64,000 bases of DNA from an uncultured Eubacteriales bacterium (lineage in GTDB: Bacteria; Bacillota; Clostridia; Peptostreptococcales; Anaerovoracaceae): contig CACYQX010000005.1 of the NCBI GenBank assembly GCA_902776725.1, positions 1 to 64,000 of the forward strand. Direction: 5' to 3'. The notes beneath the pieces are model-generated. The model saw nothing but the letters and a program-made list of their open reading frames with translations, made no database searches and was not told the origin of the DNA. The position numbers were made by a program, and so were the translations under genes. Below, in pieces: positions 1 through 64,000 of the stretch; positions within the stretch are counted from its first letter, which is position 1; the number at the start of each line of letters is the position of its first letter.

Positions 1-1
1 C

Positions 2-469
2 TTTATTGAAGAAGCAGAATGGATAATCTGGAATGGAATATCAAGAGGTGTACCTACTCCAGGTGCAGCTGAGATGCTAAGTTGCCTGCAAGAAACAGGG
101 ATCCGTACAGGAGTTATAAGCAACCTTTGCTGGTCGGGATCTGCACTGACACGCAGACTCAGAGAGGCTTTTCCAAAACATAGCTTTGATTTCATACTCA
201 CATCCAGTGAATACATATTCAGAAAGCCTGATAAGCACATTTTTGATATGGCTATTCACAAGTCAGGACTCGATCCAAATGATATTTGGTATTGCGGAAA
301 TGACCTTGCTGTTGATGTTTTAGGTGCGTATAGTGCAGGACTATTCCCTGTTTTCTATGATGATAGAAGTGTACCAAGCAAGATACATGAGAAAAATGAT
401 GCTTTAGATGCTGACGTAGAATATCTTCATCTGGATAATTGGACTAATCTGATTAATATTCTTAAATAA
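2..469 (+). CDS. HAD-superfamily hydrolase, C-terminal part (5' end outside window)
   Basis: The reading frame is open to the left edge of the window, so only the last ~155 residues are present and the start is missing. Motifs typical of HAD phosphatases are visible: a hydrophobic strand ending in VISN (motif II Ser), RKPDKHIF (motif III Lys) and YCGNDLAVDV (motif IV acidic residues). The motif I DxDxT should lie upstream of the window. This pattern matches phosphoglycolate-phosphatase-like or haloacid-dehalogenase-like enzymes; the substrate cannot be told from this fragment. The next gene starts 64 bases downstream with its own strong ribosome binding site, so co-transcription with the lysine genes is possible but unproven. 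Confidence 0.75.
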   Translation, partial: FIEEAEWIIWNGISRGVPTPGAAEMLSCLQETGIRTGVISNLCWSGSALTRRLREAFPKHSFDFILTSSEYIFRKPDKHIFDMAIHKSGLDPNDIWYCGNDLAVDVLGAYSAGLFPVFYDDRSVPSKIHEKNDALDADVEYLHLDNWTNLINILK

Positions 470-533
470 AAAGCAACTTAATAAACGAATGTTACAATCC
501 CAAATATTATGATAACGAGTCAGGAGGAAAAAT

Positions 534-1901
534 ATGCTTATTCTTAGCTCCAGTGGATTTAGCACAACACAGGTTCGCTTAAAAATCGGAGAGATCATAG
601 CAGACAAAACAGGAAATATGCTCATAATCCCCATAGCCAGTTTACTTGGCATGGAAACAGCCGAGAGAGAACGTAACTGTGCTGCAATGCTTGGATTCAA
701 AAAGGAAAACATCTATATCTATGACGAGTTCTCGGAGAAGCTTGCCGCGCTCCGTGCGGACAAGAAGAAGCTCGATTCAGAGATAAGGAAGATTCAGAAG
801 ACAAAGAAAGATTCAATTAAAGAAAACTACGGAATTATACTTACTCCGAAATTTGATATAGTTATTCCAAAGTCCAGCGAGGATATAGAGACTGCAAAGG
901 CAATCGATAATCTAGAGATAACCGCGGAGGACTATTCTTCGATAACATTTGCTCTTAAGGCCGATGAAGATACATATAAACTCATAGAGCAGGTCGAGAG
1001 TCTCAATATGTCAATCGAAGAGGAAGAAGAAAACTGCTGTGTGCATCTTTCGAGGCGCATATGGGCGTTTGCGGAGACGATTCTCGAGAACGGAAGGAGA
1101 ATCGGGTATCTCGACCTCATGCTGGCAAAGGCTGAGTACTCGACCGCGCATAAGCTCATTCGCCCAAAGATTATGTCAGAGCATATTCTTTCTATTAAAA
1201 ACGGACGTCATATCCAGGCAGAGGATATTCTAAAGTCTCGCGGTAAAGAGTATTGCCCGATAAGCATGGAGCTGAAAAGCGGAGTTACGTGCATAACGGG
1301 TGCCAATATGGGAGGTAAGACCATATCTCTTAAGCTTGCGGGACTCGTAATGCTGATGACGCAGTATGGATTCTTTGTTCCGGCGGAAGCCGCGGAAGTG
1401 GGACTATCTAATTTTATAGGAATCCTAATCGGAGACAGTCAGTCGATGGAAAGGGGACTTTCGAGCTTTGGAAGCGAGATGGAGGAACTGAAAGACATCC
1501 TTTCGGGAGCGCGTGACCGCTCGCTCATACTGATAGATGAAATCGCAAGTGGAACAAACCCCGTGGAAGGACAAGCTCTTACGGAGAGCATAGTCAAATT
1601 CCTCGTGGACAAGCCATATATAAGTCTCATTACGACGCATTTTGATGTGATGGATGAGAGGGCTGTGAATCTTCAGGTGAGGGGACTCGCCGATGCGGAC
1701 TTTAGACGTCTTAACAGCGAACTCTCGGGCGCGGGAAGAAACGAGCGCATAGACATCATCGGAAAGTATATGGACTATAGGCTCTCGCGAGTCGAGTCGG
1801 GAGAAGAGGTTCCAAAGGACGCACTCAATATTGCGGACATGCTGGGCATCCCAAGAGAGATAATAGACGATGCGCGAAAGCATCTTGAGAAGAATATATA
1901 A
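534..1901 (+). CDS. MutS-family ATPase associated with lysine 5,6-aminomutase
   Basis: 455 residues, far shorter than MutS. The mismatch-recognition domain is absent; a helical region (residues ~60-240) precedes a complete MutS-type ATPase with Walker A GANMGGKT (residues 256-263), SFGSEMEEL, Walker B LILIDEIASGTNP and the TTHF strand. The gene lies 26 bases upstream of kamD, behind a CAGGAGG ribosome binding site. Genes for short MutS-like proteins are known beside lysine and ornithine aminomutase genes in fermenting Clostridia and Fusobacteria, where their role is unsettled. Inference: it may be an ATP-dependent factor that services the B12 enzyme rather than a DNA repair protein. The ATPase family is certain; the role is a guess from context. 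Confidence 0.85.
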   Translation: MLILSSSGFSTTQVRLKIGEIIADKTGNMLIIPIASLLGMETAERERNCAAMLGFKKENIYIYDEFSEKLAALRADKKKLDSEIRKIQKTKKDSIKENYGIILTPKFDIVIPKSSEDIETAKAIDNLEITAEDYSSITFALKADEDTYKLIEQVESLNMSIEEEEENCCVHLSRRIWAFAETILENGRRIGYLDLMLAKAEYSTAHKLIRPKIMSEHILSIKNGRHIQAEDILKSRGKEYCPISMELKSGVTCITGANMGGKTISLKLAGLVMLMTQYGFFVPAEAAEVGLSNFIGILIGDSQSMERGLSSFGSEMEELKDILSGARDRSLILIDEIASGTNPVEGQALTESIVKFLVDKPYISLITTHFDVMDERAVNLQVRGLADADFRRLNSELSGAGRNERIDIIGKYMDYRLSRVESGEEVPKDALNIADMLGIPREIIDDARKHLEKNI

Positions 1902-1927
1902 GTTACAGTTTTGAGAAGGAGAAGAGA

Positions 1928-3484
1928 ATGAAGAGCAAGCTTAATCTTGATCCAAAGGTCGTGGAGAGTGCAAGAGCGCATGCGAGAAATATTGCGCATG
2001 ATATGCTGGACTTTATCGATAGACATACCACGGTAAGTACCGAGAGAACAATACTGAGACTCCTCGGGGTAGATGGAATTGACGATGTAGAGACTCCGCT
2101 CCCAAACGTGGTGGTTGATCACGTAAAGGAAGCGGGCGGACTTCCGCGTGGCGTCGCATACTGGATGGGAAATGCCATGATTCAGACGGGGCTTAAGCCG
2201 CAGGAGATTGCGGAGAAGGTTGCGACGGGCGAACTCGATATAACAAAGCTCGATACCGCAAGCCGTGAAGAGGCCGAGGCTGCTATCATGCCCATCGTTC
2301 ACGAGTCTCTGCATAAGATCAAAGAACAGAGCAAGAAGCGCCTTGAGTATCTTGATAAACTCGGAGAGGGACGCCAGCCTTATCTATATGTAATAGTAGC
2401 TACGGGTAATATCTTTGAGGACGTTATCCAGGCTCAGGCTGCTGCGCGTCAGGGTGCTGACATAATCGCCGTAATAAGATCGACAGCGCAGTCGCTACTC
2501 GACCACGTTCCATATGGACCAACCACTGAAGGCTTTGGTGGTACATGGGCAACCCAGGAGAACTTCAAAATCATGCGTAAGGCTCTCGACGAGGTTGGTG
2601 AAGAAGTCGGACGCTATATAAGACTCTGTAACTATTCCTCAGGACTCTGCATGCCGGAGATTGCGGCCATGGGCGCTCTCGAGAGACTCGACGTAATGCT
2701 TAACGACGCTATCTACGGAATCCTCTTCCGCGACATCAATATGCAGAGGACTATCGTTGACCAGTTTATGAGCCGTGTAATCATCGGTTACTGCGGAATC
2801 ATATTTAACTCGGGTGAGGATAACTACTTGACGACAGACGATGCTTATGAGGCTGCGCATACGGTAACCGCATCGCAGTTCATCAACGAGCAGTTCGCGG
2901 TGCTTGCGAATATTCAGGAATGGCAGATGGGACTGGGCCACGCATTTGAGATGGACCCGGATATCGAAAACGGTTTCCTCTACGAGCTTGCGCAGGCAGT
3001 TATGGCCAGGGAAATTTTCCCGAACGCATCGCTTAAGTATATGCCGCCTACAAAGTTCATGACAGGAAACATCTATAAGGGACATATTCAGGATGCGCTG
3101 TTTAACCTTGTTGCGGTTTGGTCGGGACAGAGTCTCCAGCTTCTCGGTATGCTGACGGAGGCCGTTCACACTCCGCATATGCAGGACAGATATCTTTCCA
3201 TAGAAAATGCGAACTATATATTCAATAACTGTAGAGATCTCGGTGAAGAGGTTGAGTTCAAGAAGGATGGAATAATCCAAAAACGTGCGCAGGACGTACT
3301 CGCAAAGGCGGATGCGCTACTTGCCGAAGTTGAAAAGGACGGACTCTTCAGTACGATCGAACAGGGCAAATTCGGTGGCGTCAAACGTCCTATGGACGGA
3401 GGCAAAGGCTTAGATGGCGTTTGCGTAAAAGACGACCAGTATTTCAATCCGTTTATTCCACTAATGCTGAGAGGTGAAGAATAA
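1928..3484 (+). CDS. kamD: Lysine 5,6-aminomutase, alpha (large) subunit
   Basis: 518 residues, the usual length for KamD (~516). Together with KamE it moves the terminal amino group of D-lysine or beta-lysine from C6 to C5 using adenosylcobalamin and PLP, in the cytoplasmic lysine fermentation pathway to acetate and butyrate. The protein matches the KamD TIM-barrel throughout, for example PYGPTTEGFGGTWATQENF and the segment MPEIAAMGALERLD. The start is set by a GAGAAGGAGAAG ribosome binding site. Its stop codon overlaps the kamE start by one base, as expected for subunits translated 1:1. Ornithine 4,5-aminomutase is excluded because that enzyme has one ~80 kDa chain plus a ~12 kDa chain. The partner genes kamA, kdd, kce and kal are not in this window. 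Confidence 0.9.
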   Translation: MKSKLNLDPKVVESARAHARNIAHDMLDFIDRHTTVSTERTILRLLGVDGIDDVETPLPNVVVDHVKEAGGLPRGVAYWMGNAMIQTGLKPQEIAEKVATGELDITKLDTASREEAEAAIMPIVHESLHKIKEQSKKRLEYLDKLGEGRQPYLYVIVATGNIFEDVIQAQAAARQGADIIAVIRSTAQSLLDHVPYGPTTEGFGGTWATQENFKIMRKALDEVGEEVGRYIRLCNYSSGLCMPEIAAMGALERLDVMLNDAIYGILFRDINMQRTIVDQFMSRVIIGYCGIIFNSGEDNYLTTDDAYEAAHTVTASQFINEQFAVLANIQEWQMGLGHAFEMDPDIENGFLYELAQAVMAREIFPNASLKYMPPTKFMTGNIYKGHIQDALFNLVAVWSGQSLQLLGMLTEAVHTPHMQDRYLSIENANYIFNNCRDLGEEVEFKKDGIIQKRAQDVLAKADALLAEVEKDGLFSTIEQGKFGGVKRPMDGGKGLDGVCVKDDQYFNPFIPLMLRGEE

Positions 3485-4323
3485 TGGCAAACGAAGAGAA
3501 AAAAGCATTTGAACAGGCTGTGCCTGAAGAGGCTGGATCTTCCACCTCAAACGCAACATCACAGGTGGATCTCACCAAGGTAAAACCGTACGGCGATACG
3601 CTTAACGACGGAATGATGCAGACGATGTTTACGCTTCCCGTACCTTACGGTGAAGAAGCCAACGAGGCTGCGCGCCAACTCGTAAAGCAGATGGGGTGGG
3701 ATGAGCCAAACGTTACTTATTCGCATGATATGGGTAACGGTTATACATATTTTGTTGTGTACGGCAAATGCAGACATACTGTTGACTTCACCAAGATCAA
3801 AGTAGTCAAGGTAGAGGTCGACGTTATGGACCGTATAGAGTGCGGAGACTATATCGGCGAGAACATCGGTCGCGACGTGGTAGTCGTGGGTGCGTCCACG
3901 GGTTCCGACGCTCATACCGTAGGAATAGATGCCATCATCAATATGAAGGGCTTCCACGGGCATTTTGGTCTTGAGCGCTTCAAGAACGTAGAGGCATATA
4001 ACCTGGGGTCACAGGTTCCAAATGAGGAACTGATTGCCAAGGCCAAAGAAGTAAACGCCGACGCAATCCTCGTTTCGCAGACCGTAACCCAAAAGGATAT
4101 ACATATAATAAACCTAACCAATATGGTAGAGCTTGTTGAGGCGGAGGGGATTCGCGACAAGGTTCTCCTGCTTTGCGGTGGACCGCGTATCTCCCACGAG
4201 CTCGCTCAGGAGCTGGGATATGATGCGGGATTTGGTCCGCATACCTATGCCGAGCACGTCATGAGCTATATCGCGACGGAAATTGTTAACCGCGGTTGGC
4301 AGAAAAGACCGCCGCTTAAGTAA
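3484..4323 (+). CDS. kamE: Lysine 5,6-aminomutase, beta (small) subunit, B12- and PLP-binding
   Basis: 279 residues against ~262 in characterised KamE; the excess is a polar N-terminal extension (residues 1-30). The cobalamin-binding signature DxHxxG is seen as S-DAHTVG (D142, H144, G147), so B12 binds base-off/His-on. K155 in INMKG lies 11 residues after H144, the same spacing as His133 and Lys144 in the Clostridium sticklandii enzyme, so K155 should hold PLP. A Rossmann-like domain (DVVVVGAST to the C-terminus) follows a small N-terminal dimerisation domain. The start codon overlaps the kamD stop. A strong terminator follows, ending the lysine unit. Confidence 0.92.
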   Translation: MANEEKKAFEQAVPEEAGSSTSNATSQVDLTKVKPYGDTLNDGMMQTMFTLPVPYGEEANEAARQLVKQMGWDEPNVTYSHDMGNGYTYFVVYGKCRHTVDFTKIKVVKVEVDVMDRIECGDYIGENIGRDVVVVGASTGSDAHTVGIDAIINMKGFHGHFGLERFKNVEAYNLGSQVPNEELIAKAKEVNADAILVSQTVTQKDIHIINLTNMVELVEAEGIRDKVLLLCGGPRISHELAQELGYDAGFGPHTYAEHVMSYIATEIVNRGWQKRPPLK

Positions 4324-4351
4324 GGTTAGTGCAGATAGGAGAAGGACGTAG

Positions 4352-4380
4352 AACCCCGGGGATAAGCCTCCGGGGTTTTC
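4352..4380 (+). terminator. Rho-independent terminator after kamE
   Basis: An 8-bp perfect stem AACCCCGG/CCGGGGTT (4352-4359 with 4370-4377) with a 10-nt loop, followed by TTC and an AT-rich stretch. It separates the aminomutase genes from atoE, which has its own promoter. Confidence 0.85.
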
Positions 4381-4455
4381 TATATATGGTGGCGGGACTA
4401 ATATAAACAGGCGAAATCTTGGTGTTTTTGCACAAACTTTTAACGCTTTAGCTAG

Positions 4456-4485
4456 TTGACAAATTTTCTCATTGGGGTTTATAAT
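4456..4485 (+). promoter_or_regulatory. Sigma-A promoter of atoE
   Basis: Perfect consensus hexamers TTGACA (4456-4461) and TATAAT (4480-4485) with an 18-bp spacer, 43 bases upstream of the atoE start, which also has an AGGAGGG ribosome binding site (4515-4521). This predicts strong, independent expression of the fatty acid permease. Confidence 0.85.
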
Positions 4486-4528
4486 AGGTGCGATATTATC
4501 TCTATAGTACTATTAGGAGGGAAAATTT

Positions 4529-5938
4529 ATGAAAAAATTTACCGCCGGATGCGTTAAGGTAATGAGCAAATGGTTACCGGACGCATTCATCTTCGCTGTA
4601 ATCCTTACGATTATCGTATTTATTGCAGCAATGCCGGCTGCTGGTGCTAATCCGCTCCAGATGGCTATGGCTTGGGGAGACGGTGTATGGGGACTGCTCG
4701 CATTCTCTATGCAGATGGCTCTCGTAGTAGTAACGGGTACAGCTTTTGCTACAGCTCCAATTATCAAGAAGGCTCTTGATGCTATCGCAAAGCTGGCTAA
4801 GACACCTGCACAGGGTGTTGCGCTCGTAGTAATCGTCAGCGGTATCGCTAACTTCCTCAACTGGGGATTCGGACTTATCGTCGGAGCACTCCTCGGTCGT
4901 GCGGTTGCTAGACAGATGAAGAACGTTGACTATCGTATGCTTATCGCAGCTGGTTACTCCGGCTTCGTAATCTGGCATGCTGGTATGTCCGGTTCTATTC
5001 CGCTAAACCTGAACACACCTGGTCAGATTGTTGACGGTGCTGTTGCTAACACAGGTGGCGCTGTTACAGAGCTCATTCCAACAACAGAGACAATCTTCTC
5101 CGTTTGGAACCTTATCATGCTCGTTGCAGTAATCGTTATTACAGCAGTTCTGTTCGCTATCTCCCACCCGAAGGCTGAAGATACTTTCGTAGTAGATCCA
5201 GCTCTCCTTCAGGATGAAGAGCGCGAATATCCAGCTCCTGTAACTCCTGCTGAGAAGATCGAAAACAGCCCAATCCTTGCTTGGATCGTAGGTCTCTGCG
5301 GTCTCGTATGGATCGTTGTATTCTTCTTCCTCAAGATGGAAGTTAATGGAGTAACATATGGTAAGGGCCTCAATGGTCTTAACCTGAACTCTGTAAACTT
5401 CATCTTCCTGATCCTCGGTCTCCTTGGACACGGAACACCAATCCGCTACGTCCATGCAGTTATCGACGCAGCAAAGGGTGCAGCTGGCGTTATCCTCCAG
5501 TTCCCATTCTATGCTGGTATTCAGGCTATGATGGTATTCAAGGCTGGTTCCACAGGAACATCCCTTGCAGCTGTAATCTCGGAATTCTTCGTAAGCATTT
5601 CCAACACGATTACATTCCCGCTCTGGACATTCCTTGCTGCTGGTATCGTAAACTTCTTCGTACCATCAGGCGGTGGACAGTGGTCAGTACAGGGTCCGAT
5701 CATGATGCCTGCAGGTCTCGCTCTCGGAGTAAAGCCAGCTGTAACAGGTATGGCTATTGCTTGGGGTGACCAGTGGACAAACATGATTCAGCCGTTCTGG
5801 GCTCTTCCGGCACTCGGTGCTGCAGGCCTTGGCGCAAAGGACATCATGGGTTACTGCGTACTCACACTCCTCGTAATGGGTGTTGTTGCCTGCGTAGGAT
5901 TCCTCCTCGTAGGTGCGCTGGGAATCTCAGCAATCTAA
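4529..5938 (+). CDS. atoE: Short-chain fatty acid transporter (AtoE family)
   Basis: 469-residue integral membrane protein with about a dozen hydrophobic segments, matching the AtoE/short-chain fatty acid transporter family over its length (WLPDAFIFAVILT near the N-terminus, ANFLNWGFGLIVGALLGR, VWHAG-like loop, PSGGGQWSVQGPI and WGDQWTNMIQPFWALP near the C-terminus). It probably moves acetoacetate, butyrate or other short acids across the membrane. Position between the lysine aminomutase genes and a CoA-transferase suggests export or exchange of fermentation acids such as butyrate; direction is inference. Strong consensus promoter, good ribosome binding site and a terminator right after the gene make it a single-gene transcript. 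Confidence 0.9.
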   Translation: MKKFTAGCVKVMSKWLPDAFIFAVILTIIVFIAAMPAAGANPLQMAMAWGDGVWGLLAFSMQMALVVVTGTAFATAPIIKKALDAIAKLAKTPAQGVALVVIVSGIANFLNWGFGLIVGALLGRAVARQMKNVDYRMLIAAGYSGFVIWHAGMSGSIPLNLNTPGQIVDGAVANTGGAVTELIPTTETIFSVWNLIMLVAVIVITAVLFAISHPKAEDTFVVDPALLQDEEREYPAPVTPAEKIENSPILAWIVGLCGLVWIVVFFFLKMEVNGVTYGKGLNGLNLNSVNFIFLILGLLGHGTPIRYVHAVIDAAKGAAGVILQFPFYAGIQAMMVFKAGSTGTSLAAVISEFFVSISNTITFPLWTFLAAGIVNFFVPSGGGQWSVQGPIMMPAGLALGVKPAVTGMAIAWGDQWTNMIQPFWALPALGAAGLGAKDIMGYCVLTLLVMGVVACVGFLLVGALGISAI

Positions 5939-5956
5939 GTGTAAAAGCACACTTTT

Positions 5957-5990
5957 ATGGGACGGTCCCAAAAGGGGCCGTCCCTTTCAC
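5957..5990 (+). terminator. Terminator after atoE
   Basis: GGGACGG (5959-5965) pairs with CCGTCCC (5978-5984), followed by TTT. A typical intrinsic terminator 20 bases after the atoE stop. Confidence 0.8.
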
Positions 5991-6072
5991 ATTGAGACAG
6001 TATTGATTTGGCTTTGAGGTAGTATCAATTAGATTTTTATAGGAAAGCATTTAAGACAAGGGATAAAACCAC

Positions 6073-6303
6073 ATGGAAACAGTAAGGAATTTCATTATTC
6101 TGGCAATCTTTATAGTCCTATCGATAGGATGTATTATGAATATGGTACGTCACCATAAAGAAGAGAAGGCGGCAAAGGAAGAAAAGAAACGCAAGCGCTC
6201 GCCGTTTGCCCAGCAGAGAGCCAATGAAGCGGAGCTCGAGAGCATGGAATCTTTGATGGAAGATAAGGCGTTAGAGGGCGATGGCTCGGGCGAGGACGCA
6301 TAG
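6073..6303 (+). CDS. Small single-pass membrane protein of unknown function
   Basis: 76 residues: one hydrophobic segment at residues ~7-25 (IILAIFIVLSIGCIMN), then a very basic stretch (HHKEEKAAKEEKKRKR) and an acidic tail. The topology predicts a short N-terminus outside and a charged cytoplasmic tail. An AAGGGAT ribosome binding site precedes the ATG. The gene sits alone between the atoE terminator and the atoDA promoter. I do not recognise the family. A real gene is likely because the amphipathic layout looks protein-like, but a short reading frame like this could be accidental. Confidence 0.55.
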   Translation: METVRNFIILAIFIVLSIGCIMNMVRHHKEEKAAKEEKKRKRSPFAQQRANEAELESMESLMEDKALEGDGSGEDA

Positions 6304-6334
6304 GCAAAATCCACAAATCTTTCTAATCGTTGCA

Positions 6335-6363
6335 TTGTATTTCTTACTTTAATGTGGTACAAT
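6335..6363 (+). promoter_or_regulatory. Promoter of atoDA
   Basis: TTGTAT (6335-6340), a 17-bp spacer and TACAAT (6358-6363). A small inverted repeat (TTGAG...CTCAA, ~6378-6396) lies between the promoter and the atoD ribosome binding site and could be an operator; that is unproven. Confidence 0.65.
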
Positions 6364-6438
6364 AGTTCCGTTGGGTTTTGAGGGTTCAGAACTCAACAAA
6401 ATGTAAGTCATATTTTTGTGGAGAAAGGTGATTTAGAT

Positions 6439-7155
6439 ATGGCAATCAACAAAATAATCACTGCAGAAGAAGCTGTTGCCGGCGTAAAGGACGGTATGAC
6501 AATCATGATCGGTGGCTTCCTTGGAACAGGTTCCCCGGAAATCATCATCGATGCACTGATTGCAAAGGGCGTTAAGGACCTTACCGTAATCGCCAACGAC
6601 GGCGGTCTTCCGGTCGGCACCTATGATGCTAAGACGGCAAGAGGTGTTGGCAAGCTGCTCGAAAAGGGCATGGTAAAACACATTATTGCTTCCCACGTTG
6701 GAATGAATCCACTTATCGGTGAAGGCATGAATGACGGATCCATCAAGTGCACATTGGTTCCACAGGGAACACTCGCTGAGAAGATTCGTGCAGCCAACTA
6801 TGGTCTGGGCGGAGTTCTCACTCCAACAGGTGTAAGCACACCGATGGAAACAGAAAAGGACGAATTGGGAAGAGATAAACAGGTATTGGAGCTCGACGGC
6901 AGAAAGTATCTCCTTGAGATGCCACTCCATGCAGACTATGCATTCTGCAGAGCTTCCGTAGCTGATACATTTGGTAACTTCTACTGTGCAAAGGCAACAA
7001 AGAACTTCAACTATGTAATGGCCGGAGCTGCTGATCATACATTCATCGCAGCTGAGAAGGTTGTTGACATCGCTGAGATCGATCCTGACAGATGGGATGT
7101 TCCTGGCGTAGTAGTAGAAGGAGTTGTGGAAGGAGAACCGGTATGGCAGATCTAA
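6439..7155 (+). CDS. atoD: CoA-transferase subunit A (acetate/butyrate-acetoacetate type)
   Basis: 238 residues from the ATG at 6439, chosen because GAAAGGTG sits 8 bases upstream; an in-frame GTG at 6418 is less likely. Class I CoA-transferase alpha fold with the glycine loop GGFLGTGSPE and the typical VIANDGG strand. With AtoA it moves CoA between acyl-CoA and a free acid, for example butyryl-CoA and acetoacetate, the last step of lysine fermentation by this route. A segment at residues ~135-155 (EKDELGRDKQVLELDG) is the usual lid region of these subunits. Its end overlaps atoA by 13 bases, so the two are translationally coupled. Confidence 0.88.
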   Translation: MAINKIITAEEAVAGVKDGMTIMIGGFLGTGSPEIIIDALIAKGVKDLTVIANDGGLPVGTYDAKTARGVGKLLEKGMVKHIIASHVGMNPLIGEGMNDGSIKCTLVPQGTLAEKIRAANYGLGGVLTPTGVSTPMETEKDELGRDKQVLELDGRKYLLEMPLHADYAFCRASVADTFGNFYCAKATKNFNYVMAGAADHTFIAAEKVVDIAEIDPDRWDVPGVVVEGVVEGEPVWQI

Positions 7156-7796
7156 AAGAAAGAATTGCAAGAAGATGCGCAAAGGAATTTAAGGACGGCG
7201 CATTTGTAAACCTCGGTATTGGTCTTCCTACACAGGTAGCTAACTATCTCCCGGAGGGAGTAACAGTTACGCTTCATTCCGAGAACGGATTTGCCGGTCT
7301 TGCTGGAATGGCAGAGAAAGGCCATGAGGATGTTGACATCGTTAACTCCGGTGGTGCTTATGTAACAGCAGTTCCATGGGTTAACTATTTCGACTCAGCT
7401 ACAAGCTTTGGTATGGCTAGAGGACACCTCGATGCTACAGTACTCGGAGCTATGGAAGTAGCAGAGAACGGCGACCTTGCCAACTGGATTGTTCCGGGTG
7501 CAAAGGTTGCAGGCATGGGCGGAGCTATGGACCTTGTTGCAGGAGCAAGAAAGGTAATCGTAGTTACCATGCATACACAGAAGGGTGCTCCAAAGATTTT
7601 GGAAAAATGCACACTTCCGCTTACAGCTGAAAAGTGCGTAAGCATGATCATTACAGAGATGGGCGTTATGGAAGTAACTCCTGAAGGACTCGTGGTAAAG
7701 GAACTCCACCCGGACTTCTCAAAGGAAGACATCCAGGCTGCTACAGGCTGCAAGCTTATCTTTGCTGACGATCTTAAGCCGATGGAAGAAGAATAA
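7143..7796 (+). CDS. atoA: CoA-transferase subunit B (catalytic)
   Basis: 217 residues, starting at the ATG at 7143 inside the end of atoD; GGAGAA just upstream serves as ribosome binding site. The catalytic glutamate that forms the covalent acyl/CoA thioester is E47 in HSENGFAG. Other family blocks are MGGAMDL and MHTQKGAPKIL. Works as a heteromer with AtoD in the cytoplasm. Neighbouring kamDE and atoE support butyryl-CoA:acetoacetate CoA-transferase, but substrate range cannot be set from sequence alone. A terminator follows 21 bases after the stop. Confidence 0.9.
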   Translation: MADLKERIARRCAKEFKDGAFVNLGIGLPTQVANYLPEGVTVTLHSENGFAGLAGMAEKGHEDVDIVNSGGAYVTAVPWVNYFDSATSFGMARGHLDATVLGAMEVAENGDLANWIVPGAKVAGMGGAMDLVAGARKVIVVTMHTQKGAPKILEKCTLPLTAEKCVSMIITEMGVMEVTPEGLVVKELHPDFSKEDIQAATGCKLIFADDLKPMEEE

Positions 7797-7817
7797 TTCC
7801 AATCCACGCTTATTTTG

Positions 7818-7845
7818 AGAGCGGGCAATCCTGCCCGCTCTTTTT
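7818..7845 (+). terminator. Terminator after atoA
   Basis: A perfect 10-bp stem AGAGCGGGCA/TGCCCGCTCT (7818-7827 with 7832-7841), 4-nt loop, then TTTT. Confidence 0.9.
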
Positions 7846-7863
7846 GACAGAAGAGGGGGATAT

Positions 7864-9564
7864 ATGAAATTCAAAGACATGGTCTATGAAAGACCGAATC
7901 CCGACAAGATCAAAGAAATGCTGGTTGAGTTCGTTGAGAGACTTAAATCGGCAGAGACCTACGAAGAAGCAAAAAAAGTATTTTTGGAGCAGGAAGAGGA
8001 GTCAAAGCATGTCCATACTATGGCTAATCTTGCGAGCATCCGAAACTCAATCAACACCAAGGATGAATTCTACGAAAAGGAAAAAGAATTCTGGGATAAA
8101 TTTGGTGCTGAGTTAAGACAGTATATTCAGCCGTTCAACGACGCGCTTTTGGAATCTCCTTTTAGAAAGGATTTTGAGGAAGAGTTCGGAAGCCTTATGT
8201 TTGTAAATGCGGAAATCCATAAGAGGGCATTCAAGCCGGAGATGGTTCCGCTAATGGTCAAGGAAAACGAGCTGGATACAAAGTACAGTAAACTCATCGC
8301 ATCAGCACAGATTGAGTTTAACGGCGGAACCTATACTCTTTCGCAGCTCGGCACATTCAAGACCGGCGCCGATGACGAGGAACGACTCGCCGCTTGGAAG
8401 GCAGAGGGTAAATGGTATAAGGAAAACCAGCCTGAACTTGATGCGATTTATGATGAACTCGTCAAGCTGAGAACAGAGATGGGCAAGATGCTCGGACATG
8501 AGAACTTTGTTCCGCTCGGATACGATCATATGACGAGAAACTGCTACGATAAGAATGACGTAGAAGAATTCCGCGCGGCAGTAGTTAAGTATCTCGTTCC
8601 TGTTGCGGAAGATATATATAAGAGACAGGCGGAGAGATTGGGTAAGACATATCCTCTCAGCTTTGCGGATGCGGCGCTCAGCTTCAGAAGCGGAAATCCG
8701 CGTCCAAAGGGAACGCCTGACGACATAGTTGCCGCGGGCAAAAAGTTCTACGATGAACTCTCTCCGGAGACGAGCTTATTCTTCAATACCATGCTCGATA
8801 ACGAACTCATGGATCTTCTTTCTACGGAAGGAAAACGTGCCGGCGGATACTGCACTTCGATTCCTGATTACAAGGTGCCGTTTATATTTGCCAACTTCAA
8901 CGGCACGCAGCACGACGTAGAGGTTGTTACGCATGAGGCGGGACATGCCTTTGCTGCATGGACCAATAGAAACAGGGTTCCGATGAGCACTGTATGGCCG
9001 AGCATGGAGGGATGCGAGGTACACTCGATGTCCATGGAATTCTTTGCGGACCCGTGGGCGGAAGACTTCTTCGGCGATGACAAAGATAAGTATCTCTATA
9101 ACCATCTCTCGGGATCAATTACGTTCATCCCTTACGGAACGATGGTCGATCACTTCCAGCACATAGTTTATGAGAATCCGGATCTGACGCCGGCCGAGAG
9201 ACATGCGGAGTGGAAGAGACTCCTCGGAATATATATGCCTTGGATGAAGCTGGACGGAGAGATTCCTGTTTACTCAGACGGAGAGGGTTGGCAGAGACAG
9301 CTCCATATATACGGAAGTCCGTTCTACTATATAGACTATTGCCTTGCGCAGACGGTTGCGCTCGGATTCTGGGCAATGATTCAGGAAGATCCAAAGAACG
9401 CATGGAAACACTATATGGCTTATACAGAGCAGGGCGGAAGCGCAACATTTACAGAGCTTCTAAAGAACGCAGGACTTAAGAGTCCGTTCGACGAAAATAC
9501 GCTCCGCGGAGTATGCGAAAAGGCCAAGGAATATCTCGATAATTTCGAGATTACATGGGCGTAG
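7864..9564 (+). CDS. M3-family oligoendopeptidase (PepF-like zinc metallopeptidase)
   Basis: 566 residues with the zinc-binding motif HEAGH (H357, E358, H361) and the downstream third ligand region EGCEVHSMSMEFF. Cytoplasmic; hydrolyses short peptides, so it is a natural partner of the peptide importer that follows. The length matches the oligoendopeptidase F-like M3 group. AGAGGGGGA upstream of the ATG fixes the start. It lies between the atoA terminator and the dppA promoter, so it is probably a single-gene unit, transcribed from a promoter I could not identify or by read-through. Confidence 0.92.
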   Translation: MKFKDMVYERPNPDKIKEMLVEFVERLKSAETYEEAKKVFLEQEEESKHVHTMANLASIRNSINTKDEFYEKEKEFWDKFGAELRQYIQPFNDALLESPFRKDFEEEFGSLMFVNAEIHKRAFKPEMVPLMVKENELDTKYSKLIASAQIEFNGGTYTLSQLGTFKTGADDEERLAAWKAEGKWYKENQPELDAIYDELVKLRTEMGKMLGHENFVPLGYDHMTRNCYDKNDVEEFRAAVVKYLVPVAEDIYKRQAERLGKTYPLSFADAALSFRSGNPRPKGTPDDIVAAGKKFYDELSPETSLFFNTMLDNELMDLLSTEGKRAGGYCTSIPDYKVPFIFANFNGTQHDVEVVTHEAGHAFAAWTNRNRVPMSTVWPSMEGCEVHSMSMEFFADPWAEDFFGDDKDKYLYNHLSGSITFIPYGTMVDHFQHIVYENPDLTPAERHAEWKRLLGIYMPWMKLDGEIPVYSDGEGWQRQLHIYGSPFYYIDYCLAQTVALGFWAMIQEDPKNAWKHYMAYTEQGGSATFTELLKNAGLKSPFDENTLRGVCEKAKEYLDNFEITWA

Positions 9565-9581
9565 AACAAATGTTCATATAA

Positions 9582-9617
9582 GGCTGAGTTTTGTGTGATT
9601 CTCACACCAAAAGAGCC
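9582..9617 (+). repeat. Imperfect hairpin downstream of the M3 peptidase
   Basis: GGCT...AGCC outside and GTGTGA-TTC-TCACAC (9593-9598 with 9602-9607) inside form a bulged stem-loop without a T-run, so it may protect the 3' end of the message or act as a weak terminator. The rest of the 237-base gap up to the dppA promoter shows nothing I can name. Confidence 0.4.
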
Positions 9618-9708
9618 GACAATATGTGGCACTTCATAATAGGGCTAGAAATGTGAGAAAACAGCCAAAAAACGTGCATGAAGCGTACCCATGTTTTTCC
9701 AAGAATTC

Positions 9709-9737
9709 TTGACTTGAAGCCCCAATTATTGTACTAT
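9709..9737 (+). promoter_or_regulatory. Promoter of the peptide transporter operon
   Basis: TTGACT (9709-9714), 17-bp spacer, TACTAT (9732-9737). A perfect palindrome AAGAATTCTT (9701-9710) overlaps the -35 box and could be an operator; it does not match the CodY consensus. Confidence 0.65.
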
Positions 9738-9801
9738 TATGTAGATGTGTAAACTCGTTTTTATATGCATCGAGCAGTTAGATTTTTAAGGAGGAAACTA
9801 T

Positions 9802-11811
9802 ATGAAAAAGACAAGAGTGTTGGTTGCTTTATTGCTAATCTTCACAATGATCTTCACTGTAGCTCTTACCGGTTGCGCCAAGAAGGAAGAGCCGGCTGAG
9901 GAACCAGCAGAAGAAGAAGCTGCTGAAGAAGAAGCTGAAGAAGAACCAGCAGAAGAAGCTGAAGAAGAGGTAGTTGAACCGGATATCGACTATGACGCTA
10001 AGGGTCAGGTTATCTATGGTTCCACAACCGAACTCGGTGGAGACCTTGGTAATGCTTGGTGGACAAACAACGCAAGCGACAAGATGATTAGAGACCTGAT
10101 CAATGACTATCATGTTATCGTTTCCGATCAGGGCGGTGAATTCATTGAGAACGCTACAGTTGTTAAGAACATCGAGAGCGTAGTAAATGAAGATGGAACA
10201 AAGACATTTACTGTAACCATCAACGAAGGATTGACTTATAACAATGGCGATCCTATTACAGCTAAGGACTATGTTGCATACGCATTGGTAGCTTACTCCC
10301 CAGCAACAAAGGAAGCTGGCGGTAAGGTAACGGCAGACTCGGTTGTTGGTGCTCCAGAGTACCAGGCTGGAGAAGCAACAGTTCTTTCCGGTGTAAAACT
10401 AGTTGACGATTACACATATTCCATCCAGATTTCTGCAGATTATATCCCTTATTACTTCGATAGCACATATGCTTCACTTGAACCACTGCCGCTCAAGATG
10501 TATGCAAGTGCACCTCTCGAAGTTAAGGATGATGGCGAAGGTGCATATCTTGACGGTGGCGAACTCGTAGCCAGCGAAATTGATGCAGCTCGTTACATCT
10601 ATGCTGACAGAATCTCTGCAGGCCCTTATCAGCTTGCTGACCTGGACCTCGCATCCCTTTCCGCTAAGTTGGTTCTCAATCCTAACTATGCAGGAAACTT
10701 TGAAGGCGTAAAGCCGACAATCAATCAGATCATCGTGGTTAAGGCTAACCAGGAAACAATGATCGACCAGCTCAAGACCGGTGGTATCGACTTCCTGTCA
10801 ACACTGACAGACGGCGACCAGGTTAACGCTGCACTCGACCTTGAAGATCAGGGTATCGTTCGTACAGTAAGCTATGAGCGTAACGGCTATGGTAAACTCA
10901 TGTTCCAGTGCGACTTTGGTCCGACACAGTTCAAGGAAGTTCGCCACGCAATCGCTTATCTGCTTGACAGAAACGAATTTGCTAACCAGTTCTGCCAGGG
11001 CTTTGGTTCCGTAGTTGACGGTCCTTATGGACTTGCAATGTGGATGTACAAGGATTCCAAGGAAGAGTTGGCTTCCAGCCTTAACAAGTACAGCTACAGC
11101 GTTGAAAGCGCAGTAGAAGAACTTAAGAACGGCGGTTGGGTACTCAACGCAGACGGTAGTGACTATGTAGATGGTTCCGGAGAGATCCGTCATAAAGAAG
11201 TAACAGCTGAAGAAGCTGGTGACTATGCACACAATGTAACATTGGCTGACGGCAGAATCCTTATGCCGCTGATCATTGAGTGGTCTTCATCCGAAGGTAA
11301 CTCCGTATCTGAGCTCCTCGCAGTAATGCTTGCTAACGGAGACCAGACAAAGGAAGCTGGCGTTAAGATCAACCAGAACGTTATGTCCTTCGACGACCTT
11401 CTCAACTATATGTACAGAGATTCGTCCGTAGGCGATCAGTATGGCGTTAAGACATACGGAATGTACAACCTTGCTACAAACTTCACAGCTGCTTACAGCC
11501 AGGCTTATAACTGGGTAACAGCAGAGACAAATCCGGAGTACTATGAGCAGGGATACAACAGCAACTTTACAGATAACGTAAAGCTCGACCAGCTCTCAAT
11601 GGATATGGTTTACGGCGTTGAAGCTGGTGACAGCGAAGCTTACCGTGCTATTTGGGTAGACTTCATCAAAGAGTGGAACGATTATCTACCGGAAGTTCCG
11701 CTATACTCCAACGTTTACTATGATGCAATGGCTAGCAAGATCGAAGGAATCGAGTGCAACAGCTTGTTCGACTTCGACCAGGCCGTAGTATATGGTACTG
11801 TAAACGACTAA
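9802..11811 (+). CDS. Peptide ABC transporter substrate-binding lipoprotein (SBP family 5)
   Basis: 669 residues, longer than the usual ~540. A lipoprotein signal peptide ends in LTGC (Cys25, lipid anchor), followed by a low-complexity Glu/Ala/Pro linker (residues ~28-58) that would hold the receptor away from the membrane. The mature part is a DppA/OppA-like domain (YNNGDPITAKDYVAYAL, LVLNPNYAGN, VRHAIAYLLDRNEF). It captures peptides outside the cell and passes them to the DppBC channel. AAGGAGG ribosome binding site. A strong hairpin separates it from the permease genes, so it can be made in excess, as is usual for binding proteins. Confidence 0.92.
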   Translation: MKKTRVLVALLLIFTMIFTVALTGCAKKEEPAEEPAEEEAAEEEAEEEPAEEAEEEVVEPDIDYDAKGQVIYGSTTELGGDLGNAWWTNNASDKMIRDLINDYHVIVSDQGGEFIENATVVKNIESVVNEDGTKTFTVTINEGLTYNNGDPITAKDYVAYALVAYSPATKEAGGKVTADSVVGAPEYQAGEATVLSGVKLVDDYTYSIQISADYIPYYFDSTYASLEPLPLKMYASAPLEVKDDGEGAYLDGGELVASEIDAARYIYADRISAGPYQLADLDLASLSAKLVLNPNYAGNFEGVKPTINQIIVVKANQETMIDQLKTGGIDFLSTLTDGDQVNAALDLEDQGIVRTVSYERNGYGKLMFQCDFGPTQFKEVRHAIAYLLDRNEFANQFCQGFGSVVDGPYGLAMWMYKDSKEELASSLNKYSYSVESAVEELKNGGWVLNADGSDYVDGSGEIRHKEVTAEEAGDYAHNVTLADGRILMPLIIEWSSSEGNSVSELLAVMLANGDQTKEAGVKINQNVMSFDDLLNYMYRDSSVGDQYGVKTYGMYNLATNFTAAYSQAYNWVTAETNPEYYEQGYNSNFTDNVKLDQLSMDMVYGVEAGDSEAYRAIWVDFIKEWNDYLPEVPLYSNVYYDAMASKIEGIECNSLFDFDQAVVYGTVND

Positions 11812-11850
11812 TTCCAGTAATGGTTAGTTGGTTGGACTAAAAAGGTTAAC

Positions 11851-11890
11851 GCTCTAGTGGGGTGCTCCAAGCATCCCGCTAGAGCGTGCT
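11851..11890 (+). terminator. Strong intercistronic hairpin (partial terminator or mRNA stabiliser)
   Basis: A 16-bp stem (11851-11866 with 11870-11885; two G-T pairs, no mismatch) closes a 3-nt loop. Only a short TTTT follows, interrupted by GC, so read-through into dppB is likely. It fits differential expression of the binding protein over the permease. Confidence 0.75.
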
Positions 11891-11973
11891 TTTATGAATA
11901 AAGGTAGACAGGCTTCTTTTATTCATAAGAAAAGCAGCATATCCTGACTATTCCGGAAAAGGAGGCAATAACT

Positions 11974-12990
11974 TTGTCAAAGTATATTCTAAAGAGAATT
12001 GTGTACATAGTTGTGGTATTTTTCATAATATCATTCTTAATGTATAGCCTGTATAATCTTATTCCAAGCGATCCCGCTCGTAATCAATTAGAAGCACAAA
12101 AAAGTTCACTAAGACCTGAAGAGTATGACAAGCTGTATAAGCAGCTGAGAGAAGAGATGGGTCTCGACGATCCTATCGTTGTCAGATACGCAAGGTGGAT
12201 GGGACTTGCCCCAAACAAAAAAGGAGAATGGGACGGTTTATTGGAAGGAAACTTTGGGGATTCTTCATTCTTTAAAAAACCAATTGTAGAAGTAATAAAG
12301 GAACCGATCAAGACGACGGTTTTCATAAACATATTTGCTACGATACTTGCGCTGGGTATTACGATACCGCTGGGTATCTATTGTGCTGTGCACAAGGGTA
12401 GTACCTTTGATAAAGCGACGCAGGTAGTTACGATTGTCGGATACAGTATTCCAGTATATATCATAGCGTTATTATTCATATTCTTATTTGCGGTAATCCT
12501 TGGATGGTTCCCGGTCGGCGGCATGGGTACGCCGGGTGAGGAATATACAGGTTTTAAGTTCTATGCGGATAGACTTTATTATTTCGCTTTACCGCTTATC
12601 GTTATGACCTTTGGTTCGCTCGGCGGAATGACGAGATACGTCAGAGCCGCAATGATCGATGCTCTCAGCATGGATCATATCAAGACCGCAAGAGCCAAGG
12701 GTGTAAAAGAAAAGACAGTAATATATTCACATGCATGGAGAAATGCGCTTCTTCCCGTAATCACGGTTATCATCGGTTGGTTCTTGGGCATTTTCGGCGG
12801 ATCGGTTATCATCGAGAATACCTTCAATATCAACGGTATGGGCTCTCTGTATATCAAGGGTCTTAATAACCACGACTACGATTTGGCACTAGCCATGCAG
12901 ATGTTCTATACAGTTGTTTCACTTGTTGGCGCGCTGATTACGGACCTTAGCTATGGTCTCGTCGATCCACGCGTAAGGGTTAACAAATAG
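11974..12990 (+). CDS. dppB: Peptide ABC transporter permease, DppB/OppB type
   Basis: 338 residues with six predicted membrane segments. Starts with TTG at 11974, supported by AGGAGG (11960-11965) 8 bases upstream and by the classical N-terminus (M)SKYILKRI. The cytoplasmic EAA-type coupling loop is TARAKGVKEKTVIYSHAWRN followed by LLP, and the C-terminus GLVDPRVR is the family end. Forms the channel with the unusual DppC encoded next. Slightly longer than typical because of a loop at residues ~75-100 (KKGEWDGLLEGNFGDSS), which is common in the family. Confidence 0.92.
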   Translation: MSKYILKRIVYIVVVFFIISFLMYSLYNLIPSDPARNQLEAQKSSLRPEEYDKLYKQLREEMGLDDPIVVRYARWMGLAPNKKGEWDGLLEGNFGDSSFFKKPIVEVIKEPIKTTVFINIFATILALGITIPLGIYCAVHKGSTFDKATQVVTIVGYSIPVYIIALLFIFLFAVILGWFPVGGMGTPGEEYTGFKFYADRLYYFALPLIVMTFGSLGGMTRYVRAAMIDALSMDHIKTARAKGVKEKTVIYSHAWRNALLPVITVIIGWFLGIFGGSVIIENTFNINGMGSLYIKGLNNHDYDLALAMQMFYTVVSLVGALITDLSYGLVDPRVRVNK

Positions 12991-13002
12991 GAGGATAAGA
13001 AG

Positions 13003-14832
13003 ATGAACGAAAACAAAAAGAAATTTTCACTTCTTACCAGACTCTTTGGTAACCGCAACAAAGAAGTGGACGTAATGGTAGAGGAACAGATTCAGAGCCC
13101 GGGAAGGATGATGGTAGATAACTTCCTTCACAACAAGCTGGGAATGATAGGTCTGCTTGGATTCTTGGCCATCTTCCTATTTGTTATCGTGGCGCCTCTG
13201 TTCGTACCAATCAATTTGGGTGATTCCGACCCGACACAGATAAATGTACCGCCAACAAGATCCATGCTCAGTGTCCCAAAAGAAATGAAGGGACATGTTC
13301 AGGCGATTGCCCCGGGTCCAACCTACGGCGTTGGCTGCGACGATAACGGCAAGGTCTATGTATGGGGATATACCAAGATAACGGAAGTCCTCGATGTAGC
13401 CAAGATTCCTGATGATGTTAAGAATGCTAAGATAGTTGACTTGGCTGCAGGTTATGACCATGTAGTTGCACTCGACAGCGAGAACGGCTTGCACGTTTGG
13501 GGAAATACCAGACTTGGTCAGGATAGAATTCCGGATGAACTCAAGGATGGAAAGACCAAGAAGGCAGATACCATTATTCAGATCGAAGCAGGATATCAGA
13601 TTTCAGGTGCGGTAACGGATACAGGCTACGCATACTTCTGGGGCAACAGCAATATGGCTGATATAGAGGTAAAATCTCAGTATCAGGGCCATATCAAAAA
13701 GATTGCCATAGCTACATATAACTATTGCTTGCTCTTGGATGACGGTTCCGTTGTTTATGGCGGTTTGGAAGCTGCCAACGCATTTACAAGAATTCCGGAA
13801 ACGCTTTCGAGCGGAGTTGTGGATATCGCTGCGAGCGGTGAAACCATGGCTGCCGTAAAGGAAGACGGAAAGATTACCGTATGGGGCAATGCCTCCCACG
13901 GCGAGAAGAATATTCCGGAAACAGAGAGTAAGCCGGTGGAAATCTATGGTGGAAGATATCACTACACTGTTCTTATGGACAACGGAGACGTTGTTTCGTG
14001 GGGTGATGATTCTCACGGTGAAGCTAGCGTTCCTTCTGCGGTTAACGGCGAAGAAATCGAAACCGTATATGCGGGCTTCTATCAGAACTATGCCGTTACA
14101 AAGAGCGAAGACATCAAGGCTTGGGGCCTAAAGGGTCACGTTCTCGGTACCGACGAACTCGGAAGAGACCTCTTAACAAGAATGGTAAACGGCGGTAAGA
14201 CAACTATGACGGTTGGTTTTATAGCCGAAATTATCGCAGTTGTTATAGGAATTATCATGGGGGGTCTTTCGGGATACTTCGGCGGAAAGGTCGATATGCT
14301 CATCATGCGTATATCCGAGATAGTCGGAGGACTTCCATTCCTCCCGTTCTCGCTTTTGCTTTCTGCCATCATCGGTTCAAGAATCGATCCGCAGCTTAGA
14401 ATGTATCTCATCATGGTAGTTCTCGGTCTTCTGACATGGCCGGGAATATGCAGGCTTATCCGTGCGCAGATACTTGCAGAGCGTGAAAAAGAATTCGTTA
14501 TTGCTGCTCAGGCCATGGGCGTAAAGGAAGCGGCAATCATATTTAAGCATATTCTTCCGAACGTGCTATCAATCCTATTGGTACAGGCAACTCTCGGTTT
14601 TGCCACATGCATGCTGACAGAGTCGTCCCTGAGTTATCTCGGATTTGGTGTAACACCGCCGACACCGACTTGGGGTAATATGCTGAAGGGTGCCAATAAC
14701 TCAATCGTAATCCAGCAATACTGGTGGCGTTGGGTATTCCCGGCAGCTATCTTCGGTATCTGTACAATATGCATTAACCTGATGGGTGACGGCATTAGAG
14801 ATGCAGTCGATCCGAAGTCGTTAGGAAGGTAG
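13003..14832 (+). CDS. dppC: Peptide ABC transporter permease DppC with an inserted seven-repeat RCC1-like beta-propeller
   Basis: 609 residues, about twice the normal DppC length. The N-terminal OppC part with the first membrane helix (residues ~47-70) is followed, in the loop that should face outside, by seven RCC1-like repeats (residues ~92-378) ending in W-G or equivalent at W121, W166, W213, Y252, W294, W333 and W374. The permease then resumes at H379 with HVLGTDELGRDLLTRMVNGG, five more membrane helices and the EAA loop AAQAMGVKEAAIIFKH. Both parts are in one open frame with no junction artefact. Seven repeats would close a full propeller, so this is a receptor- or lid-like extracellular domain. 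Usual spacing from helix 1 to the GTDELGRD motif is a few tens of residues. Ribosome binding site AGGAGG, 12 bases after dppB. Confidence 0.92.
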   Translation: MNENKKKFSLLTRLFGNRNKEVDVMVEEQIQSPGRMMVDNFLHNKLGMIGLLGFLAIFLFVIVAPLFVPINLGDSDPTQINVPPTRSMLSVPKEMKGHVQAIAPGPTYGVGCDDNGKVYVWGYTKITEVLDVAKIPDDVKNAKIVDLAAGYDHVVALDSENGLHVWGNTRLGQDRIPDELKDGKTKKADTIIQIEAGYQISGAVTDTGYAYFWGNSNMADIEVKSQYQGHIKKIAIATYNYCLLLDDGSVVYGGLEAANAFTRIPETLSSGVVDIAASGETMAAVKEDGKITVWGNASHGEKNIPETESKPVEIYGGRYHYTVLMDNGDVVSWGDDSHGEASVPSAVNGEEIETVYAGFYQNYAVTKSEDIKAWGLKGHVLGTDELGRDLLTRMVNGGKTTMTVGFIAEIIAVVIGIIMGGLSGYFGGKVDMLIMRISEIVGGLPFLPFSLLLSAIIGSRIDPQLRMYLIMVVLGLLTWPGICRLIRAQILAEREKEFVIAAQAMGVKEAAIIFKHILPNVLSILLVQATLGFATCMLTESSLSYLGFGVTPPTPTWGNMLKGANNSIVIQQYWWRWVFPAAIFGICTICINLMGDGIRDAVDPKSLGR

Positions 14833-14842
14833 GAGGTAAATC

Positions 14843-15835
14843 ATGGCACTATTGGAAGTTAAGAATTTACATACCTACTTCACGACGAAGAAGGGCATAG
14901 TTAAAGCAGTAAACGACGTTGATTACAAAGTTGACGCAGGTAAGACTCTAGGACTGGTAGGAGAATCCGGTTCAGGAAAGAGCGTATCCGCGATGAGTAT
15001 AATCAAGCTCCTCGACGGAAACGGTTATATCGACAGCGGTGAAATATTCTTTGATGGAAAGAATCTTACCGAGATGTCGCTTCAGGATATCTATGAGATC
15101 CGTGGCGACGATATCTCTGTTATCTTCCAGGAACCGATGACGAGCCTTAACCCGGTTTTCACAATCGAGAAGCAGGTATCGGAATCCTTTATCATTCACC
15201 AAGGGATGTCCAAGGAAGAAGCAAAGAAAAAGGTTGTCGAGATTCTGGCTGACGTTAAGATTCCAAATCCTGAAGTCGTAGCCAAGCAGTATCCGCACCA
15301 GCTTTCGGGCGGTATGAGACAGAGAGTAATGATCGCTATGGCTCTGGCGTGCAAGCCAAAGCTTCTCATAGCGGACGAGCCGACAACGGCGCTCGACGTT
15401 ACTATTCAGGCGCAGATTCTGCACCTCATGAACGAGCTTCAGAGAGAAAAGGGAACTGCTATCCTGTTCATTACTCACGACCTTGGCGTTATCAATCAGA
15501 TGGCTGACGATGTTGCGGTTATGTACTGTGGACAGGTTGTAGAGATGTCACCGAGAAGGACAATCTTTGCCGATCCCGAATACATGCATCCATATACAGA
15601 GGGCCTCTTCGAATCAATCCCGAGGCTGAACACGGAGCAGGGTAAACGCTTGGAGTCAATTCCGGGCGCGGTTCCGCATCCGCTAAATCTTCCTAAGGGA
15701 TGCAAGTTCTCGCCGAGATGTAAGTATGCAACGGATAAATGCAAGGAAGAAGAACCTGAACTACAGCAGGTAACTGAAGACCAGCAGATACGTTGCTTCT
15801 ATCCGAATAGGAGGGATCGTCATGTCACAAAATGA
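14843..15835 (+). CDS. dppD: Peptide ABC transporter ATPase DppD
   Basis: 330 residues, normal length. Walker A GESGSGKS, Q-loop IFQEPMTSLNP, signature LSGGMRQR, Walker B LLIADEPTTALD, H-loop ITHD, and a C-terminal oligopeptide-transporter domain with four cysteines (GCKFSPRC..., DKC, IRC). Cytoplasmic ATPase that pairs with DppF to drive import. TAGGAGGT ribosome binding site; the last 14 bases overlap dppF. Unlike DppF it has no inserted segment. Confidence 0.95.
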   Translation: MALLEVKNLHTYFTTKKGIVKAVNDVDYKVDAGKTLGLVGESGSGKSVSAMSIIKLLDGNGYIDSGEIFFDGKNLTEMSLQDIYEIRGDDISVIFQEPMTSLNPVFTIEKQVSESFIIHQGMSKEEAKKKVVEILADVKIPNPEVVAKQYPHQLSGGMRQRVMIAMALACKPKLLIADEPTTALDVTIQAQILHLMNELQREKGTAILFITHDLGVINQMADDVAVMYCGQVVEMSPRRTIFADPEYMHPYTEGLFESIPRLNTEQGKRLESIPGAVPHPLNLPKGCKFSPRCKYATDKCKEEEPELQQVTEDQQIRCFYPNRRDRHVTK

Positions 15836-17336
15836 TAGAAAGGTTTTATTAAAGGTTAGAAACCTTAAGCAATACTTCCCTCTTAAGAAAAAAGGTCTAT
15901 ACGTCAAAGCCAACGACGGCATTTCCTTGGATATTTACGAGGGTGAAGTATTCGGTCTCGTAGGTGAGTCCGGTTGCGGTAAATCCACTCTGGGTAGAAC
16001 TCTCCTTCAGCTCTATAAGCAGACCGACGGTAGAACGATGTACTACGGAAAGTCTCTGGAGGAAATTTCGCCTAAATACGTACTCGAGACCATCAAGGAC
16101 GTAAACAAGCTTAAACCCAGAATCAAAGAATTGGCTGAGAAGAGGGATAAGCTTCAGGCTGAATACAACAAGATGTCCGAGCAGGAGCAATACGCAAAGC
16201 ATGCAGAACTCGAAGCAGCAAAGAAGGCCGCAAACGACGTACTGCTCGACGTAGGAAATATCTTTGGCGGACTTATGGCCGTCGACGATATGTCCGAAAT
16301 TCAGAGGGCTTTCGAGAAGCAGTGGAATCTCGCTCACACGGGTGTTGGATTGGACACGGAGAGAAGAGAAATCCAGGTTAAGAGAGACGATGCGGAATTT
16401 GCAGGAAAGAATACTTCTTCCTACGATTCAAAGCTTGCTGCTATCGACGAAAAGATAAAAGCCAACGACGAAGCTCTTGCCAAGGCTACAGCGGAAATTG
16501 ATGCGCTGCGCGAGAAATACAAGAACGTTGAAGGTTATGACAAATACGAAGAACTGAGGGATTCGGGAATAGACCTTGCGCGTCTCGATTATAGCGAGAT
16601 TCGTCTTCTGAGACAGGACCTTCAGATTATCTTCCAGGATCCATATTCCTCGCTCAATCCGCGTATGACCATCGGTCAGATTATAGGGGAAGGCCTTAAG
16701 GCCCACCATATCTACGAGGAGAACAACGAGAGAATGCAGGAATACATACTTAAGGTTATGGATGACTGCGGACTGCAGCCATACTTCCTGCACAGATTTC
16801 CGCACCAGTTCTCCGGTGGTCAGCGTCAGCGTGTAGCTATCGGCAGAGCGCTCGCGGTTAATCCGAAGTTTGTTGTATGCGACGAAGCCGTATCGGCATT
16901 GGACGTATCGGTACAGTCGCAGATTATCAACCTGCTTCAGGATCTAAGGGAGAAGCAAGACCTGACATATCTATTCATTACGCACGATCTATCGGTTGTA
17001 AAATACATCTCCGACAGAATCGGCGTTATGTACCTCGGCAATATGGTTGAACTATCTGAGTCCGAGAAGATATTTTCAAGACCGCTGCATCCTTATACAC
17101 AGGCGCTCATAGTCGCGATTCCGACAACTGAGCCGGATGTAGATCAGACTTTGCAGATTCTTGAAGGTGATATTCCGAGTCCGGTTAATCCTCCAAGCGG
17201 ATGCAAGTTCCATACTAGATGCAGATTCTGCACGGATATATGCAAGAACATCGTTCCTGCGTGGAGAGAACTCGAGCCGGGACACTTCGTTGCTTGTCAC
17301 CATCCTTTGACAGAAGGTCAGGATAAAGAACAGTAA
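15822..17336 (+). CDS. dppF: Peptide ABC transporter ATPase DppF with a large helical insert
   Basis: 504 residues against ~320 usual. Walker A GESGCGKST is at residues 48-56, but the Q-loop glutamine (IIFQDPYSSLNP) is at residue 272, so ~216 residues separate elements normally ~50 apart. The extra ~170 residues (about 80-250) are charged and helical, with two long coiled-coil-like stretches (around DVNKLKPRIKELAEKRDKLQ and AAIDEKIKANDEALAKATAE) flanking a central part. The rest is canonical: signature FSGGQRQR, Walker B VVCDEAVSALD, H-loop THD and a Cys-rich C-terminal domain (five cysteines). The insert lies at the tip of the helical/RecA junction and could bind a partner or DppC. Ribosome binding site AGGAGGG inside dppD. 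Confidence 0.92.
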   Translation: MSQNDRKVLLKVRNLKQYFPLKKKGLYVKANDGISLDIYEGEVFGLVGESGCGKSTLGRTLLQLYKQTDGRTMYYGKSLEEISPKYVLETIKDVNKLKPRIKELAEKRDKLQAEYNKMSEQEQYAKHAELEAAKKAANDVLLDVGNIFGGLMAVDDMSEIQRAFEKQWNLAHTGVGLDTERREIQVKRDDAEFAGKNTSSYDSKLAAIDEKIKANDEALAKATAEIDALREKYKNVEGYDKYEELRDSGIDLARLDYSEIRLLRQDLQIIFQDPYSSLNPRMTIGQIIGEGLKAHHIYEENNERMQEYILKVMDDCGLQPYFLHRFPHQFSGGQRQRVAIGRALAVNPKFVVCDEAVSALDVSVQSQIINLLQDLREKQDLTYLFITHDLSVVKYISDRIGVMYLGNMVELSESEKIFSRPLHPYTQALIVAIPTTEPDVDQTLQILEGDIPSPVNPPSGCKFHTRCRFCTDICKNIVPAWRELEPGHFVACHHPLTEGQDKEQ

Positions 17337-17348
17337 GAGGAAAGAGAT

Positions 17349-17594
17349 ATGCTGTTTAACGGCAGATACGAGAGGGCCAGAAAGATCCAGCGCGAGCAGG
17401 CAGGCCTGAAAGACGAAACAGAATATAGGGATTACGATGGAGAGAAACTGTATGAGCCCACCATCGAGGACAATATAGAAAAAGGTGATATGTTGTCCCT
17501 CATGATATCGGGCATGCTTACGATTCTCCCCATCGCCGCTCTTGCTTTGCTCGCTGTCGTGGCAGCAGGTTTCCTGTTCTTCAGACTATTCTAG
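17349..17594 (+). CDS. Small membrane protein at the end of the dpp operon
   Basis: 81 residues: a charged hydrophilic N-terminal half (RARKIQREQAGLKDETEYRD) and a single C-terminal hydrophobic segment (residues ~49-80), so probably tail-anchored with the charged part in the cytoplasm. It starts 12 bases after dppF with GAGGAAAGAG as ribosome binding site, so it is very likely co-translated with the transporter. I do not recognise the family. The position next to an importer with extra domains makes an accessory role conceivable, but that is inference. Confidence 0.65.
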   Translation: MLFNGRYERARKIQREQAGLKDETEYRDYDGEKLYEPTIEDNIEKGDMLSLMISGMLTILPIAALALLAVVAAGFLFFRLF

Positions 17595-17663
17595 ATCAGG
17601 TTTTGGTTATACGATTCTAGTGCACATTTAAGATATATATTTGATAAGGAAGGGAGTTTCGCT

Positions 17664-20600
17664 ATGAGACAACTCAAGACAATGGACGGCAATACCGCTG
17701 CTGCGCATGTCGCTTATGCGTTTACAGAGGTAGCTGCCATCTATCCAATCACACCGTCTTCTCCCATGGCCGAAAGCATGGACGAGTGGGCGGCAGAAGA
17801 TCGTAAGAACATCTTTGGTGAGCAGGTAAAGATTGTAGAACTTGAATCAGAAGCAGGTGCCGCAGGTGCCGTTCACGGTTCCGTGGCAGCAGGTTCATAT
17901 ACTTCTACATTCACAGCTTCACAGGGACTTCTTCTTATGATTCCTAACATGTATAAGCTCGCAGGTGAGCATTCGCCGGCAGTTTTCCATGTTTCCGCAA
18001 GAGCGCTTGCTACACACGCTCTTTCAATCTTTGGCGATCAGGCAGACGTAATGGCCGTTCGTCAGACGGGATTTGTAATGATAGCAAGTAACAGCGTTCA
18101 GCAGGTAATGGACCTTGCTGCTGTTGCACATCTTGCAGCTATCGGCGGACATCTTCCGGTGCTTCATTTCTTTGATGGATTCAGAACATCACATGAGCAA
18201 CAGAAGATCGAGATGTGGGACTATGATGAACTCGCATCAATGGTTGACTGGGATGCGGTAAAGGCATTCAAGCAGAGAACATTCCACCCGACAAATCCGT
18301 ATATCATGGGACCTGCTGAGCAGCCTGAGTCTTACTTCCAGCACAAAGAAGCAAGCAACAAGGCTTACGAGGAGACTCCTGACATCGTTGCTAAGTATAT
18401 GGATATGGTCAATGCCAAGATCGGCACAGACTATAAGCCTTTCAATTACTATGGTGCGCCTGATGCAACAGACATCATCGTAGCTATGGGTTCGGTCTGC
18501 GACGCAGCTGAAGAACTCATCGACTATATGATGGCAGAAGGCAAGAAGGTTGGTATCCTTGAGGTTCACCTCTATAGACCATTCTCCGCAGAGTATATGC
18601 TCAAGGTTCTTCCTGAGACTGTTAAGAAGATTTCAGTTCTTGACAGAACAAAGGAACCCGGCGGCGTAGGCGAACCACTCTATATCGACGTGGTAAGCGC
18701 ACTCAAGGGAAGCAAGTTTGAAGATGCTGAGATGTTCCGCGGACGTTATGGACTCGGTTCCAAGGACGTTCAGCCGGGAGACATCCTCGCTGCATTCGAG
18801 AATATGGAAAGCGCAAATCCGAAGAAAGAGTTCACACTCTCAATCGAGGACGATGTAACCAATCTTTCCATCAAGCCAAGCCACTATCCTGATACAGCTC
18901 CTGAGGGAACCAAGGCATGCAAGTTCTGGGGACTCGGTGCTGACGGAACAGTAGGCGCAAACAAGAACAGCGTAAAGATTATCGGTGACCACACGGACAA
19001 GAAGGCTCAAGCATACTTCCAGTATGACAGTAAGAAGTCCGGCGGCGTTACAATCTCCCACCTGAGATTTGGTGACAAGCCGATCAAGTCAACATATTAC
19101 GTAAAGCAGGCTGACTTTGTTGCCTGCCACAACGAAGCTTACGTACATCTCTACAAGATGGTAGAGGACGTTAAGCCGGGCGGAATCTTCCTTCTGAACT
19201 GTACATGGGACGATGCTGAACTTGACAAGCACCTTCCGGCAACGATGAAGAGATACATCGCCAAGAACAACGTTCAGTTCTACACATGTAACGCTGTAGA
19301 AATCGCCAAGGAAATCGGTCTCGGCGCACGCCACACCAATATGGTACTTCAGGCTGCATTCTTTAAGCTCGCAGACATTATTCCTATCGACGAAGCAGTA
19401 GAATACATGAAGGATGCCATCAAGAAGACTTACGGCCGCAAGGGCGACGAAGTCGTAAACATGAATATGGCAGCCGTTGACCAGGGAATTGAAAAGATTC
19501 ACAAGGTTGACGTTCCTGCTTCATGGGCAGATTGTCCGGACGACGCAGCACCTGAAGAATACAAGGGCCGCGACAAATTCCATACGGACTTCCTGAACAA
19601 GGTTCTCTATCCGTATAGCCATATGGACGGAGATTCCATCCCTGTATCCACATTCCTCGATTCACAGAGCGGTATTTCCCCGAGCGGAACATCTGCCTTT
19701 GAAAAGAGAGGTATTGCTACAGACGTACCTGTATGGGACAAGGATAAATGTATCCAGTGTAACCAGTGCGCTTATGTATGTCCGCATGCTGTAATCAGAC
19801 CGTTCGTAATCGACGGCGAGCAGGCAGAAGCAATCGGTAATGACTGCGCTCCTGTAAAGGGCATCAAGGATATGGAAGACAAATGCTTCACAATGGGCAT
19901 TTCCGCTCTTGACTGCACGGGCTGCGGATCCTGCGCATACGTATGTCCTGCAAAGGAGAAGGCTCTCACAATGACGCCGGTAGATTCCGATGTATTTGAG
20001 AATTCTCAGAAGAAGTTCGACTATCTCTTTGAGAATGTTGATCCTAAGACTCAGCCTGCGGCTACAAACAACGTAAAGAACTCACAGTTCCTGCAGCCGC
20101 TCCTCGAGTTCTCAGGCGCTTGCCCGGGATGCGGTGAGACACCATATGCTAAGCTCATCACTCAGCTCTTTGGTGACAGAATGTATATCGCAAACGCTAC
20201 GGGATGTTCCTCCATCTGGGGTAACTCACTCCCGAGCACACCTTATACAGTAAACAAAGAGGGTAGAGGTCCTGCATGGGCTAACTCGCTCTTTGAAGAC
20301 AATGCTGAATTCGGTTACGGTATCGCAATCTCCATGAAGGCACGCCGTCAGGAGATGAAGTCCGCAGTTGAGAGACTCGTTCCGGAACTCGGTGCCACAG
20401 CACAGGATTGGATTGACGGAATGAACGATGCCGAGAAGGCTGAAGAAGCAGGAAAAGCTCTCCTCGCTGCATGCGAAAAGATGTCCGGAAACAAGGACGC
20501 CGAATATGTAGTTGAGAACAAGTCCATGCTCATCAAGCCATCCGTATGGATCTTCGGTGGTGACGGTTGGGCTTACGATATCGGTTACGGCGGACTCGAT

Positions 20601-21197
20601 CACGTACTTGCAAGCGGCGAGAACGTAAACGTAATGGTATTCGATACGGAAGTTTACTCCAACACAGGTGGACAGTCCTCCAAGGCTACACCGCTCGGAG
20701 CAGTTGCTAAGTTTGCTTCCGCAGGTAAGGGCGTAAAGAAGAAAGACCTTGCTCAGATTGCCATGGCTTATGGATACATCTATGTTGCGGTAATCAATAT
20801 GGGTGCAAACCAGAACCAGACACTCCAGGCTATCAAGGAAGCTGAAGCTTATGACGGACCATCTCTCATAATCGCTTACGCACCTTGCATCAACCACGGT
20901 ATCAAGGTCGGCATGAACAGATCACAGGAAGAAGCCAAGAAGGCTACAGCTTCCGGTTACTGGAACATGCTTCGCTTCAACCCTGCACTTGCAGAGAAGG
21001 GTGAGAATCCGCTCACAATTGACAGCAAGGAAGCTACAGAGAGCTATAGAGACTTCCTCATGGGCGAAGTTCGTTATAACTCCCTCGCAGCCAGATTCCC
21101 GGAGAAGGCGGAAGCACTCTTTGAGGAAGCTGAAAAGCAGTCAAAGGAGAGATTCGAACATCTCCAGGCTCTCAAGGACAGCTACGACAAAGCATAA
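17664..21197 (+). CDS. nifJ: Pyruvate:ferredoxin (flavodoxin) oxidoreductase, single-chain
   Basis: 1177 residues, the normal length of the fused homodimeric enzyme. It oxidises pyruvate plus CoA to acetyl-CoA and CO2, reducing ferredoxin. Domain order: domain I with AYAFTEVAAIYPITPSSPMAE, the CoA-contact domains, a ferredoxin-like insert with two 4Fe-4S motifs (CIQCNQCAYVCP and CTGCGSCAYVCP), the proximal cluster/TPP region (GACPGCGETPY, ATGCSSIWG) and the TPP motif (GDGWAYDIGYGG...NTGGQSS). Strong GGAAGGGAG ribosome binding site. The gene stands alone, followed by a run of inverted repeats and a terminator. It supplies acetyl-CoA to citrate synthase and fermentation. Confidence 0.97.
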   Translation: MRQLKTMDGNTAAAHVAYAFTEVAAIYPITPSSPMAESMDEWAAEDRKNIFGEQVKIVELESEAGAAGAVHGSVAAGSYTSTFTASQGLLLMIPNMYKLAGEHSPAVFHVSARALATHALSIFGDQADVMAVRQTGFVMIASNSVQQVMDLAAVAHLAAIGGHLPVLHFFDGFRTSHEQQKIEMWDYDELASMVDWDAVKAFKQRTFHPTNPYIMGPAEQPESYFQHKEASNKAYEETPDIVAKYMDMVNAKIGTDYKPFNYYGAPDATDIIVAMGSVCDAAEELIDYMMAEGKKVGILEVHLYRPFSAEYMLKVLPETVKKISVLDRTKEPGGVGEPLYIDVVSALKGSKFEDAEMFRGRYGLGSKDVQPGDILAAFENMESANPKKEFTLSIEDDVTNLSIKPSHYPDTAPEGTKACKFWGLGADGTVGANKNSVKIIGDHTDKKAQAYFQYDSKKSGGVTISHLRFGDKPIKSTYYVKQADFVACHNEAYVHLYKMVEDVKPGGIFLLNCTWDDAELDKHLPATMKRYIAKNNVQFYTCNAVEIAKEIGLGARHTNMVLQAAFFKLADIIPIDEAVEYMKDAIKKTYGRKGDEVVNMNMAAVDQGIEKIHKVDVPASWADCPDDAAPEEYKGRDKFHTDFLNKVLYPYSHMDGDSIPVSTFLDSQSGISPSGTSAFEKRGIATDVPVWDKDKCIQCNQCAYVCPHAVIRPFVIDGEQAEAIGNDCAPVKGIKDMEDKCFTMGISALDCTGCGSCAYVCPAKEKALTMTPVDSDVFENSQKKFDYLFENVDPKTQPAATNNVKNSQFLQPLLEFSGACPGCGETPYAKLITQLFGDRMYIANATGCSSIWGNSLPSTPYTVNKEGRGPAWANSLFEDNAEFGYGIAISMKARRQEMKSAVERLVPELGATAQDWIDGMNDAEKAEEAGKALLAACEKMSGNKDAEYVVENKSMLIKPSVWIFGGDGWAYDIGYGGLDHVLASGENVNVMVFDTEVYSNTGGQSSKATPLGAVAKFASAGKGVKKKDLAQIAMAYGYIYVAVINMGANQNQTLQAIKEAEAYDGPSLIIAYAPCINHGIKVGMNRSQEEAKKATASGYWNMLRFNPALAEKGENPLTIDSKEATESYRDFLMGEVRYNSLAARFPEKAEALFEEAEKQSKERFEHLQALKDSYDKA

Positions 21198-21205
21198 TTC
21201 AATCA

Positions 21206-21258
21206 TGCCATGCGCATGGCAATGACTAACCGTTAGTTTACCGCCTTGTAAAAGGCGG
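21206..21258. repeat. Three consecutive inverted repeats after nifJ
   Basis: A perfect 16-bp palindrome TGCCATGCGCATGGCA (21206-21221), a 13-base near-palindrome ACTAACCGTTAGT (21225-21237) and a 7-bp stem CCGCCTT/AAGGCGG (21241-21258, loop GTAA) lie one after another directly upstream of the terminator. None has a T-run. They may form a structured 3' end; function unknown. Confidence 0.6.
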
Positions 21259-21270
21259 AGACTATAACTA

Positions 21271-21312
21271 GAAAGAGGTCCACGGGCGCATTTTGGACCT
21301 CTTTCACTTTTC
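21271..21312 (+). terminator. Terminator after nifJ
   Basis: A perfect 12-bp stem GAAAGAGGTCCA/TGGACCTCTTTC (21271-21282 with 21294-21305), followed by ACTTTTCT. It precedes the exporter genes by only 13 bases, so it may also work as an attenuator for them. Confidence 0.75.
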
Positions 21313-21324
21313 TTAAAAGGTAAG

Positions 21325-23178
21325 ATGAAACAAGGTGAAAAGAAACCCGGCGTATCAGACTTCCTTAGAAGTCGGTACGCCGGAAAGTTCATAAAGAAGT
21401 ACAAGTGGAATTACCTTGCCGGTATGGCGATTCTAATCATAATAGACATCGCCCAGACAAGGGTTCCTCTTATTGTGGGCGGAATTATAGACAAGGTGGA
21501 CCAAAGGACCGCTACGTCTGTTGATTTCCGTACCGCAATTTTGACTATGATTGCTATCGCTATCCTTGTTCTCCTTGGAAGACTGGGATGGCGTTATTGT
21601 ATTTTTGGTGCGGCGAGAAAAATAGAGAGGGATATAAGAAACGATCTCTTCTCGCATCTTCTGAAACTTCCGTCCTCTTATTTCCATGAACATAAGGCCG
21701 GCGAAATCATGGCATATATGACCAATGACATAGAGGCGGTGAGGATGACTTTTGCTGTTACCGTGATGATGGCCCTCGATATGTTTACCATCGGAATTGC
21801 CGTCGTTTATAACATGGTGACAAAGATCGATTGGAAATTGTCGATCGTAGCAATACTCCCGCTGACGCTCGTTGCGATTGTTGCGCGTTTTGTCGGAAAC
21901 GAACTCCATTCAAGATTTACAAAGAGGCAGGAAGCTTTTGCCGCAGTATCGGATTTTGTTCAGGAGAAGCTTTCGGGTATACATGTTGTAAAAGCATTTG
22001 TTCAGGAGAAGAAAGAGTGCGACGCATTCCTTAAGGTGAACGAGGCCTCCAAGCAGGCGAATCTGCGCGAGGTAAGGGTTGCCGCGTTCCTATTCCCCTT
22101 TATGCGAATGATAGCCGGAATATCGATTGCGATTGCAATCATGTACGGCGGATATATATCAATCATGGGAAGAATAAGCGTCGGCGATTTCTCGGCGTTT
22201 GTTCAGTATCTCAATATGCTCGTATGGCCGATTTCCTCGATAGGACGAATCTTAAACGTAATTTCGCGCGGCTCGGCATCTCTCAACAGAGTTACGGGCG
22301 TTCTTGACGCTGAATCGGATATTATTGATATCGCAGACGAGATGGCAAACAGCTCTGGAAGCGATGATGCTAAGGAAGAAGCAGGTGATGCGGCTGATAG
22401 CGAGTTCCCCGAACATCTCTCAGGCGACATCGAAGTCAGACATCTCACATTCAAGTATCCGGGCACAGATAAACTTGTTCTTGACGATGTGTCCTTCACC
22501 GTCAGGAAGGGCGAAACTCTCGGTGTTGTCGCGCGTACGGGCGAGGGCAAGAGTACGCTTGCGGATCTCATGCTCAGAGTCTATGACTGCGATAAGGATA
22601 TGATCTATATCGGCGGAAAGGAGATTCACGAGGTTCCGCTTAAGACGCTCAGAAAGACATTTGGTTATGTTCCGCAGGACGACTTCCTGTTCTCCGCAAC
22701 CGTATCCGAGAATATCGCCTTTGGTGACAGAAGCAAGACGCAGGAAGAGATAGAGGAGGCCGCAAAGGTTGCCTGCGTCCACGACAACGTCATCGGATTC
22801 AAGGACGGATACGACACCATAGTCGGCGAGCGCGGAGTTTCGCTTTCCGGCGGACAAAAACAGAGAATTGCGATTGCGAGAGCGTTGATACTCAATCCGG
22901 AGATTTTGATTATGGATGATTCGCTCTCGGCTGTCGATACGGATACAGAGGAGCAGATAAAGAAGAACTTCCGCGAGGAGAGACAGGGTAAGACCAATAT
23001 CATTATTGCGCACAGACTCTCGAGCCTTAAGGACGCGGATAATATTATTGTGCTCGAGGACGGCAAGATTATCGAAGAAGGTAAGCACGATGCTCTTATG
23101 GAGAACGGTGGGTTCTACGCCAAACTCTATGAGCGTCAGCTTATGGAAAAGAAGAGAGAGGAGGAGTTTGGAGTATGA
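21325..23178 (+). CDS. ABC exporter half-transporter (degenerate-site subunit of a heterodimer)
   Basis: 617 residues: six-helix exporter membrane domain (residues ~30-320), then a nucleotide-binding domain with Walker A ARTGEGKST, canonical signature LSGGQKQR and Walker B ILIMDDSLSAVD. The catalytic glutamate after Walker B is Asp (MDD), so its own site is degenerate, as in the BmrC/YheI type. A linker rich in Ser/Asp/Glu (residues ~335-365) joins the domains. Overlaps the next gene by 4 bases (ATGA). The pair resembles multidrug/lipid exporters; the substrate is unknown. Confidence 0.9.
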   Translation: MKQGEKKPGVSDFLRSRYAGKFIKKYKWNYLAGMAILIIIDIAQTRVPLIVGGIIDKVDQRTATSVDFRTAILTMIAIAILVLLGRLGWRYCIFGAARKIERDIRNDLFSHLLKLPSSYFHEHKAGEIMAYMTNDIEAVRMTFAVTVMMALDMFTIGIAVVYNMVTKIDWKLSIVAILPLTLVAIVARFVGNELHSRFTKRQEAFAAVSDFVQEKLSGIHVVKAFVQEKKECDAFLKVNEASKQANLREVRVAAFLFPFMRMIAGISIAIAIMYGGYISIMGRISVGDFSAFVQYLNMLVWPISSIGRILNVISRGSASLNRVTGVLDAESDIIDIADEMANSSGSDDAKEEAGDAADSEFPEHLSGDIEVRHLTFKYPGTDKLVLDDVSFTVRKGETLGVVARTGEGKSTLADLMLRVYDCDKDMIYIGGKEIHEVPLKTLRKTFGYVPQDDFLFSATVSENIAFGDRSKTQEEIEEAAKVACVHDNVIGFKDGYDTIVGERGVSLSGGQKQRIAIARALILNPEILIMDDSLSAVDTDTEEQIKKNFREERQGKTNIIIAHRLSSLKDADNIIVLEDGKIIEEGKHDALMENGGFYAKLYERQLMEKKREEEFGV

Positions 23179-24989
23179 ACGACGACATAGTTCTAAAGAG
23201 CAACGGCAAGCATCCATTCTTCCGCCTCCTCAAATACGGACTTCCGTATACCGGATGGTTCCTCTTGGCATTCATTTTGATATTGGGTTCGGTTTTCCTT
23301 ACGCTATATCAACCGAGACTTCTCGGTCAGGCAGTCGACCAGTTCATCGGTAAATATGCGGAGATGAGCACAGAAGGGCTCAGCGTGGAGGCTATCAAGG
23401 AAATCCGCGCGGAAGATCTCTCGGGAGTAATAAGGCTCGGACTTCTTTATATGGGAGCGGTTATCGCGACCATGGCCCTCACTTATATAGAGGCGTTGAT
23501 TCTATCGTCCGTGAGCCAGAAGATAATATTCAATTTGAGAAACGATCTCTTTGGCAAGCTCAACAAGCTCCACATAGGATTCTTTAACGACAATCCTGTG
23601 GGAAGACTCGTAACGAGGGTAACAAACGACTGCGAGACGGTAAGCCAGCTCTTTATGGATGTAATCGTAAATATGCTTCGAGGCATCTTTGTTCTCGTCG
23701 GCATAATGGCGGTGATGCTAAGCTATAACGTGAGGCTGTCGCTTCACATCTTTATAGTACTTCCGATAGTAGCTGTCGCAACCTTTATCTTTACCACGAC
23801 TACGAGCAAAATCTATCGAAGGATAAGGGCGCTGATTTCAGATCTCAACGGATTTGTTGCAGAGCGCGTCATGGGAATACGCGTGGTCCAGGCTTTTACC
23901 GCGGAAGAGGACGTTGAAAACGACTTCAGGGAGAGAACTGAGAACCTGAGGAAGAACAATATGAAGCAGCTTGCTGCATTTGCTTTCTATAGTCCCGTTA
24001 CCTATGTAATGAATATTACGGCGCTGGGAATACTGGTGGTCATGGGCGGAAAAATGGTTCTTCAGGGAATCGTAACCGTGGGAACCCTCGTTACTTTCCA
24101 GAGATATATAAGCCAATTCTTCCAGCCGATAGAGGAACTGGCAGAGCAGTTCAATACCATTCAGTCCGCCAAGGCCTGCGCGGAGAGAATATTCTGGCTT
24201 CTCGATACGGAACCCGAAATCGTGGATGCTGAAGACGCAATCTCCATTACCGACATCAAGGGTAAGATAGAGTTCAAGAATGTCTGGTTCTGCTATAAAG
24301 AAGGCGAGTGGGTGCTGAAAGACGTATCGTTCAAGGTCGAACCCGGCGAGAGAGTGGCATTTGTAGGTGCTACGGGTGCGGGCAAGACAACGATTCAAAG
24401 TTTGATTTGTAGATACTACGACATACAAAAAGGGCAAATCCTGATCGATGGCGTGGACATCAAAAAGATTAAACTCGAGGATCTTAGAGGTCATATCGGA
24501 GAGATGCTTCAGGACGTATTCCTCTTCTCTGGCAACGTCAAGGATAATATCAGGCTGAATGAGGATATAAGCGATGAGGAGATTCACGTTGCTGCAGAGA
24601 CCGTTAACGCGAGCAAATTCATCGAGACGCTTCCTGATAAATACGAACACGAGGTAATTGAACGCGGCGCATCGTTCTCGGCGGGACAGAGGCAGCTCCT
24701 GTCGTTTGCAAGAACGCTTGCGTCAAAACCGTCGGTGCTGATACTCGATGAGGCGACGGCCAATATCGATACAGACACGGAAATCTTGATTCAGGACGCA
24801 CTGCAGAAGCTTATGGAGGGACGTACAACGCTAATCGTCGCCCATAGGCTATCCACAATCAGAAACGTCGACAATATCATCGTCATGCATAAGGGCGAGA
24901 TCGTGGAGCAGGGCAACCACCAGGAGCTCCTCGCCAAGGGCGGCATGTATTATAAGCTCTACAAGCTGCAGTACGAGCAGAGCGCATAA
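23175..24989 (+). CDS. ABC exporter half-transporter (catalytic-site subunit of a heterodimer)
   Basis: 604 residues with the exporter membrane domain and a nucleotide-binding domain with Walker A GATGAGKTT, Walker B VLILDEATANID (catalytic Glu present) and H-loop VAHR, but an altered signature FSAGQRQL. This complements the partner, which has LSGGQ but lacks the Glu: together they make one full and one degenerate ATP site, as in BmrCD/TM287-288. Translation is coupled to the upstream gene (ATGA overlap). A terminator follows. Probably drug, peptide or lipid export; not determinable here. Confidence 0.92.
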   Translation: MNDDIVLKSNGKHPFFRLLKYGLPYTGWFLLAFILILGSVFLTLYQPRLLGQAVDQFIGKYAEMSTEGLSVEAIKEIRAEDLSGVIRLGLLYMGAVIATMALTYIEALILSSVSQKIIFNLRNDLFGKLNKLHIGFFNDNPVGRLVTRVTNDCETVSQLFMDVIVNMLRGIFVLVGIMAVMLSYNVRLSLHIFIVLPIVAVATFIFTTTTSKIYRRIRALISDLNGFVAERVMGIRVVQAFTAEEDVENDFRERTENLRKNNMKQLAAFAFYSPVTYVMNITALGILVVMGGKMVLQGIVTVGTLVTFQRYISQFFQPIEELAEQFNTIQSAKACAERIFWLLDTEPEIVDAEDAISITDIKGKIEFKNVWFCYKEGEWVLKDVSFKVEPGERVAFVGATGAGKTTIQSLICRYYDIQKGQILIDGVDIKKIKLEDLRGHIGEMLQDVFLFSGNVKDNIRLNEDISDEEIHVAAETVNASKFIETLPDKYEHEVIERGASFSAGQRQLLSFARTLASKPSVLILDEATANIDTDTEILIQDALQKLMEGRTTLIVAHRLSTIRNVDNIIVMHKGEIVEQGNHQELLAKGGMYYKLYKLQYEQSA

Positions 24990-24996
24990 GCTTATA

Positions 24997-25025
24997 CCCC
25001 GGGAATATCAAATTCTCGGGGTTAT
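24997..25025 (+). terminator. Terminator after the exporter pair
   Basis: CCCCGGGAAT (24997-25006) pairs with ATTCTCGGGG (25012-25021) with one non-Watson-Crick position, followed by TTATTAT. Confidence 0.75.
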
Positions 25026-25055
25026 TATATGGAAATAGTACTGTTTCGCTCTAAA

Positions 25056-25087
25056 TTGATAGAGAATACCGGAATTTGTGGTATTAT
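25056..25087 (+). promoter_or_regulatory. Promoter of the aromatic amino acid operon
   Basis: An extended -10 (TGG then TATTAT, 25079-25087) 27 bases before the aroF start. A possible -35 TTGATA (25056-25061) is 20 bp away, longer than ideal, which the extended -10 may offset. The leader is too short for a T-box or attenuator. Confidence 0.55.
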
Positions 25088-25114
25088 ATAGGGTAAAGTT
25101 GTAGGAGGAAAACT

Positions 25115-26131
25115 ATGATTACCGTACTTAAACGAAATGCTACAGAAGAGCAGCGAAATAACCTTATCAAATGGCTCGAGGAGCAAGGCGTTTCCGTCCA
25201 TGTTTCCGTGGGCGAGAGCGTCACGATTCTCGGTCTCGTGGGAGATACGAGCAATATCGACATGGATATGCTGCGCCTCCTCGATATCGTCGACGATGTA
25301 AAACGCATTTCCGAATCATATAAGAAGTCGAACAGAAAGTTCCATCCGAAGGACACTGTGATTGAGGTTCCGACAAAGGCGGGCGAAGCCGCAAGGGTCG
25401 GGGGAGGAAACTTTGCTGTTATAGCGGGCCCGTGCTCGGTTGAATCAGAAGAGCAGATAGTTGAGGTTGCAAAGCGCGTAAAGGCGGCCGGGGCGACCAT
25501 GCTTAGGGGCGGTGCTTTTAAGCCGAGGACATCGCCTTATGCATTCCAGGGAATGCGTGCTGAGGGACTTGAACTTCTTTCGATTGCAAAGAGGGAAACA
25601 GGACTTCCAATTGTAAGTGAAATAATGAACGAAAACCATCTCGAGCTTTTTGAAGACGTGGATGTAATTCAGGTCGGTGCGAGAAATATGCAGAACTTCG
25701 AACTGCTTAAGGCACTCGGACAAACCAATAAACCTATTCTTCTAAAGAGAGGACTTGCGAATACTCTCGAAGAGCTCCTGATGAGTGCGGAATATATTAT
25801 GGCGGGTGGAAATGAAAATGTAATCCTCTGTGAGAGGGGAATCAGGACATTCGATCATTTCACGAGGAATACGCTGGATCTATCGGCTATTCCCGCACTT
25901 CACGAGATGACACATCTTCCCGTGATAGTGGATCCGAGCCATTCCACGGGAAGGGCAGACTATGTTCCCACTATGTCATTGGCCGCGGCGGCATGCGGTG
26001 CGGACGGACTCATGATAGAGGTTCACAACAATCCTTCATGCGCACTCTGCGACGGTGCTCAGAGCTTGACGCCCGACCAGTTCGATGAAGTGATGAAGAA
26101 GGTCATGAAAGTAAAAGAGGCGGTTAAGTAA
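25115..26131 (+). CDS. aroF: 3-deoxy-7-phosphoheptulonate (DAHP) synthase, type I-beta with N-terminal regulatory domain
   Basis: 338 residues. Joins phosphoenolpyruvate and erythrose 4-phosphate in the first step of the shikimate pathway. The N-terminal ~70 residues form a ferredoxin-like/ACT-like domain as in the Thermotoga enzyme, where it gives feedback control by tyrosine; the barrel follows with IAGPCSVES, RGGAFKPRTSPYAFQG, LLKRGL and the metal/substrate region VDPSHSTG. GTAGGAGGA ribosome binding site. First gene of a seven-gene aromatic cluster and next to tyrA, in line with tyrosine control. Confidence 0.95.
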   Translation: MITVLKRNATEEQRNNLIKWLEEQGVSVHVSVGESVTILGLVGDTSNIDMDMLRLLDIVDDVKRISESYKKSNRKFHPKDTVIEVPTKAGEAARVGGGNFAVIAGPCSVESEEQIVEVAKRVKAAGATMLRGGAFKPRTSPYAFQGMRAEGLELLSIAKRETGLPIVSEIMNENHLELFEDVDVIQVGARNMQNFELLKALGQTNKPILLKRGLANTLEELLMSAEYIMAGGNENVILCERGIRTFDHFTRNTLDLSAIPALHEMTHLPVIVDPSHSTGRADYVPTMSLAAAACGADGLMIEVHNNPSCALCDGAQSLTPDQFDEVMKKVMKVKEAVK

Positions 26132-26173
26132 AGCCTAAACCAATGCAAAAAGTTTTGAGGGCGAGAACAAAGA

Positions 26174-27034
26174 ATGACTGCGGAAAACAAAAAACTTAAC
26201 ATTGGAATCGTCGGTCTCGGCCTCATAGGAGGCTCTCTTGCCGCTGCGCTAAAGAATTCCGGTTATACCGTGTTTGGCAGCGATACGAATAAGATTACGC
26301 TCGATTTTGCCAAGATGGCGGGTAGCATCGATGGGGAACTTACAGACGAAAGTATATCTTCCTGTGATGTTATCTTTGTTGCGATTACGCTGGACCAGGC
26401 GGAAGCGTGGATCAATTCCAAAGCACATCTTATAAGCAAGGATTGCGTCCTTGTTGATTGTTGTGGCGTCAAGAGAAGAATCTGCGCTCGCGGAAAAGAA
26501 CTCTCAGAGGCATGCGGATTCAAATTCTTGGGCGGTCATCCCATGGCGGGAAAGCAGGTCGGCGGATACAAGAACAGCCGCGCGGATCTATTTAAAGATG
26601 CAACATTCTGCCTTGTGCCGATGGATAAAAACGACATAAGGCTTCTTACGAGCATAAAAGATATTCTTGCCGACATAGGCTTCACGCGATTCATAGTTAT
26701 GACGGCGGAGGAGCACGATCGAGTAATTGCGTTCACTTCACAGCTTGCGCATCTCGTTTCAAATGCATATATAAAGAGCGATATTGCGGAGGCGGAAGAG
26801 GTCTCGGCATTGTCGGGAGGTGCGTTCCGCGATATGACCAGGGTAGCATATCTCGATGAAGCGATGTGGACAGAACTCTTTATGGAGAACAGCGACAATC
26901 TCTTAAGCGAGCTCGATGGTTTTATAGGGGAACTTGAGCGCTACAGAGAGGCGATAGAAAATAAGGACGGCGATGCGCTTACCAAGCTCCTTGTTGAAGG
27001 AAAAGAACGCAAGCGAACGATTGAAGAAAAGTAA
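26174..27034 (+). CDS. tyrA: Prephenate dehydrogenase
   Basis: 286 residues. NAD(P)-dependent conversion of prephenate to 4-hydroxyphenylpyruvate. N-terminal Rossmann motif GIVGLGLIGGSLAAALK, active-site region GGHPMAGKQVGGY and the all-helical C-terminal dimer domain (SQLAHLVSNAY, GGAFRDMTRVA). No ACT domain at the C-terminus, so feedback is probably applied at DAHP synthase. Start chosen at the ATG preceded by GAGGGCGAG. Second gene of the aromatic operon. Confidence 0.93.
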   Translation: MTAENKKLNIGIVGLGLIGGSLAAALKNSGYTVFGSDTNKITLDFAKMAGSIDGELTDESISSCDVIFVAITLDQAEAWINSKAHLISKDCVLVDCCGVKRRICARGKELSEACGFKFLGGHPMAGKQVGGYKNSRADLFKDATFCLVPMDKNDIRLLTSIKDILADIGFTRFIVMTAEEHDRVIAFTSQLAHLVSNAYIKSDIAEAEEVSALSGGAFRDMTRVAYLDEAMWTELFMENSDNLLSELDGFIGELERYREAIENKDGDALTKLLVEGKERKRTIEEK

Positions 27035-27071
27035 AACTCAAATAGAATTATTATAGAACGATAACAATAGA

Positions 27072-28100
27072 ATGATGAAACTGAAGAAACTCGGAAAAGA
27101 AATACTTAATATACAAAGGGGTGGAACGGTTGCAATTATAACTGACAGCAACGTCGCTCCGCTTTATCTTGAAATATGCGAGGAGAGCATCAAAGCCGCG
27201 GGTTTAAAGGCGGCTTCCTTTGTTATACCGGCGGGTGAAAAGAGTAAGAACGGCGGTGTTTATTTGGAACTTATGGAGAAACTTGCGGACGTTCCTCTGA
27301 CTCGTACCGACGGGATAGTTGCTCTCGGTGGCGGCGTTGTCGGTGACCTTGCGGGATTTATCGCGGCCACGTATATGCGCGGAATAAAACTCTATCAGGT
27401 GCCTACGACGCTTCTCGCGATGGTCGATTCTTCAATTGGAGGAAAGACGGGGATAGATCTTGCGGCGGGTAAGAATCTCGTCGGCGCATTCCATCTTCCC
27501 AGTCTGATTTTACGCGATACGGAGATGCTCAAGACGCTTCCCGGAGAAGTATTCAGAGAGGGAATGGCGGAGGTTATCAAATATGGTGTGATTTTTGATG
27601 CCGAACTCTTTGACAAGCTTAATTTCTATGTGGTGAGCAAAGATATGCTTATGAGCGACGGCGGAATGGAAGAACTCACGGATATAATTGAACTCTGCGC
27701 CAAGTTTAAAAACGAAATAGTTGCTCTTGACTTGCACGATAACGGTGCGAGACAGCTCCTTAACTTTGGACATACGATAGGGCATGCGATTGAGAAACTC
27801 TCTGATTATACTGTTAGCCACGGAGATGCCGTTGCAAAAGGGATGCTAAGAATGGCAGAGATATCGGCATCTCAGGGATGGTGTGGGCGCGATGTCAGGG
27901 ACGCGATAGAAAATATCCTTAATAAGTATGGATTTGATTTGAGCATTCCGTACACGGGTGAAGAAATTTTGGGTGTAATAAGAAGCGACAAAAAACGCAA
28001 AGGGGAAGAGATAGAAATAGTAGTACCCGAAAAAATAGGCAAATGCTCGATAAAGAGAATCCTTCTTGAAGAGCTGAAGAGTATCATCTGTGAGAACTGA
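27072..28100 (+). CDS. aroB: 3-dehydroquinate synthase
   Basis: 342 residues. Converts DAHP to 3-dehydroquinate using NAD and a divalent metal. Family blocks: GEKSKNGGVYLELMEKL, GGGVVGDLAGFIAATYMRG, PTTLLAMVDSSIGGKTGID, and the metal-ligand histidines in NFGHTIGHAIE and SHGDAVAKGM. Two adjacent ATGs (27072, 27075) are possible starts and no good ribosome binding site is visible, so translation probably depends on the upstream gene. The N-terminus is a few residues shorter than most AroB. Confidence 0.94.
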   Translation: MMKLKKLGKEILNIQRGGTVAIITDSNVAPLYLEICEESIKAAGLKAASFVIPAGEKSKNGGVYLELMEKLADVPLTRTDGIVALGGGVVGDLAGFIAATYMRGIKLYQVPTTLLAMVDSSIGGKTGIDLAAGKNLVGAFHLPSLILRDTEMLKTLPGEVFREGMAEVIKYGVIFDAELFDKLNFYVVSKDMLMSDGGMEELTDIIELCAKFKNEIVALDLHDNGARQLLNFGHTIGHAIEKLSDYTVSHGDAVAKGMLRMAEISASQGWCGRDVRDAIENILNKYGFDLSIPYTGEEILGVIRSDKKRKGEEIEIVVPEKIGKCSIKRILLEELKSIICEN

Positions 28101-28121
28101 TAGTTGAAAGCGTGAACTACA

Positions 28122-29408
28122 TTGAAGACGATTAGAATCATTCCATCGAAGTCAGATGCACATAGGGCATATATAGCGACTGCGCTTTCGGGTGCGGATT
28201 TTTCGCATGTCGTCTGCGATGAAACCTCGGAGGATATAGAGGCGACAAAGCGCTGCCTCGCCGCAATGCTTTCGGGTGATGAGAATCTATACTGCGGAGA
28301 GAGCGGATCGACACTGAGGTTTTTACTTCCCGTCGTGGGTGCGCTCGGCATAAGAGGAGTGTTTCGTCCGGAAGGAAGGCTTATAGATAGACCTTTGTCA
28401 CCGCTTAAAGAGGAACTCTGTTCACACGGTATGAGCGTAAGCGTTTTAAATGATTCAATAACAGCGGAAGGAAATCTCCTGTCCGGAATATACAGGATTC
28501 CAGGAAATATCTCATCGCAGTTTATAAGCGGGCTTTTGTTTGCGCTTCCGCTTCTCGACGGAGATAGCGAAATTATCGTCGAAGGGGAACTCGAGTCTTC
28601 ACCATATGTCGATATGACAGTGGAGACGCTTGGGCGCTTTGGAGTTGAGGTCGATGATGAGACCGATATGAGTTTCTCGGGTTCGGACTTTATTCAGAGC
28701 AGAACGTTCCGCATCAAGGGCAATCAAAAATACAAGGCGCCGGATAAATACGTGGTCGAGGGCGACTGGTCCAATGCGGCATTCTGGCTTACCATGGGTG
28801 CGATTGGCGATGAGCCTATTAGAGTAGAGGGACTCAGAATAGGGTCAATGCAGGGCGACGAGAGAGTCCTCGATGCGCTCGATGTATTTGGAGTCAGGTT
28901 TGAAGTCGGAGAGGATCGCAAATCCAGAATAGAAGGAAGTAACTGCTACGTAGAAGCTTATCCGTCAAAGGAACGCATGCAGGGGATAATATGGGATGCC
29001 AGCGAAACTCCTGATATGGTTCCTGCGGTTGCGCTTATGGGAGCATTTGCAAAGGGTGAGACGAGAATTGTAAACGCAGGACGACTTCGTCTAAAGGAGA
29101 GCGACCGCCTGCGTACCGTAGCGGAAACCCTCGCGGCTCTTGGCGTTAAGGCCGATGAATTGGAAGATGGGCTAGCGATAGGCGGATTGAACTTGGACGG
29201 CACGCCCGGAACTATGCTCAATGAAGCTACGCTCCAAAGCTTTGGAGATCATAGAATAGCTATGATGGCTGCTGCGGCATCAGTTTCTATGGCGGGCACA
29301 AATAGGACAATTAAACTTGAAGGATATGATTCCGTACGAAAGTCATATCCGGCATTCTTTGATATAATGAAAGAGTTAGAACTGGATTCAAACCTCAAGC
29401 TAATTTAG
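28122..29408 (+). CDS. aroA: 3-phosphoshikimate 1-carboxyvinyltransferase (EPSP synthase)
   Basis: 428 residues. Transfers the enolpyruvyl group of PEP to shikimate 3-phosphate. Starts with TTG at 28122: a stop codon lies three codons upstream in frame, so no earlier start exists, and the N-terminus KTIRIIPSKSDAHR matches the family. Other motifs: GESGSTLRFLLPV, GNISSQFISGLL, LKESDRLR, and FGDHRIAMMAAA. No clear ribosome binding site; coupling to aroB is likely. The TTG start may keep expression low. Confidence 0.93.
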   Translation: MKTIRIIPSKSDAHRAYIATALSGADFSHVVCDETSEDIEATKRCLAAMLSGDENLYCGESGSTLRFLLPVVGALGIRGVFRPEGRLIDRPLSPLKEELCSHGMSVSVLNDSITAEGNLLSGIYRIPGNISSQFISGLLFALPLLDGDSEIIVEGELESSPYVDMTVETLGRFGVEVDDETDMSFSGSDFIQSRTFRIKGNQKYKAPDKYVVEGDWSNAAFWLTMGAIGDEPIRVEGLRIGSMQGDERVLDALDVFGVRFEVGEDRKSRIEGSNCYVEAYPSKERMQGIIWDASETPDMVPAVALMGAFAKGETRIVNAGRLRLKESDRLRTVAETLAALGVKADELEDGLAIGGLNLDGTPGTMLNEATLQSFGDHRIAMMAAAASVSMAGTNRTIKLEGYDSVRKSYPAFFDIMKELELDSNLKLI

Positions 29409-29416
29409 GAGGAAGT

Positions 29417-30430
29417 ATGGCATCTACATTCGGTAACAGAATCAAAGTATCTATTTTTGGACAGAGCCATTCCAAGGGAATCGGTGTTTCGCTAGACAAT
29501 ATCCCTGCGGGCATGGTGCTGGACGAAGAAAAACTCGGAGCTTTTCTTGAGCGACGCGCTCCGGGTAGGGATGAAAATATGACGCAGCGCAAGGAAGAGG
29601 ATAAGCCTGAATTCCTATCGGGATTTATGGAGGACGAGCAAGGACGACTCGTGACCTGCGGTGCTCCTATAAGTGCAATAATCAGAAATAACGATGCTAA
29701 GTCCGAGGACTATGAGGAACTTAAGGATATCCCGCGTCCCGGACATGCGGATTTTACGGCGCATATAAAATATGGCGGTTTTGAGGATTATAGGAGCGGA
29801 GGACATCTCTCGGGAAGACTCACCGCGCCGCTCTGCGTAGCAGGCGGAATTGCCCTTCAGGTTTTGGAGCAGCTCGGAATAAGAGTCTCCGCGGAGATAG
29901 ATGAAATAGGCGGACAGAAAATAGAGTCTCGCGAGCAGGCGGATGCTTTGATAGAAGAGGTAAAGGATGAAGGGGATTCTCTCGGAGGAATCATAAAGTG
30001 TACTGTCAGTGGTATGTACGCGGGAGTCGGAGATCCGATTTTTGACGGTGTAGAGAATAGGATTTCGCAAGCCGTGTTCGGAATCCCTGCTGTAAAGGGC
30101 ATAGAGTTCGGTGCCGGATTTGCCGCTGCATCCATGAAGGGAAGCGAAAACAACGATCCCTTTGTCATAGATGGAGAAGGAAATGTCAGAACGGAAACTA
30201 ACAATTCCGGCGGAATTCTCGGCGGAATTACGTCCGGAGGTGACATCACGCTTCGCGTAGCATTTAAACCGACTCCTTCCATAGCGAAGGAACAAAAAAG
30301 TATAAGCTATAGCAAGGGTGAGTCGGAAAATCTAGTGGTAAAGGGTCGCCACGACCCATGCATAGTGCCGCGCGCGGTTCCGGTTGTCGAGGCCGCGGTT
30401 GCTATAGCTATTTTGGACATGGTGCTTTAG
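29417..30430 (+). CDS. aroC: Chorismate synthase
   Basis: 337 residues. Makes chorismate from EPSP and needs reduced FMN. Signatures: FGQSHSKGIGV near the N-terminus (one catalytic His), RPGHADFTAHIKYGG, RSGGHLSGRLTAPL and the C-terminal RHDPCIVPRAVPVVEA. Shorter than typical (~360-390), mainly in surface loops. TTAGGAGGA ribosome binding site 8 bases after aroA. Confidence 0.95.
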   Translation: MASTFGNRIKVSIFGQSHSKGIGVSLDNIPAGMVLDEEKLGAFLERRAPGRDENMTQRKEEDKPEFLSGFMEDEQGRLVTCGAPISAIIRNNDAKSEDYEELKDIPRPGHADFTAHIKYGGFEDYRSGGHLSGRLTAPLCVAGGIALQVLEQLGIRVSAEIDEIGGQKIESREQADALIEEVKDEGDSLGGIIKCTVSGMYAGVGDPIFDGVENRISQAVFGIPAVKGIEFGAGFAAASMKGSENNDPFVIDGEGNVRTETNNSGGILGGITSGGDITLRVAFKPTPSIAKEQKSISYSKGESENLVVKGRHDPCIVPRAVPVVEAAVAIAILDMVL

Positions 30431-30450
30431 TAGGTATTAAGGGGGAGAGA

Positions 30451-30711
30451 ATGATGAATATAGAGGATTACAGAAAGAAGATTGACGAAATCGATGCCGA
30501 GATTCTGTCAAAGCTCGAGGAAAGATTTGAAGTTGCAATCAAGATAGGCGAGTGCAAGAAGGAAAGTGGCGCGCCGATCTTGGATTCTGAGAGGGAGTGG
30601 CAGAAGCTGGAGGCTTTGGAGGCTATTGCGAATCCGGAGTTTGCGGAGTACGATCTCGATGTTTTTGAAGCTATAATAGCCGCATCGCGTGCGATTCAGG
30701 AGAATGAATAA
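30451..30711 (+). CDS. Chorismate mutase, free-standing AroQ class
   Basis: 86 residues from the ATG at 30451, preceded by AAGGGGGAG. All-helical AroQ fold: IDEIDAEILSKLEERF with the helix-1 acidic/basic face, IKIGECKKES and DSEREWQKLEAL carry the expected Arg/Lys/Glu active-site positions. It converts chorismate to prephenate for TyrA. It is not fused to a prephenate dehydratase or DAHP synthase, as often happens elsewhere. Stop codon overlaps the next start by one base. Confidence 0.88.
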   Translation: MMNIEDYRKKIDEIDAEILSKLEERFEVAIKIGECKKESGAPILDSEREWQKLEALEAIANPEFAEYDLDVFEAIIAASRAIQENE

Positions 30712-31178
30712 TGAAGATACTTGTAATTGATGGCCCGAATATAAATATGCTTGGGGTACGAGAGCCCGAAATCTATGGCCGAGACACCTATGAAGATCTA
30801 GTCGATATGACGAGGGCAAAGGCCAGGGAGATATCCGCAAAGAACTACGAAGAAGGCAAGGATATGGTAAAGGTGAACTTTATCCAATCCAACCACGAGG
30901 GCGAACTTGTGACCGCCATTCAGAAGGCCTATGGAATGTATGACGGAATCATCATAAATCCTGCGGCATATACACATACGAGCATAGCGATTCTGGACGC
31001 GCTAAAAGCCGTCGGAATACCCGCGGTAGAGGTCCATATCTCAGATGTTTCTTCGCGCGAGGAATGGCGTCAAATCTCATATGTCAGGGAGGCCTGCATA
31101 GCGACGGTCTCAGGAGAGGGTATAGCGGGATACTCCCACGCACTTGAGATTTTGGTTGAGAATATAGGCAAAAAATAG
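30711..31178 (+). CDS. aroQ: 3-dehydroquinate dehydratase, type II
   Basis: 155 residues. Dehydrates 3-dehydroquinate to 3-dehydroshikimate. Type II signature at the N-terminus, VIDGPNINMLGVREPEIYG (Arg and Tyr of the catalytic loop), FIQSNHEGELV, INPAAYTHTSIAI and VEVHISDVSSREEWR. Start overlaps the preceding stop (TAATG). Last gene of the operon; a terminator follows. aroE and aroK are not in this window. Confidence 0.94.
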   Translation: MKILVIDGPNINMLGVREPEIYGRDTYEDLVDMTRAKAREISAKNYEEGKDMVKVNFIQSNHEGELVTAIQKAYGMYDGIIINPAAYTHTSIAILDALKAVGIPAVEVHISDVSSREEWRQISYVREACIATVSGEGIAGYSHALEILVENIGKK

Positions 31179-31184
31179 TAAAAT

Positions 31185-31211
31185 AGAACCGTGGGGACCA
31201 CGGTTCTTTTT
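31185..31211 (+). terminator. Terminator of the aromatic operon
   Basis: A perfect 10-bp stem AGAACCGTGG/CCACGGTTCT (31185-31194 with 31198-31207), 3-nt loop, then TTTT. Confidence 0.92.
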
Positions 31212-31227
31212 ATGTAAGTGAGGGATT

Positions 31228-32563
31228 ATGAGCAATTTTGAAATTTTGATAATAGTATTTGTGGCACTATCGGCTTTGATGTCTGTTATAGCCGTTATTT
31301 TGTCTGTGACGGGGCGTAAGAGGACGGTTCTGGAGATAAACCAGAGTGCGGATAAGAGGGCTAACGAGCTCGCCAGAATCCAGGAGGAAGAGAGCGATTT
31401 GCTCCGCGAGAATCTGAGAAACGACATCGAGAAGTCTCAGAAGGATACGACGGATCATATAAGCACGTCCTTCAGGAATTACGGGGATCTGGTTGCGACA
31501 ACGCAGAAGACGCAGGGAGAGCAACAGGATAAGCGACTGGGCGAGATTAACGATACATTGTCCAAGTTTACCCTCGAGAGCGAAAACAAACTCGAGAATA
31601 TAAGAAACGCCATGACCAAGCAGATTGGCGAGCTGACACAGGAAAACAGCAAGCAGTTGGAACAGATGCGTGCGACGGTTGACGAGAAGCTTCAGAAGAC
31701 TCTTGAGACGAGACTTGGGGAATCATTCAGGCTCGTTAACGAAAGACTTGAGCAGGTATATAAGGGACTCGGAGAGATGCAGACTCTGGCTTCCGGAGTC
31801 GGCGACCTCAAGAAAGTGCTTTCAAACGTAAAGACGAGGGGAATCCTCGGCGAGGTTCAGCTCGGAAGTATTCTCGAGCAGATACTTGCACCCGAGCAGT
31901 ACGATACAAATGTTGCAACAAAGAAGAACAGCAACGACAGAGTCGAATATGCGGTGAGGCTTCCCGGAAACGGCGATGAGGATAGTTTTGTCTATCTTCC
32001 TATAGATGCAAAATTCCCCGGCGATACCTATGAAAAGCTTCTTGACGCATATGACTCTGGGGATCCGGCCCTTGTTGAAGCCGCATCAAAGGAACTTGAG
32101 ACAGCGTGATAAATATATCGATCCGCCTTATACTACTGACTTTGGTATTATGTTCCTGCCGTTCGAAGGACTTTATGCGGAAGTAGTAAGACGAGGAATG
32201 CTCGAAACTCTTCAGAGGGAATACAAGATTAATATCGCGGGTCCAACCACCATGGCGGCACTTCTTAACAGCCTGCAGATGGGATTCAGGACGCTTGCGA
32301 TTGAAAAGCATACAAGCGAGGTATGGGAGACACTCGGTGCGGTTAAGACCGAGTTCGATAAATTTGAAGACGTGCTCAAGCAGACACAGAAAAGTCTCAA
32401 TCAGGCGGGCAAGAATCTGGATACGCTTATCGGAACCAGAACCCGCAGCATCAAGAGAAAGCTTCGCGGTGTTGAGAGTTTGGAGGATACCAGGAGTTCA
32501 GCTCTACTTGGAACTTCTGAGCTTTTGATGATAGATGATGACGAAGAGGATATAGAGGAGTAA
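31228..32563 (+). pseudogene. rmuC: rmuC (DNA recombination protein RmuC family), frameshifted by a small deletion
   Basis: Two open frames together make one RmuC. The first (31228-32109) has an N-terminal membrane helix, a long coiled coil and the start of the nuclease-like domain (GILGEVQLGSILEQIL, LPIDAKFPGDTYEKLLDAY), then stops at TGATAA (32107-32112) just after ELETA. The family resumes in the +1 frame with DKYIDPPYTTDFGIMFLP to EDIEE at 32563. From memory of Bacillus-type RmuC, about 12 residues should lie between the ELE and KY motifs; here only 10 bases do, so roughly 26 bases seem to be missing. Either a true recent pseudogene or an assembly error. Confidence 0.8.
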
Positions 32564-32566
32564 CCT

Positions 32567-33268
32567 TTGGCTATATTTGCGATAGGAGACCTTCATCTTT
32601 CGCTCGACGAGAGAATTGAGAAGCCCATGGATGTATTCGGCATAAGCTGGGCGGATCACGATGAGAGGTTATATGCAAACTGGATAGAGACAGTCGGCCC
32701 GGGAGATACCGTAATAATCTGCGGTGATATCTCCTGGGGTCTTAAATTGGACGAAGCCATGGCGGATCTCAGGTTCATAGAGGCGCTCCCCGGAAAGAAG
32801 ATAATAACAAAGGGAAATCACGACCTATGGTGGGGGTCGGTGAGCAAGCTTAACGCCATCAGCGACGATTTGGTATTCCTTCAGAATACGGCATATGTTA
32901 TGGATGATGGTGTGGCCATCTGCGGAACCCGTGGATGGATTTGTCCGGGAACGGATGGATTTGATGCTCACGATCAAAAAATTTACGAGAGAGAGCTCAT
33001 GAGGCTCGAGATGTCGATTAAAGATGCGATAGCGGGAGGTGCCACGACTTTGATTGCGTCGCTTCACTATCCGCCGAGCAACGATAAATTTCAGGAGTCG
33101 GGATTTACGGATATGCTCACCAAATATGGAGTAAAAACCTGCGTTTATGGTCATCTTCATGGTAGGGAAGCATTTAAAAATGGGTATAAGGGTTCTTGGA
33201 ACGGTGTTGAATATAAATTGGTATCGCTTGACTATGTGGATGCGACGCCGATAAAGATATACGAATAA
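32567..33268 (+). CDS. Metallophosphoesterase (calcineurin-like)
   Basis: 233 residues starting with TTG, with GAGGAG 6 bases upstream inside the end of rmuC. All five metal motifs are present: GDLHLS, CGDISWG, KGNHD, SLHYPP and GHLHG. A cytoplasmic di-metal phosphohydrolase of the single-domain type seen in many Firmicutes; the substrate is unknown. It overlaps no neighbour and probably shares a transcript with rmuC and deoB. Confidence 0.9.
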   Translation: MAIFAIGDLHLSLDERIEKPMDVFGISWADHDERLYANWIETVGPGDTVIICGDISWGLKLDEAMADLRFIEALPGKKIITKGNHDLWWGSVSKLNAISDDLVFLQNTAYVMDDGVAICGTRGWICPGTDGFDAHDQKIYERELMRLEMSIKDAIAGGATTLIASLHYPPSNDKFQESGFTDMLTKYGVKTCVYGHLHGREAFKNGYKGSWNGVEYKLVSLDYVDATPIKIYE

Positions 33269-33292
33269 GAGGTAACGATAAGAGGTAGTAAA

Positions 33293-34474
33293 ATGAAAAG
33301 AAGAGCAATACTTATAGTTTTGGATAGTATGGGAGTTGGAGAACTCCCGGATGCGGGTCGTTTTGGCGATGAAGGTTCTGATACCTTCGGACATATTGCG
33401 GATGCTTTGTCAGAAGGGTTTAAGATTCCCAATCTAAAGAAACTCGGTATAGGAAATATCAAAGCCATGGGCGTCAAGAACTATGCAGAGCTTAAACCCA
33501 TAGGAGCATACGGAAAACTCGGCGAACAGTCCATAGGCAAGGATACAATCACGGGGCATTGGGAAATCGCCGGAATAGAGACTATGACGCCTTTTAAGAC
33601 ATATCCCGACGGATTCCCGGAGGAATTCATCAAGAAGTTTGAGGAGGCAATCGGTACAGAGGTTCTCGGAAACTATCCCGAGTCCGGAACCGTAATCATA
33701 GACAGGCTCGGTGAGGAACACGAAAAGACCGGAAAGCCAATCGTTTACACTTCTTCCGACAGTGTGTTCCAAATCGCAGCAAACACTGCCGTAATCCCTC
33801 TTGAGAGGCTTTACGAGATGTGCCAGATTGCAAGGGATCTCCTGCAGGGAGAGTGGGCGTGCGGAAGAGTAATAGCGCGTCCTTATATCATTAACGATAA
33901 GGGGGAGAGGGAAAGAACCTCGGACCGCCACGACTATGCGGTAAGTCCGCCGGAAGAAACGCTTCTCAACAAAGTTGAAAAGGCCGGTATGACATCATAT
34001 GCCGTTGGAAAGATTAACGATATATTCAACGGATACGGTGTGACAGAATACGTCAAGACCAAGGACAATATGGACGGCGTTGATAAAACACTCGAGGCTA
34101 TGGAGAAAGTGGAGGAAGGATTTATCTTTACTAATCTCGTGGACTTTGATAGCCAGTACGGACATAGAAGGGATCCGGAGGGATACGGCAAGGCGATAAT
34201 GGAGTTTGATGCAAGGCTTCCGGAGATATACCTTGCGATGCGTGAGGGAGATATACTGATGCTTTGCGCAGACCACGGCAACGATCCGACGGCTCCGGGC
34301 TTTGATCATACGAGAGAATACATCCCTGTTATAATTGCCGGCGCCAAAGTAAAGAAAGGTGCCAATATCGGAACAAGAAGCAGCTTTGCGGATATCGGCG
34401 CAACCATTGCTGAGTACCTTGGAACCGAAAAACTCTCTATCGGAACGAGTTTCCTGAGCGAGATAATGGAGTAA
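33293..34474 (+). CDS. deoB: Phosphopentomutase
   Basis: 393 residues. Interconverts (deoxy)ribose 1-phosphate and 5-phosphate, joining nucleoside breakdown to the pentose pathway. Alkaline-phosphatase-like fold with LDSMGVGELPDAGRFGDEG (metal ligand Asp) and the phosphorylated Thr at T85 in KDTITGHWE, the same number as in the Bacillus cereus enzyme; ADHGNDPT and DHTREYIP give further metal ligands. AGAGGTAG ribosome binding site. Followed at once by pdp, so the two make a nucleoside salvage pair. Confidence 0.96.
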   Translation: MKRRAILIVLDSMGVGELPDAGRFGDEGSDTFGHIADALSEGFKIPNLKKLGIGNIKAMGVKNYAELKPIGAYGKLGEQSIGKDTITGHWEIAGIETMTPFKTYPDGFPEEFIKKFEEAIGTEVLGNYPESGTVIIDRLGEEHEKTGKPIVYTSSDSVFQIAANTAVIPLERLYEMCQIARDLLQGEWACGRVIARPYIINDKGERERTSDRHDYAVSPPEETLLNKVEKAGMTSYAVGKINDIFNGYGVTEYVKTKDNMDGVDKTLEAMEKVEEGFIFTNLVDFDSQYGHRRDPEGYGKAIMEFDARLPEIYLAMREGDILMLCADHGNDPTAPGFDHTREYIPVIIAGAKVKKGANIGTRSSFADIGATIAEYLGTEKLSIGTSFLSEIME

Positions 34475-34479
34475 TCGAT

Positions 34480-35820
34480 ATGAATATGAACGAAATAATC
34501 ATAAAGAAGAGGAACGGAGGCAAGCTTACGGAAGAAGAAATCCGTTGGTTTGTTTCAGAATATACCGCAGGAAATATACCCGACTACCAGGCATCTGCGC
34601 TGCTTATGGCGATATATTTCAGTAAGATGGACGAAGAGGAGACATTTGCACTGACAGACGCGATGAGGACGTCGGGAGATGTTGTCGATCTTTCCGCCAT
34701 CAAGGGAATCAAAGTTGACAAGCATTCCACGGGTGGTGTAGGCGATAAAGTTACGCTCGTCGTTGGACCGCTCGCTGCGGCTTGCGGAGTTCCCATTGCA
34801 AAGATGAGCGGACGCGGGCTGGGATTCACGGGAGGAACGGTTGATAAGCTTGAGTCGATACCGGGATTCAAAACAACATTGGAACCCGAGGAATTTTATA
34901 AGCAGGTAGAAGATATCGGAATAGCTATCATCGGTCAGAGTGGTCACATAGCACCCGCCGACAAAAAACTCTACGCTCTCCGCGATGTTACCGGAACAAT
35001 CGAGAATCTGAGTCTTATTTCGTCAAGCATCATGAGTAAAAAACTCGCTGCGGGTTCAGATGCTATCATCCTTGACGTAAAATGCGGTAAGGGCGCATTC
35101 ATGGAGAATCAGGAGAAGGCAGAGGAGCTTGCCGCAAGGATGTGCAAGATCGGTAATGCCGCCGGTAAACGCACGGTAGCCGTTATAACCGATATGAACC
35201 AGCCGCTTGGACGCGCGGTCGGAAACAGCCTTGAGGTATTTGAAGCTTACGATACGCTTAAGGGACAGGGACCTGCGGACATCACTGAGATATCACTCCA
35301 TATCGCGGGAATCATGATTTATCTCGGAGGAAAGGCAGATACTCCCGAGGAAGGCGCGGCAAAGGCCAAGGAGGCCATGGAAACGGGCACGGCTCTCGCC
35401 AAATTCAGAGAACTCGTTGTTGCCCAGGGCGGCAGCCTTGAAATGTTTGATTATCATGATGCATCGGGAAGTGTCCCGGTTGCCGATTATCAGGAAGAGC
35501 TCATAGCCGACAGAGACGGCTATATAGCCTCTATAGATGCTCAGATGATAGGTTTATGCTCACAGCGTACAGGTGCGGGGCGCAAGGTCAAAGAGGACGA
35601 TATAGACCCATTTGCCGGAGTTCTGCTGTTCAAAAAGGTCGGCGACGAGGTAAAGAAGGGCGACAGGCTTGCAATGTTCTATTCAAGCGAAGAAAAGAAG
35701 CTTAAAGACACTGTCCTTGAGGCCGGGGGAAAAGAAAACGGTGCGGAAGGCGAGGCCTTTGTAATAAGCGCCAAAAAGCCCGAAATACCGGCTCTGATCA
35801 AGACAACAATCGGTCTATAG
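34480..35820 (+). CDS. pdp: Pyrimidine-nucleoside phosphorylase
   Basis: 446 residues. Cleaves uridine/thymidine with phosphate to base and (deoxy)ribose 1-phosphate, which DeoB then uses. Family signature SGRGLGFTGGTVDKLESI, VDKHSTGGVGDKVTL near the N-terminus and the C-terminal lid/mixed domain. Thymidine phosphorylase (DeoA) is the alternative; Firmicute context and length favour Pdp. Start at 34480 follows GGAG in the end of deoB; a second ATG two codons later is also possible. Terminator follows. Confidence 0.92.
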   Translation: MNMNEIIIKKRNGGKLTEEEIRWFVSEYTAGNIPDYQASALLMAIYFSKMDEEETFALTDAMRTSGDVVDLSAIKGIKVDKHSTGGVGDKVTLVVGPLAAACGVPIAKMSGRGLGFTGGTVDKLESIPGFKTTLEPEEFYKQVEDIGIAIIGQSGHIAPADKKLYALRDVTGTIENLSLISSSIMSKKLAAGSDAIILDVKCGKGAFMENQEKAEELAARMCKIGNAAGKRTVAVITDMNQPLGRAVGNSLEVFEAYDTLKGQGPADITEISLHIAGIMIYLGGKADTPEEGAAKAKEAMETGTALAKFRELVVAQGGSLEMFDYHDASGSVPVADYQEELIADRDGYIASIDAQMIGLCSQRTGAGRKVKEDDIDPFAGVLLFKKVGDEVKKGDRLAMFYSSEEKKLKDTVLEAGGKENGAEGEAFVISAKKPEIPALIKTTIGL

Positions 35821-35841
35821 GCATAATAAACAGTTGAGTAA

Positions 35842-35879
35842 AGCGCTTGGTTTTATGGAAAAACCGAGCGCTTTTTTTA
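35842..35879 (+). terminator. Terminator after pdp
   Basis: A 13-bp stem AGCGCTTGGTTTT/AAAACCGAGCGCT (35842-35854 with 35860-35872; one G-T pair), followed by seven T. Confidence 0.92.
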
Positions 35880-35888
35880 TTTAAAGCG

Positions 35889-35916
35889 TTGACAGAATAA
35901 AATATATGAGTATACT
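35889..35916 (+). promoter_or_regulatory. Promoter of the citrate synthase-aconitase-isocitrate dehydrogenase operon
   Basis: TTGACA (35889-35894), 16-bp spacer, TATACT (35911-35916). The -10 box and the expected start site lie inside the palindrome described next. Confidence 0.75.
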
Positions 35917-35931
35917 TGTATACAAGCATAC
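35910..35931. promoter_or_regulatory. Palindromic operator, probably for the operon's own GntR regulator
   Basis: A 22-base inverted repeat with a perfect 12-bp core CTTGTATACAAG (35915-35926) and flanks GTAT/ATAC; only one symmetric position pair fails. The core fits the T-GT-N-AC-A pattern of FadR-type GntR operators. It covers the -10 element, so binding should block transcription. Confidence 0.65.
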
Positions 35932-35956
35932 ATGAATAGAGATGGAGGACGATATT

Positions 35957-37339
35957 ATGCTTGAGATTAACAAAAGATCCAATTTGCTGGAGGAGGCACG
36001 CTATAAATACTCCCTGCAGGACGTGGACGAACCAAATCTGAACAGGGATATTTTTAGTTATGACGAAGTTCCAAAGGTCGTATTTAACCACAGGCGAGTT
36101 CCTATGAATATGCCTGAGGATATTTGGATTACGGATACATCTTTCCGCGACGGGCAGCAATCGATGGCGCCTTATACGGCGGAGCAGATTGCCCATCTAT
36201 ATGGACTTCTCTCCAAGCTTGGAGGACCTTACGGATTAATCAAGCAGTCGGAGTTCTTTGTATATACGGAGAAGGACAGGGAAGCCATTGAGAAATGCCG
36301 CGAGATGGATCTCAAATTCCCTGAGATAACCTGCTGGATAAGGGCCAACAAAGAAGACTTTAAGCTAGTCAAGGAACTCGGAATCAAAGAGACCGGAATC
36401 CTAGTTTCTTGCAGCGACTATCATATTTTTAAGAAGATGGGTAAAACCAGAAGTCAGGCTGTGGAGTTTTATCTTGAAACCATAAAAGATGCATTCGATG
36501 CAGGCGTAATTCCAAGATGTCACCTCGAAGATATAACAAGGGCGGACTTCTACGGTTTTGTTGTTCCCTTTGTAAACGAGATTCAGAAGGTGTCGGAGGA
36601 AGCGGGCGTTGCAATCAAGATACGAGCCTGCGATACGATGGGCTACGGCGTACCGTATTCGGGTGCGGCGCTTCCGAGAAGCGTTGGCGGAATAATCTAC
36701 GGCTTGCAGCACTATTCGGGCGTTCCCAGCGAATGCCTTGAATGGCACGGTCACAACGATTTTTATAAGGGAGTTGCCAATGCGGCATCGGCGTGGCTCT
36801 ACGGAGCATCCGCGGTCAACTGCTCAATGCTCGGTATAGGAGAGCGCACGGGAAATGTTCCGCTTGAGGCGATGGTTATGGAATACGCTTCGCTCAGAGG
36901 AAGCTTTGATGGAATGGATCCGACCGTAATCACGGAGATCGCGAGATACTTCAGAGATGAAATAGGTTACGACGTTCCTGCCAATACACCTTTTGTCGGT
37001 GAAAACTTCAATGTGACGAGGGCCGGAATCCACGCGGACGGACTCATGAAGGATGAGGAAATCTACAATATCTTTGATACCAAAAAGATTCTCGGAAGAA
37101 ACCCGGGCGTAAGCGTAAGCAAGACGAGCGGCGCAGCGGGAATCGCGTATTGGATAAACGAACACTATGGACTTTCAGTCGAAGATAGCCTAACAAAGGA
37201 TAGCCCCGTCGTAGTAATGATGAAGGATTGGGTAGACCAAATGTACGCGGACGGAAGAAACACCGTAATGTCGAGTAAGGAGCTCGACGCGGAATATAAG
37301 AGAATTAAGGAACTTCTCGCATCGCAGACGATAGAGTAG
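35957..37339 (+). CDS. Re-citrate synthase (homocitrate/isopropylmalate synthase-like)
   Basis: 460 residues. Start at ATG 35957, because GGAGG (35944-35948) lies 8 bases upstream; the in-frame ATG at 35942 precedes that site. HMGL/DRE-TIM barrel with the metal motifs DTSFRDGQQSMAPYT and WHGHNDF and a C-terminal helical domain. Relatives are annotated as isopropylmalate or homocitrate synthases, but the adjacent aconitase and isocitrate dehydrogenase point to the Re-type citrate synthase known from Clostridium kluyveri, which condenses acetyl-CoA with oxaloacetate in strict anaerobes and needs Mn. No leucine biosynthesis genes are nearby and no Si-type citrate synthase is in this window. Confidence 0.8.
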   Translation: MLEINKRSNLLEEARYKYSLQDVDEPNLNRDIFSYDEVPKVVFNHRRVPMNMPEDIWITDTSFRDGQQSMAPYTAEQIAHLYGLLSKLGGPYGLIKQSEFFVYTEKDREAIEKCREMDLKFPEITCWIRANKEDFKLVKELGIKETGILVSCSDYHIFKKMGKTRSQAVEFYLETIKDAFDAGVIPRCHLEDITRADFYGFVVPFVNEIQKVSEEAGVAIKIRACDTMGYGVPYSGAALPRSVGGIIYGLQHYSGVPSECLEWHGHNDFYKGVANAASAWLYGASAVNCSMLGIGERTGNVPLEAMVMEYASLRGSFDGMDPTVITEIARYFRDEIGYDVPANTPFVGENFNVTRAGIHADGLMKDEEIYNIFDTKKILGRNPGVSVSKTSGAAGIAYWINEHYGLSVEDSLTKDSPVVVMMKDWVDQMYADGRNTVMSSKELDAEYKRIKELLASQTIE

Positions 37340-37354
37340 AAGGTGGAGGGAGAT

Positions 37355-37999
37355 ATGATGATAGAATACAAGCCGGTCTCTTTGGCGGACCAGGTCTATG
37401 AAAAACTTGAATACAATATCCTGACGGGCGAATACCAGCCCGGAGAAATCCTGAGCGAGAATCGTCTTGCGGAGGAACTCGGAGTTTCAAGAACACCGAT
37501 CAGAGAAGCGATGACGAGGCTTATCTATGAGAGGCTCATAAACGAAACTCCTAACGGAAACGAGGTTAGAGGTATATCGCTCTCCGATGTGGAAGATATT
37601 TTTGAGGTTAGAAAGCGACTTGAAGTTCTTGCGACAAAGAAGGCTGCCGACAGCATGACGGATGAGCATCTCGCAGAGCTCAAGGATGTTGTCGAAAGAC
37701 AGGAATACTACGCGGGAAAAGGCGATGTTCAGAAAGTAAGGGATTTGGACACCGAGTTTCACGATTTGATTTACTCGGGTTGCGGATCGGTTACCCTCCA
37801 GAGCATACTCGCGCCTATTCACCATAAGCTTATGAAATTTAGAAAAGCTTCGCTCGAGCATGAGGGGAGAATCCTAGAATCCGTTGCCGAGCATAGGGCT
37901 ATACTCGATGCTATCGTGAGCGGAAACAAAGAAAAAATCGATGCGCTCATGCTAAAGCATATCGAGGAAGCACGCAAGAATGTAATCGATGCAATGTGA
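37355..37999 (+). CDS. GntR-family transcriptional regulator (FadR subfamily, FCD domain)
   Basis: 214 residues from ATG 37355 (AGGTGGAGGG upstream). N-terminal winged helix (LADQVYEKLEYNILTGEY, LAEELGVSRTPIREAM) and C-terminal FCD helical bundle whose Asp and His ligands (DLDTEFHDLIY, AEHRAILDAI, LKHIEEAR) would hold a metal and a carboxylate effector. Sits inside the citrate operon, so autoregulation through the palindrome at 35910-35931 is likely; citrate, isocitrate or another organic acid is a reasonable effector by inference. Confidence 0.92.
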   Translation: MMIEYKPVSLADQVYEKLEYNILTGEYQPGEILSENRLAEELGVSRTPIREAMTRLIYERLINETPNGNEVRGISLSDVEDIFEVRKRLEVLATKKAADSMTDEHLAELKDVVERQEYYAGKGDVQKVRDLDTEFHDLIYSGCGSVTLQSILAPIHHKLMKFRKASLEHEGRILESVAEHRAILDAIVSGNKEKIDALMLKHIEEARKNVIDAM

Positions 38000-38040
38000 G
38001 AGGTAAAAGAGAGATACAAAAAGAAAGTGTGAGGCGCAAT

Positions 38041-40029
38041 ATGGGACTTACAATAGCACAGAAGATAATCAAAGAGCATTTAATAGATGACGGTGCAGGC
38101 CTTCCGAATCTGACGGTAGACGGCATTCCCGAGGTTGGAGAGGATGTCGCAATACGTATAGATCAGACTCTGACCCAGGATGCCACGGGAACAATGGCAT
38201 ATCTCGAATTTGAGACCATGGGCATTCCGCGTGTCAGAACTGAACTCTCAGTCGCGTATATAGATCACAATATGCTTCAGTCGGGCTTTGAAAACGCAGA
38301 CGACCATAGGTTTATTCAATCCATGGCGGCCAAATATGGACTCTATTTTTCTCGCCCGGGGAACGGAATCTGCCACCAGGTTCATCTTGAGAGGTTTGCG
38401 GTGCCTGGAAAGACGCTGATAGGTTCAGACAGCCATACGCCGACAGCGGGAGGAATCGGAATGCTCGCGATGGGGGCAGGAGGTCTTGATGTCGCGGTAG
38501 CAATGGGAGGCGGAGCATATCACATAACCATGCCCAAGATGTATAAGGTTAATCTTACGGGCGCGCTTAGGCCCTTTGTTACGGCAAAGGATGTAAGTCT
38601 AGAGATACTGCGCATTCTGTCCGTTAAGGGCGGCGTCGGAAACATAATCGAATGGGGTGGACCCGGTGTAAAAACCTTGTCGGTTCCGGAGCGCGCAACG
38701 ATAACCAATATGGGAGCCGAGCTAGGCGCTACAACATCGATATTCCCGGCGGACGAAATAACAAAGGCGTTTATGGAGGCGCAAGGGAGAGGCGATGCGT
38801 TTACTCCGCTTGCAAGCGATGACGATGCTGTTTACGACAGGGTGATAGATATAGATTTGAGCACGCTCGAACCGATGATAGCCTGTCCGCATAGCCCTGA
38901 CAACGTGGTTAAGGTTAGCGAAGTCGCAGGAACAAAGGTCGATCAGGTATGCATAGGATCGTGCACCAATTCTTCGCTGTTTGATATGCTGAAGGTTGCC
39001 GCGATGCTTAAGGGAAAAACGATAGACCCATCGGTGAGTCTTTCCATATCCCCGGGATCAAAGCAGGTGCTGAGGATGCTTTCGGATACGGGTGCGCTTT
39101 CGGATATCATAGCATCAGGCGCACGTGTTCTAGAATGTGCATGCGGACCATGCATAGGCATGGGGTTCTCCCCGAACTCGGGCGGAGTGTCTCTCAGGAC
39201 ATTCAACAGGAATTTTGAAGGACGATCGGGCACAAAGGATGCAAACGTATATCTCGTATCTCCGGAAACAGCCGTTGCATCGGCGCTTACGGGATATATA
39301 ACAAATCCATTGGATGCTGCATCCGGTGATCCTATGTGGGTATCTTCTGTAAGCGAGGTTTCGGTTCCGGATAAGTTTACGATAGATGACAGCGCAATCG
39401 TTCCGCCGCTTGCAGACGAAGACGCGGCAAAGGTTGAAATACTGAGAGGTCCAAATATAAAAGAGTTCCCTGTCGGAAAGCCGATAGAGGACGAAATCTC
39501 GGCAGAACTCACCCTCAAGGTTGGAGACAATATAACTACTGACCACATAATGCCGGCAGGGTCTAAGATTCTTCCGTATAGATCGAATATACCGCATCTT
39601 TCGCAGTACTGTTTTGAGGTCTGCGATGCCACGTTCTCGGAAAGGGCCAAGGCCGCGGGTGAAAGCATTGTTGTCGGCGGCATAAACTACGGACAAGGGA
39701 GCTCCAGAGAGCATGCAGCGCTAGTTCCTCTCTATCTCGGCGTACGTGCGGTGATAGCAAAGAGTTTCGCCCGCATCCACGTAGCGAACCTGATAAATGC
39801 AGGAATCATACCACTTACATTTAAAAATCCCGACGACTACGACAAACTCGCACAAGGCGACAAACTCGTCATCGAAGACGTATGCGCAGGCATGGAGAGC
39901 GGCACAGTAAAGCTGCTTGATAAGAGTAGTGGAGTCGATATAGAACTGACCTGTGATTTTACAGAGAGACAGAAGGATATTCTTAAATGCGGTGGACTTC
40001 TACCGTACGTAGCAAGCAGCACAAAATAG
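38041..40029 (+). CDS. acn: Aconitate hydratase
   Basis: 662 residues from ATG 38041, preceded by GTGTGAGGCG. Isomerises citrate and isocitrate with a 4Fe-4S cluster. The cluster cysteines are in IGSCTNSS and the CACGPCIGMG segment; GSDSHTPTAGGIGMLAMGAGG, NYGQGSSREHAA and the C-terminal swivel domain (ITTDHIMPAGSKILPYRSN) complete it. The length fits the shorter bacterial/mitochondrial-like group rather than the ~900-residue AcnA. A 3-isopropylmalate dehydratase is excluded, since large and small parts are fused here. Confidence 0.93.
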   Translation: MGLTIAQKIIKEHLIDDGAGLPNLTVDGIPEVGEDVAIRIDQTLTQDATGTMAYLEFETMGIPRVRTELSVAYIDHNMLQSGFENADDHRFIQSMAAKYGLYFSRPGNGICHQVHLERFAVPGKTLIGSDSHTPTAGGIGMLAMGAGGLDVAVAMGGGAYHITMPKMYKVNLTGALRPFVTAKDVSLEILRILSVKGGVGNIIEWGGPGVKTLSVPERATITNMGAELGATTSIFPADEITKAFMEAQGRGDAFTPLASDDDAVYDRVIDIDLSTLEPMIACPHSPDNVVKVSEVAGTKVDQVCIGSCTNSSLFDMLKVAAMLKGKTIDPSVSLSISPGSKQVLRMLSDTGALSDIIASGARVLECACGPCIGMGFSPNSGGVSLRTFNRNFEGRSGTKDANVYLVSPETAVASALTGYITNPLDAASGDPMWVSSVSEVSVPDKFTIDDSAIVPPLADEDAAKVEILRGPNIKEFPVGKPIEDEISAELTLKVGDNITTDHIMPAGSKILPYRSNIPHLSQYCFEVCDATFSERAKAAGESIVVGGINYGQGSSREHAALVPLYLGVRAVIAKSFARIHVANLINAGIIPLTFKNPDDYDKLAQGDKLVIEDVCAGMESGTVKLLDKSSGVDIELTCDFTERQKDILKCGGLLPYVASSTK

Positions 40030-40041
40030 CGAGGTATTAGT

Positions 40042-41187
40042 ATGAACGACTATGAAAAATATATAGACGCCGCCTGCGCGAGTTTCAGAACACTTATAAG
40101 CGAGCAGCTCGAGCGCCAGAACAGAATGGAAGAGGGCGCCGCCAAAAAGGATTTTGCCGCAATGGATAAGATCGTTATCGGCGCTATCGGCGGCGACGGA
40201 ATAGGGCCCGCAATTACGGAACAGGCGGTAAGAATTCTTGAGAAGCTTCTCGTGGAAGAAATAGAATCCGGGAAAATCGAGATAAGGAATATAGAAGGGC
40301 TTACTATCGAGAATAGACTTGCGATAGGTAAATCCGTTCCGGATGATGTTCTTGCGGAAATCAAGGAATGCGACGTGCTTCTAAAGGGTCCTACTACGAC
40401 TCCAAACGGGGGCACAATGGAAAGCGCCAATGTGACCTTAAGGCGCGAGCTTGACCTCTTTGCCAATGTGAGACCGATCTCGGTTCCCGAGGAAGGAATC
40501 GACTGGACATTCTTCAGGGAGAACACCGAGGGCGAATATGTCTTGGGCAGCAGGGGCGTGGAAATCCCCGGAAAGCTCACGATGGACTTTAAGGTGACAA
40601 CCAAGTCCGGAACCGAGCGAATTGCGCGTGCAGCCTTTGATTTTGCCCGAAATAACGGTAAAAACAGCCTTGCCATAATAACCAAGGCCAATATTATGAA
40701 AAAGACCGACGGAAGCTTCTCCGATATATGCCACGAAATAGCCAAGGAATACCCGGAAATAGCGGTTGAGGAGTATTATATCGACATAATGACGGCAAAT
40801 CTCATCAAAAAAGCCACCAGAAATAAATATCAAGTTTTTCTTTCACCAAACCTATATGGTGATATAATAACAGATGAGGCTGCCGAGATTCAGGGAGGTG
40901 TCGGAACGGCGGGTAGCGCCAATATTGGCGACCAATACGCCATGTTCGAAGCCATCCATGGGTCGGCCGTCAGGATGATAGAAGAGGGCAGGAGCGAGTA
41001 TGCCGATCCCGCGAGCATAATCAAGGCGAGCGAGATGATGATAAGGCATCTTGGCTTTAAGGAAAAGGCGGATAGGCTCCTGGCTGCACTCGTCAATATA
41101 TCGTCCAATCCCGACTATAAGGTCACGGGAAGGTCCGACGGCATTAAGGGCGCCGAGTTTGCCGACAAAATCATGGAGATTATATGA
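40042..41187 (+). CDS. icd: Isocitrate dehydrogenase (probably NAD-dependent)
   Basis: 381 residues. Beta-decarboxylating dehydrogenase fold: IGGDGIGPAIT, LKGPTTTPNGGTMESANVTLRRELDLFANVRP (phosphorylated-site type Ser/Asn and substrate arginines), FFRENTEGEYVLGSRG, ITKANIMKKTDG and NLYGDIITDEAAEIQGGVGTAGSANIG. Context with aconitase favours isocitrate over isopropylmalate. The N-terminal 45 residues are an extra helical extension (MNDYEKYIDAACASFRTLIS) not usual in the family. Produces 2-oxoglutarate. The stop overlaps the next gene by 4 bases. Confidence 0.87.
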   Translation: MNDYEKYIDAACASFRTLISEQLERQNRMEEGAAKKDFAAMDKIVIGAIGGDGIGPAITEQAVRILEKLLVEEIESGKIEIRNIEGLTIENRLAIGKSVPDDVLAEIKECDVLLKGPTTTPNGGTMESANVTLRRELDLFANVRPISVPEEGIDWTFFRENTEGEYVLGSRGVEIPGKLTMDFKVTTKSGTERIARAAFDFARNNGKNSLAIITKANIMKKTDGSFSDICHEIAKEYPEIAVEEYYIDIMTANLIKKATRNKYQVFLSPNLYGDIITDEAAEIQGGVGTAGSANIGDQYAMFEAIHGSAVRMIEEGRSEYADPASIIKASEMMIRHLGFKEKADRLLAALVNISSNPDYKVTGRSDGIKGAEFADKIMEII

Positions 41188-42134
41188 AGTATTGTTTCTT
41201 TGTTAATCCCGTTGCAGGAACCGGAAAGGAAGCCGACAAACTGGTTGATGACATCCACAATCTCATGGTCGAGATGGGACAGGAATTCAACTATAAGGTC
41301 GTAATCACCAAGGGTAACGATGACGGAATTATAAGAGCGCATGCACTTGCCAGGGATCTCAACGGTGAACAGGCAAAGTTCTTTGTTGCAGGCGGAGACG
41401 GCAGCATTAACGAAGTGCTGAACGGAGTCTTTGGCTACGACAATATTTCCATAGGCGTAATTCCGATCGGCACGGGAAACGATGCCGTCAGGAATTTTAC
41501 GGAGGCGGGCGACTTCTTATCTCTGGAACAGCAGGTCAGGGGTTCAACAAAGAAAATCGACATACTCAAATATTCTGGCAAGATAGACGGAAGAGAGCAG
41601 ACCAGATATTGCATCAATATGTTTAATATCGGATTTGACTGTAACGTTGTCGAACTCACGCTCAGGCTCAAACAAAAACCGCTGTTGTCGGGTTCCCTCG
41701 CTTACCTTATGGCTGTGGCCGGAATGGTAATCAAGAAGAAGGGAACCAGCCTCACCATAAAAGAGGACGGCAAGATCATAAGGGAAGGCGATATGCTTCT
41801 CTGTGCGGTGAGCAACGGCTCATACTGCGGAGGCGGAATCAAGTCCGCGCCGCTTGCCGTCATGGACGATGGCGAGTTCGATGTGAATATCATAAACGAT
41901 GTTTCCAGATTCACATTTGCGAGACTCTTTCCGGCATTCAGGCGCGGAGAACACGCGGGGGATATGCCGGGAATTGAAAATATTATCGAGATGCGCAGGA
42001 TGAAGTCTATAGAGCTCTTGCCATACGGCTCAGAAGACCTTACGATTTGCGTTGACGGTGAAATACAGCATACGAAGGGCATAAAGATAGAAATCTGTCC
42101 ACAGGCGCTGAGTTTTATAGTTCCGCAGGAATAA
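41184..42134 (+). CDS. Diacylglycerol kinase family lipid kinase (YegS/DgkB-like)
   Basis: 316 residues. Lipid-kinase catalytic domain with the signature GGDGSINEVLNGVFG and the loop IPIGTGNDAVRNF; C-terminal beta-sandwich with SNGSYCGGG and DGE motifs. Phosphorylates diacylglycerol or a related lipid with ATP at the membrane face, recycling lipid for phospholipid synthesis. Coupled to the isocitrate dehydrogenase gene by an ATGA overlap, though no metabolic link is evident. Confidence 0.9.
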   Translation: MKYCFFVNPVAGTGKEADKLVDDIHNLMVEMGQEFNYKVVITKGNDDGIIRAHALARDLNGEQAKFFVAGGDGSINEVLNGVFGYDNISIGVIPIGTGNDAVRNFTEAGDFLSLEQQVRGSTKKIDILKYSGKIDGREQTRYCINMFNIGFDCNVVELTLRLKQKPLLSGSLAYLMAVAGMVIKKKGTSLTIKEDGKIIREGDMLLCAVSNGSYCGGGIKSAPLAVMDDGEFDVNIINDVSRFTFARLFPAFRRGEHAGDMPGIENIIEMRRMKSIELLPYGSEDLTICVDGEIQHTKGIKIEICPQALSFIVPQE

Positions 42135-42150
42135 TGCGGTATTGCGATAG

Positions 42151-42324
42151 TCAAGCTCTGCCAATGCAGGGCTTTTTATTTTTGTAGGTATTGATGGATT
42201 CCTGTATCGTAAGGGAGGCGATGTCTATCCTTTTTATCAGGTCTCTGCAGTCTGCACAGATAAAACCTCCTCTGAAAACCTGATTCTTATAGATGTTTCC
42301 GCAAAGGGAACATTTCTTATCCAT
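42151..42324 (-). CDS. Small CxxC...CxxC zinc-ribbon protein, resembles sigma-G inhibitor Gin/CsfB
   Basis: 57 residues on the minus strand, start at 42324 preceded by GGAGAATGGAGAAA. CSLCGN and FICADC give two CxxC pairs for one zinc. The spacing and FICxDC motif recall Gin (CsfB), the small sporulation sigma-factor inhibitor, but the match is by memory of a short family and weak. The frame stays open upstream into the tRNA-Ser gene, which is not coding. It could equally be an unnamed zinc-finger protein. Its 3' end overlaps the dagK terminator. Confidence 0.55.
   Translation of the reverse strand: MDKKCSLCGNIYKNQVFRGGFICADCRDLIKRIDIASLTIQESINTYKNKKPCIGRA
42153..42186 (+). terminator. Terminator of the citrate/lipid kinase operon
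   Basis: AGCTCTGC (42154-42161) pairs with GCAGGGCT (42166-42173; one G-T pair), followed by TTTTATTTTT. It ends the operon that starts at ~35.92 kb and overlaps the 3' end of the convergent small gene. Confidence 0.8.
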
Positions 42325-42379
42325 AGTTTCTCCATTCTCCCCAGGCATTAGTGCAAGCAATTTGATAGCGTCAATTGAG

Positions 42380-42408
42380 ATAATATTACCTTTGAAAAAC
42401 AGAGGCAA
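42380..42408 (-). promoter_or_regulatory. Possible promoter of the small zinc-ribbon gene
   Basis: Minus strand TTGCCT (42408-42403), 17-bp spacer, TATTAT (42385-42380). Sigma-A-like. The rest of the ~195 bases between the small gene and tRNA-Ser shows nothing else I can support. Confidence 0.4.
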
Positions 42409-42521
42409 GGGGAATTTTATTATATGTGGAAACGAGGGAATTATTTGTTTGATATCGGGAAAGAATTGCTTTATCGCGATAGGGCAAGATGTTGAATAAC
42501 AGAAATAATTGGGCATAAAAA

Positions 42522-42610
42522 TGGCGGAGAAGGTGGGATTCGAACCCACGGTACCATAGGGTACACCGCATTTCGAGTGCGGCTCGTTATGACCACTTCG
42601 ATACTTCTCC
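42522..42610 (-). tRNA. tRNA-Ser (anticodon CGA)
   Basis: 89 nt including an encoded CCA. Acceptor GGAGAAG/CTTCTCC with discriminator G, a long variable arm and anticodon stem CCGCA-CTCGAAA-TGCGG. It is the only tRNA outside the 62-63.6 kb array and reads UCG codons. Confidence 0.95.
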
Positions 42611-42679
42611 GCAAGCGAAAACAAGTATACCACAGAACTGATACTTTTGCCAATGGAAAGTTAAATTCGGCTGTTGGGA

Positions 42680-42712
42680 AAAAGAAAGAAGCGGCTTTTG
42701 GCCGCTTCTTTT
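42680..42712 (-). terminator. Terminator after pyrB (minus strand)
   Basis: GAAGCGGC/GCCGCTTC stem (42688-42695 with 42701-42708), extended by A-T pairs, with a U-rich tail on the minus strand (TTTCTTTTTCC). Confidence 0.85.
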
Positions 42713-42733
42713 GAAGTCTATTTATCTATGGAA

Positions 42734-43675
42734 TTATTTGATTGCGCCTGTTACTAGTCCAAGGAGAGCCATTCTTAGATACATTCCGTTATGTGCCTGA
42801 CGGAAGTATGCGGCGCCGGCATAGTCGTCAACCTCGAGTGCGATTTCGTCAACTCTCGGAAGCGGGTGAAGGATGATGATATTCTTCTTTGCCTTCTTGA
42901 GAAGCTTCTTATCGAAGATATAGCTTCCTTTTACCTTTTCGTAGTCTTCCGGATTATCAAAGCGCTCACGCTGGACTCTCGTTACATATACGAAGTCGGA
43001 TTTTGCGAGTGCTGCGGCAACATCGTCTGTTTCTTCGATTTCAGCACCGGCTTTGCGGAGTCTCTGTGTTTCTGCCTTTGGCATTCTGAGTTCTTCGGGT
43101 GAGCAGAAGATCATCTTGTTTCCGAAGCCGGTCATGAAGTCGCCAAGGCTGTGAACGGTGCGTCCGTATTTGAGATCGCCCAGGAAGGTTATTGTCTGGC
43201 CTCCGATATGTCCTGCTTCTTTTCTCATCGTATAGATGTCGAGAAGAGCCTGCGTCGGATGTTGACGGCTTCCGTCACCTCCGTTGATAAGTGGATGAAC
43301 GGCAATCTCCGCTGCCTCGATGGCTGCTCCGCTCGTAGGATGTCTCATTACGATTGCGTCTACATATCCGTCAACGGTTTTAAGAGTGTCCTGCCAGGTT
43401 TCGCCCTTTGACTGTGAGGAAACAGAGGCGTTTCCGAGGTCGATGCAGCTTGCACCGACTCTCGCTATTGCTGCTTGGAAGGAGAGGCGGGTTCTGGTGC
43501 TCGGTTCAAAGAAGAGTGTGGCAACGACCTTGCCATCCAAATCTTTGATGGCTTCACCTTCTTTGACGCGTTTTTCGTAAATCATGGCAGTGTCCATGAT
43601 GTGGCAGAGTTCCTGATTGTTAAAATCATAACTGTTGATTACGTCGCGACCTGCAAAATTTGTGTTTGGTTCCAT
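42734..43675 (-). CDS. pyrB: Aspartate carbamoyltransferase, catalytic chain
   Basis: 313 residues, normal length. Carbamoyl-phosphate site FEPSTRTRLSF, the loop SSQSKGETWQDT (Ser/Lys donated across the trimer), MRHPTSGAA, DGSRQHPTQALLD and the aspartate-site motif HPLPRVDEI. It joins carbamoyl phosphate and aspartate in pyrimidine synthesis, or runs backwards. No regulatory chain pyrI or other pyr genes are adjacent. It is the second gene after arcC (24-base gap, AGGAAGGAG ribosome binding site), which suggests a catabolic role. Confidence 0.92.
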   Translation of the reverse strand: MEPNTNFAGRDVINSYDFNNQELCHIMDTAMIYEKRVKEGEAIKDLDGKVVATLFFEPSTRTRLSFQAAIARVGASCIDLGNASVSSQSKGETWQDTLKTVDGYVDAIVMRHPTSGAAIEAAEIAVHPLINGGDGSRQHPTQALLDIYTMRKEAGHIGGQTITFLGDLKYGRTVHSLGDFMTGFGNKMIFCSPEELRMPKAETQRLRKAGAEIEETDDVAAALAKSDFVYVTRVQRERFDNPEDYEKVKGSYIFDKKLLKKAKKNIIILHPLPRVDEIALEVDDYAGAAYFRQAHNGMYLRMALLGLVTGAIK

Positions 43676-43699
43676 AGATTTCTCCTTCCTAAATTAGTA

Positions 43700-44638
43700 T
43701 TATGCGAGTGTTGTACCTGCTTTTCCTGCAAGGGCGTCAGCCGCTTTCTCGAGGGAAGTGATTATTGCCTTTCTTCCGGGTTTGCTCTCGGCGAACATGA
43801 TTGCTGCTTCGATTTTTGGAAGCATTGAACCCGGAGCAAAATGTCCTTCTTCGATATACTGCTTTGCTTCATCAACGGTGATGGTGTCGAGATCCTTCTG
43901 ATCCGGAGTATTGTAGTTAAGGCTTACTTTTTCTACGGCGGTGAGTATAAGAAGAACGTCTGCGTCTAGGTCCTCTGCGAGCTTTTCGCTTGCGAGGTCC
44001 TTATCTATAACTGCGGCAACGCCGACTAGATCCCCATTCTCTTCTTTGATTACAGGAATTCCGCCGCCGCCTACAGTAACTACGACAAAGTCGTTATCAA
44101 CCAAGCATTTTACGGCATCGAGCTCAACGATTTCTGTCGGCATAGGGGAGGCTACAACTCTTCTCCATCCACGGCCCGCGTCTTCCTTCATCACATATCC
44201 GCTTTCCTTCTCGAGCTTTCTCGCTTCTTCCTCTGAGTAGAAGGAGCCGATTGGCTTTGATGGATTCTGGAATTTCGGGTCGTTCTGATCGACTACGACC
44301 TGCGTTACGATGGTTGCAACTTCCTTGTTTACGCCTTTTTCGCGGAGAACCTTTGCTAGGCCCTGCTGAATGTGATAGCCGATGTAACCCTGGCTCATTG
44401 CGCCGCATACATCAAAGGGCATAGCAGGTGTCTCTGAACTTGCGAGTTCGTTCTGGAGAACGATTCTTCCTACCTGTGGACCGTTTCCGTGGGCGACCAC
44501 GACCTGATAACCGTCCTTGATGATGTTTGCGATGTGCTCGGCTGTCTTGAGCACCGATTCGAACTGTGCTTCCGCGGTGGCGGGTTTCCCTGCTTCCGCA
44601 AGAGCGTTTCCGCCAAGCGCGATAACTACTTTGTCCAT
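43700..44638 (-). CDS. arcC: Carbamate kinase
   Basis: 312 residues. Transfers phosphate between carbamoyl phosphate and ADP, giving ATP, CO2 and ammonia when run catabolically. Family motifs: VIALGGNAL at the N-terminus, VVAHGNGPQVG, DQNDPKFQNPSKPIGSFY, ASPMPTEIVE, VTVGGGGIPV and the C-terminal FAPGSMLPKIEAA. Preceded by AGGAG and a divergent promoter; transcribed with pyrB. No arginine deiminase genes (arcA, argF) are beside it, so its carbamoyl phosphate probably comes from PyrB. Confidence 0.95.
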   Translation of the reverse strand: MDKVVIALGGNALAEAGKPATAEAQFESVLKTAEHIANIIKDGYQVVVAHGNGPQVGRIVLQNELASSETPAMPFDVCGAMSQGYIGYHIQQGLAKVLREKGVNKEVATIVTQVVVDQNDPKFQNPSKPIGSFYSEEEARKLEKESGYVMKEDAGRGWRRVVASPMPTEIVELDAVKCLVDNDFVVVTVGGGGIPVIKEENGDLVGVAAVIDKDLASEKLAEDLDADVLLILTAVEKVSLNYNTPDQKDLDTITVDEAKQYIEEGHFAPGSMLPKIEAAIMFAESKPGRKAIITSLEKAADALAGKAGTTLA

Positions 44639-44668
44639 TGTGATTTATCTCCTATCTTGTATGTAATC

Positions 44669-44687
44669 GTGAGCAAAAACCGCTCAC
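44669..44687. repeat. Inverted repeat in the arcC leader
   Basis: GTGAGC (44669-44674) and GCTCAC (44682-44687) separated by 7 bases, between the arcC promoter and its ribosome binding site. It could be an operator or an RNA hairpin controlling arcC-pyrB; not tested. Confidence 0.45.
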
Positions 44688-44695
44688 CACGTATA

Positions 44696-44725
44696 ATTAT
44701 CTCATGGAGCAAGGTCGCAAGGCAA
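44696..44725 (-). promoter_or_regulatory. Possible promoter of arcC-pyrB
   Basis: Minus strand TTGCCT (44725-44720), 18-bp spacer, GATAAT (44701-44696). Moderate match; lies back to back with the promoter of the amidohydrolase. Confidence 0.45.
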
Positions 44726-44757
44726 GAGATATTTTAGGTGCTTGGGCCAAGATAATA

Positions 44758-44766
44758 TGATACAAT
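44758..44766 (+). promoter_or_regulatory. Extended -10 promoter of the amidohydrolase gene
   Basis: TGATACAAT (44758-44766), a TGn-extended -10; no good -35 box at 17 bp. 39 bases upstream of the start codon. Confidence 0.5.
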
Positions 44767-44805
44767 TAATAATTGGAAATCTACACAAGAGGAGGAGGCT
44801 TTTCT

Positions 44806-46203
44806 ATGTGGGATCGTATAATTAAAAACGGAATTCTCGTTACCGGAACGAATAGCGAAAATGCCGATATATATATCAAAGACGGGAAGATAGCAAAGGT
44901 GGCTCCGGCATCTCGGGATGCAGCGGAAGACGCTCGCGAGGTAATAGATGCGAGCGGAAAATACGTCCTTCCCGGACTTATCGATACCCACGTCCATTCA
45001 AGGGATGGAAGAATAGGTGCTCACCACAAGGAAGACTTTTCTTATTCAACCGCAGCTGCGGCGGCGGGTGGCATCACGACCATCTTCGAAATGCCGAACT
45101 GCAACCCCACGATTTACAGCGAAGAAAACCTAAATAGCCTTGTCGAGATAGTTGAGCCGAAGGCGCTTGTGGACTTTGGTGTATGGGGACTCTGTCTTGG
45201 AGACTTAAACAAAGATGAAATCCCAAAGCTCGATAAGGGCGGCGTTATCGGATATAAATTCTTCTGGGGCTATGCGATAGACTCCAATGAGTATCAGCTG
45301 ATATACAATTATGAGCCAGGTATGGAGGGCGTAATTCCACCTCTTGATAACGGCGAGGTAATGAAGATATTCAGAGATGTTGCAAGGACCGGAAAGAAGG
45401 TCGCGATTCACGCTGAGGACTTCTTTATCATCAAAGCGCTCACGGAAGAGGTCCGAGCGCGCGGTGAAGACAGTTATGCGGCACTTCTCGAGTCGAGGCC
45501 GGTGTTTGCGGAAACGATAGTAATAGATACGGCAATCAAGATTGCCGAAGCCACGGGTGCGCATCTGCATATACTTCACGTCGGATGCGGAGACGGAGTG
45601 GATATAATCCGCGATGCAAGAAAGAGAGGCGTCGACGTAACCGCCGAGACATGTCCGCATTATCTCTATCTCACTGATGAAGATGCGGAAGAGGCGGGAA
45701 CTCGAATGAAGACATATCCGCTGATTAGAACCGCGGACGACAGAGAACGCGTATGGGAAGGCCTTCGTGACGGAACGCTTTCTACAGTCGCTTCCGACCA
45801 TGCGCCGCATACCGAAGAAGAAAAGGCGAACGGTTTCTGGGGAGCGCCTGCGGGAATCTCAGGAACGGAAACCATGTCCATGATAGTTCTCGACGGTGTG
45901 AGCAAAGGAAGGATTACGATAAACGATTTCGCAAGGGTGATGTCGGAGAATCCGGCGAAGATTTACGGCATATATCCAAACAAAGGGTCGCTTGAAGTGG
46001 GGACGGATGCGGACTTTGCAATAGTGGATATGGATGTGGAGTATATATTCAGGCAGGACGATATGCATTCCAAGATAAAGATGTCGCCTTATGACGGAAG
46101 GTCTTTTAAGGGAAGAGTCGTACAGACGATTCTCAGAGGCGAGACTGTAATGAAGGACGGAGATATAATAGGCGAGCCGAGAGGGCAGTTTATAAGAGCA
46201 TAG
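44806..46203 (+). CDS. Cyclic amidohydrolase (dihydroorotase / allantoinase / dihydropyrimidinase family)
   Basis: 465 residues from ATG 44806 (AGGAGGAGG upstream). Urease-type metal hydrolase: HVHSRDG (first two His), GYKFFWG (candidate carboxylated Lys), VAIHAEDFF, LHILHVG and VASDHAPH (Asp). Typical C-terminus GSLEVGTDADFAIVDMD. The length and the closing block (SPYDGRSFKG, GETVMKDGDIIGEP) suit allantoinase or dihydropyrimidinase, while divergent pyrB-arcC suggests a dihydroorotase acting on dihydroorotate. Substrate undecided; all these enzymes open cyclic amide rings. Next gene follows after 24 bases. Confidence 0.85.
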   Translation: MWDRIIKNGILVTGTNSENADIYIKDGKIAKVAPASRDAAEDAREVIDASGKYVLPGLIDTHVHSRDGRIGAHHKEDFSYSTAAAAAGGITTIFEMPNCNPTIYSEENLNSLVEIVEPKALVDFGVWGLCLGDLNKDEIPKLDKGGVIGYKFFWGYAIDSNEYQLIYNYEPGMEGVIPPLDNGEVMKIFRDVARTGKKVAIHAEDFFIIKALTEEVRARGEDSYAALLESRPVFAETIVIDTAIKIAEATGAHLHILHVGCGDGVDIIRDARKRGVDVTAETCPHYLYLTDEDAEEAGTRMKTYPLIRTADDRERVWEGLRDGTLSTVASDHAPHTEEEKANGFWGAPAGISGTETMSMIVLDGVSKGRITINDFARVMSENPAKIYGIYPNKGSLEVGTDADFAIVDMDVEYIFRQDDMHSKIKMSPYDGRSFKGRVVQTILRGETVMKDGDIIGEPRGQFIRA

Positions 46204-46227
46204 GGTGAAGCGCAAAGGAGAGAAGAC

Positions 46228-47502
46228 ATGAAAAAGTACACAGAAATGACAAAGGACGAACTTGCGAAGGAACTTGAGGTTGTTGAAGCAAAGTATAACG
46301 AGCTTAAAAGCAAGGGACTCGACCTCAATATTTCGAGAGGAAAGCCGGGACGTGAGCAACTCGATATAGTTTCGGATATGCTTACGATTGTGAACGAGAA
46401 CACGGATTTTATGTGCGACGGACAGGACGTAAGAAACTACGGTATTCTAGACGGAATTACGCCGGTTAAGAAACTCTTTGCGGATGTCCTCGGAACAAAG
46501 CCCGAGAATATCTTTGTTGGAGGAAACGCAAGCCTTCAGCTTATGTTCGATACGATTTCTCTCGCGTACACGCACGGAATGCTTAACAGCGAGAGGCCTT
46601 GGGCTAAACTCGACAAGGTTAAATGGCTTTGCCCATCGCCCGGCTACGACAGACATTTCACGGTTTCCGAATCCTTCGGAATGGAAATGATAGTTGTTCC
46701 GATGACGGACGAAGGTCCCGACATGGATGTAGTGGAGGAACTCGTAAAGGACCCGGAAGTAAAGGGTATGTGGTGCGTTCCCAAGTATTCAAATCCGGAC
46801 GGCATCATCTATTCGGAGAAGACGATAGATAGAATTGCGCATCTTAAGCCTGCTGCGCCGGACTTCACAATCATGTGGGACAATGCCTATGTGATTCACG
46901 AATTCGAGGGAGACTATGTTCCATTTCCTGATATCCTGAGCATCTGCGAGAAAGCCGGAAATCCAAATATGGTATTCGAATTCTCTTCGACATCAAAGAT
47001 TACATTCCCGGGTGCGGGTGTTGCGGTATTCGCGACGAGCGAAGAAAATATGGCGCATGTCAAGAAAGTATGGAATGCACATACTATTGGATTTGACAAG
47101 CTCAATATGCTTCGTCATGCGCTCTATATAAAGGACAAGGACAATCTTCTTGCCCTCATGAAGAAGCACGCCGGAGTTCTCGGACCAAAGTTCAGAACTG
47201 TTCTCGATATGCTCGAGAAGGAAATAGAGCCTCTCGGAATTGCAGAGTGGCAGAAACCGAAGGGCGGATATTTCGTAAGCATCAACTGTATGCCGGGAAC
47301 AGCAACCGAGACATGGAGACTCTGTAAAGAAGCGGGCGTAGTTATGACGGGAGCAGGTGCTACATATCCGTACGGAAAGGATCCCGCGGACAGCAACCTA
47401 AGAATTGCGCCGAGCCTTCCTTTGCCGGAAGTAGTAGCGGAAGCCATGGAAGTCTTCTGCGTATCGCTCAAGCTCGCAGCACTGAGAAAGCTTATAGCCT
47501 AG
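46228..47502 (+). CDS. PLP aminotransferase, probably aspartate aminotransferase (type Ic-like)
   Basis: 424 residues. Fold-type I aminotransferase: NISRGKPGREQLD at the N-terminus, GGNASLQLMFD (cofactor phosphate loop), CVPKYSNPDGIIYS, WDNAYVIHEFEG, FSSTSKITFPGAGVA (PLP lysine) and NLRIAPSLP (substrate Arg). The divergent sequence resembles the type Ic aspartate aminotransferases of Corynebacterium rather than classical AspC. It would convert aspartate released by PyrB into oxaloacetate. Directly downstream of the amidohydrolase (24-base gap); a bidirectional terminator follows. Confidence 0.82.
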   Translation: MKKYTEMTKDELAKELEVVEAKYNELKSKGLDLNISRGKPGREQLDIVSDMLTIVNENTDFMCDGQDVRNYGILDGITPVKKLFADVLGTKPENIFVGGNASLQLMFDTISLAYTHGMLNSERPWAKLDKVKWLCPSPGYDRHFTVSESFGMEMIVVPMTDEGPDMDVVEELVKDPEVKGMWCVPKYSNPDGIIYSEKTIDRIAHLKPAAPDFTIMWDNAYVIHEFEGDYVPFPDILSICEKAGNPNMVFEFSSTSKITFPGAGVAVFATSEENMAHVKKVWNAHTIGFDKLNMLRHALYIKDKDNLLALMKKHAGVLGPKFRTVLDMLEKEIEPLGIAEWQKPKGGYFVSINCMPGTATETWRLCKEAGVVMTGAGATYPYGKDPADSNLRIAPSLPLPEVVAEAMEVFCVSLKLAALRKLIA

Positions 47503-47512
47503 CCAATAAATA

Positions 47513-47540
47513 AAAGACCGAGGCGTGCGCCTCGGTCTTT
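47513..47540. terminator. Bidirectional terminator
   Basis: A perfect 13-bp stem AAAGACCGAGGCG/CGCCTCGGTCTTT (47513-47525 with 47528-47540) with T-rich tails on both strands, between the aminotransferase gene and the convergent exporter genes. Confidence 0.92.
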
Positions 47541-49373
47541 TTATGTTTCTCTTCCTGCGAACTGGGTCATATAGAGTTCGTAGTATTTTCCTTGCTTCTC
47601 GAGGAGCTCCGTGTGGTTTCCGACCTCCACGATGCTTCCCTGATCCATTACGACTATGATATCCGCATTCTGAATCGTGGAAAGGCGGTGAGCGATTATT
47701 AGACTCGTTCTTCCTTCCATGAGCCTATACATCGCATCCTGAATGCTTACCTCGGTTCTCGTATCGATGTTTGACGTCGCTTCGTCGAGAATCAAGATAT
47801 ATGGCATGGAGAGGAATGCTCGTCCTATTGTTACGAGCTGCCTTTGGCCCTGCGATAGATTGTCGCCTGAGTCCACGAGAATTGTTTCATAGCCTTCGGG
47901 GAGGGATTTTGCAATCTTGTCGCAGCCCGTCTTCTCGGCGGCGCCGATTATTTCACCATCGGTCGCATCAGGCTTTGCATAGCAGAGGTTTGATCTTAAG
48001 GTATCCGTAAAGAGCATGGTCTCCTGCGGAACTATTCCTATCATGTCTCGCGCGTCGTGGAGCGCGATGTCTTTGATGTTTACACCGTCAAGCAAGATTT
48101 CTCCGGAATCGATATCGTAGAAACGCATGAGCAGGTTTACTATCGTGGTCTTTCCGGAACCGGTGGAGCCTACGAGTGCGATCTTCTTTCCGGATTGGAC
48201 GGTTAGGCTGAAGTTGTTTATTACTTTCTTTTCGGGAACGTAGGAGAAATCCACGTTCTTGAATTCTATTACGCCCTTTGTTTCTGACATTCTTATGTCG
48301 CCGCCTGCGTATTCTTTGTTTTCGTCCAAGACTTCAAAAATTCTCTCGGCGCCGGCCATCGCAGTCTGAATCTGTCCGTAGAGCTGCGAAAGCTCAATTA
48401 TAGGTCTCGAGAACTGACGAGAATAGACGATGAAGGCGGAGATGACACCGACGGTAATCATTCCTTTGATGGCGAGGTAGCCGCCGAATACCGCAACCGC
48501 AACAAAGGAAATATTGTTAAGCATATTCATGACGGGACCCATGGAAGCCGCGATTATTTCCGCTTTGATTCCGGTCTTTGTGAGGTCATCCGAAGTTTCG
48601 TTGAAATCCGCTATTACGCTTTCCTGTTGGTTGTAGGCGGTTACCGTTTTGTAATTGCTTACTTTTTCTTCTACGATTCCGTTGATGGTACCGAGGAGTC
48701 TCTGGCGCTTTAACGAATACTTTCTGATGATTTTTGAAATCACCTGTGTAAAGAGAACGGTGAAGATTACTACAGAGCAGGATACGAGCGTAAGCTGCCA
48801 GCTGAAGTAAAGCATTATAACAACCGTTCCGACGAGGGTTAATGCGCCGGAGAATACGGATGTGAGAGACTGCGAAACGATGTTGGAGATATTCTCCGCG
48901 TCGTTCGTCATTCTGCTCATGATATCGCCGTGCGAATGATTGTCCAAATAAGAAATCGGAAGATCGATTATCTTATCGAAGAGCTCTGCTCTCATATTCT
49001 TGACTATTCTCTGGCTGAGACGTGCACCCGTGCGTTCCTGAATAAGGGTAAAGATGCTCGATGCGACATAGGCCGCGAGCATATATGTGAGGAACCTCGG
49101 TATGAGGGAGAACTGTCCCGTGGTGAGGAAGTCGATCACCTTACTCTGAAGTGCCGGTGCCGCAATCTGAAGGATTACGGAAATGGCAACGATAAAGAAT
49201 AGCAGTGCGACGACTTTTCGTTCTTCCTTGAAGTAGACGAGGAGTCTCGAAAGCGTAACCTTTGCTTCCTTTGGTTTTTCTATCTGCTGTCCCATCGCAC
49301 CGGGACCGCGGCCTCTGCCCATCATTCCCATAGGAGATTGAGGTGTCTGTGCATTCTGGTTCTTCTGACTCAT
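47541..49373 (-). CDS. ABC exporter half-transporter (catalytic-site subunit)
   Basis: 610 residues. A polar Gly/Met/Arg-rich N-terminal tail (GMMGRGRGPGAMG, residues ~15-30) precedes the six-helix membrane domain. Nucleotide-binding domain: Walker A GSTGSGKTT, signature variant LSQGQRQL, Walker B ILILDEATSNID with catalytic Glu, H-loop IAHRL. Forms a heterodimer with the protein encoded just upstream; the start overlaps that gene's stop by 4 bases. Substrate unknown. Independent from, but of the same design as, the exporter at 21.3-25.0 kb. Confidence 0.92.
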   Translation of the reverse strand: MSQKNQNAQTPQSPMGMMGRGRGPGAMGQQIEKPKEAKVTLSRLLVYFKEERKVVALLFFIVAISVILQIAAPALQSKVIDFLTTGQFSLIPRFLTYMLAAYVASSIFTLIQERTGARLSQRIVKNMRAELFDKIIDLPISYLDNHSHGDIMSRMTNDAENISNIVSQSLTSVFSGALTLVGTVVIMLYFSWQLTLVSCSVVIFTVLFTQVISKIIRKYSLKRQRLLGTINGIVEEKVSNYKTVTAYNQQESVIADFNETSDDLTKTGIKAEIIAASMGPVMNMLNNISFVAVAVFGGYLAIKGMITVGVISAFIVYSRQFSRPIIELSQLYGQIQTAMAGAERIFEVLDENKEYAGGDIRMSETKGVIEFKNVDFSYVPEKKVINNFSLTVQSGKKIALVGSTGSGKTTIVNLLMRFYDIDSGEILLDGVNIKDIALHDARDMIGIVPQETMLFTDTLRSNLCYAKPDATDGEIIGAAEKTGCDKIAKSLPEGYETILVDSGDNLSQGQRQLVTIGRAFLSMPYILILDEATSNIDTRTEVSIQDAMYRLMEGRTSLIIAHRLSTIQNADIIVVMDQGSIVEVGNHTELLEKQGKYYELYMTQFAGRET

Positions 49374-51115
49374 GCAGCACCTCCCAACTTCATCTGGGAA
49401 TCGCAGATGTCCTTATAGACAGGTGAGGTCTCATAGAGTTCCTCGTGGGTTCCGTATGCGATTATGGAAGCATCGTCTATAACGGCGATCTTGTCCGCGT
49501 ATTTGGCGGTTGCGATACGCTGTGCGATTACGACCTTGGTTATATCGGAATATCCTTCGTCGAGAGCCTTGTAGAGCGCGGCCTCGGTCTTTAAGTCGAG
49601 CGCACTCGAGGAATCGTCAAAGATCATTATCTCGGAATGCTTGAGTAATGCTCTTGCAATCGCTACTCTCTGACGCTGACCGCCGGATAGACTCTGACCT
49701 TTTTCGGCGACAGCCGTGTCATAGCCGTCCTGCTGCTCCATGATAAAGCCGTGTGCCTGTGCGTCTGTCGCGGCTTTGATTATTTCTTCGTCGGTAGCAC
49801 CGGGCTTACCGATTGCGATATTTTCTTTGATGGTCGTGCTGAAGAGTTCGTTCTTCTGTGTAACAAAGGAAACCTTGTCGCGAAGGGCGGTGAGGTCATA
49901 TTCTTTGATGTCGATTCCGTCAATCAGGACTTGGCCTTCTGTCGGGTCGTAGAATCTATCTATAAGATTTACGAGTGTCGTCTTACCTTCGCCGGTTGAA
50001 CCTACGATTGCGAGGGTTTCGCCTTTTTGTATGTCGAGATTTATGTTATGGAGAATCTCTTCGTTTCCTTCGGGGTAGGTGAAGGATACATTCTTGAAGG
50101 AAATTGCAGGAGCGCTGGCGTTAGCCGTTGTTGTATCTTTTCCGGCATTTCCGCCCTTGATTGAAGGCTCGGTGTTGATTATTTCTTTAAGCCTCTTTGC
50201 GGACGCCATACCTCTCGTCATAACCTGGAAAATCATTGCGAGCATCATCATGCCGCCCAAGATCTGCGTGATATATGTTACGGCGGCCATTACTTCGCCG
50301 GGGAGCATTCCGCCTTGTTCAACCTGGATTGCACCTATTTGGATGAGGGCAACGGTAGCAAGGTTAAGGATTATATTCATCGCAGGTCTTAAGAAGGACA
50401 TGGTGAGCATTACCTTTAGTTGCGTGTCAACCAGGTCTTCGTTTGCATCGCCGAATCTATCTTTCTCGCGCTTCTCCTGAACAAAGGATTTTACAACACG
50501 AGCGCCGCCTATGGTTTCCTGAATTACGGTGTTTAATTTATCAAGCTTTGTTTGGAGTTTTGTGAACATCGGGCTTACGCGGATGAGCACGATTGCAACG
50601 TCCAAGATTACAAGCGGGAATGCTATCGCTATTACGGTCAAGAAATGAACGTTAAGAGAGAGGAGGGTCATGCTTCCCACGACGAGGAACATGAAACTCC
50701 TTATAAAGCCTCTTACGAGTTGCTGGACGAGTCTTTCGACCTGCGAAACGTCATTTGTTATTCTTGTGATAAGAGAACCTGTGGTGAATCTATCCGTCTG
50801 CTCAAAGGAGAGGTGCATTATGCGTTCAAAGCAGACCTTTCTGATTCTGTTTCCGTAGCCTTGGCTGCAGATATTTCCGGTGACTCCGGAGAGTGCTCCG
50901 CAGATACCGCCGAGCAAAACTACGAGAATCATTCTGATTCCTGTCGTCGTTATGAGCGAAAGATCGGGAGTACCGTTATTGTTAAGCCCAAGTATTCCTT
51001 CGTCGACTATTCTTGCCATGAGTTTTGGCTGGAGCATATCGATATATACTTCGGCTATCATGAATCCTGCGGCGAGTATCGCGAAGATCCAATACTTCTT
51101 CATGTATTTAAGCAT
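49370..51115 (-). CDS. ABC exporter half-transporter (degenerate-site subunit)
   Basis: 581 residues from the ATG at 51115, which is preceded by CGGAGAAAG; an in-frame ATG at 51151 falls in the promoter and is unlikely. Exporter membrane domain, then Walker A GSTGEGKTT, canonical signature LSGGQRQR, Walker B IMIFDDSSSALD (catalytic Glu replaced by Asp) and IAQR instead of IAHR at the H-loop. Two catalytic residues are therefore changed, while the signature that serves the partner's site is intact. First gene of the exporter operon. Confidence 0.9.
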   Translation of the reverse strand: MLKYMKKYWIFAILAAGFMIAEVYIDMLQPKLMARIVDEGILGLNNNGTPDLSLITTTGIRMILVVLLGGICGALSGVTGNICSQGYGNRIRKVCFERIMHLSFEQTDRFTTGSLITRITNDVSQVERLVQQLVRGFIRSFMFLVVGSMTLLSLNVHFLTVIAIAFPLVILDVAIVLIRVSPMFTKLQTKLDKLNTVIQETIGGARVVKSFVQEKREKDRFGDANEDLVDTQLKVMLTMSFLRPAMNIILNLATVALIQIGAIQVEQGGMLPGEVMAAVTYITQILGGMMMLAMIFQVMTRGMASAKRLKEIINTEPSIKGGNAGKDTTTANASAPAISFKNVSFTYPEGNEEILHNINLDIQKGETLAIVGSTGEGKTTLVNLIDRFYDPTEGQVLIDGIDIKEYDLTALRDKVSFVTQKNELFSTTIKENIAIGKPGATDEEIIKAATDAQAHGFIMEQQDGYDTAVAEKGQSLSGGQRQRVAIARALLKHSEIMIFDDSSSALDLKTEAALYKALDEGYSDITKVVIAQRIATAKYADKIAVIDDASIIAYGTHEELYETSPVYKDICDSQMKLGGAA

Positions 51116-51150
51116 TATTATCTTTCTCCGTAGTGAATTCCAATACGCCA

Positions 51151-51179
51151 ATTATACACTATGGAGGGTCTTTATTCAA
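51151..51179 (-). promoter_or_regulatory. Promoter of the second ABC exporter operon
   Basis: Minus strand TTGAAT (51179-51174), 17-bp spacer, TATAAT (51156-51151). Confidence 0.75.
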
Positions 51180-51210
51180 TTAAAGCAAAGGCAGCGGGGA
51201 CTTGCTCTTT

Positions 51211-51238
51211 TTGGTGTTAATATGGTAAATTTTATATA
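51211..51238 (+). promoter_or_regulatory. Possible promoter of the MORN lipoprotein gene
   Basis: TTGGTG (51211-51216), 16-bp spacer, TATATA (51233-51238), 31 bases upstream of the start codon; divergent from the exporter promoter. Confidence 0.5.
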
Positions 51239-51268
51239 GAAAACAAAGGTGGTATGGTAGGAGAATAA

Positions 51269-52261
51269 ATGACAGAAACAAAGGACAGAAGCAGAAAGAA
51301 TAATAAGCTGAAGATCATTTTGGTGCTGATGGCTATGGCGCTGATCTTTATGTGCTCGGGATGTAATTCGGTAAATGATGCGTCGCTACCTCCGGAGTCG
51401 GGTGATGTTAAGGATGCGACGGAAGAAGCGGTTGAGGAAGAGGCAGAAGAGAAAGAAGAAGCTCCTGAACCGCCCGAGAACGGAACGGGAAGATTTGAAT
51501 ACAGCGATGGATCCGTCTACGAAGGCGAGTGGAAGAACGGCCTGTGGAACGGCAGCGGTGAATATACTAGCTCATACGGATGGACGTATAAGGGCGATTT
51601 TGTTGACGGAAAGCGCGAAGGAAACGGTGTTTATACAGCGGGAAGCTCCGTCTACGATGGCGAATGGAAGGACGATGTAAAGTCGGGGCAGGGAAAACTC
51701 ACGCGTTCGGACGGGCTCGAGTACGAAGGCGGATGGGAGAATGACCTGTATTCCGGACAAGGGATTCTTAAGAGCCCCGAAGGATGGACGTACGAGGGCG
51801 AGTTCACAGAAGGTGAAGTCACAGGAACAGGTTTTATGCTGTACGGTGACGGAACAAAATATGAAGGCAGCGTGGTTGCGGGTATCCGAAGCGGAAAAGG
51901 AAAGCTTGTATTTACAAGCGGATCTACATACGAAGGTGATTTTGTAAACGGAGCTATGCAGGGACAGGGTGTCTTTGTGAGCAGCGAAGGATGGCGCTAT
52001 GAAGGATCGTGGGCCGACAATGTTAGAAGTGGACAGGGTAAGTTCACCTTTGCCGATGGATCTTATTACGAAGGCGCATGGGCCAACGATGAACGAAACG
52101 GCGAAGGAACGCAGGTCTATTACGACGAATCCGGAAGTCTCTTTGCCACATATACGGGAGGCTTTGTGGACGGAAAGCGTCAAGGGAACGGAACCATGAA
52201 ATATGCGGACGGAAACGAGCAGACAGGAAAATGGGAGAACGACGATTTTATCGGTGAATAA
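51269..52261 (+). CDS. MORN-repeat lipoprotein
   Basis: 330 residues. A charged N-terminus and hydrophobic segment end in the lipobox CSGC (Cys32), then an acidic Glu/Pro linker (residues ~45-75) and ten to eleven MORN repeats of ~23 residues (pattern YEGEW-NG---G-G----DG) to the C-terminus. The repeats would form an elongated beta-sheet rod on the outer face of the membrane. MORN proteins often bind lipids or build scaffolds; in bacteria the role is mostly unknown. TAGGAGAA ribosome binding site. Repeats ending in the aromatic SS(Y/E)GW type alternate with the DG type. Confidence 0.92.
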   Translation: MTETKDRSRKNNKLKIILVLMAMALIFMCSGCNSVNDASLPPESGDVKDATEEAVEEEAEEKEEAPEPPENGTGRFEYSDGSVYEGEWKNGLWNGSGEYTSSYGWTYKGDFVDGKREGNGVYTAGSSVYDGEWKDDVKSGQGKLTRSDGLEYEGGWENDLYSGQGILKSPEGWTYEGEFTEGEVTGTGFMLYGDGTKYEGSVVAGIRSGKGKLVFTSGSTYEGDFVNGAMQGQGVFVSSEGWRYEGSWADNVRSGQGKFTFADGSYYEGAWANDERNGEGTQVYYDESGSLFATYTGGFVDGKRQGNGTMKYADGNEQTGKWENDDFIGE

Positions 52262-52301
52262 TATAATCTTCGCTTTGTAAAAGTTTTGGGAGGATGTAAT
52301 T

Positions 52302-52829
52302 ATGAGAAAGATTCTTGTGGTTGTGGATATGCAGAACGATTTTATCGATGGAGCGCTTGGAACAAAGGAAGCCGAAGCGATTCTCGATAATGTTGCTGAG
52401 AAAATCAAAGAGTATAACCCGAAAGATGTATTCTATACGATGGATACGCATGAAGAAAACTATATGGAAACGCAGGAGGGAAAATTCCTTCCCGTCGAAC
52501 ATTGCATCGAGAGAACGGAAGGGTGGAAACTCAACAAGAGGCTCGAGCCGCTTCTTGCGATGGCGAATATGGTAGTAAAGCCAACATTCGGATCGATGAG
52601 ACTTGGAGATTTGATAGAAGATATTTACGAGGAAGAGGATGGCAATATAGAAATCGAGCTAATCGGTCTTTGCACCGATATCTGCGTGGTTTCTAACGCG
52701 CTCATTCTTAAGGCAAGATTCCACGAGGTTCCGATCAAGGTGGACTCCAGCTGCTGTGCGGGAGTTACTCCCGAGAAGCATGAGGCTGCGCTTGAGACGA
52801 TGAGATCCTGTCAGATAATAGTTGAGTAG
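52302..52829 (+). CDS. Isochorismatase-family cysteine hydrolase (nicotinamidase-like)
   Basis: 175 residues. Catalytic triad positions are visible: Asp9 in VVVDMQNDF, a Lys in MVVKPTFGS and the nucleophile Cys in GLCTDICVVSN. DTHEENY and FLPVEHCI hold the metal-site acidic/His residues, as in nicotinamidase PncA, the most likely activity (nicotinamide to nicotinate for NAD salvage). Other members hydrolyse ureido compounds, so the substrate is not certain. GGGAGGATG ribosome binding site. Confidence 0.85.
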   Translation: MRKILVVVDMQNDFIDGALGTKEAEAILDNVAEKIKEYNPKDVFYTMDTHEENYMETQEGKFLPVEHCIERTEGWKLNKRLEPLLAMANMVVKPTFGSMRLGDLIEDIYEEEDGNIEIELIGLCTDICVVSNALILKARFHEVPIKVDSSCCAGVTPEKHEAALETMRSCQIIVE

Positions 52830-52854
52830 CAAGTGCTTTGGAGGCAGAATACAG

Positions 52855-53682
52855 ATGTCAATCAGAATGATAGGTCTCGACCTTGATGGCACGACATTGG
52901 ATGCCGAGGGTCGTTTCTCGGAGAGAACAATCGAGGCGTTTAAAAAAGCAAGGGAAAAGGGAGTGCATATTATAATTTCAACGGGAAGGACTCTTTGTTC
53001 TCTTCCCGATGAAATGTTTGATATGCCTTTTCTTGAATATGCCGTTACTTCAAATGGTGCGCGCATAATAAAACTCGATACAAAGGAAACGATATACGCC
53101 AACTTAATTGATGAGGAATCTGTAAGGACTGCGCATAGAATACTCAAAGAAAACAATGCGACGATAGAGATATTCTATAGCGGAAGAGCGTATATGGACG
53201 CGGACGATTATAAGTTGGTTTTGGACGGCGAACCGACTCGCAAGATGAGAAACAGAGAGTATATATTAAAATCCAGGACACCGGTTGCGGATATATATGG
53301 ACTTCTTCTTGAAGGAGCATCGGGAATGGAGAATATAAGCATATGCTATTCAACTATTGCCGACAAAGAAAAGATGGAATCTAAACTAAAGGCAATACCA
53401 AATATAACGGTTACGTCATCCTTTGAGTACAATAATGAAATCGGAGGATTGACCACCAGCAAGGCTGAAGGTCTAAAGTATATGATGGAGATGCTTGGGG
53501 TGACTTCGGACGAACTTATGTGCTGTGGCGACAGTCCGAACGACATAGCGATGCTCGAACTGGCCGGGATAGCAGTGGCGGTAGGAAATGCCACGGAAGA
53601 GGTCAAGGCGATAGCGGACTATATAACAGCGCCCCATTATGAGGATGGTGTCGCAAAAGCTATTGAACGTTTTGTTCTGTAG
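52855..53682 (+). CDS. Cof-type HAD phosphatase (HAD-IIB)
   Basis: 275 residues from ATG 52855, with TTGGAGG upstream. Motif I GLDLDGTTLD, motif II ISTGRT, a C2-type cap, Lys in TTSKAEGLKYMME and motif IV GDSPNDIAMLELAG. Family members dephosphorylate sugar phosphates, FMN or pyridoxal phosphate; the substrate cannot be predicted. Follows the cysteine hydrolase by 25 bases. Terminator downstream. Confidence 0.9.
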   Translation: MSIRMIGLDLDGTTLDAEGRFSERTIEAFKKAREKGVHIIISTGRTLCSLPDEMFDMPFLEYAVTSNGARIIKLDTKETIYANLIDEESVRTAHRILKENNATIEIFYSGRAYMDADDYKLVLDGEPTRKMRNREYILKSRTPVADIYGLLLEGASGMENISICYSTIADKEKMESKLKAIPNITVTSSFEYNNEIGGLTTSKAEGLKYMMEMLGVTSDELMCCGDSPNDIAMLELAGIAVAVGNATEEVKAIADYITAPHYEDGVAKAIERFVL

Positions 53683-53732
53683 TAATTGACTCGTAGATAA
53701 GAAAACTTATTTTTGGCAAATCAGCATATTAT

Positions 53733-53761
53733 TCACCTGTGTTGAGCAGGTGATTTTTTTA
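53733..53761 (+). terminator. Terminator after the Cof phosphatase gene
   Basis: TCACCTG/CAGGTGA perfect 7-bp stem (53733-53739 with 53747-53753), 7-nt loop, then seven T. Confidence 0.9.
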
Positions 53762-53781
53762 TGGCAAAACTGTGGTAAATA

Positions 53782-53809
53782 TTGACATGTAAAAAATAGA
53801 CTGTAAAAT
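53782..53809 (+). promoter_or_regulatory. Promoter of the yraN-comM-dprA unit
   Basis: TTGACA (53782-53787), 16-bp spacer, TAAAAT (53804-53809), 22 bases upstream of the yraN start. Confidence 0.7.
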
Positions 53810-53830
53810 ATTGGCTACGGAGGTTTTGGC

Positions 53831-54154
53831 ATGTATAAGAAAAACATAGGAAACGCGGGCGAAAGCTTTGCGGTTGAATACCTGAAGGCAAAGGGGTATG
53901 ACATTATAGCCACGGATTATCGCCTAAAAATCGGTCAGGTCGATGTGATTGCGAGAAACGAGTGGGGACTCCACTTTATAGAGGTCAAGACCCGAAGCAG
54001 CGCGCGGTTTGGGCGACCGGCCGAAGCGGTTGACAGAAACAAGCTCGCCCATATCAGGAATGTGGCAGCGTTCTATATGCGAGAGCATAAGGTGGATGGG
54101 CCCGTTTCTATCGATGTAATTGAAATATTGGTAAATCATATAGAGGGGGTGTAG
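53831..54154 (+). CDS. yraN: YraN/UPF0102 family nuclease-like protein
   Basis: 107 residues. Endonuclease-like fold with the motifs GNAGESFAVEYLKAKGY, GQVDVIARN and HFIEVKTRSS (D...E-x-K metal site) and RFGRPAEAVDRNKLAHI. Function not fully settled; related to Holliday-junction-resolvase-type nucleases. CTACGGAGG ribosome binding site. Leads a conserved Firmicute set with comM and dprA, which act in DNA processing. Confidence 0.92.
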   Translation: MYKKNIGNAGESFAVEYLKAKGYDIIATDYRLKIGQVDVIARNEWGLHFIEVKTRSSARFGRPAEAVDRNKLAHIRNVAAFYMREHKVDGPVSIDVIEILVNHIEGV

Positions 54155-54156
54155 AA

Positions 54157-55686
54157 ATGCTCGCAAAAGTGAATTGTGCGGCCCTCAGAGGCATCGAAGG
54201 AAGGAGAGTGGAGGTCGAGGTTGAGTCCGGTAGAGGGCTTCCCGGCGTAACTATTATCGGTCTTGGAGACGTAACGGTGAAGGAAGCGGCGTCGCGAATA
54301 AAGTCGGCGTTTAATTCCTGCAAGCTCGAGTTTCCGGACGGCAAGGTTACAATCAATCTCGCTCCCGCGTGGCTTCAGAAGCACGGAAGCCATTACGATC
54401 TCGCGATGGCAGTGGGAATACTAAAGACGAGCGGCGAAATCGAAGCCGCAAATATTGACGCCATGGCATTTCTGGGTGAACTCGGTCTCGACGGAAGAAT
54501 AAATCCATGCAGGGGCATTATGCCTATGGTTATGGCGCTGAGAAACTCAGGAATAAAGGTGGTCGTTGTTCCTCCTGAGAACGCTGTGGAAGCATCTGTG
54601 GTGGAGGGGGTTAGGGTACTCTCTACGGAAAGCTTTTTTGATATAGCGGAGTTTTTGAGGACGGGAGACGAAGGCTATCTGCTTGAAGAAAAGAGACGCG
54701 ACGGAGAAAGTAAGGGCAAGGTGGGTAGCCTTAACTATTCGGATATCAAAGGGCAGGAGGCGGGAAAGCGTGCAATAGTAATCGGTGTTTCGGGAGGCCA
54801 CGGCATACTGATGTACGGAAGCCCCGGGACGGGAAAAACAATGCTTGCGGAACGAATTCCGTATATTATGCCGCCGCTCTCAAAAGAGGAGACATTGGAA
54901 TTAACGGCGATCTATTCCGTGGCCGGAGGGCTTGACGACAATCGCCCAATCATATCCGAAAGGCCATTTAGGGCTCCGGGGACATCGATATCTATTCCGG
55001 GAATGATAGGTTCCGGAGCTCCGCCTAAGCCGGGCGAGATTACGCTTGCACACAAAGGCGTGCTCTTTCTGGACGAGCTCGGTGAAAGAAAACGCGATGC
55101 CGTCGATATCCTGAGAGTTCCGATGGAGAAGAAAAACATAGTTCTGAACAGGATGGGAGAGACGTATAAATATCCCGCGGATTTTCTCTTTGTTGCGGCG
55201 ACAAATCCCTGCAAATGCGGATACTATGGCGACCAGCGTCGCGCGTGCACGTGCAAGGCGAGAGAGATAGCGACGTATAGGAGTAAGCTCTCGGGACCGA
55301 TTATGGGAAGGATCGATATCCATCTGGAACTCGGAAATCCCGAGTATGACGAAGTGAGGGGGAAGCCCGGAATGTCATCAGAAGATATGAGAGGGATGAT
55401 CATGCGGACGCGGGATATCCAAAAGGAAAGATACAAGAATGAACCCTACGGTCTAAACGGCGAACTCGATTCAAAAGGGGTTGAGAAATATTGCGTGATG
55501 GATAAAGAGTCCGAGGGTCTTCTGCGGACAGCATATAACGCCATGGGGCTCGATCCGAGGGCACTTGTAAAAATCAAAAAACTCTCGAGAACGATTGCGG
55601 ATTTGGCTGAGAAAGAAGTGATAGGAGTTTCAGAGCTCTCGGAAGCGCTTCAATATCGCATGAGAACGGTAAGGCAGGAGGTGTAG
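54157..55686 (+). CDS. comM: ComM/YifB family Mg-chelatase-like AAA+ ATPase
   Basis: 509 residues. N-terminal Lon-protease-like domain (VEVESGRGLPGVTIIGLGD), AAA+ core with Walker A GSPGTGKTM, Walker B FLDELGE, and the zinc-like cysteine cluster NPCKCGYYG...ACTC; C-terminal helical lid (LSRTIADLAEKE). In naturally competent bacteria ComM is a helicase promoting branch migration during transformation. Start 2 bases after yraN, AGAGGGGGTG ribosome binding site. Confidence 0.93.
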   Translation: MLAKVNCAALRGIEGRRVEVEVESGRGLPGVTIIGLGDVTVKEAASRIKSAFNSCKLEFPDGKVTINLAPAWLQKHGSHYDLAMAVGILKTSGEIEAANIDAMAFLGELGLDGRINPCRGIMPMVMALRNSGIKVVVVPPENAVEASVVEGVRVLSTESFFDIAEFLRTGDEGYLLEEKRRDGESKGKVGSLNYSDIKGQEAGKRAIVIGVSGGHGILMYGSPGTGKTMLAERIPYIMPPLSKEETLELTAIYSVAGGLDDNRPIISERPFRAPGTSISIPGMIGSGAPPKPGEITLAHKGVLFLDELGERKRDAVDILRVPMEKKNIVLNRMGETYKYPADFLFVAATNPCKCGYYGDQRRACTCKAREIATYRSKLSGPIMGRIDIHLELGNPEYDEVRGKPGMSSEDMRGMIMRTRDIQKERYKNEPYGLNGELDSKGVEKYCVMDKESEGLLRTAYNAMGLDPRALVKIKKLSRTIADLAEKEVIGVSELSEALQYRMRTVRQEV

Positions 55687-55688
55687 AT

Positions 55689-56582
55689 ATGGCGGATAAG
55701 CAAAATATCAAAACGCTTAATTTTGGCGATAGGGACTATCCGGCAAAGCTAAAGGAGTTTCTGAAAGACCCAAAGACTATATATTATTTGGGAGATATCA
55801 CGATGGCGGATGAGGTTTCGATAGCGGTGGTTGGAAGTCGCGCGTGTTCCGCATACGGAAGGGCAGTCTCGGTGGAAATCGGGAGGCGAGCTGCGGCATT
55901 TGGTGTAAATGTGGTCAGCGGACTTGCGAAGGGGATTGACGGCGCCGGGCATCTCGGCGTGATGGACGCGGGCGGAAAGACAATAGGTGTGGTTGCCAAC
56001 GGACTGGACATATTCTATCCCTATGAGAACAGAAGGATTCAGAAGGAGATTGCAAAGGAAGGACTCCTGATCAGCGAGTATCCGGAGGGGCAGGAATCCA
56101 TGCCTTGGCATTTTCCCACTCGCAATAGGATAATAAGCGCGCTTGCGGACGCAGTAATCGTCGTTGAGGCAAATACGAGGAGCGGATCGCTCATAACTGC
56201 GGAGTGCGCGATAGAGCAGGGAAAAGAGGTTTATGCGGTTCCGGGAAATATAATGAGTCAGAATAGCCTTGGAACAAACAAGCTCATAGCGGATGGGGCG
56301 AGGCCTCTCGTCTATGTTGATCAGGTATTTCATGACCTCATAGACAGAGGAATTTTGAAGGCTCCTATGGAGAGCGAGGCTCTGGAATCAAACAGGAACC
56401 TCGGTGAGCAGGAGAAGGAACTGCTCTATGCCTTGAAAAATAGCGGAGAATTGTCGCTCGAGGACCTTGCGGCGACGCTTGGAATAGGCATGGCTGAGCT
56501 CAATGGACTGGTATCTGTGCTGGAAATAAAAGGAATGGTTTTTAGCGAAATGGGAAAAGTTATGATTGCAAAATCATTCTAA
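55689..56582 (+). CDS. dprA: DNA-processing protein DprA
   Basis: 297 residues. Rossmann-like single-strand-DNA-binding core: VVGSRACSAYGR, VSGLAKGIDGAGHLG, GNRI-type segment TRNRIISALADAVIVVEA and RSGSLITAECA. A C-terminal winged-helix domain (SLEDLAATLGIGMAELNGLV) completes it; the N-terminal SAM-like domain is reduced. Loads RecA on incoming single-stranded DNA. AGGCAGGAGGTG ribosome binding site; ends before topA, which has its own ribosome binding site. Confidence 0.93.
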   Translation: MADKQNIKTLNFGDRDYPAKLKEFLKDPKTIYYLGDITMADEVSIAVVGSRACSAYGRAVSVEIGRRAAAFGVNVVSGLAKGIDGAGHLGVMDAGGKTIGVVANGLDIFYPYENRRIQKEIAKEGLLISEYPEGQESMPWHFPTRNRIISALADAVIVVEANTRSGSLITAECAIEQGKEVYAVPGNIMSQNSLGTNKLIADGARPLVYVDQVFHDLIDRGILKAPMESEALESNRNLGEQEKELLYALKNSGELSLEDLAATLGIGMAELNGLVSVLEIKGMVFSEMGKVMIAKSF

Positions 56583-56634
56583 CTTATGTAAAATGTGCAT
56601 TTGACAAATAATAGTAAGAACTTTCGGAGGAAAA

Positions 56635-58719
56635 ATGGCTACTAAAAAGAAAAAAAGCGCAGATAACGGAAAGATTCTCGTAATCGTAGAATCTCCATCC
56701 AAGGCTAGGACGATTGCCAAGTATTTAGGCAGTAAATACAGCGTAATCGCATCTGTAGGACACGTAAGGGATCTTCCCAAGAGCAAGCTCGGAATCGACA
56801 AAGATAACGATTTTGAGCCGCAGTATATTCCGATCAGAGGAAAGGGCGAGCTCATAAGGTCTCTCAAGAAGGAGGCTTCAAAGGCTTCCAAGATCTATCT
56901 CGCAACGGACCCTGATAGAGAAGGAGAAGCTATTTCTTGGCATCTCGCATATCTTCTTGGAATCGATCCGGCGTCGGACTGCAGAATCGAGTTCCACGAG
57001 ATAACCAAAAACACAATCAAAGAAGCCATTAAGAATCCAAGACCTATAGATCTCGGTCTGGTTGACGCGCAGCAGGCAAGAAGAGTCCTCGATAGACTCG
57101 TAGGATACGAAATCAGCCCGCTACTTTGGCGTAAGATAAGAAAGGGACTTTCCGCAGGAAGAGTTCAGTCCGCGGCACTCAAGATTATCTGCGACAGAGA
57201 AAAGGAAATTCAGGCCTTTATTCCTGTTGAGTATTGGAACATCGCTGCGACATTCAAGAAAGGAAGAACTTTTACTGCAAAGCTAGCAGAATGTAACGGC
57301 AAGAAGATTACCGTAGACAACAAAGAACAGAACGACAAGATTATCTCCGATCTCAAGAGCGGAGAGTTCAAGGTAAAGTCGATATCCGAAAAGGAAAGAG
57401 TTGTTAAGCCGCTTCCGCCGTTCACAACGAGCAGCATGCAGCAGGAAGCCGGCAACAGACTTAATTTCAATACCAAGAAGACCATGATGATAGCGCAGCA
57501 GCTCTACGAAGGTGTGGAAATCAAGGGTAGAGGAACCACGGGTCTCATCACATACCTGAGAACCGACTCCGTAAGAGTTGCGGACGTTGCAAGATTTGCG
57601 GCAAAGGATTTCATCACAGAACGATATGGCGCAGAATATTTCGGAAACAATTTTTACAGCAACAAAAAGAAAGACATCCAGGATGCGCACGAAGCGATAA
57701 GACCTTCGGACGTAACTTTGACGCCGATGATGATCAAGGAATCTCTCACGGCGGATCAGTTCAAGCTCTATAACATCATCTGGTCAAGATTTGTTGCGAG
57801 CCAGATGAGCGCCGCAAAGTTTAATAGCGTTCAGGTCGGAATCGAAAACGGAGATTATCTCCTCAAGGCGAATGGCTCAGAGGTTATCTTTGACGGATTC
57901 AGAAAAGTATATAGTCCCGTTACGGATGATGATGACGACAAGATGCTTCCGGCACTTAAAGAAGGGGAAGTTCTCAAGGCGGAGAAGATTACCGGCGAGC
58001 AGGCGTTTACACAGCCACCCGCAAGGTATACGGAAGCAAGCCTTGTAAAGGAACTCGAGGAAAAGAACATCGGAAGACCGAGTACATACGCTCCAATCGT
58101 AAGTACGCTTTCGGAGAGAAGATATGTGCTTAAGGAAAAGAAGGCAATTAAGCCTACCGATCTCGGCTTCCTCGTAAACGATATGATGGAAGAGCATTTC
58201 AGAGATATCGTAGACGTCAACTTTACGGCAGCGATGGAAGACAGCCTCGACGATATAGAAATGAACAAGAAGGAATGGAAGAAGGTAGTAGGGGACTTCT
58301 ACGGTCCATTCTCTGCTGAACTAAAACAGGCTGACTCCGTAATAGAGAAGGTAAAGATTGAAGATCAGCCGACAGGCGAGGTTTGCGAGCTATGCGGAAA
58401 GCCGCTCGTAATCAAGACAGGAAGATTCGGAGACTTTATCGCGTGCAGTGGTTATCCGGAATGCAAAAACACAAAGCCCATCATCAAGAGCATAGGTGTA
58501 AAATGTCCGAGCTGCGGAAACGAAATCGTTGCGAGAAGAAGCAAGAAGGGAAGACTTTTCTACGGATGCACAGGATATCCCAAGTGCAATATGGTCTTCT
58601 GGAATAAACCTGTCGACAAGACATGTCCAAAGTGCGGAAGTCTCATGACAGAGAAGAAGAGCAAGAAGGGAGACCTAGTTTGCTCCAACCAGGACTGCGG
58701 ATATACCGAGGGTAAATAA
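56635..58719 (+). CDS. topA: DNA topoisomerase I
   Basis: 694 residues. Type IA enzyme relaxing negative supercoils. Toprim domain at the N-terminus ([31 protein letters not shown]), catalytic tyrosine Y307 in LITYLRTDS, and three C-terminal Topo zinc ribbons (CELCG...CSGYPEC, CPSCG...CTGYPKC, CPKCG...CSNQDC). AAA/Lys-rich N-terminus ([12 protein letters not shown]). CGGAGG ribosome binding site. In Bacillus topA is followed by trmFO and xerC before hslV; here hslV follows directly. Confidence 0.97.
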
Positions 58720-58742
58720 GGGTAAGTAAAGTGGAGGACGCT

Positions 58743-59282
58743 ATGGTTCAATTTCATGCAACCACGATATGCGCTGTAAGAAGAGGTCCGGACGATGTCG
58801 CGATAGGCGGCGACGGTCAGGTCACGATGGGCGAAAGCGCCATCATGAAGAACAGCGCAAAGAAAGTCAAGAGAATATATAACGGTCAGGTTCTCACGGG
58901 ATTTGCGGGAACGGTTTCCGATGCCTTTTCTCTTACGGAAAAATTCGAAAAGAAACTCGAGGAGCACGGAGGAAATCTTAAGCGCGCCGCGGTTGACCTT
59001 GCCCAGATGTGGAGATCGGATCGCGGAATGAGAAATCTAGAAGCGCTCATGATCGTTGCGGACAAGGACGATCTTCTCGTTATCTCGGGAACCGGTGAGG
59101 TTATCGTTCCTGACCAGAGTTTTGTTGCGATAGGTTCCGGCGGAAACTATGCGTACGCTGCGGCGAACGCGCTGTTTAACCACACGGAGATGACCGCGGA
59201 AGAAATCGTAAAGGAAGCGCTCGGAATAGCGGCTTCGATTTGCGTCTACACAAACGACCACATCTCGGTTGAGAAACTATAG
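58743..59282 (+). CDS. hslV: ATP-dependent protease subunit HslV (ClpQ)
   Basis: 179 residues from ATG 58743, five bases after GGAGG; an in-frame GTG upstream lies in that site. N-terminal nucleophile peptidase: a short propeptide MVQFHA precedes TTICAVRRG, so the mature enzyme probably starts with a catalytic Thr. [21 protein letters not shown] and [13 protein letters not shown] are family motifs. Forms the dodecameric chamber capped by HslU. Confidence 0.95.
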
Positions 59283-59292
59283 GAGGCATGAC

Positions 59293-60711
59293 ATGGCGAA
59301 TAAGATTCAACAGATGACCCCAAAGGAAATAGTTGCGGAACTGGATAAATATATCATCGGTCAGGAAGAGGCAAAGAAGTCTGTCGCGATTGCGCTCAGA
59401 AACAGATACAGAAGATCACTTCTTTCCGAGAAGATGAGGGAAGAAATAACACCGAAGAATATTCTTATGATGGGACCTACGGGCTGCGGTAAGACGGAAA
59501 TCGCAAGACGTCTCGCAAAGCTGATGGAGGCTCCCTTTGTTAAGGTTGAAGCCACCAAGTTTACCGAAGTCGGTTACGTAGGCCGTGATGTCGATTCCAT
59601 GGTAAGGGATTTGGTTGAGGCTTCTATCAGAATTACCAAGCAGGCGAAGCTGAAAGAAAAATACGATATCGCTGACGGAATTGCGGAAGAAAAGATTCTT
59701 GAGGCGATTATCCCGGGACATAAGCGTAAAACCAATCCCGCAGAGACAAACCCGAACAATCCTTTTGCGTTTATCATGAATAACTTCCAGCAGCCACAGC
59801 AGCCACAGTCGCAGGAACCCGAAAAGGAGGATACCGGTGTTTCCATGGCTCGTGAGCAGGTTAGACAGCAGTTGAGAGACGGACTCCTGGAAGACCAGTT
59901 CATAGAAATAGAGGTTACCGATACGCCAAAGGGCAATCAGCTCGATATGAGCAACGAAGGCATGAGCATAGCCATAGGAAATATCTTTGGCGATATGGGC
60001 CCGAAGCGAACAAAAAAGAAAAAGGTGAGAGTAAGCGAGGCGAAGAAGATTCTCCGCGAGCAGGAGGCCCAGAACCTTATCGACATGGATCAGGTTACCG
60101 ATGAGGCGCTTCAGAACGCCGAACAGAACGGAATAATCTTTATCGACGAGATAGATAAGATCGCGTCGAGCTCGAGCGTGTATCACGGTGCGGACGTATC
60201 GAGGGAAGGTGTTCAGAGAGATATTCTTCCTATCGTAGAGGGAAGCGTTGTCAACACCAAATACGGTCCGGTTAAGACTGACCATATTCTCTTTATCGGA
60301 GCGGGTGCATTCCATACCGCAAAGCCGACGGATCTCATTCCTGAACTTCAGGGACGTTTCCCGATCAGGGTTGAACTCCAGAGTCTCACAAAGGATTCCT
60401 TTGTCAAGATTCTCACGGTTCCGGAGAATGCGATAATAAAGCAGAATCAGGCGCTTCTGGAAACCGAAGGTGTAAGCCTTGCGTTCACGGACGATGCTAT
60501 CGACGAGATAGCGAGCATGGCGTTCCTTATGAACGAGCAGACCGAGAATATCGGCGCGAGAAGACTTCATACGATTATGGAAAAACTCCTCGAGGATATT
60601 TCTTTTGAAGTTCCGGGAACGGAGAGCGATCTTACTATCGACAGGGAATACGTAAGAGATAAGTTCAGCGATACGATTGATAAGGACGACGTGGACAAAT
60701 ATATACTGTAA
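59293..60711 (+). CDS. hslU: ATP-dependent protease ATPase subunit HslU (ClpY)
   Basis: 472 residues from ATG 59293 behind AGGAGG (59281-59286). Unfoldase: Walker [10 protein letters not shown], pore loop region [17 protein letters not shown], an intermediate domain (residues ~110-245) with a Gln/Pro-rich stretch ([13 protein letters not shown]), Walker [11 protein letters not shown] and C-terminal sensor-2 domain ([14 protein letters not shown]). Feeds unfolded proteins to HslV. 10 bases after hslV. Confidence 0.96.
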
Positions 60712-60730
60712 AGGAATTAGAGGTAGTTTA

Positions 60731-61510
60731 ATGGGCAATGATCTTTTAACAAGGGTTAGAAAACTTAACTGGGTGCTTTCGGAGAGCGCTACGGGTTTTG
60801 TTTCTTTTGAAGAATTATGCAATACGATGTACGAACTCGTGCAGGGTAATGTATATATCATGAACAAAAGAGGAAAGATTCTTGCGGCCAAGTTTGACGA
60901 TGGCGCGGAGGAACCTCTCGTTTACGACGAAAAGAGCAAAGCGTATGTGCTTCCCAATAAGTATTACGAAAAATATCTCGAACTCAACGAGACGCGTGAG
61001 AACCTAACATACGATGCCATCAAAGAATTCAACGGAAAAGACTATACCATGGCTGCGAAGTTCCATACTATAGTTCCGGTTATCTTTGGTGGAAAGCGTG
61101 TTGCGACTATGCTGTTTGTCAGAGAGAACAAAGCTTTCTCCGATGAGGATATAGCTATATGCGAATACGGGGCAACGGTTGTAGGAATCGAAGTCTCCAG
61201 AGGTCTTGCTCTCGAAGAGGAAGAGGATAACAGACAGAAGAACGCTGTCATAGTCGCGCTCGAAACGCTCTCTTATTCAGAGATGGATGCGGTCAGCAAA
61301 ATCTTTGCAGAGCTCGATGGTGACTCAGGGCTTCTGGTTGCAAGCAAGATTGCGGACAAGTCCGGAATTACAAGGTCCGTAATTGTAAACGCTCTCAGAA
61401 AACTCGAAAGCGCAGGCGTGATAGAGTCAAAGTCGCTCGGCATGAAGGGCACAAGGATCAAAATCACCAACGAATTCCTGAGAGACGAAATAGAAAAGAT
61501 GGAGATCTAG
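60731..61510 (+). CDS. codY: Global nutritional regulator CodY
   Basis: 259 residues from ATG 60731. N-terminal GAF-type domain that binds branched-chain amino acids, GTP site near the middle, and a C-terminal winged helix (ASKIADKSGITRSVIVNALRKLE then AGVIESKSLGMKGTRIKI). Conserved position after hslUV, as in Bacillus subtilis. A likely regulator of the peptide import and amino acid genes in this window; I did not find a clear AATTTTCWGAAAATT box upstream of them. Stop codon shares its G with the next start. Confidence 0.96.
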   Translation: MGNDLLTRVRKLNWVLSESATGFVSFEELCNTMYELVQGNVYIMNKRGKILAAKFDDGAEEPLVYDEKSKAYVLPNKYYEKYLELNETRENLTYDAIKEFNGKDYTMAAKFHTIVPVIFGGKRVATMLFVRENKAFSDEDIAICEYGATVVGIEVSRGLALEEEEDNRQKNAVIVALETLSYSEMDAVSKIFAELDGDSGLLVASKIADKSGITRSVIVNALRKLESAGVIESKSLGMKGTRIKITNEFLRDEIEKMEI

Positions 61511-62163
61511 TGGAATACCGTTATCTTACTCTCGGCAAAAGAGCTCGTGCAGAGCAGATAATAGAAAAATCAAAATTCATAGCCACCGTTTGTCCAGTGG
61601 AAACGCGGGAAGAGGCGGAGGCTTTTTTTACCGAGATAAGATCGGAGTTCAAGGATGCCACGCATAATGTTCCGGCCATGGTCATAGGCGAGAAGATGCA
61701 GCTCCAGTGGGGATCGGACGACGGTGAACCACAGGGCACATCGGGAGCTCCAATAGTGCAGCTCCTCGTCAACAAGGGTATAACCAACGCCGCCGTCATG
61801 ATTACTAGGTATTTTGGCGGAATAAAGCTCGGAACGGGCGGATTGGTAAGGGCTTATACCTCGAGCGCAGAGCTCGGGATAGCGGAGGCGGGCATCGTTT
61901 CTGCGGTTCCATTTGTGGAATACAGTGTGGCTGTGGACTACAGCATATATAACAGAATAATAAGCTATAGATTCCCCGATAGTTTTAAGGACAATATGCT
62001 TATGGGCGATGCCGTTTTTGGGGAAAACGTGAGCTTTATTCTCTCGGTTACAAGGGAAATGGAAGGGGAAATCAAAGGGCTTCTTACCGAGATTTCGGGA
62101 GGAAATATATCCTTCTCCGAAGGCCTTGAGAGGTTTAAGCTTATATCACATAAATCGGCGTAA
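61510..62163 (+). CDS. yigZ: IMPACT (YigZ/UPF0029) family protein
   Basis: 217 residues with a GTG start whose G is the last base of the codY stop; GGAG lies in the end of codY. N-terminal IMPACT domain (EKSKFIATVCPVETREEAEAF, HNVPAMVIGE, DDGEPQGTSGAPIVQLL, ITRYFGGIKLGTGGLVRAY) and a C-terminal ferredoxin-like domain. Linked by homology to regulation of translation under amino acid stress; the bacterial role is unclear. Confidence 0.93.
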   Translation: MEYRYLTLGKRARAEQIIEKSKFIATVCPVETREEAEAFFTEIRSEFKDATHNVPAMVIGEKMQLQWGSDDGEPQGTSGAPIVQLLVNKGITNAAVMITRYFGGIKLGTGGLVRAYTSSAELGIAEAGIVSAVPFVEYSVAVDYSIYNRIISYRFPDSFKDNMLMGDAVFGENVSFILSVTREMEGEIKGLLTEISGGNISFSEGLERFKLISHKSA

Positions 62164-62191
62164 TAGAGGGCTCTTGGGGCTTAAAAAATCC

Positions 62192-62220
62192 TTGACAAAA
62201 GGTGCGCTCCATTATAGAAT
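62192..62220 (+). promoter_or_regulatory. Promoter of the tRNA array
   Basis: TTGACA (62192-62197), 17-bp spacer, TAGAAT (62215-62220), 45 bases upstream of the first tRNA. Confidence 0.75.
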
Positions 62221-62264
62221 TTATGAGTACGTCAGATGGACAGGTGTCGATTTTGGCGGTATGC

Positions 62265-62341
62265 GGCCTGGTAGTTCAGTTGGTTAGAATGCCAGCCTGT
62301 CACGCTGGAGGTCGACGGTTCGAGCCCGTTCCAGGTCGCCA
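62265..62341 (+). tRNA. tRNA-Asp (anticodon GUC)
   Basis: 77 nt with encoded CCA; acceptor GGCCTGG/CCAGGTC, anticodon loop CTGTCAC, T-loop TTCGAGC. First of 14 tRNAs. Confidence 0.95.
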
Positions 62342-62360
62342 ATTCAATTTGACGTAATAT

Positions 62361-62435
62361 GCTGGCGTGGCTCAACGGTAGAGCAGCTGATTTGTAATCA
62401 GCAGGTTGGGGGTTCGATTCCCTCCGCCAGCTCCA
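62361..62435 (+). tRNA. tRNA-Thr (anticodon UGU)
   Basis: 75 nt with CCA; acceptor GCTGGCG/CGCCAGC, anticodon loop TTTGTAA, T-loop TTCGATT. Confidence 0.95.
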
Positions 62436-62490
62436 TCATCAAATTTCATAATATGTGTCTCGTAAGGGGCAGTAAATCTGATGTGGTCGT

Positions 62491-62575
62491 CGAGGGATTC
62501 CCGAGTGGCCAAAGGGGGCGGACTGTAAATCCGTTAGCTGAGCTTTCGATGGTTCGAATCCATCTCCCTCGACCA
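62491..62575 (+). tRNA. tRNA-Tyr (anticodon GUA) with C1:G72 first pair
   Basis: 85 nt with CCA and a long variable arm; anticodon loop CTGTAAA. Counting back from the T-stem (GATGG/CCATC), the 7-bp acceptor is CGAGGGA/TCCCTCG with discriminator A, so the first pair is C1:G72 and not the G1:C72 usual in bacteria. The two bases just upstream (GT) could also pair with the discriminator and the first C of CCA. Confidence 0.9.
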
Positions 62576-62584
62576 ACTAAATAC

Positions 62585-62659
62585 GCGGAAGTGGCTCAGG
62601 GGTAGAGCATCGCCTTGCCAAGGCGAGGGTCGCGAGTTCGAATCTCGTCTTCCGCTCCA
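62585..62659 (+). tRNA. tRNA-Gly (anticodon GCC)
   Basis: 75 nt with CCA; acceptor GCGGAAG/CTTCCGC, anticodon loop TTGCCAA. Confidence 0.95.
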
Positions 62660-62666
62660 ATTATTT

Positions 62667-62740
<74 letters not shown>

Positions 62741-62755
62741 TTTTTTTAACAGTGT

Positions 62756-62832
62756 GGGCCCATAGCTCAGTTGGATAGAGCAACGGCCTTCTAAGCCGTG
62801 TGTCTGGGGTTCGAATCCCTATGGGCTCACCA
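62756..62832 (+). tRNA. tRNA-Arg (anticodon UCU)
   Basis: 77 nt with CCA; acceptor GGGCCCA/TGGGCTC, anticodon loop CTTCTAA, reads AGA/AGG. Confidence 0.95.
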
Positions 62833-62847
62833 CTACTTATAAGATGA

Positions 62848-62922
62848 TGGGGTATAGCCAAGTGGTAAGGCAACGGACTTTGACTCCGTCATTCGTAGGT
62901 TCGAGTCCTGCTACCCCAGCCA
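62848..62922 (+). tRNA. tRNA-Gln (anticodon UUG)
   Basis: 75 nt with CCA; acceptor TGGGGTA/TACCCCA with U1:A72, the usual Gln start, anticodon loop CTTTGAC. Confidence 0.95.
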
Positions 62923-62933
62923 ACTAGGTATAC

Positions 62934-63009
62934 GACCCATTAGCTCAGGTGGTAGAGCACTTGACTTTTAATCAAGGTGTCCGGAGTTCGAGTCTCCGAT
63001 GGGTCACCA
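62934..63009 (+). tRNA. tRNA-Lys (anticodon UUU)
   Basis: 76 nt with CCA; acceptor GACCCAT/ATGGGTC, anticodon loop CTTTTAA. Confidence 0.95.
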
Positions 63010-63040
63010 AAATAAAATCTGCCCACGAGGGCATCTTCGT

Positions 63041-63129
<89 letters not shown>

Positions 63130-63144
63130 TGAGATCACAAGCGA

Positions 63145-63236
63145 GGAGAAGTACTCAAGAGGCTGAAGAGGACGGTTTGCTAAACCGTTAGGGTTCGATT
63201 AGGGCCGCATGGGTTCGAATCCCATCTTCTCCGCCA
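63145..63236 (+). tRNA. tRNA-Ser (anticodon GCU)
   Basis: 92 nt with CCA, long variable arm; acceptor GGAGAAG/CTTCTCC, anticodon loop TTGCTAA. Shares acceptor sequence with the tRNA-Ser(CGA) at 42.5 kb. Confidence 0.95.
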
Positions 63237-63249
63237 CTTCCCCAAACGC

Positions 63250-63325
63250 AGGGGTATAGCTCAGTTGGTAGAGCAGCGGTCTCCAAAACCGCGTGCCGAG
63301 GGTTCGAGTCCTTCTGCCCCTGCCA
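63250..63325 (+). tRNA. tRNA-Trp (anticodon CCA)
   Basis: 76 nt with CCA; acceptor AGGGGTA/TGCCCCT, anticodon loop CTCCAAA, discriminator G. Confidence 0.95.
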
Positions 63326-63334
63326 ATTTTATAG

Positions 63335-63411
63335 CGGGGTGTAGCGCAGTTTGGTAGCGCAACTGGTTTGGGACCAGTGGGCCGCGGGTTCAAATCCTGC
63401 CACCCCGACCA
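63335..63411 (+). tRNA. tRNA-Pro (anticodon UGG)
   Basis: 77 nt with CCA; acceptor CGGGGTG/CACCCCG with C1:G72 (normal for tRNA-Pro), anticodon loop TTTGGGA. Confidence 0.95.
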
Positions 63412-63424
63412 TTACCAAAAACGT

Positions 63425-63501
63425 GGGCCACTAGCTCAGTTGGTCAGAGCGTCCGGCTCATAACCGGCAGGTCCCGGGTTCAAGTCCCTGGTGGCCCACC
63501 A
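63425..63501 (+). tRNA. tRNA with CAU anticodon (Met elongator or Ile2)
   Basis: 77 nt with CCA; acceptor GGGCCAC/GTGGCCC, anticodon loop CTCATAA. It is not initiator tRNA, because the 1:72 pair is closed (G:C) and the three G:C pairs of the initiator anticodon stem are absent. Elongator Met and lysidine-modified Ile(CAU) cannot be told apart with certainty here. Confidence 0.85.
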
Positions 63502-63507
63502 ATATTC

Positions 63508-63583
63508 GCCCAGATAGCTCAGTTGGTAGAGCAGTAGACTGAAAATCTACGTGTCCTTGGTTCAATTCCGAGTCTGGGCACCA
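63508..63583 (+). tRNA. tRNA-Phe (anticodon GAA)
   Basis: 76 nt with CCA; acceptor GCCCAGA/TCTGGGC, anticodon loop CTGAAAA, T-loop TTCAATT. Last gene of the array. Confidence 0.95.
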
Positions 63584-63589
63584 CAAAAG

Positions 63590-63628
63590 CAGTTTTCCTA
63601 AGCTTAGCGCTGGGAGGGCTGTTTTTTT
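63590..63628 (+). terminator. Terminator of the tRNA array
   Basis: CAGTTTTCCT (63590-63599) pairs with GGGAGGGCTG (63612-63621) with several G-T pairs, followed by seven T. Confidence 0.75.
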
Positions 63629-63652
63629 ATGCACTCATATACCGTGAGCACC

Positions 63653-63681
63653 TTGCATATTGGGAGTCAATGCATTATGAT
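63653..63681 (+). promoter_or_regulatory. Promoter of tdk
   Basis: TTGCAT (63653-63658), 17-bp spacer, TATGAT (63676-63681), 32 bases upstream of the start codon. Confidence 0.65.
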
Positions 63682-63713
63682 TAACTTGTATAAATCGTGA
63701 AGGAGATTATCAT

Positions 63714-64000
63714 ATGGCACAACTCTATTACCGCTACAGTACGATGAACGCGGGAAAATCAATCGAGCTGATCAAAGTTGCATACAACTACGAAGAAAGA
63801 GGCAAAAACGTCCTGACTCTCATGCCGTCCGTCGACGACAGATACGGAACAGGCGTAGTCACATCAAGAATCGGCGTTCAGAGAGAAGCAAAGATCGTAG
63901 GCGAAGATACCGACATATTGGAACTCTTCATCAAAGAAAACGAGAAGAGAAAAATCGATTGCGTGCTTCTGGATGAAGTGCAGTTCCTCAAGAAACACCA
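63714..64000 (+). CDS. tdk: Thymidine kinase, N-terminal part (3' end outside window)
   Basis: The first 95 residues are present and the frame is open to the right edge. P-loop YSTMNAGKSIELIK, then the typical NVLTLMPSVDDRYG segment and Walker B VLLDEVQFL with the catalytic-base Glu region. Type II (TK1-like) thymidine kinase, phosphorylating deoxythymidine with ATP; works with the nucleoside salvage genes deoB and pdp at 33-36 kb. GAAGGAG ribosome binding site 8 bases before the ATG. The C-terminal zinc and lasso region is not visible. Confidence 0.93.
   Translation, partial: MAQLYYRYSTMNAGKSIELIKVAYNYEERGKNVLTLMPSVDDRYGTGVVTSRIGVQREAKIVGEDTDILELFIKENEKRKIDCVLLDEVQFLKKH

Follow-up and report, generated by a model that had tools for sequence, protein, structure and literature searches.

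ABC importers of the Opp/Dpp type are well-known machines of five parts, with selection of the cargo generally ascribed to the binding protein. The BceB-type sensory transporters are a permease family with a large extracellular sensory domain. In Escherichia coli, according to PMC12136057, DppC pairs with DppF, an extra receptor contact is formed by the DppB scoop, and DppA neither co-purified nor co-eluted with the wild-type translocator. BLIP-II, a structural relative of the domain described below, is a protein binder, as stated in PMC9218822. The window analysed here (the whole stretch of 64,000 nucleotides, contig CACYQX010000005.1) contains a five-gene operon comprising a family 5 substrate-binding protein (SBP), a B subunit, a C subunit and two ATPases, in which both DppC and DppF carry an insert. 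Its features, in order, are:

7864..9564, + strand: adjoining upstream gene (open reading frame), presumably a PepF-like M3 oligoendopeptidase
9802..11811, + strand: substrate-binding protein SBP_bac_5 (Pfam, 109.4 bits, cut-off 32.4), predicted lipoprotein (LTGC read by eye)
11849..11887, + strand: hairpin of 18 pairs between SBP and DppB, terminator- or processing-like (hairpin finding)
11974..12990, + strand: DppB-type permease with the scoop-type TM1-TM2 region kept (Pfam, alignment)
13003..14832, + strand: DppC-type permease with propeller insert, whole gene (open reading frame, Pfam, structure prediction)
13096..13254, + strand: OppC_N segment with TM1, residues 32-84, TM1 helix 45-67 (Pfam, structure prediction)
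13255..14130, + strand: predicted RCC1/BLIP-II-like seven-bladed propeller insert, residues 85-376 (profile, structure prediction, fold search)
14146..14169, + strand: GTDELGRD motif before TM2, residues 382-389 (sequence reading)
14239..14817, + strand: BPD_transp_1 permease core, residues 413-605 (Pfam; OppC/DppC fold in the fold search)
14843..15835, + strand: DppD ATPase of ordinary length, without insert (Pfam)
15822..17336, + strand: DppF ATPase with insert, 504 aa (Pfam)
16053..16565, + strand: insert of DppF at approximately residues 78-248, separating Walker A half and Q loop (structure prediction, Walker A-Q loop distances)

The frame at 13003-14832 encodes 609 residues, with the start and stop given in the first-pass annotation, which had described a DppC split by about 290 residues with seven W-G type ends spaced 39-47 residues apart. 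These positions were confirmed by eye (W121-G, W166-G, W213-G, Y252-G, W294-G, W333-G and W374-G; spacing 39-47), the fourth repeat ending in tyrosine rather than tryptophan, and the insert between TM1 and the GTDELGRD motif amounts to 291 residues. The family matches of DppC are OppC_N at residues 32-84 (42.1 bits against a curated Pfam cut-off of 23.9) and BPD_transp_1 at residues 413-605 (97.1 bits against 26.4), and no BceB-type model was found among its Pfam and NCBIfam matches; nor did Pfam return a wall-binding family for DppC. RCC1_2 repeats were detected in five stretches (Pfam, 92.9 bits, cut-off 22), and the RCC1-like WD40_RLD model matched residues 139-383 with 138.2 bits and an E value of 5.5e-40, below its cut-off of 150. 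Similarly, sequence matches in the PDB were split, OppC/DppC chains aligning to residues 375-606 and BLIP-II/RCC1 chains to the middle part of DppC, which has the transmembrane fold of a type I importer. Within the GTDELGRD motif, G382, D384 and G387 were invariant among 76 sequences.

Structure prediction of the DppC chain alone returned a propeller, and together with the fold search, in which BLIP-II was the best structural match, it predicts that the insert folds as a seven-bladed RCC1/BLIP-II-like propeller. Strand triplets were modelled at residues 99-122, 144-167, 191-214, 272-295, 311-334 and 352-375; blade 4 has two strands at 231-245, the third (about 249-253) being too short for listing. 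Residues 91-97 resemble the segment that precedes strand 1 elsewhere, and the fourth strand that blade 7 lacks therefore probably comes from the N-terminal side. The earlier claim of a complete seven-repeat RCC1-like propeller between TM1 and GTDELGRD is thus backed by profile, structure-prediction and comparative evidence. The same annotation placed the insert outside the membrane; the support for this placement is homology to E. coli DppC, whose TM1-TM2 region is periplasmic according to PMC12136057, and an extracytoplasmic propeller is likely on that basis.

The predicted strand order suggests that both membrane connections lie on the propeller face that bears the turns between strands 1 and 2, along with the beginnings of the loops that follow W-G. 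By our own reading of the sequence and predicted strands, the chain coming from TM1 enters the segment that seemingly gives blade 7 its missing strand; it leaves the propeller at G375 and reaches the TM2 helix (from 390) 14 residues on. On this tether-side face, 9/37 scored positions are at least 80% conserved, against 1/42 on the opposite face (p = 0.008, in a comparison designed after the list of conserved residues had been seen). Residues D152, H153, Q199 and N215 are invariant and Q361 is nearly so in 76 sequences, and these five, together with R170 and N362, lie on or beside the tether-side face. Since the tethers (in at about 85, out at 376) are on the same face, the conserved residues there would point to the membrane mouth. 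H153, H320 and Q173 sit at what we take to be RCC1-repeat consensus positions, and their conservation may be structural. The functions proposed in the first-pass annotation (receptor docking, substrate selection, wall binding, gating of the entrance) are all hypothetical; these data mildly favour a membrane-facing role (docking) over one of reaching to the wall.

The arrangement had been called very unusual, but it is not a one-off: the Opp/Dpp importers of Firmicutes include a branch in which it is conserved. Of 7996 scored candidates, 1897 proteins matched at E <= 1e-3. The best 120 of these share 62-94% identity over 96-100% of the query, and OppC_N, RCC1 and BPD_transp_1 models were found by eye in 120/120. 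A relative is encoded in at least 567 of the 594 matched stretches listed from named genome contigs, a few of them cut by contig ends; the insertion is therefore not peculiar to one faulty assembly. Chance and an assembly artefact or chimera were ruled out, as the same architecture occurs in 120/120 listed homologues and the loci come from many assemblies. From the at least 567 stretches, the best 80 loci were kept for the study of the operon. Their titles include Erysipelotrichaceae/Solobacterium, Oscillospiraceae, Lachnospiraceae, Christensenella, Tissierella and others, and many are from ruminant or other gut samples; strains among the propeller loci include Hungatella effluvii DSM 24995 and Erysipelotrichaceae bacterium NK3D112. 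One record, titled Petrimonas sp. (L052), has a layout and match values equal to those of a Clostridiaceae locus (L051) and is probably a mis-binned contig. The propeller form was present in 14 of the 398 genomes of a phylum sample, one of them (G306) cut at the contig start. In the assembly that contains the window (85% complete), RCC1_2 was found only in the DppC gene, and an additional, ordinary Dpp-like set is present elsewhere.

In a tree of the permease core, built from the 69 rows left of 117 after thinning at 88% crude ungapped identity, all propeller-type rows fall on a single branch (SH-aLRT 100; midpoint root, quick method without bootstrap), apart from the ordinary DppC and from the permease of locus L084. 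Within the branch, no row is without the propeller save two cut by a contig end; these rows (L063 and L071, labelled "?" or "ord") start at the contig end, so that their labels reflect missing sequence. The single branch is most simply explained by one acquisition, followed by inheritance or transfer as a unit.

The propeller permease is accompanied by the same genes throughout. When only loci with a contig long enough to contain the gene are considered, close relatives included, the SBP gene lies upstream in 75/75 testable loci and DppB upstream in 82/82, with DppD downstream in 85/85 and DppF downstream in 81/81. In 15 of the 80 loci, relatives of the PepF-like protein are encoded close to the operon, many contigs being too short to show one. 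Apart from these and an antisense frame in 13 loci, no flanking family was found in more than five loci, in a count made without annotating flanking frames singly. The window operon is flanked by a pair of CoA-transferase-like subunits (6418-7796) and a pyruvate:ferredoxin oxidoreductase-like gene (17664-21197), both named by eye. Just past the SBP lipobox cysteine, positions 9880-9985 encode a long Glu/Ala/Pro-rich acidic linker, perhaps a flexible stalk. Of 79 loci inspected, 73 have a hairpin with 10 or more pairs after the SBP frame (a raw count without shuffle control), and the SBP-DppB hairpin perhaps favours expression of the receptor over the remaining operon. In NCBIfam, SBP, DppB and DppC each matched an Opp4-type model best, in all cases below the cut-off; for DppC this was NF045476 (Opp4C oligopeptide permease equivalog), whose 312.8 bits fall short of the cut-off of 350, and DppC is therefore not assigned to that equivalog. 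The family 5 SBP, the Opp4-type best matches and the PepF-like peptidase (in the window and in 15/80 loci) suggest an oligopeptide substrate, and the operon encodes an Opp/Dpp-type ABC importer that is likely to take up oligopeptides.

The first-pass annotation made no mention of a DppF insert linked to the propeller. In the DppF model (pLDDT 88.7, pTM 0.86), the insert consists of four long helices (94-117, 120-153, 158-193 and 199-232), and its fold search gave ABC ATPases in the best 50 matches listed. The distance between Walker A and the Q loop was compared across 94 propeller loci (the best 80, the loci of 13 further genomes, and the window). Classification as propeller type required an interval of more than 330 residues from frame start to GTD motif and three or more W-G pairs; in the 22 ordinary DppC frames, this interval spans 75-111 residues. 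The GTD motif caught 83 of the 94 loci, and both ATPases were measurable in 74 of the 83. The DppF distance was 213-255 residues in 69/69 propeller operons in which both ATPases could be measured; in those cut by contig ends, it was 222-234 (5/5). Of the 11 loci missed by the motif, ten were measured separately, L117 being left out, and gave 195-236 (shortest 195, in L062). By comparison, 16 of the 22 ordinary operons caught by the motif were measured, and L101 was added separately; these are a non-random sample, made up of the permeases closest to the query and the neighbours of propeller operons. Here the DppF distance was 49-55 in 16/16, with 49 in L101 and 50 in L084. Propeller and long DppF thus occur together in 84/84 measured propeller operons and are both absent in the 17 measured ordinary ones. 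The DppD distance is 54 in every measured propeller operon and 54-56 in ordinary operons, except for 88 in L086 (L101 left out).

In L009, where a propeller and an ordinary operon adjoin, the ordinary DppC and DppF have 298 and 346 residues, respectively, in stop-to-stop frames. Searched alone, the DppF insert matched 14 of the 398 genomes. Thirteen of these are propeller genomes; in the fourteenth propeller genome (G349), the contig ends inside DppD. The remaining match, G184 (L118:6218-8756), consists of DppD and an insert-bearing DppF, with DppB, DppC and SBP all missing alongside. No recognisable propeller permease was found in that genome, in which the best other DppC match is ordinary. 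As the propeller and the DppF insert occur together within one branch, the counts show linkage and not many independent events. In the L109, L113 and L117 assemblies, the DppF frame is split in two by an apparent frameshift or in-frame stop, which may or may not be real.

The propeller is under purifying selection, with dN/dS of 0.03-0.24 in 17 close pairs, compared with 0.01-0.08 for the core. These pairs come from 31 hand-picked sequences, of which 21 pairs lay inside an identity filter of 0.85-0.995; four with saturated propeller dS were left out (window-L004, L007-L009, L007-L011 and L008-L011), and none of the final 17 includes the window, the core value of window-L004 also being lost to an in-frame TAG in the L004 stretch. 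Mean pairwise identity is 0.50 for the propeller versus 0.73 for the permease core, and the propeller is less constrained and evolves faster. A mirror-tree analysis of 50 operons (the window and those 49 of the 80 loci in which each of the five genes had good coverage) gave the propeller partial correlations of 0.13 with SBP, 0.25 with DppB, 0.27 with the permease core, -0.05 with DppD, 0.30 with the DppF insert and 0.28 with the DppF core. Across these 50 operons, SBP was not singled out as the partner of the propeller; the whole cassette correlates.

Overall, our preferred reading, tentative and put at somewhat less than an even chance, is an Opp/Dpp-type importer whose DppC propeller, likely outside the membrane, would serve the operon's own SBP as a docking platform. 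The propeller would be an extracytoplasmic body beside the pore, its conserved face turned to the mouth at the membrane, which is the docking site of the receptor; it would grip SBP, keep it on the pump for longer, and contribute to the choice of the cognate receptor. On the same C-F half of the transporter, the insert of DppF would form another accessory domain, with a possible role in assembly or ATPase control. Docking fits with the constant presence of the SBP gene, with the binding habit of the propeller's relatives (PMC9218822) and with the failure of E. coli DppA to co-purify (PMC12136057). However, the mirror tree gives SBP no preference over other partners, and some of the conserved face residues are possibly structural in a propeller that is less constrained than the core. 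In addition, DppB keeps its scoop-type receptor contact region (the E. coli E41-R42 pair is unmatched, by our reading of the alignment), so that the usual contact is not replaced, and G184 holds the DppF insert without a recognisable propeller permease. The linked DppF insert also keeps alive an alternative, unlikely in our estimate, in which the propeller senses an outside ligand (peptide, wall fragment or protein) and sets the ATPase through the four-helix DppF insert, the pump being switched on only under given conditions. Such outside-in control would agree with the joint presence of both inserts in 84/84 propeller operons and their joint absence in 17 ordinary ones, with DppC-DppF pairing in E. 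coli (PMC12136057), and with the DppF insert giving the propeller's largest partial correlation (0.30), although the gaps between these correlations are small, G184 keeps the insert without the permease, and besides PepF no flanking family recurs in more than five loci. A scheme in which the propeller grips the receptor outside while the four-helix DppF bundle reads the state inside, so that receptor occupancy would set ATP use directly, seems decidedly unlikely.

Other readings assign the propeller a different partner, or none. It could bind peptides, a surface protease or another protein and feed the importer as a second receptor. This is unlikely, since an SBP gene is already present in 75/75 testable loci and the conserved face is the tether side, not the free side, even though the best structural match (BLIP-II) is a protein binder, polar D152, Q199 and N215 are invariant with Q361 nearly so, and a PepF-like peptidase lies near the operon in 15/80 loci. 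The notion of a passenger domain, tolerated in the loop with no specific job beyond stability, draws on the faster evolution of the propeller relative to the core and on G069 (L084), where this loop houses some 200 residues of unrelated sequence and so tolerates insertions; it is improbable in view of the low dN/dS, the invariant residues, the linked DppF insert, and the retention of the propeller in all rows of the branch except two cut by contig ends. Least probable, and very much so, is anchoring, in which binding of the propeller to peptidoglycan or a surface polymer would fix the place of the transporter within the envelope. The propeller segment does match frames of 306 to 2387 aa in 23 of the 398 sampled genomes, all without this permease, some of which could be surface repeat proteins; however, the better conserved face looks toward the membrane, the opposite of what reaching to the wall predicts, and DppC has no wall-binding family match in Pfam.

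A whole Firmicutes branch, from gut and other sources, thus carries a predicted propeller of a protein-binding type, probably outside, plus, on the matching motor inside, a block predicted to be helical. Should the propeller dock the receptor, it opens a way to study how a pump recognises its own binding protein when several are present; should it signal to DppF, this would be a new kind of control; and if receptor occupancy sets ATP use, receptor recognition and motor would be coupled in a way new to ABC importers. The permease, the operon and the propeller are each already known. In the open-licence full texts searched, no paper was found on an RCC1-type propeller in an OppC or other ABC permease, nor on its pairing with a DppF insert.

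Relative to known systems, the E. coli OppC and DppC chains (PDB 8z21 and 8z1v-8z1z; PMC12136057) have 300-302 residues and are without a TM1-TM2 propeller, and E. coli DppF and OppF have about 325-328 residues, compared with 504 in the DppF of the window. The L084 DppC (L084:5731-7323, genome G069) is likewise an Opp/Dpp permease with an added domain in the TM1-TM2 loop. However, its insert is about 200 residues long and has no Pfam match and no RCC1 repeats, and its DppF is without insert; the loop therefore seems to accept unrelated domains. The RCC1-like domains of RCC1, UVR8 and HERC are eukaryotic, longer (mostly 350-450 residues), and located outside any transporter. Finally, BLIP-II (PDB 1jtd, 3qhy and 3qi0) is a secreted, soluble beta-lactamase inhibitor, whereas the propeller described here sits inside a permease chain.
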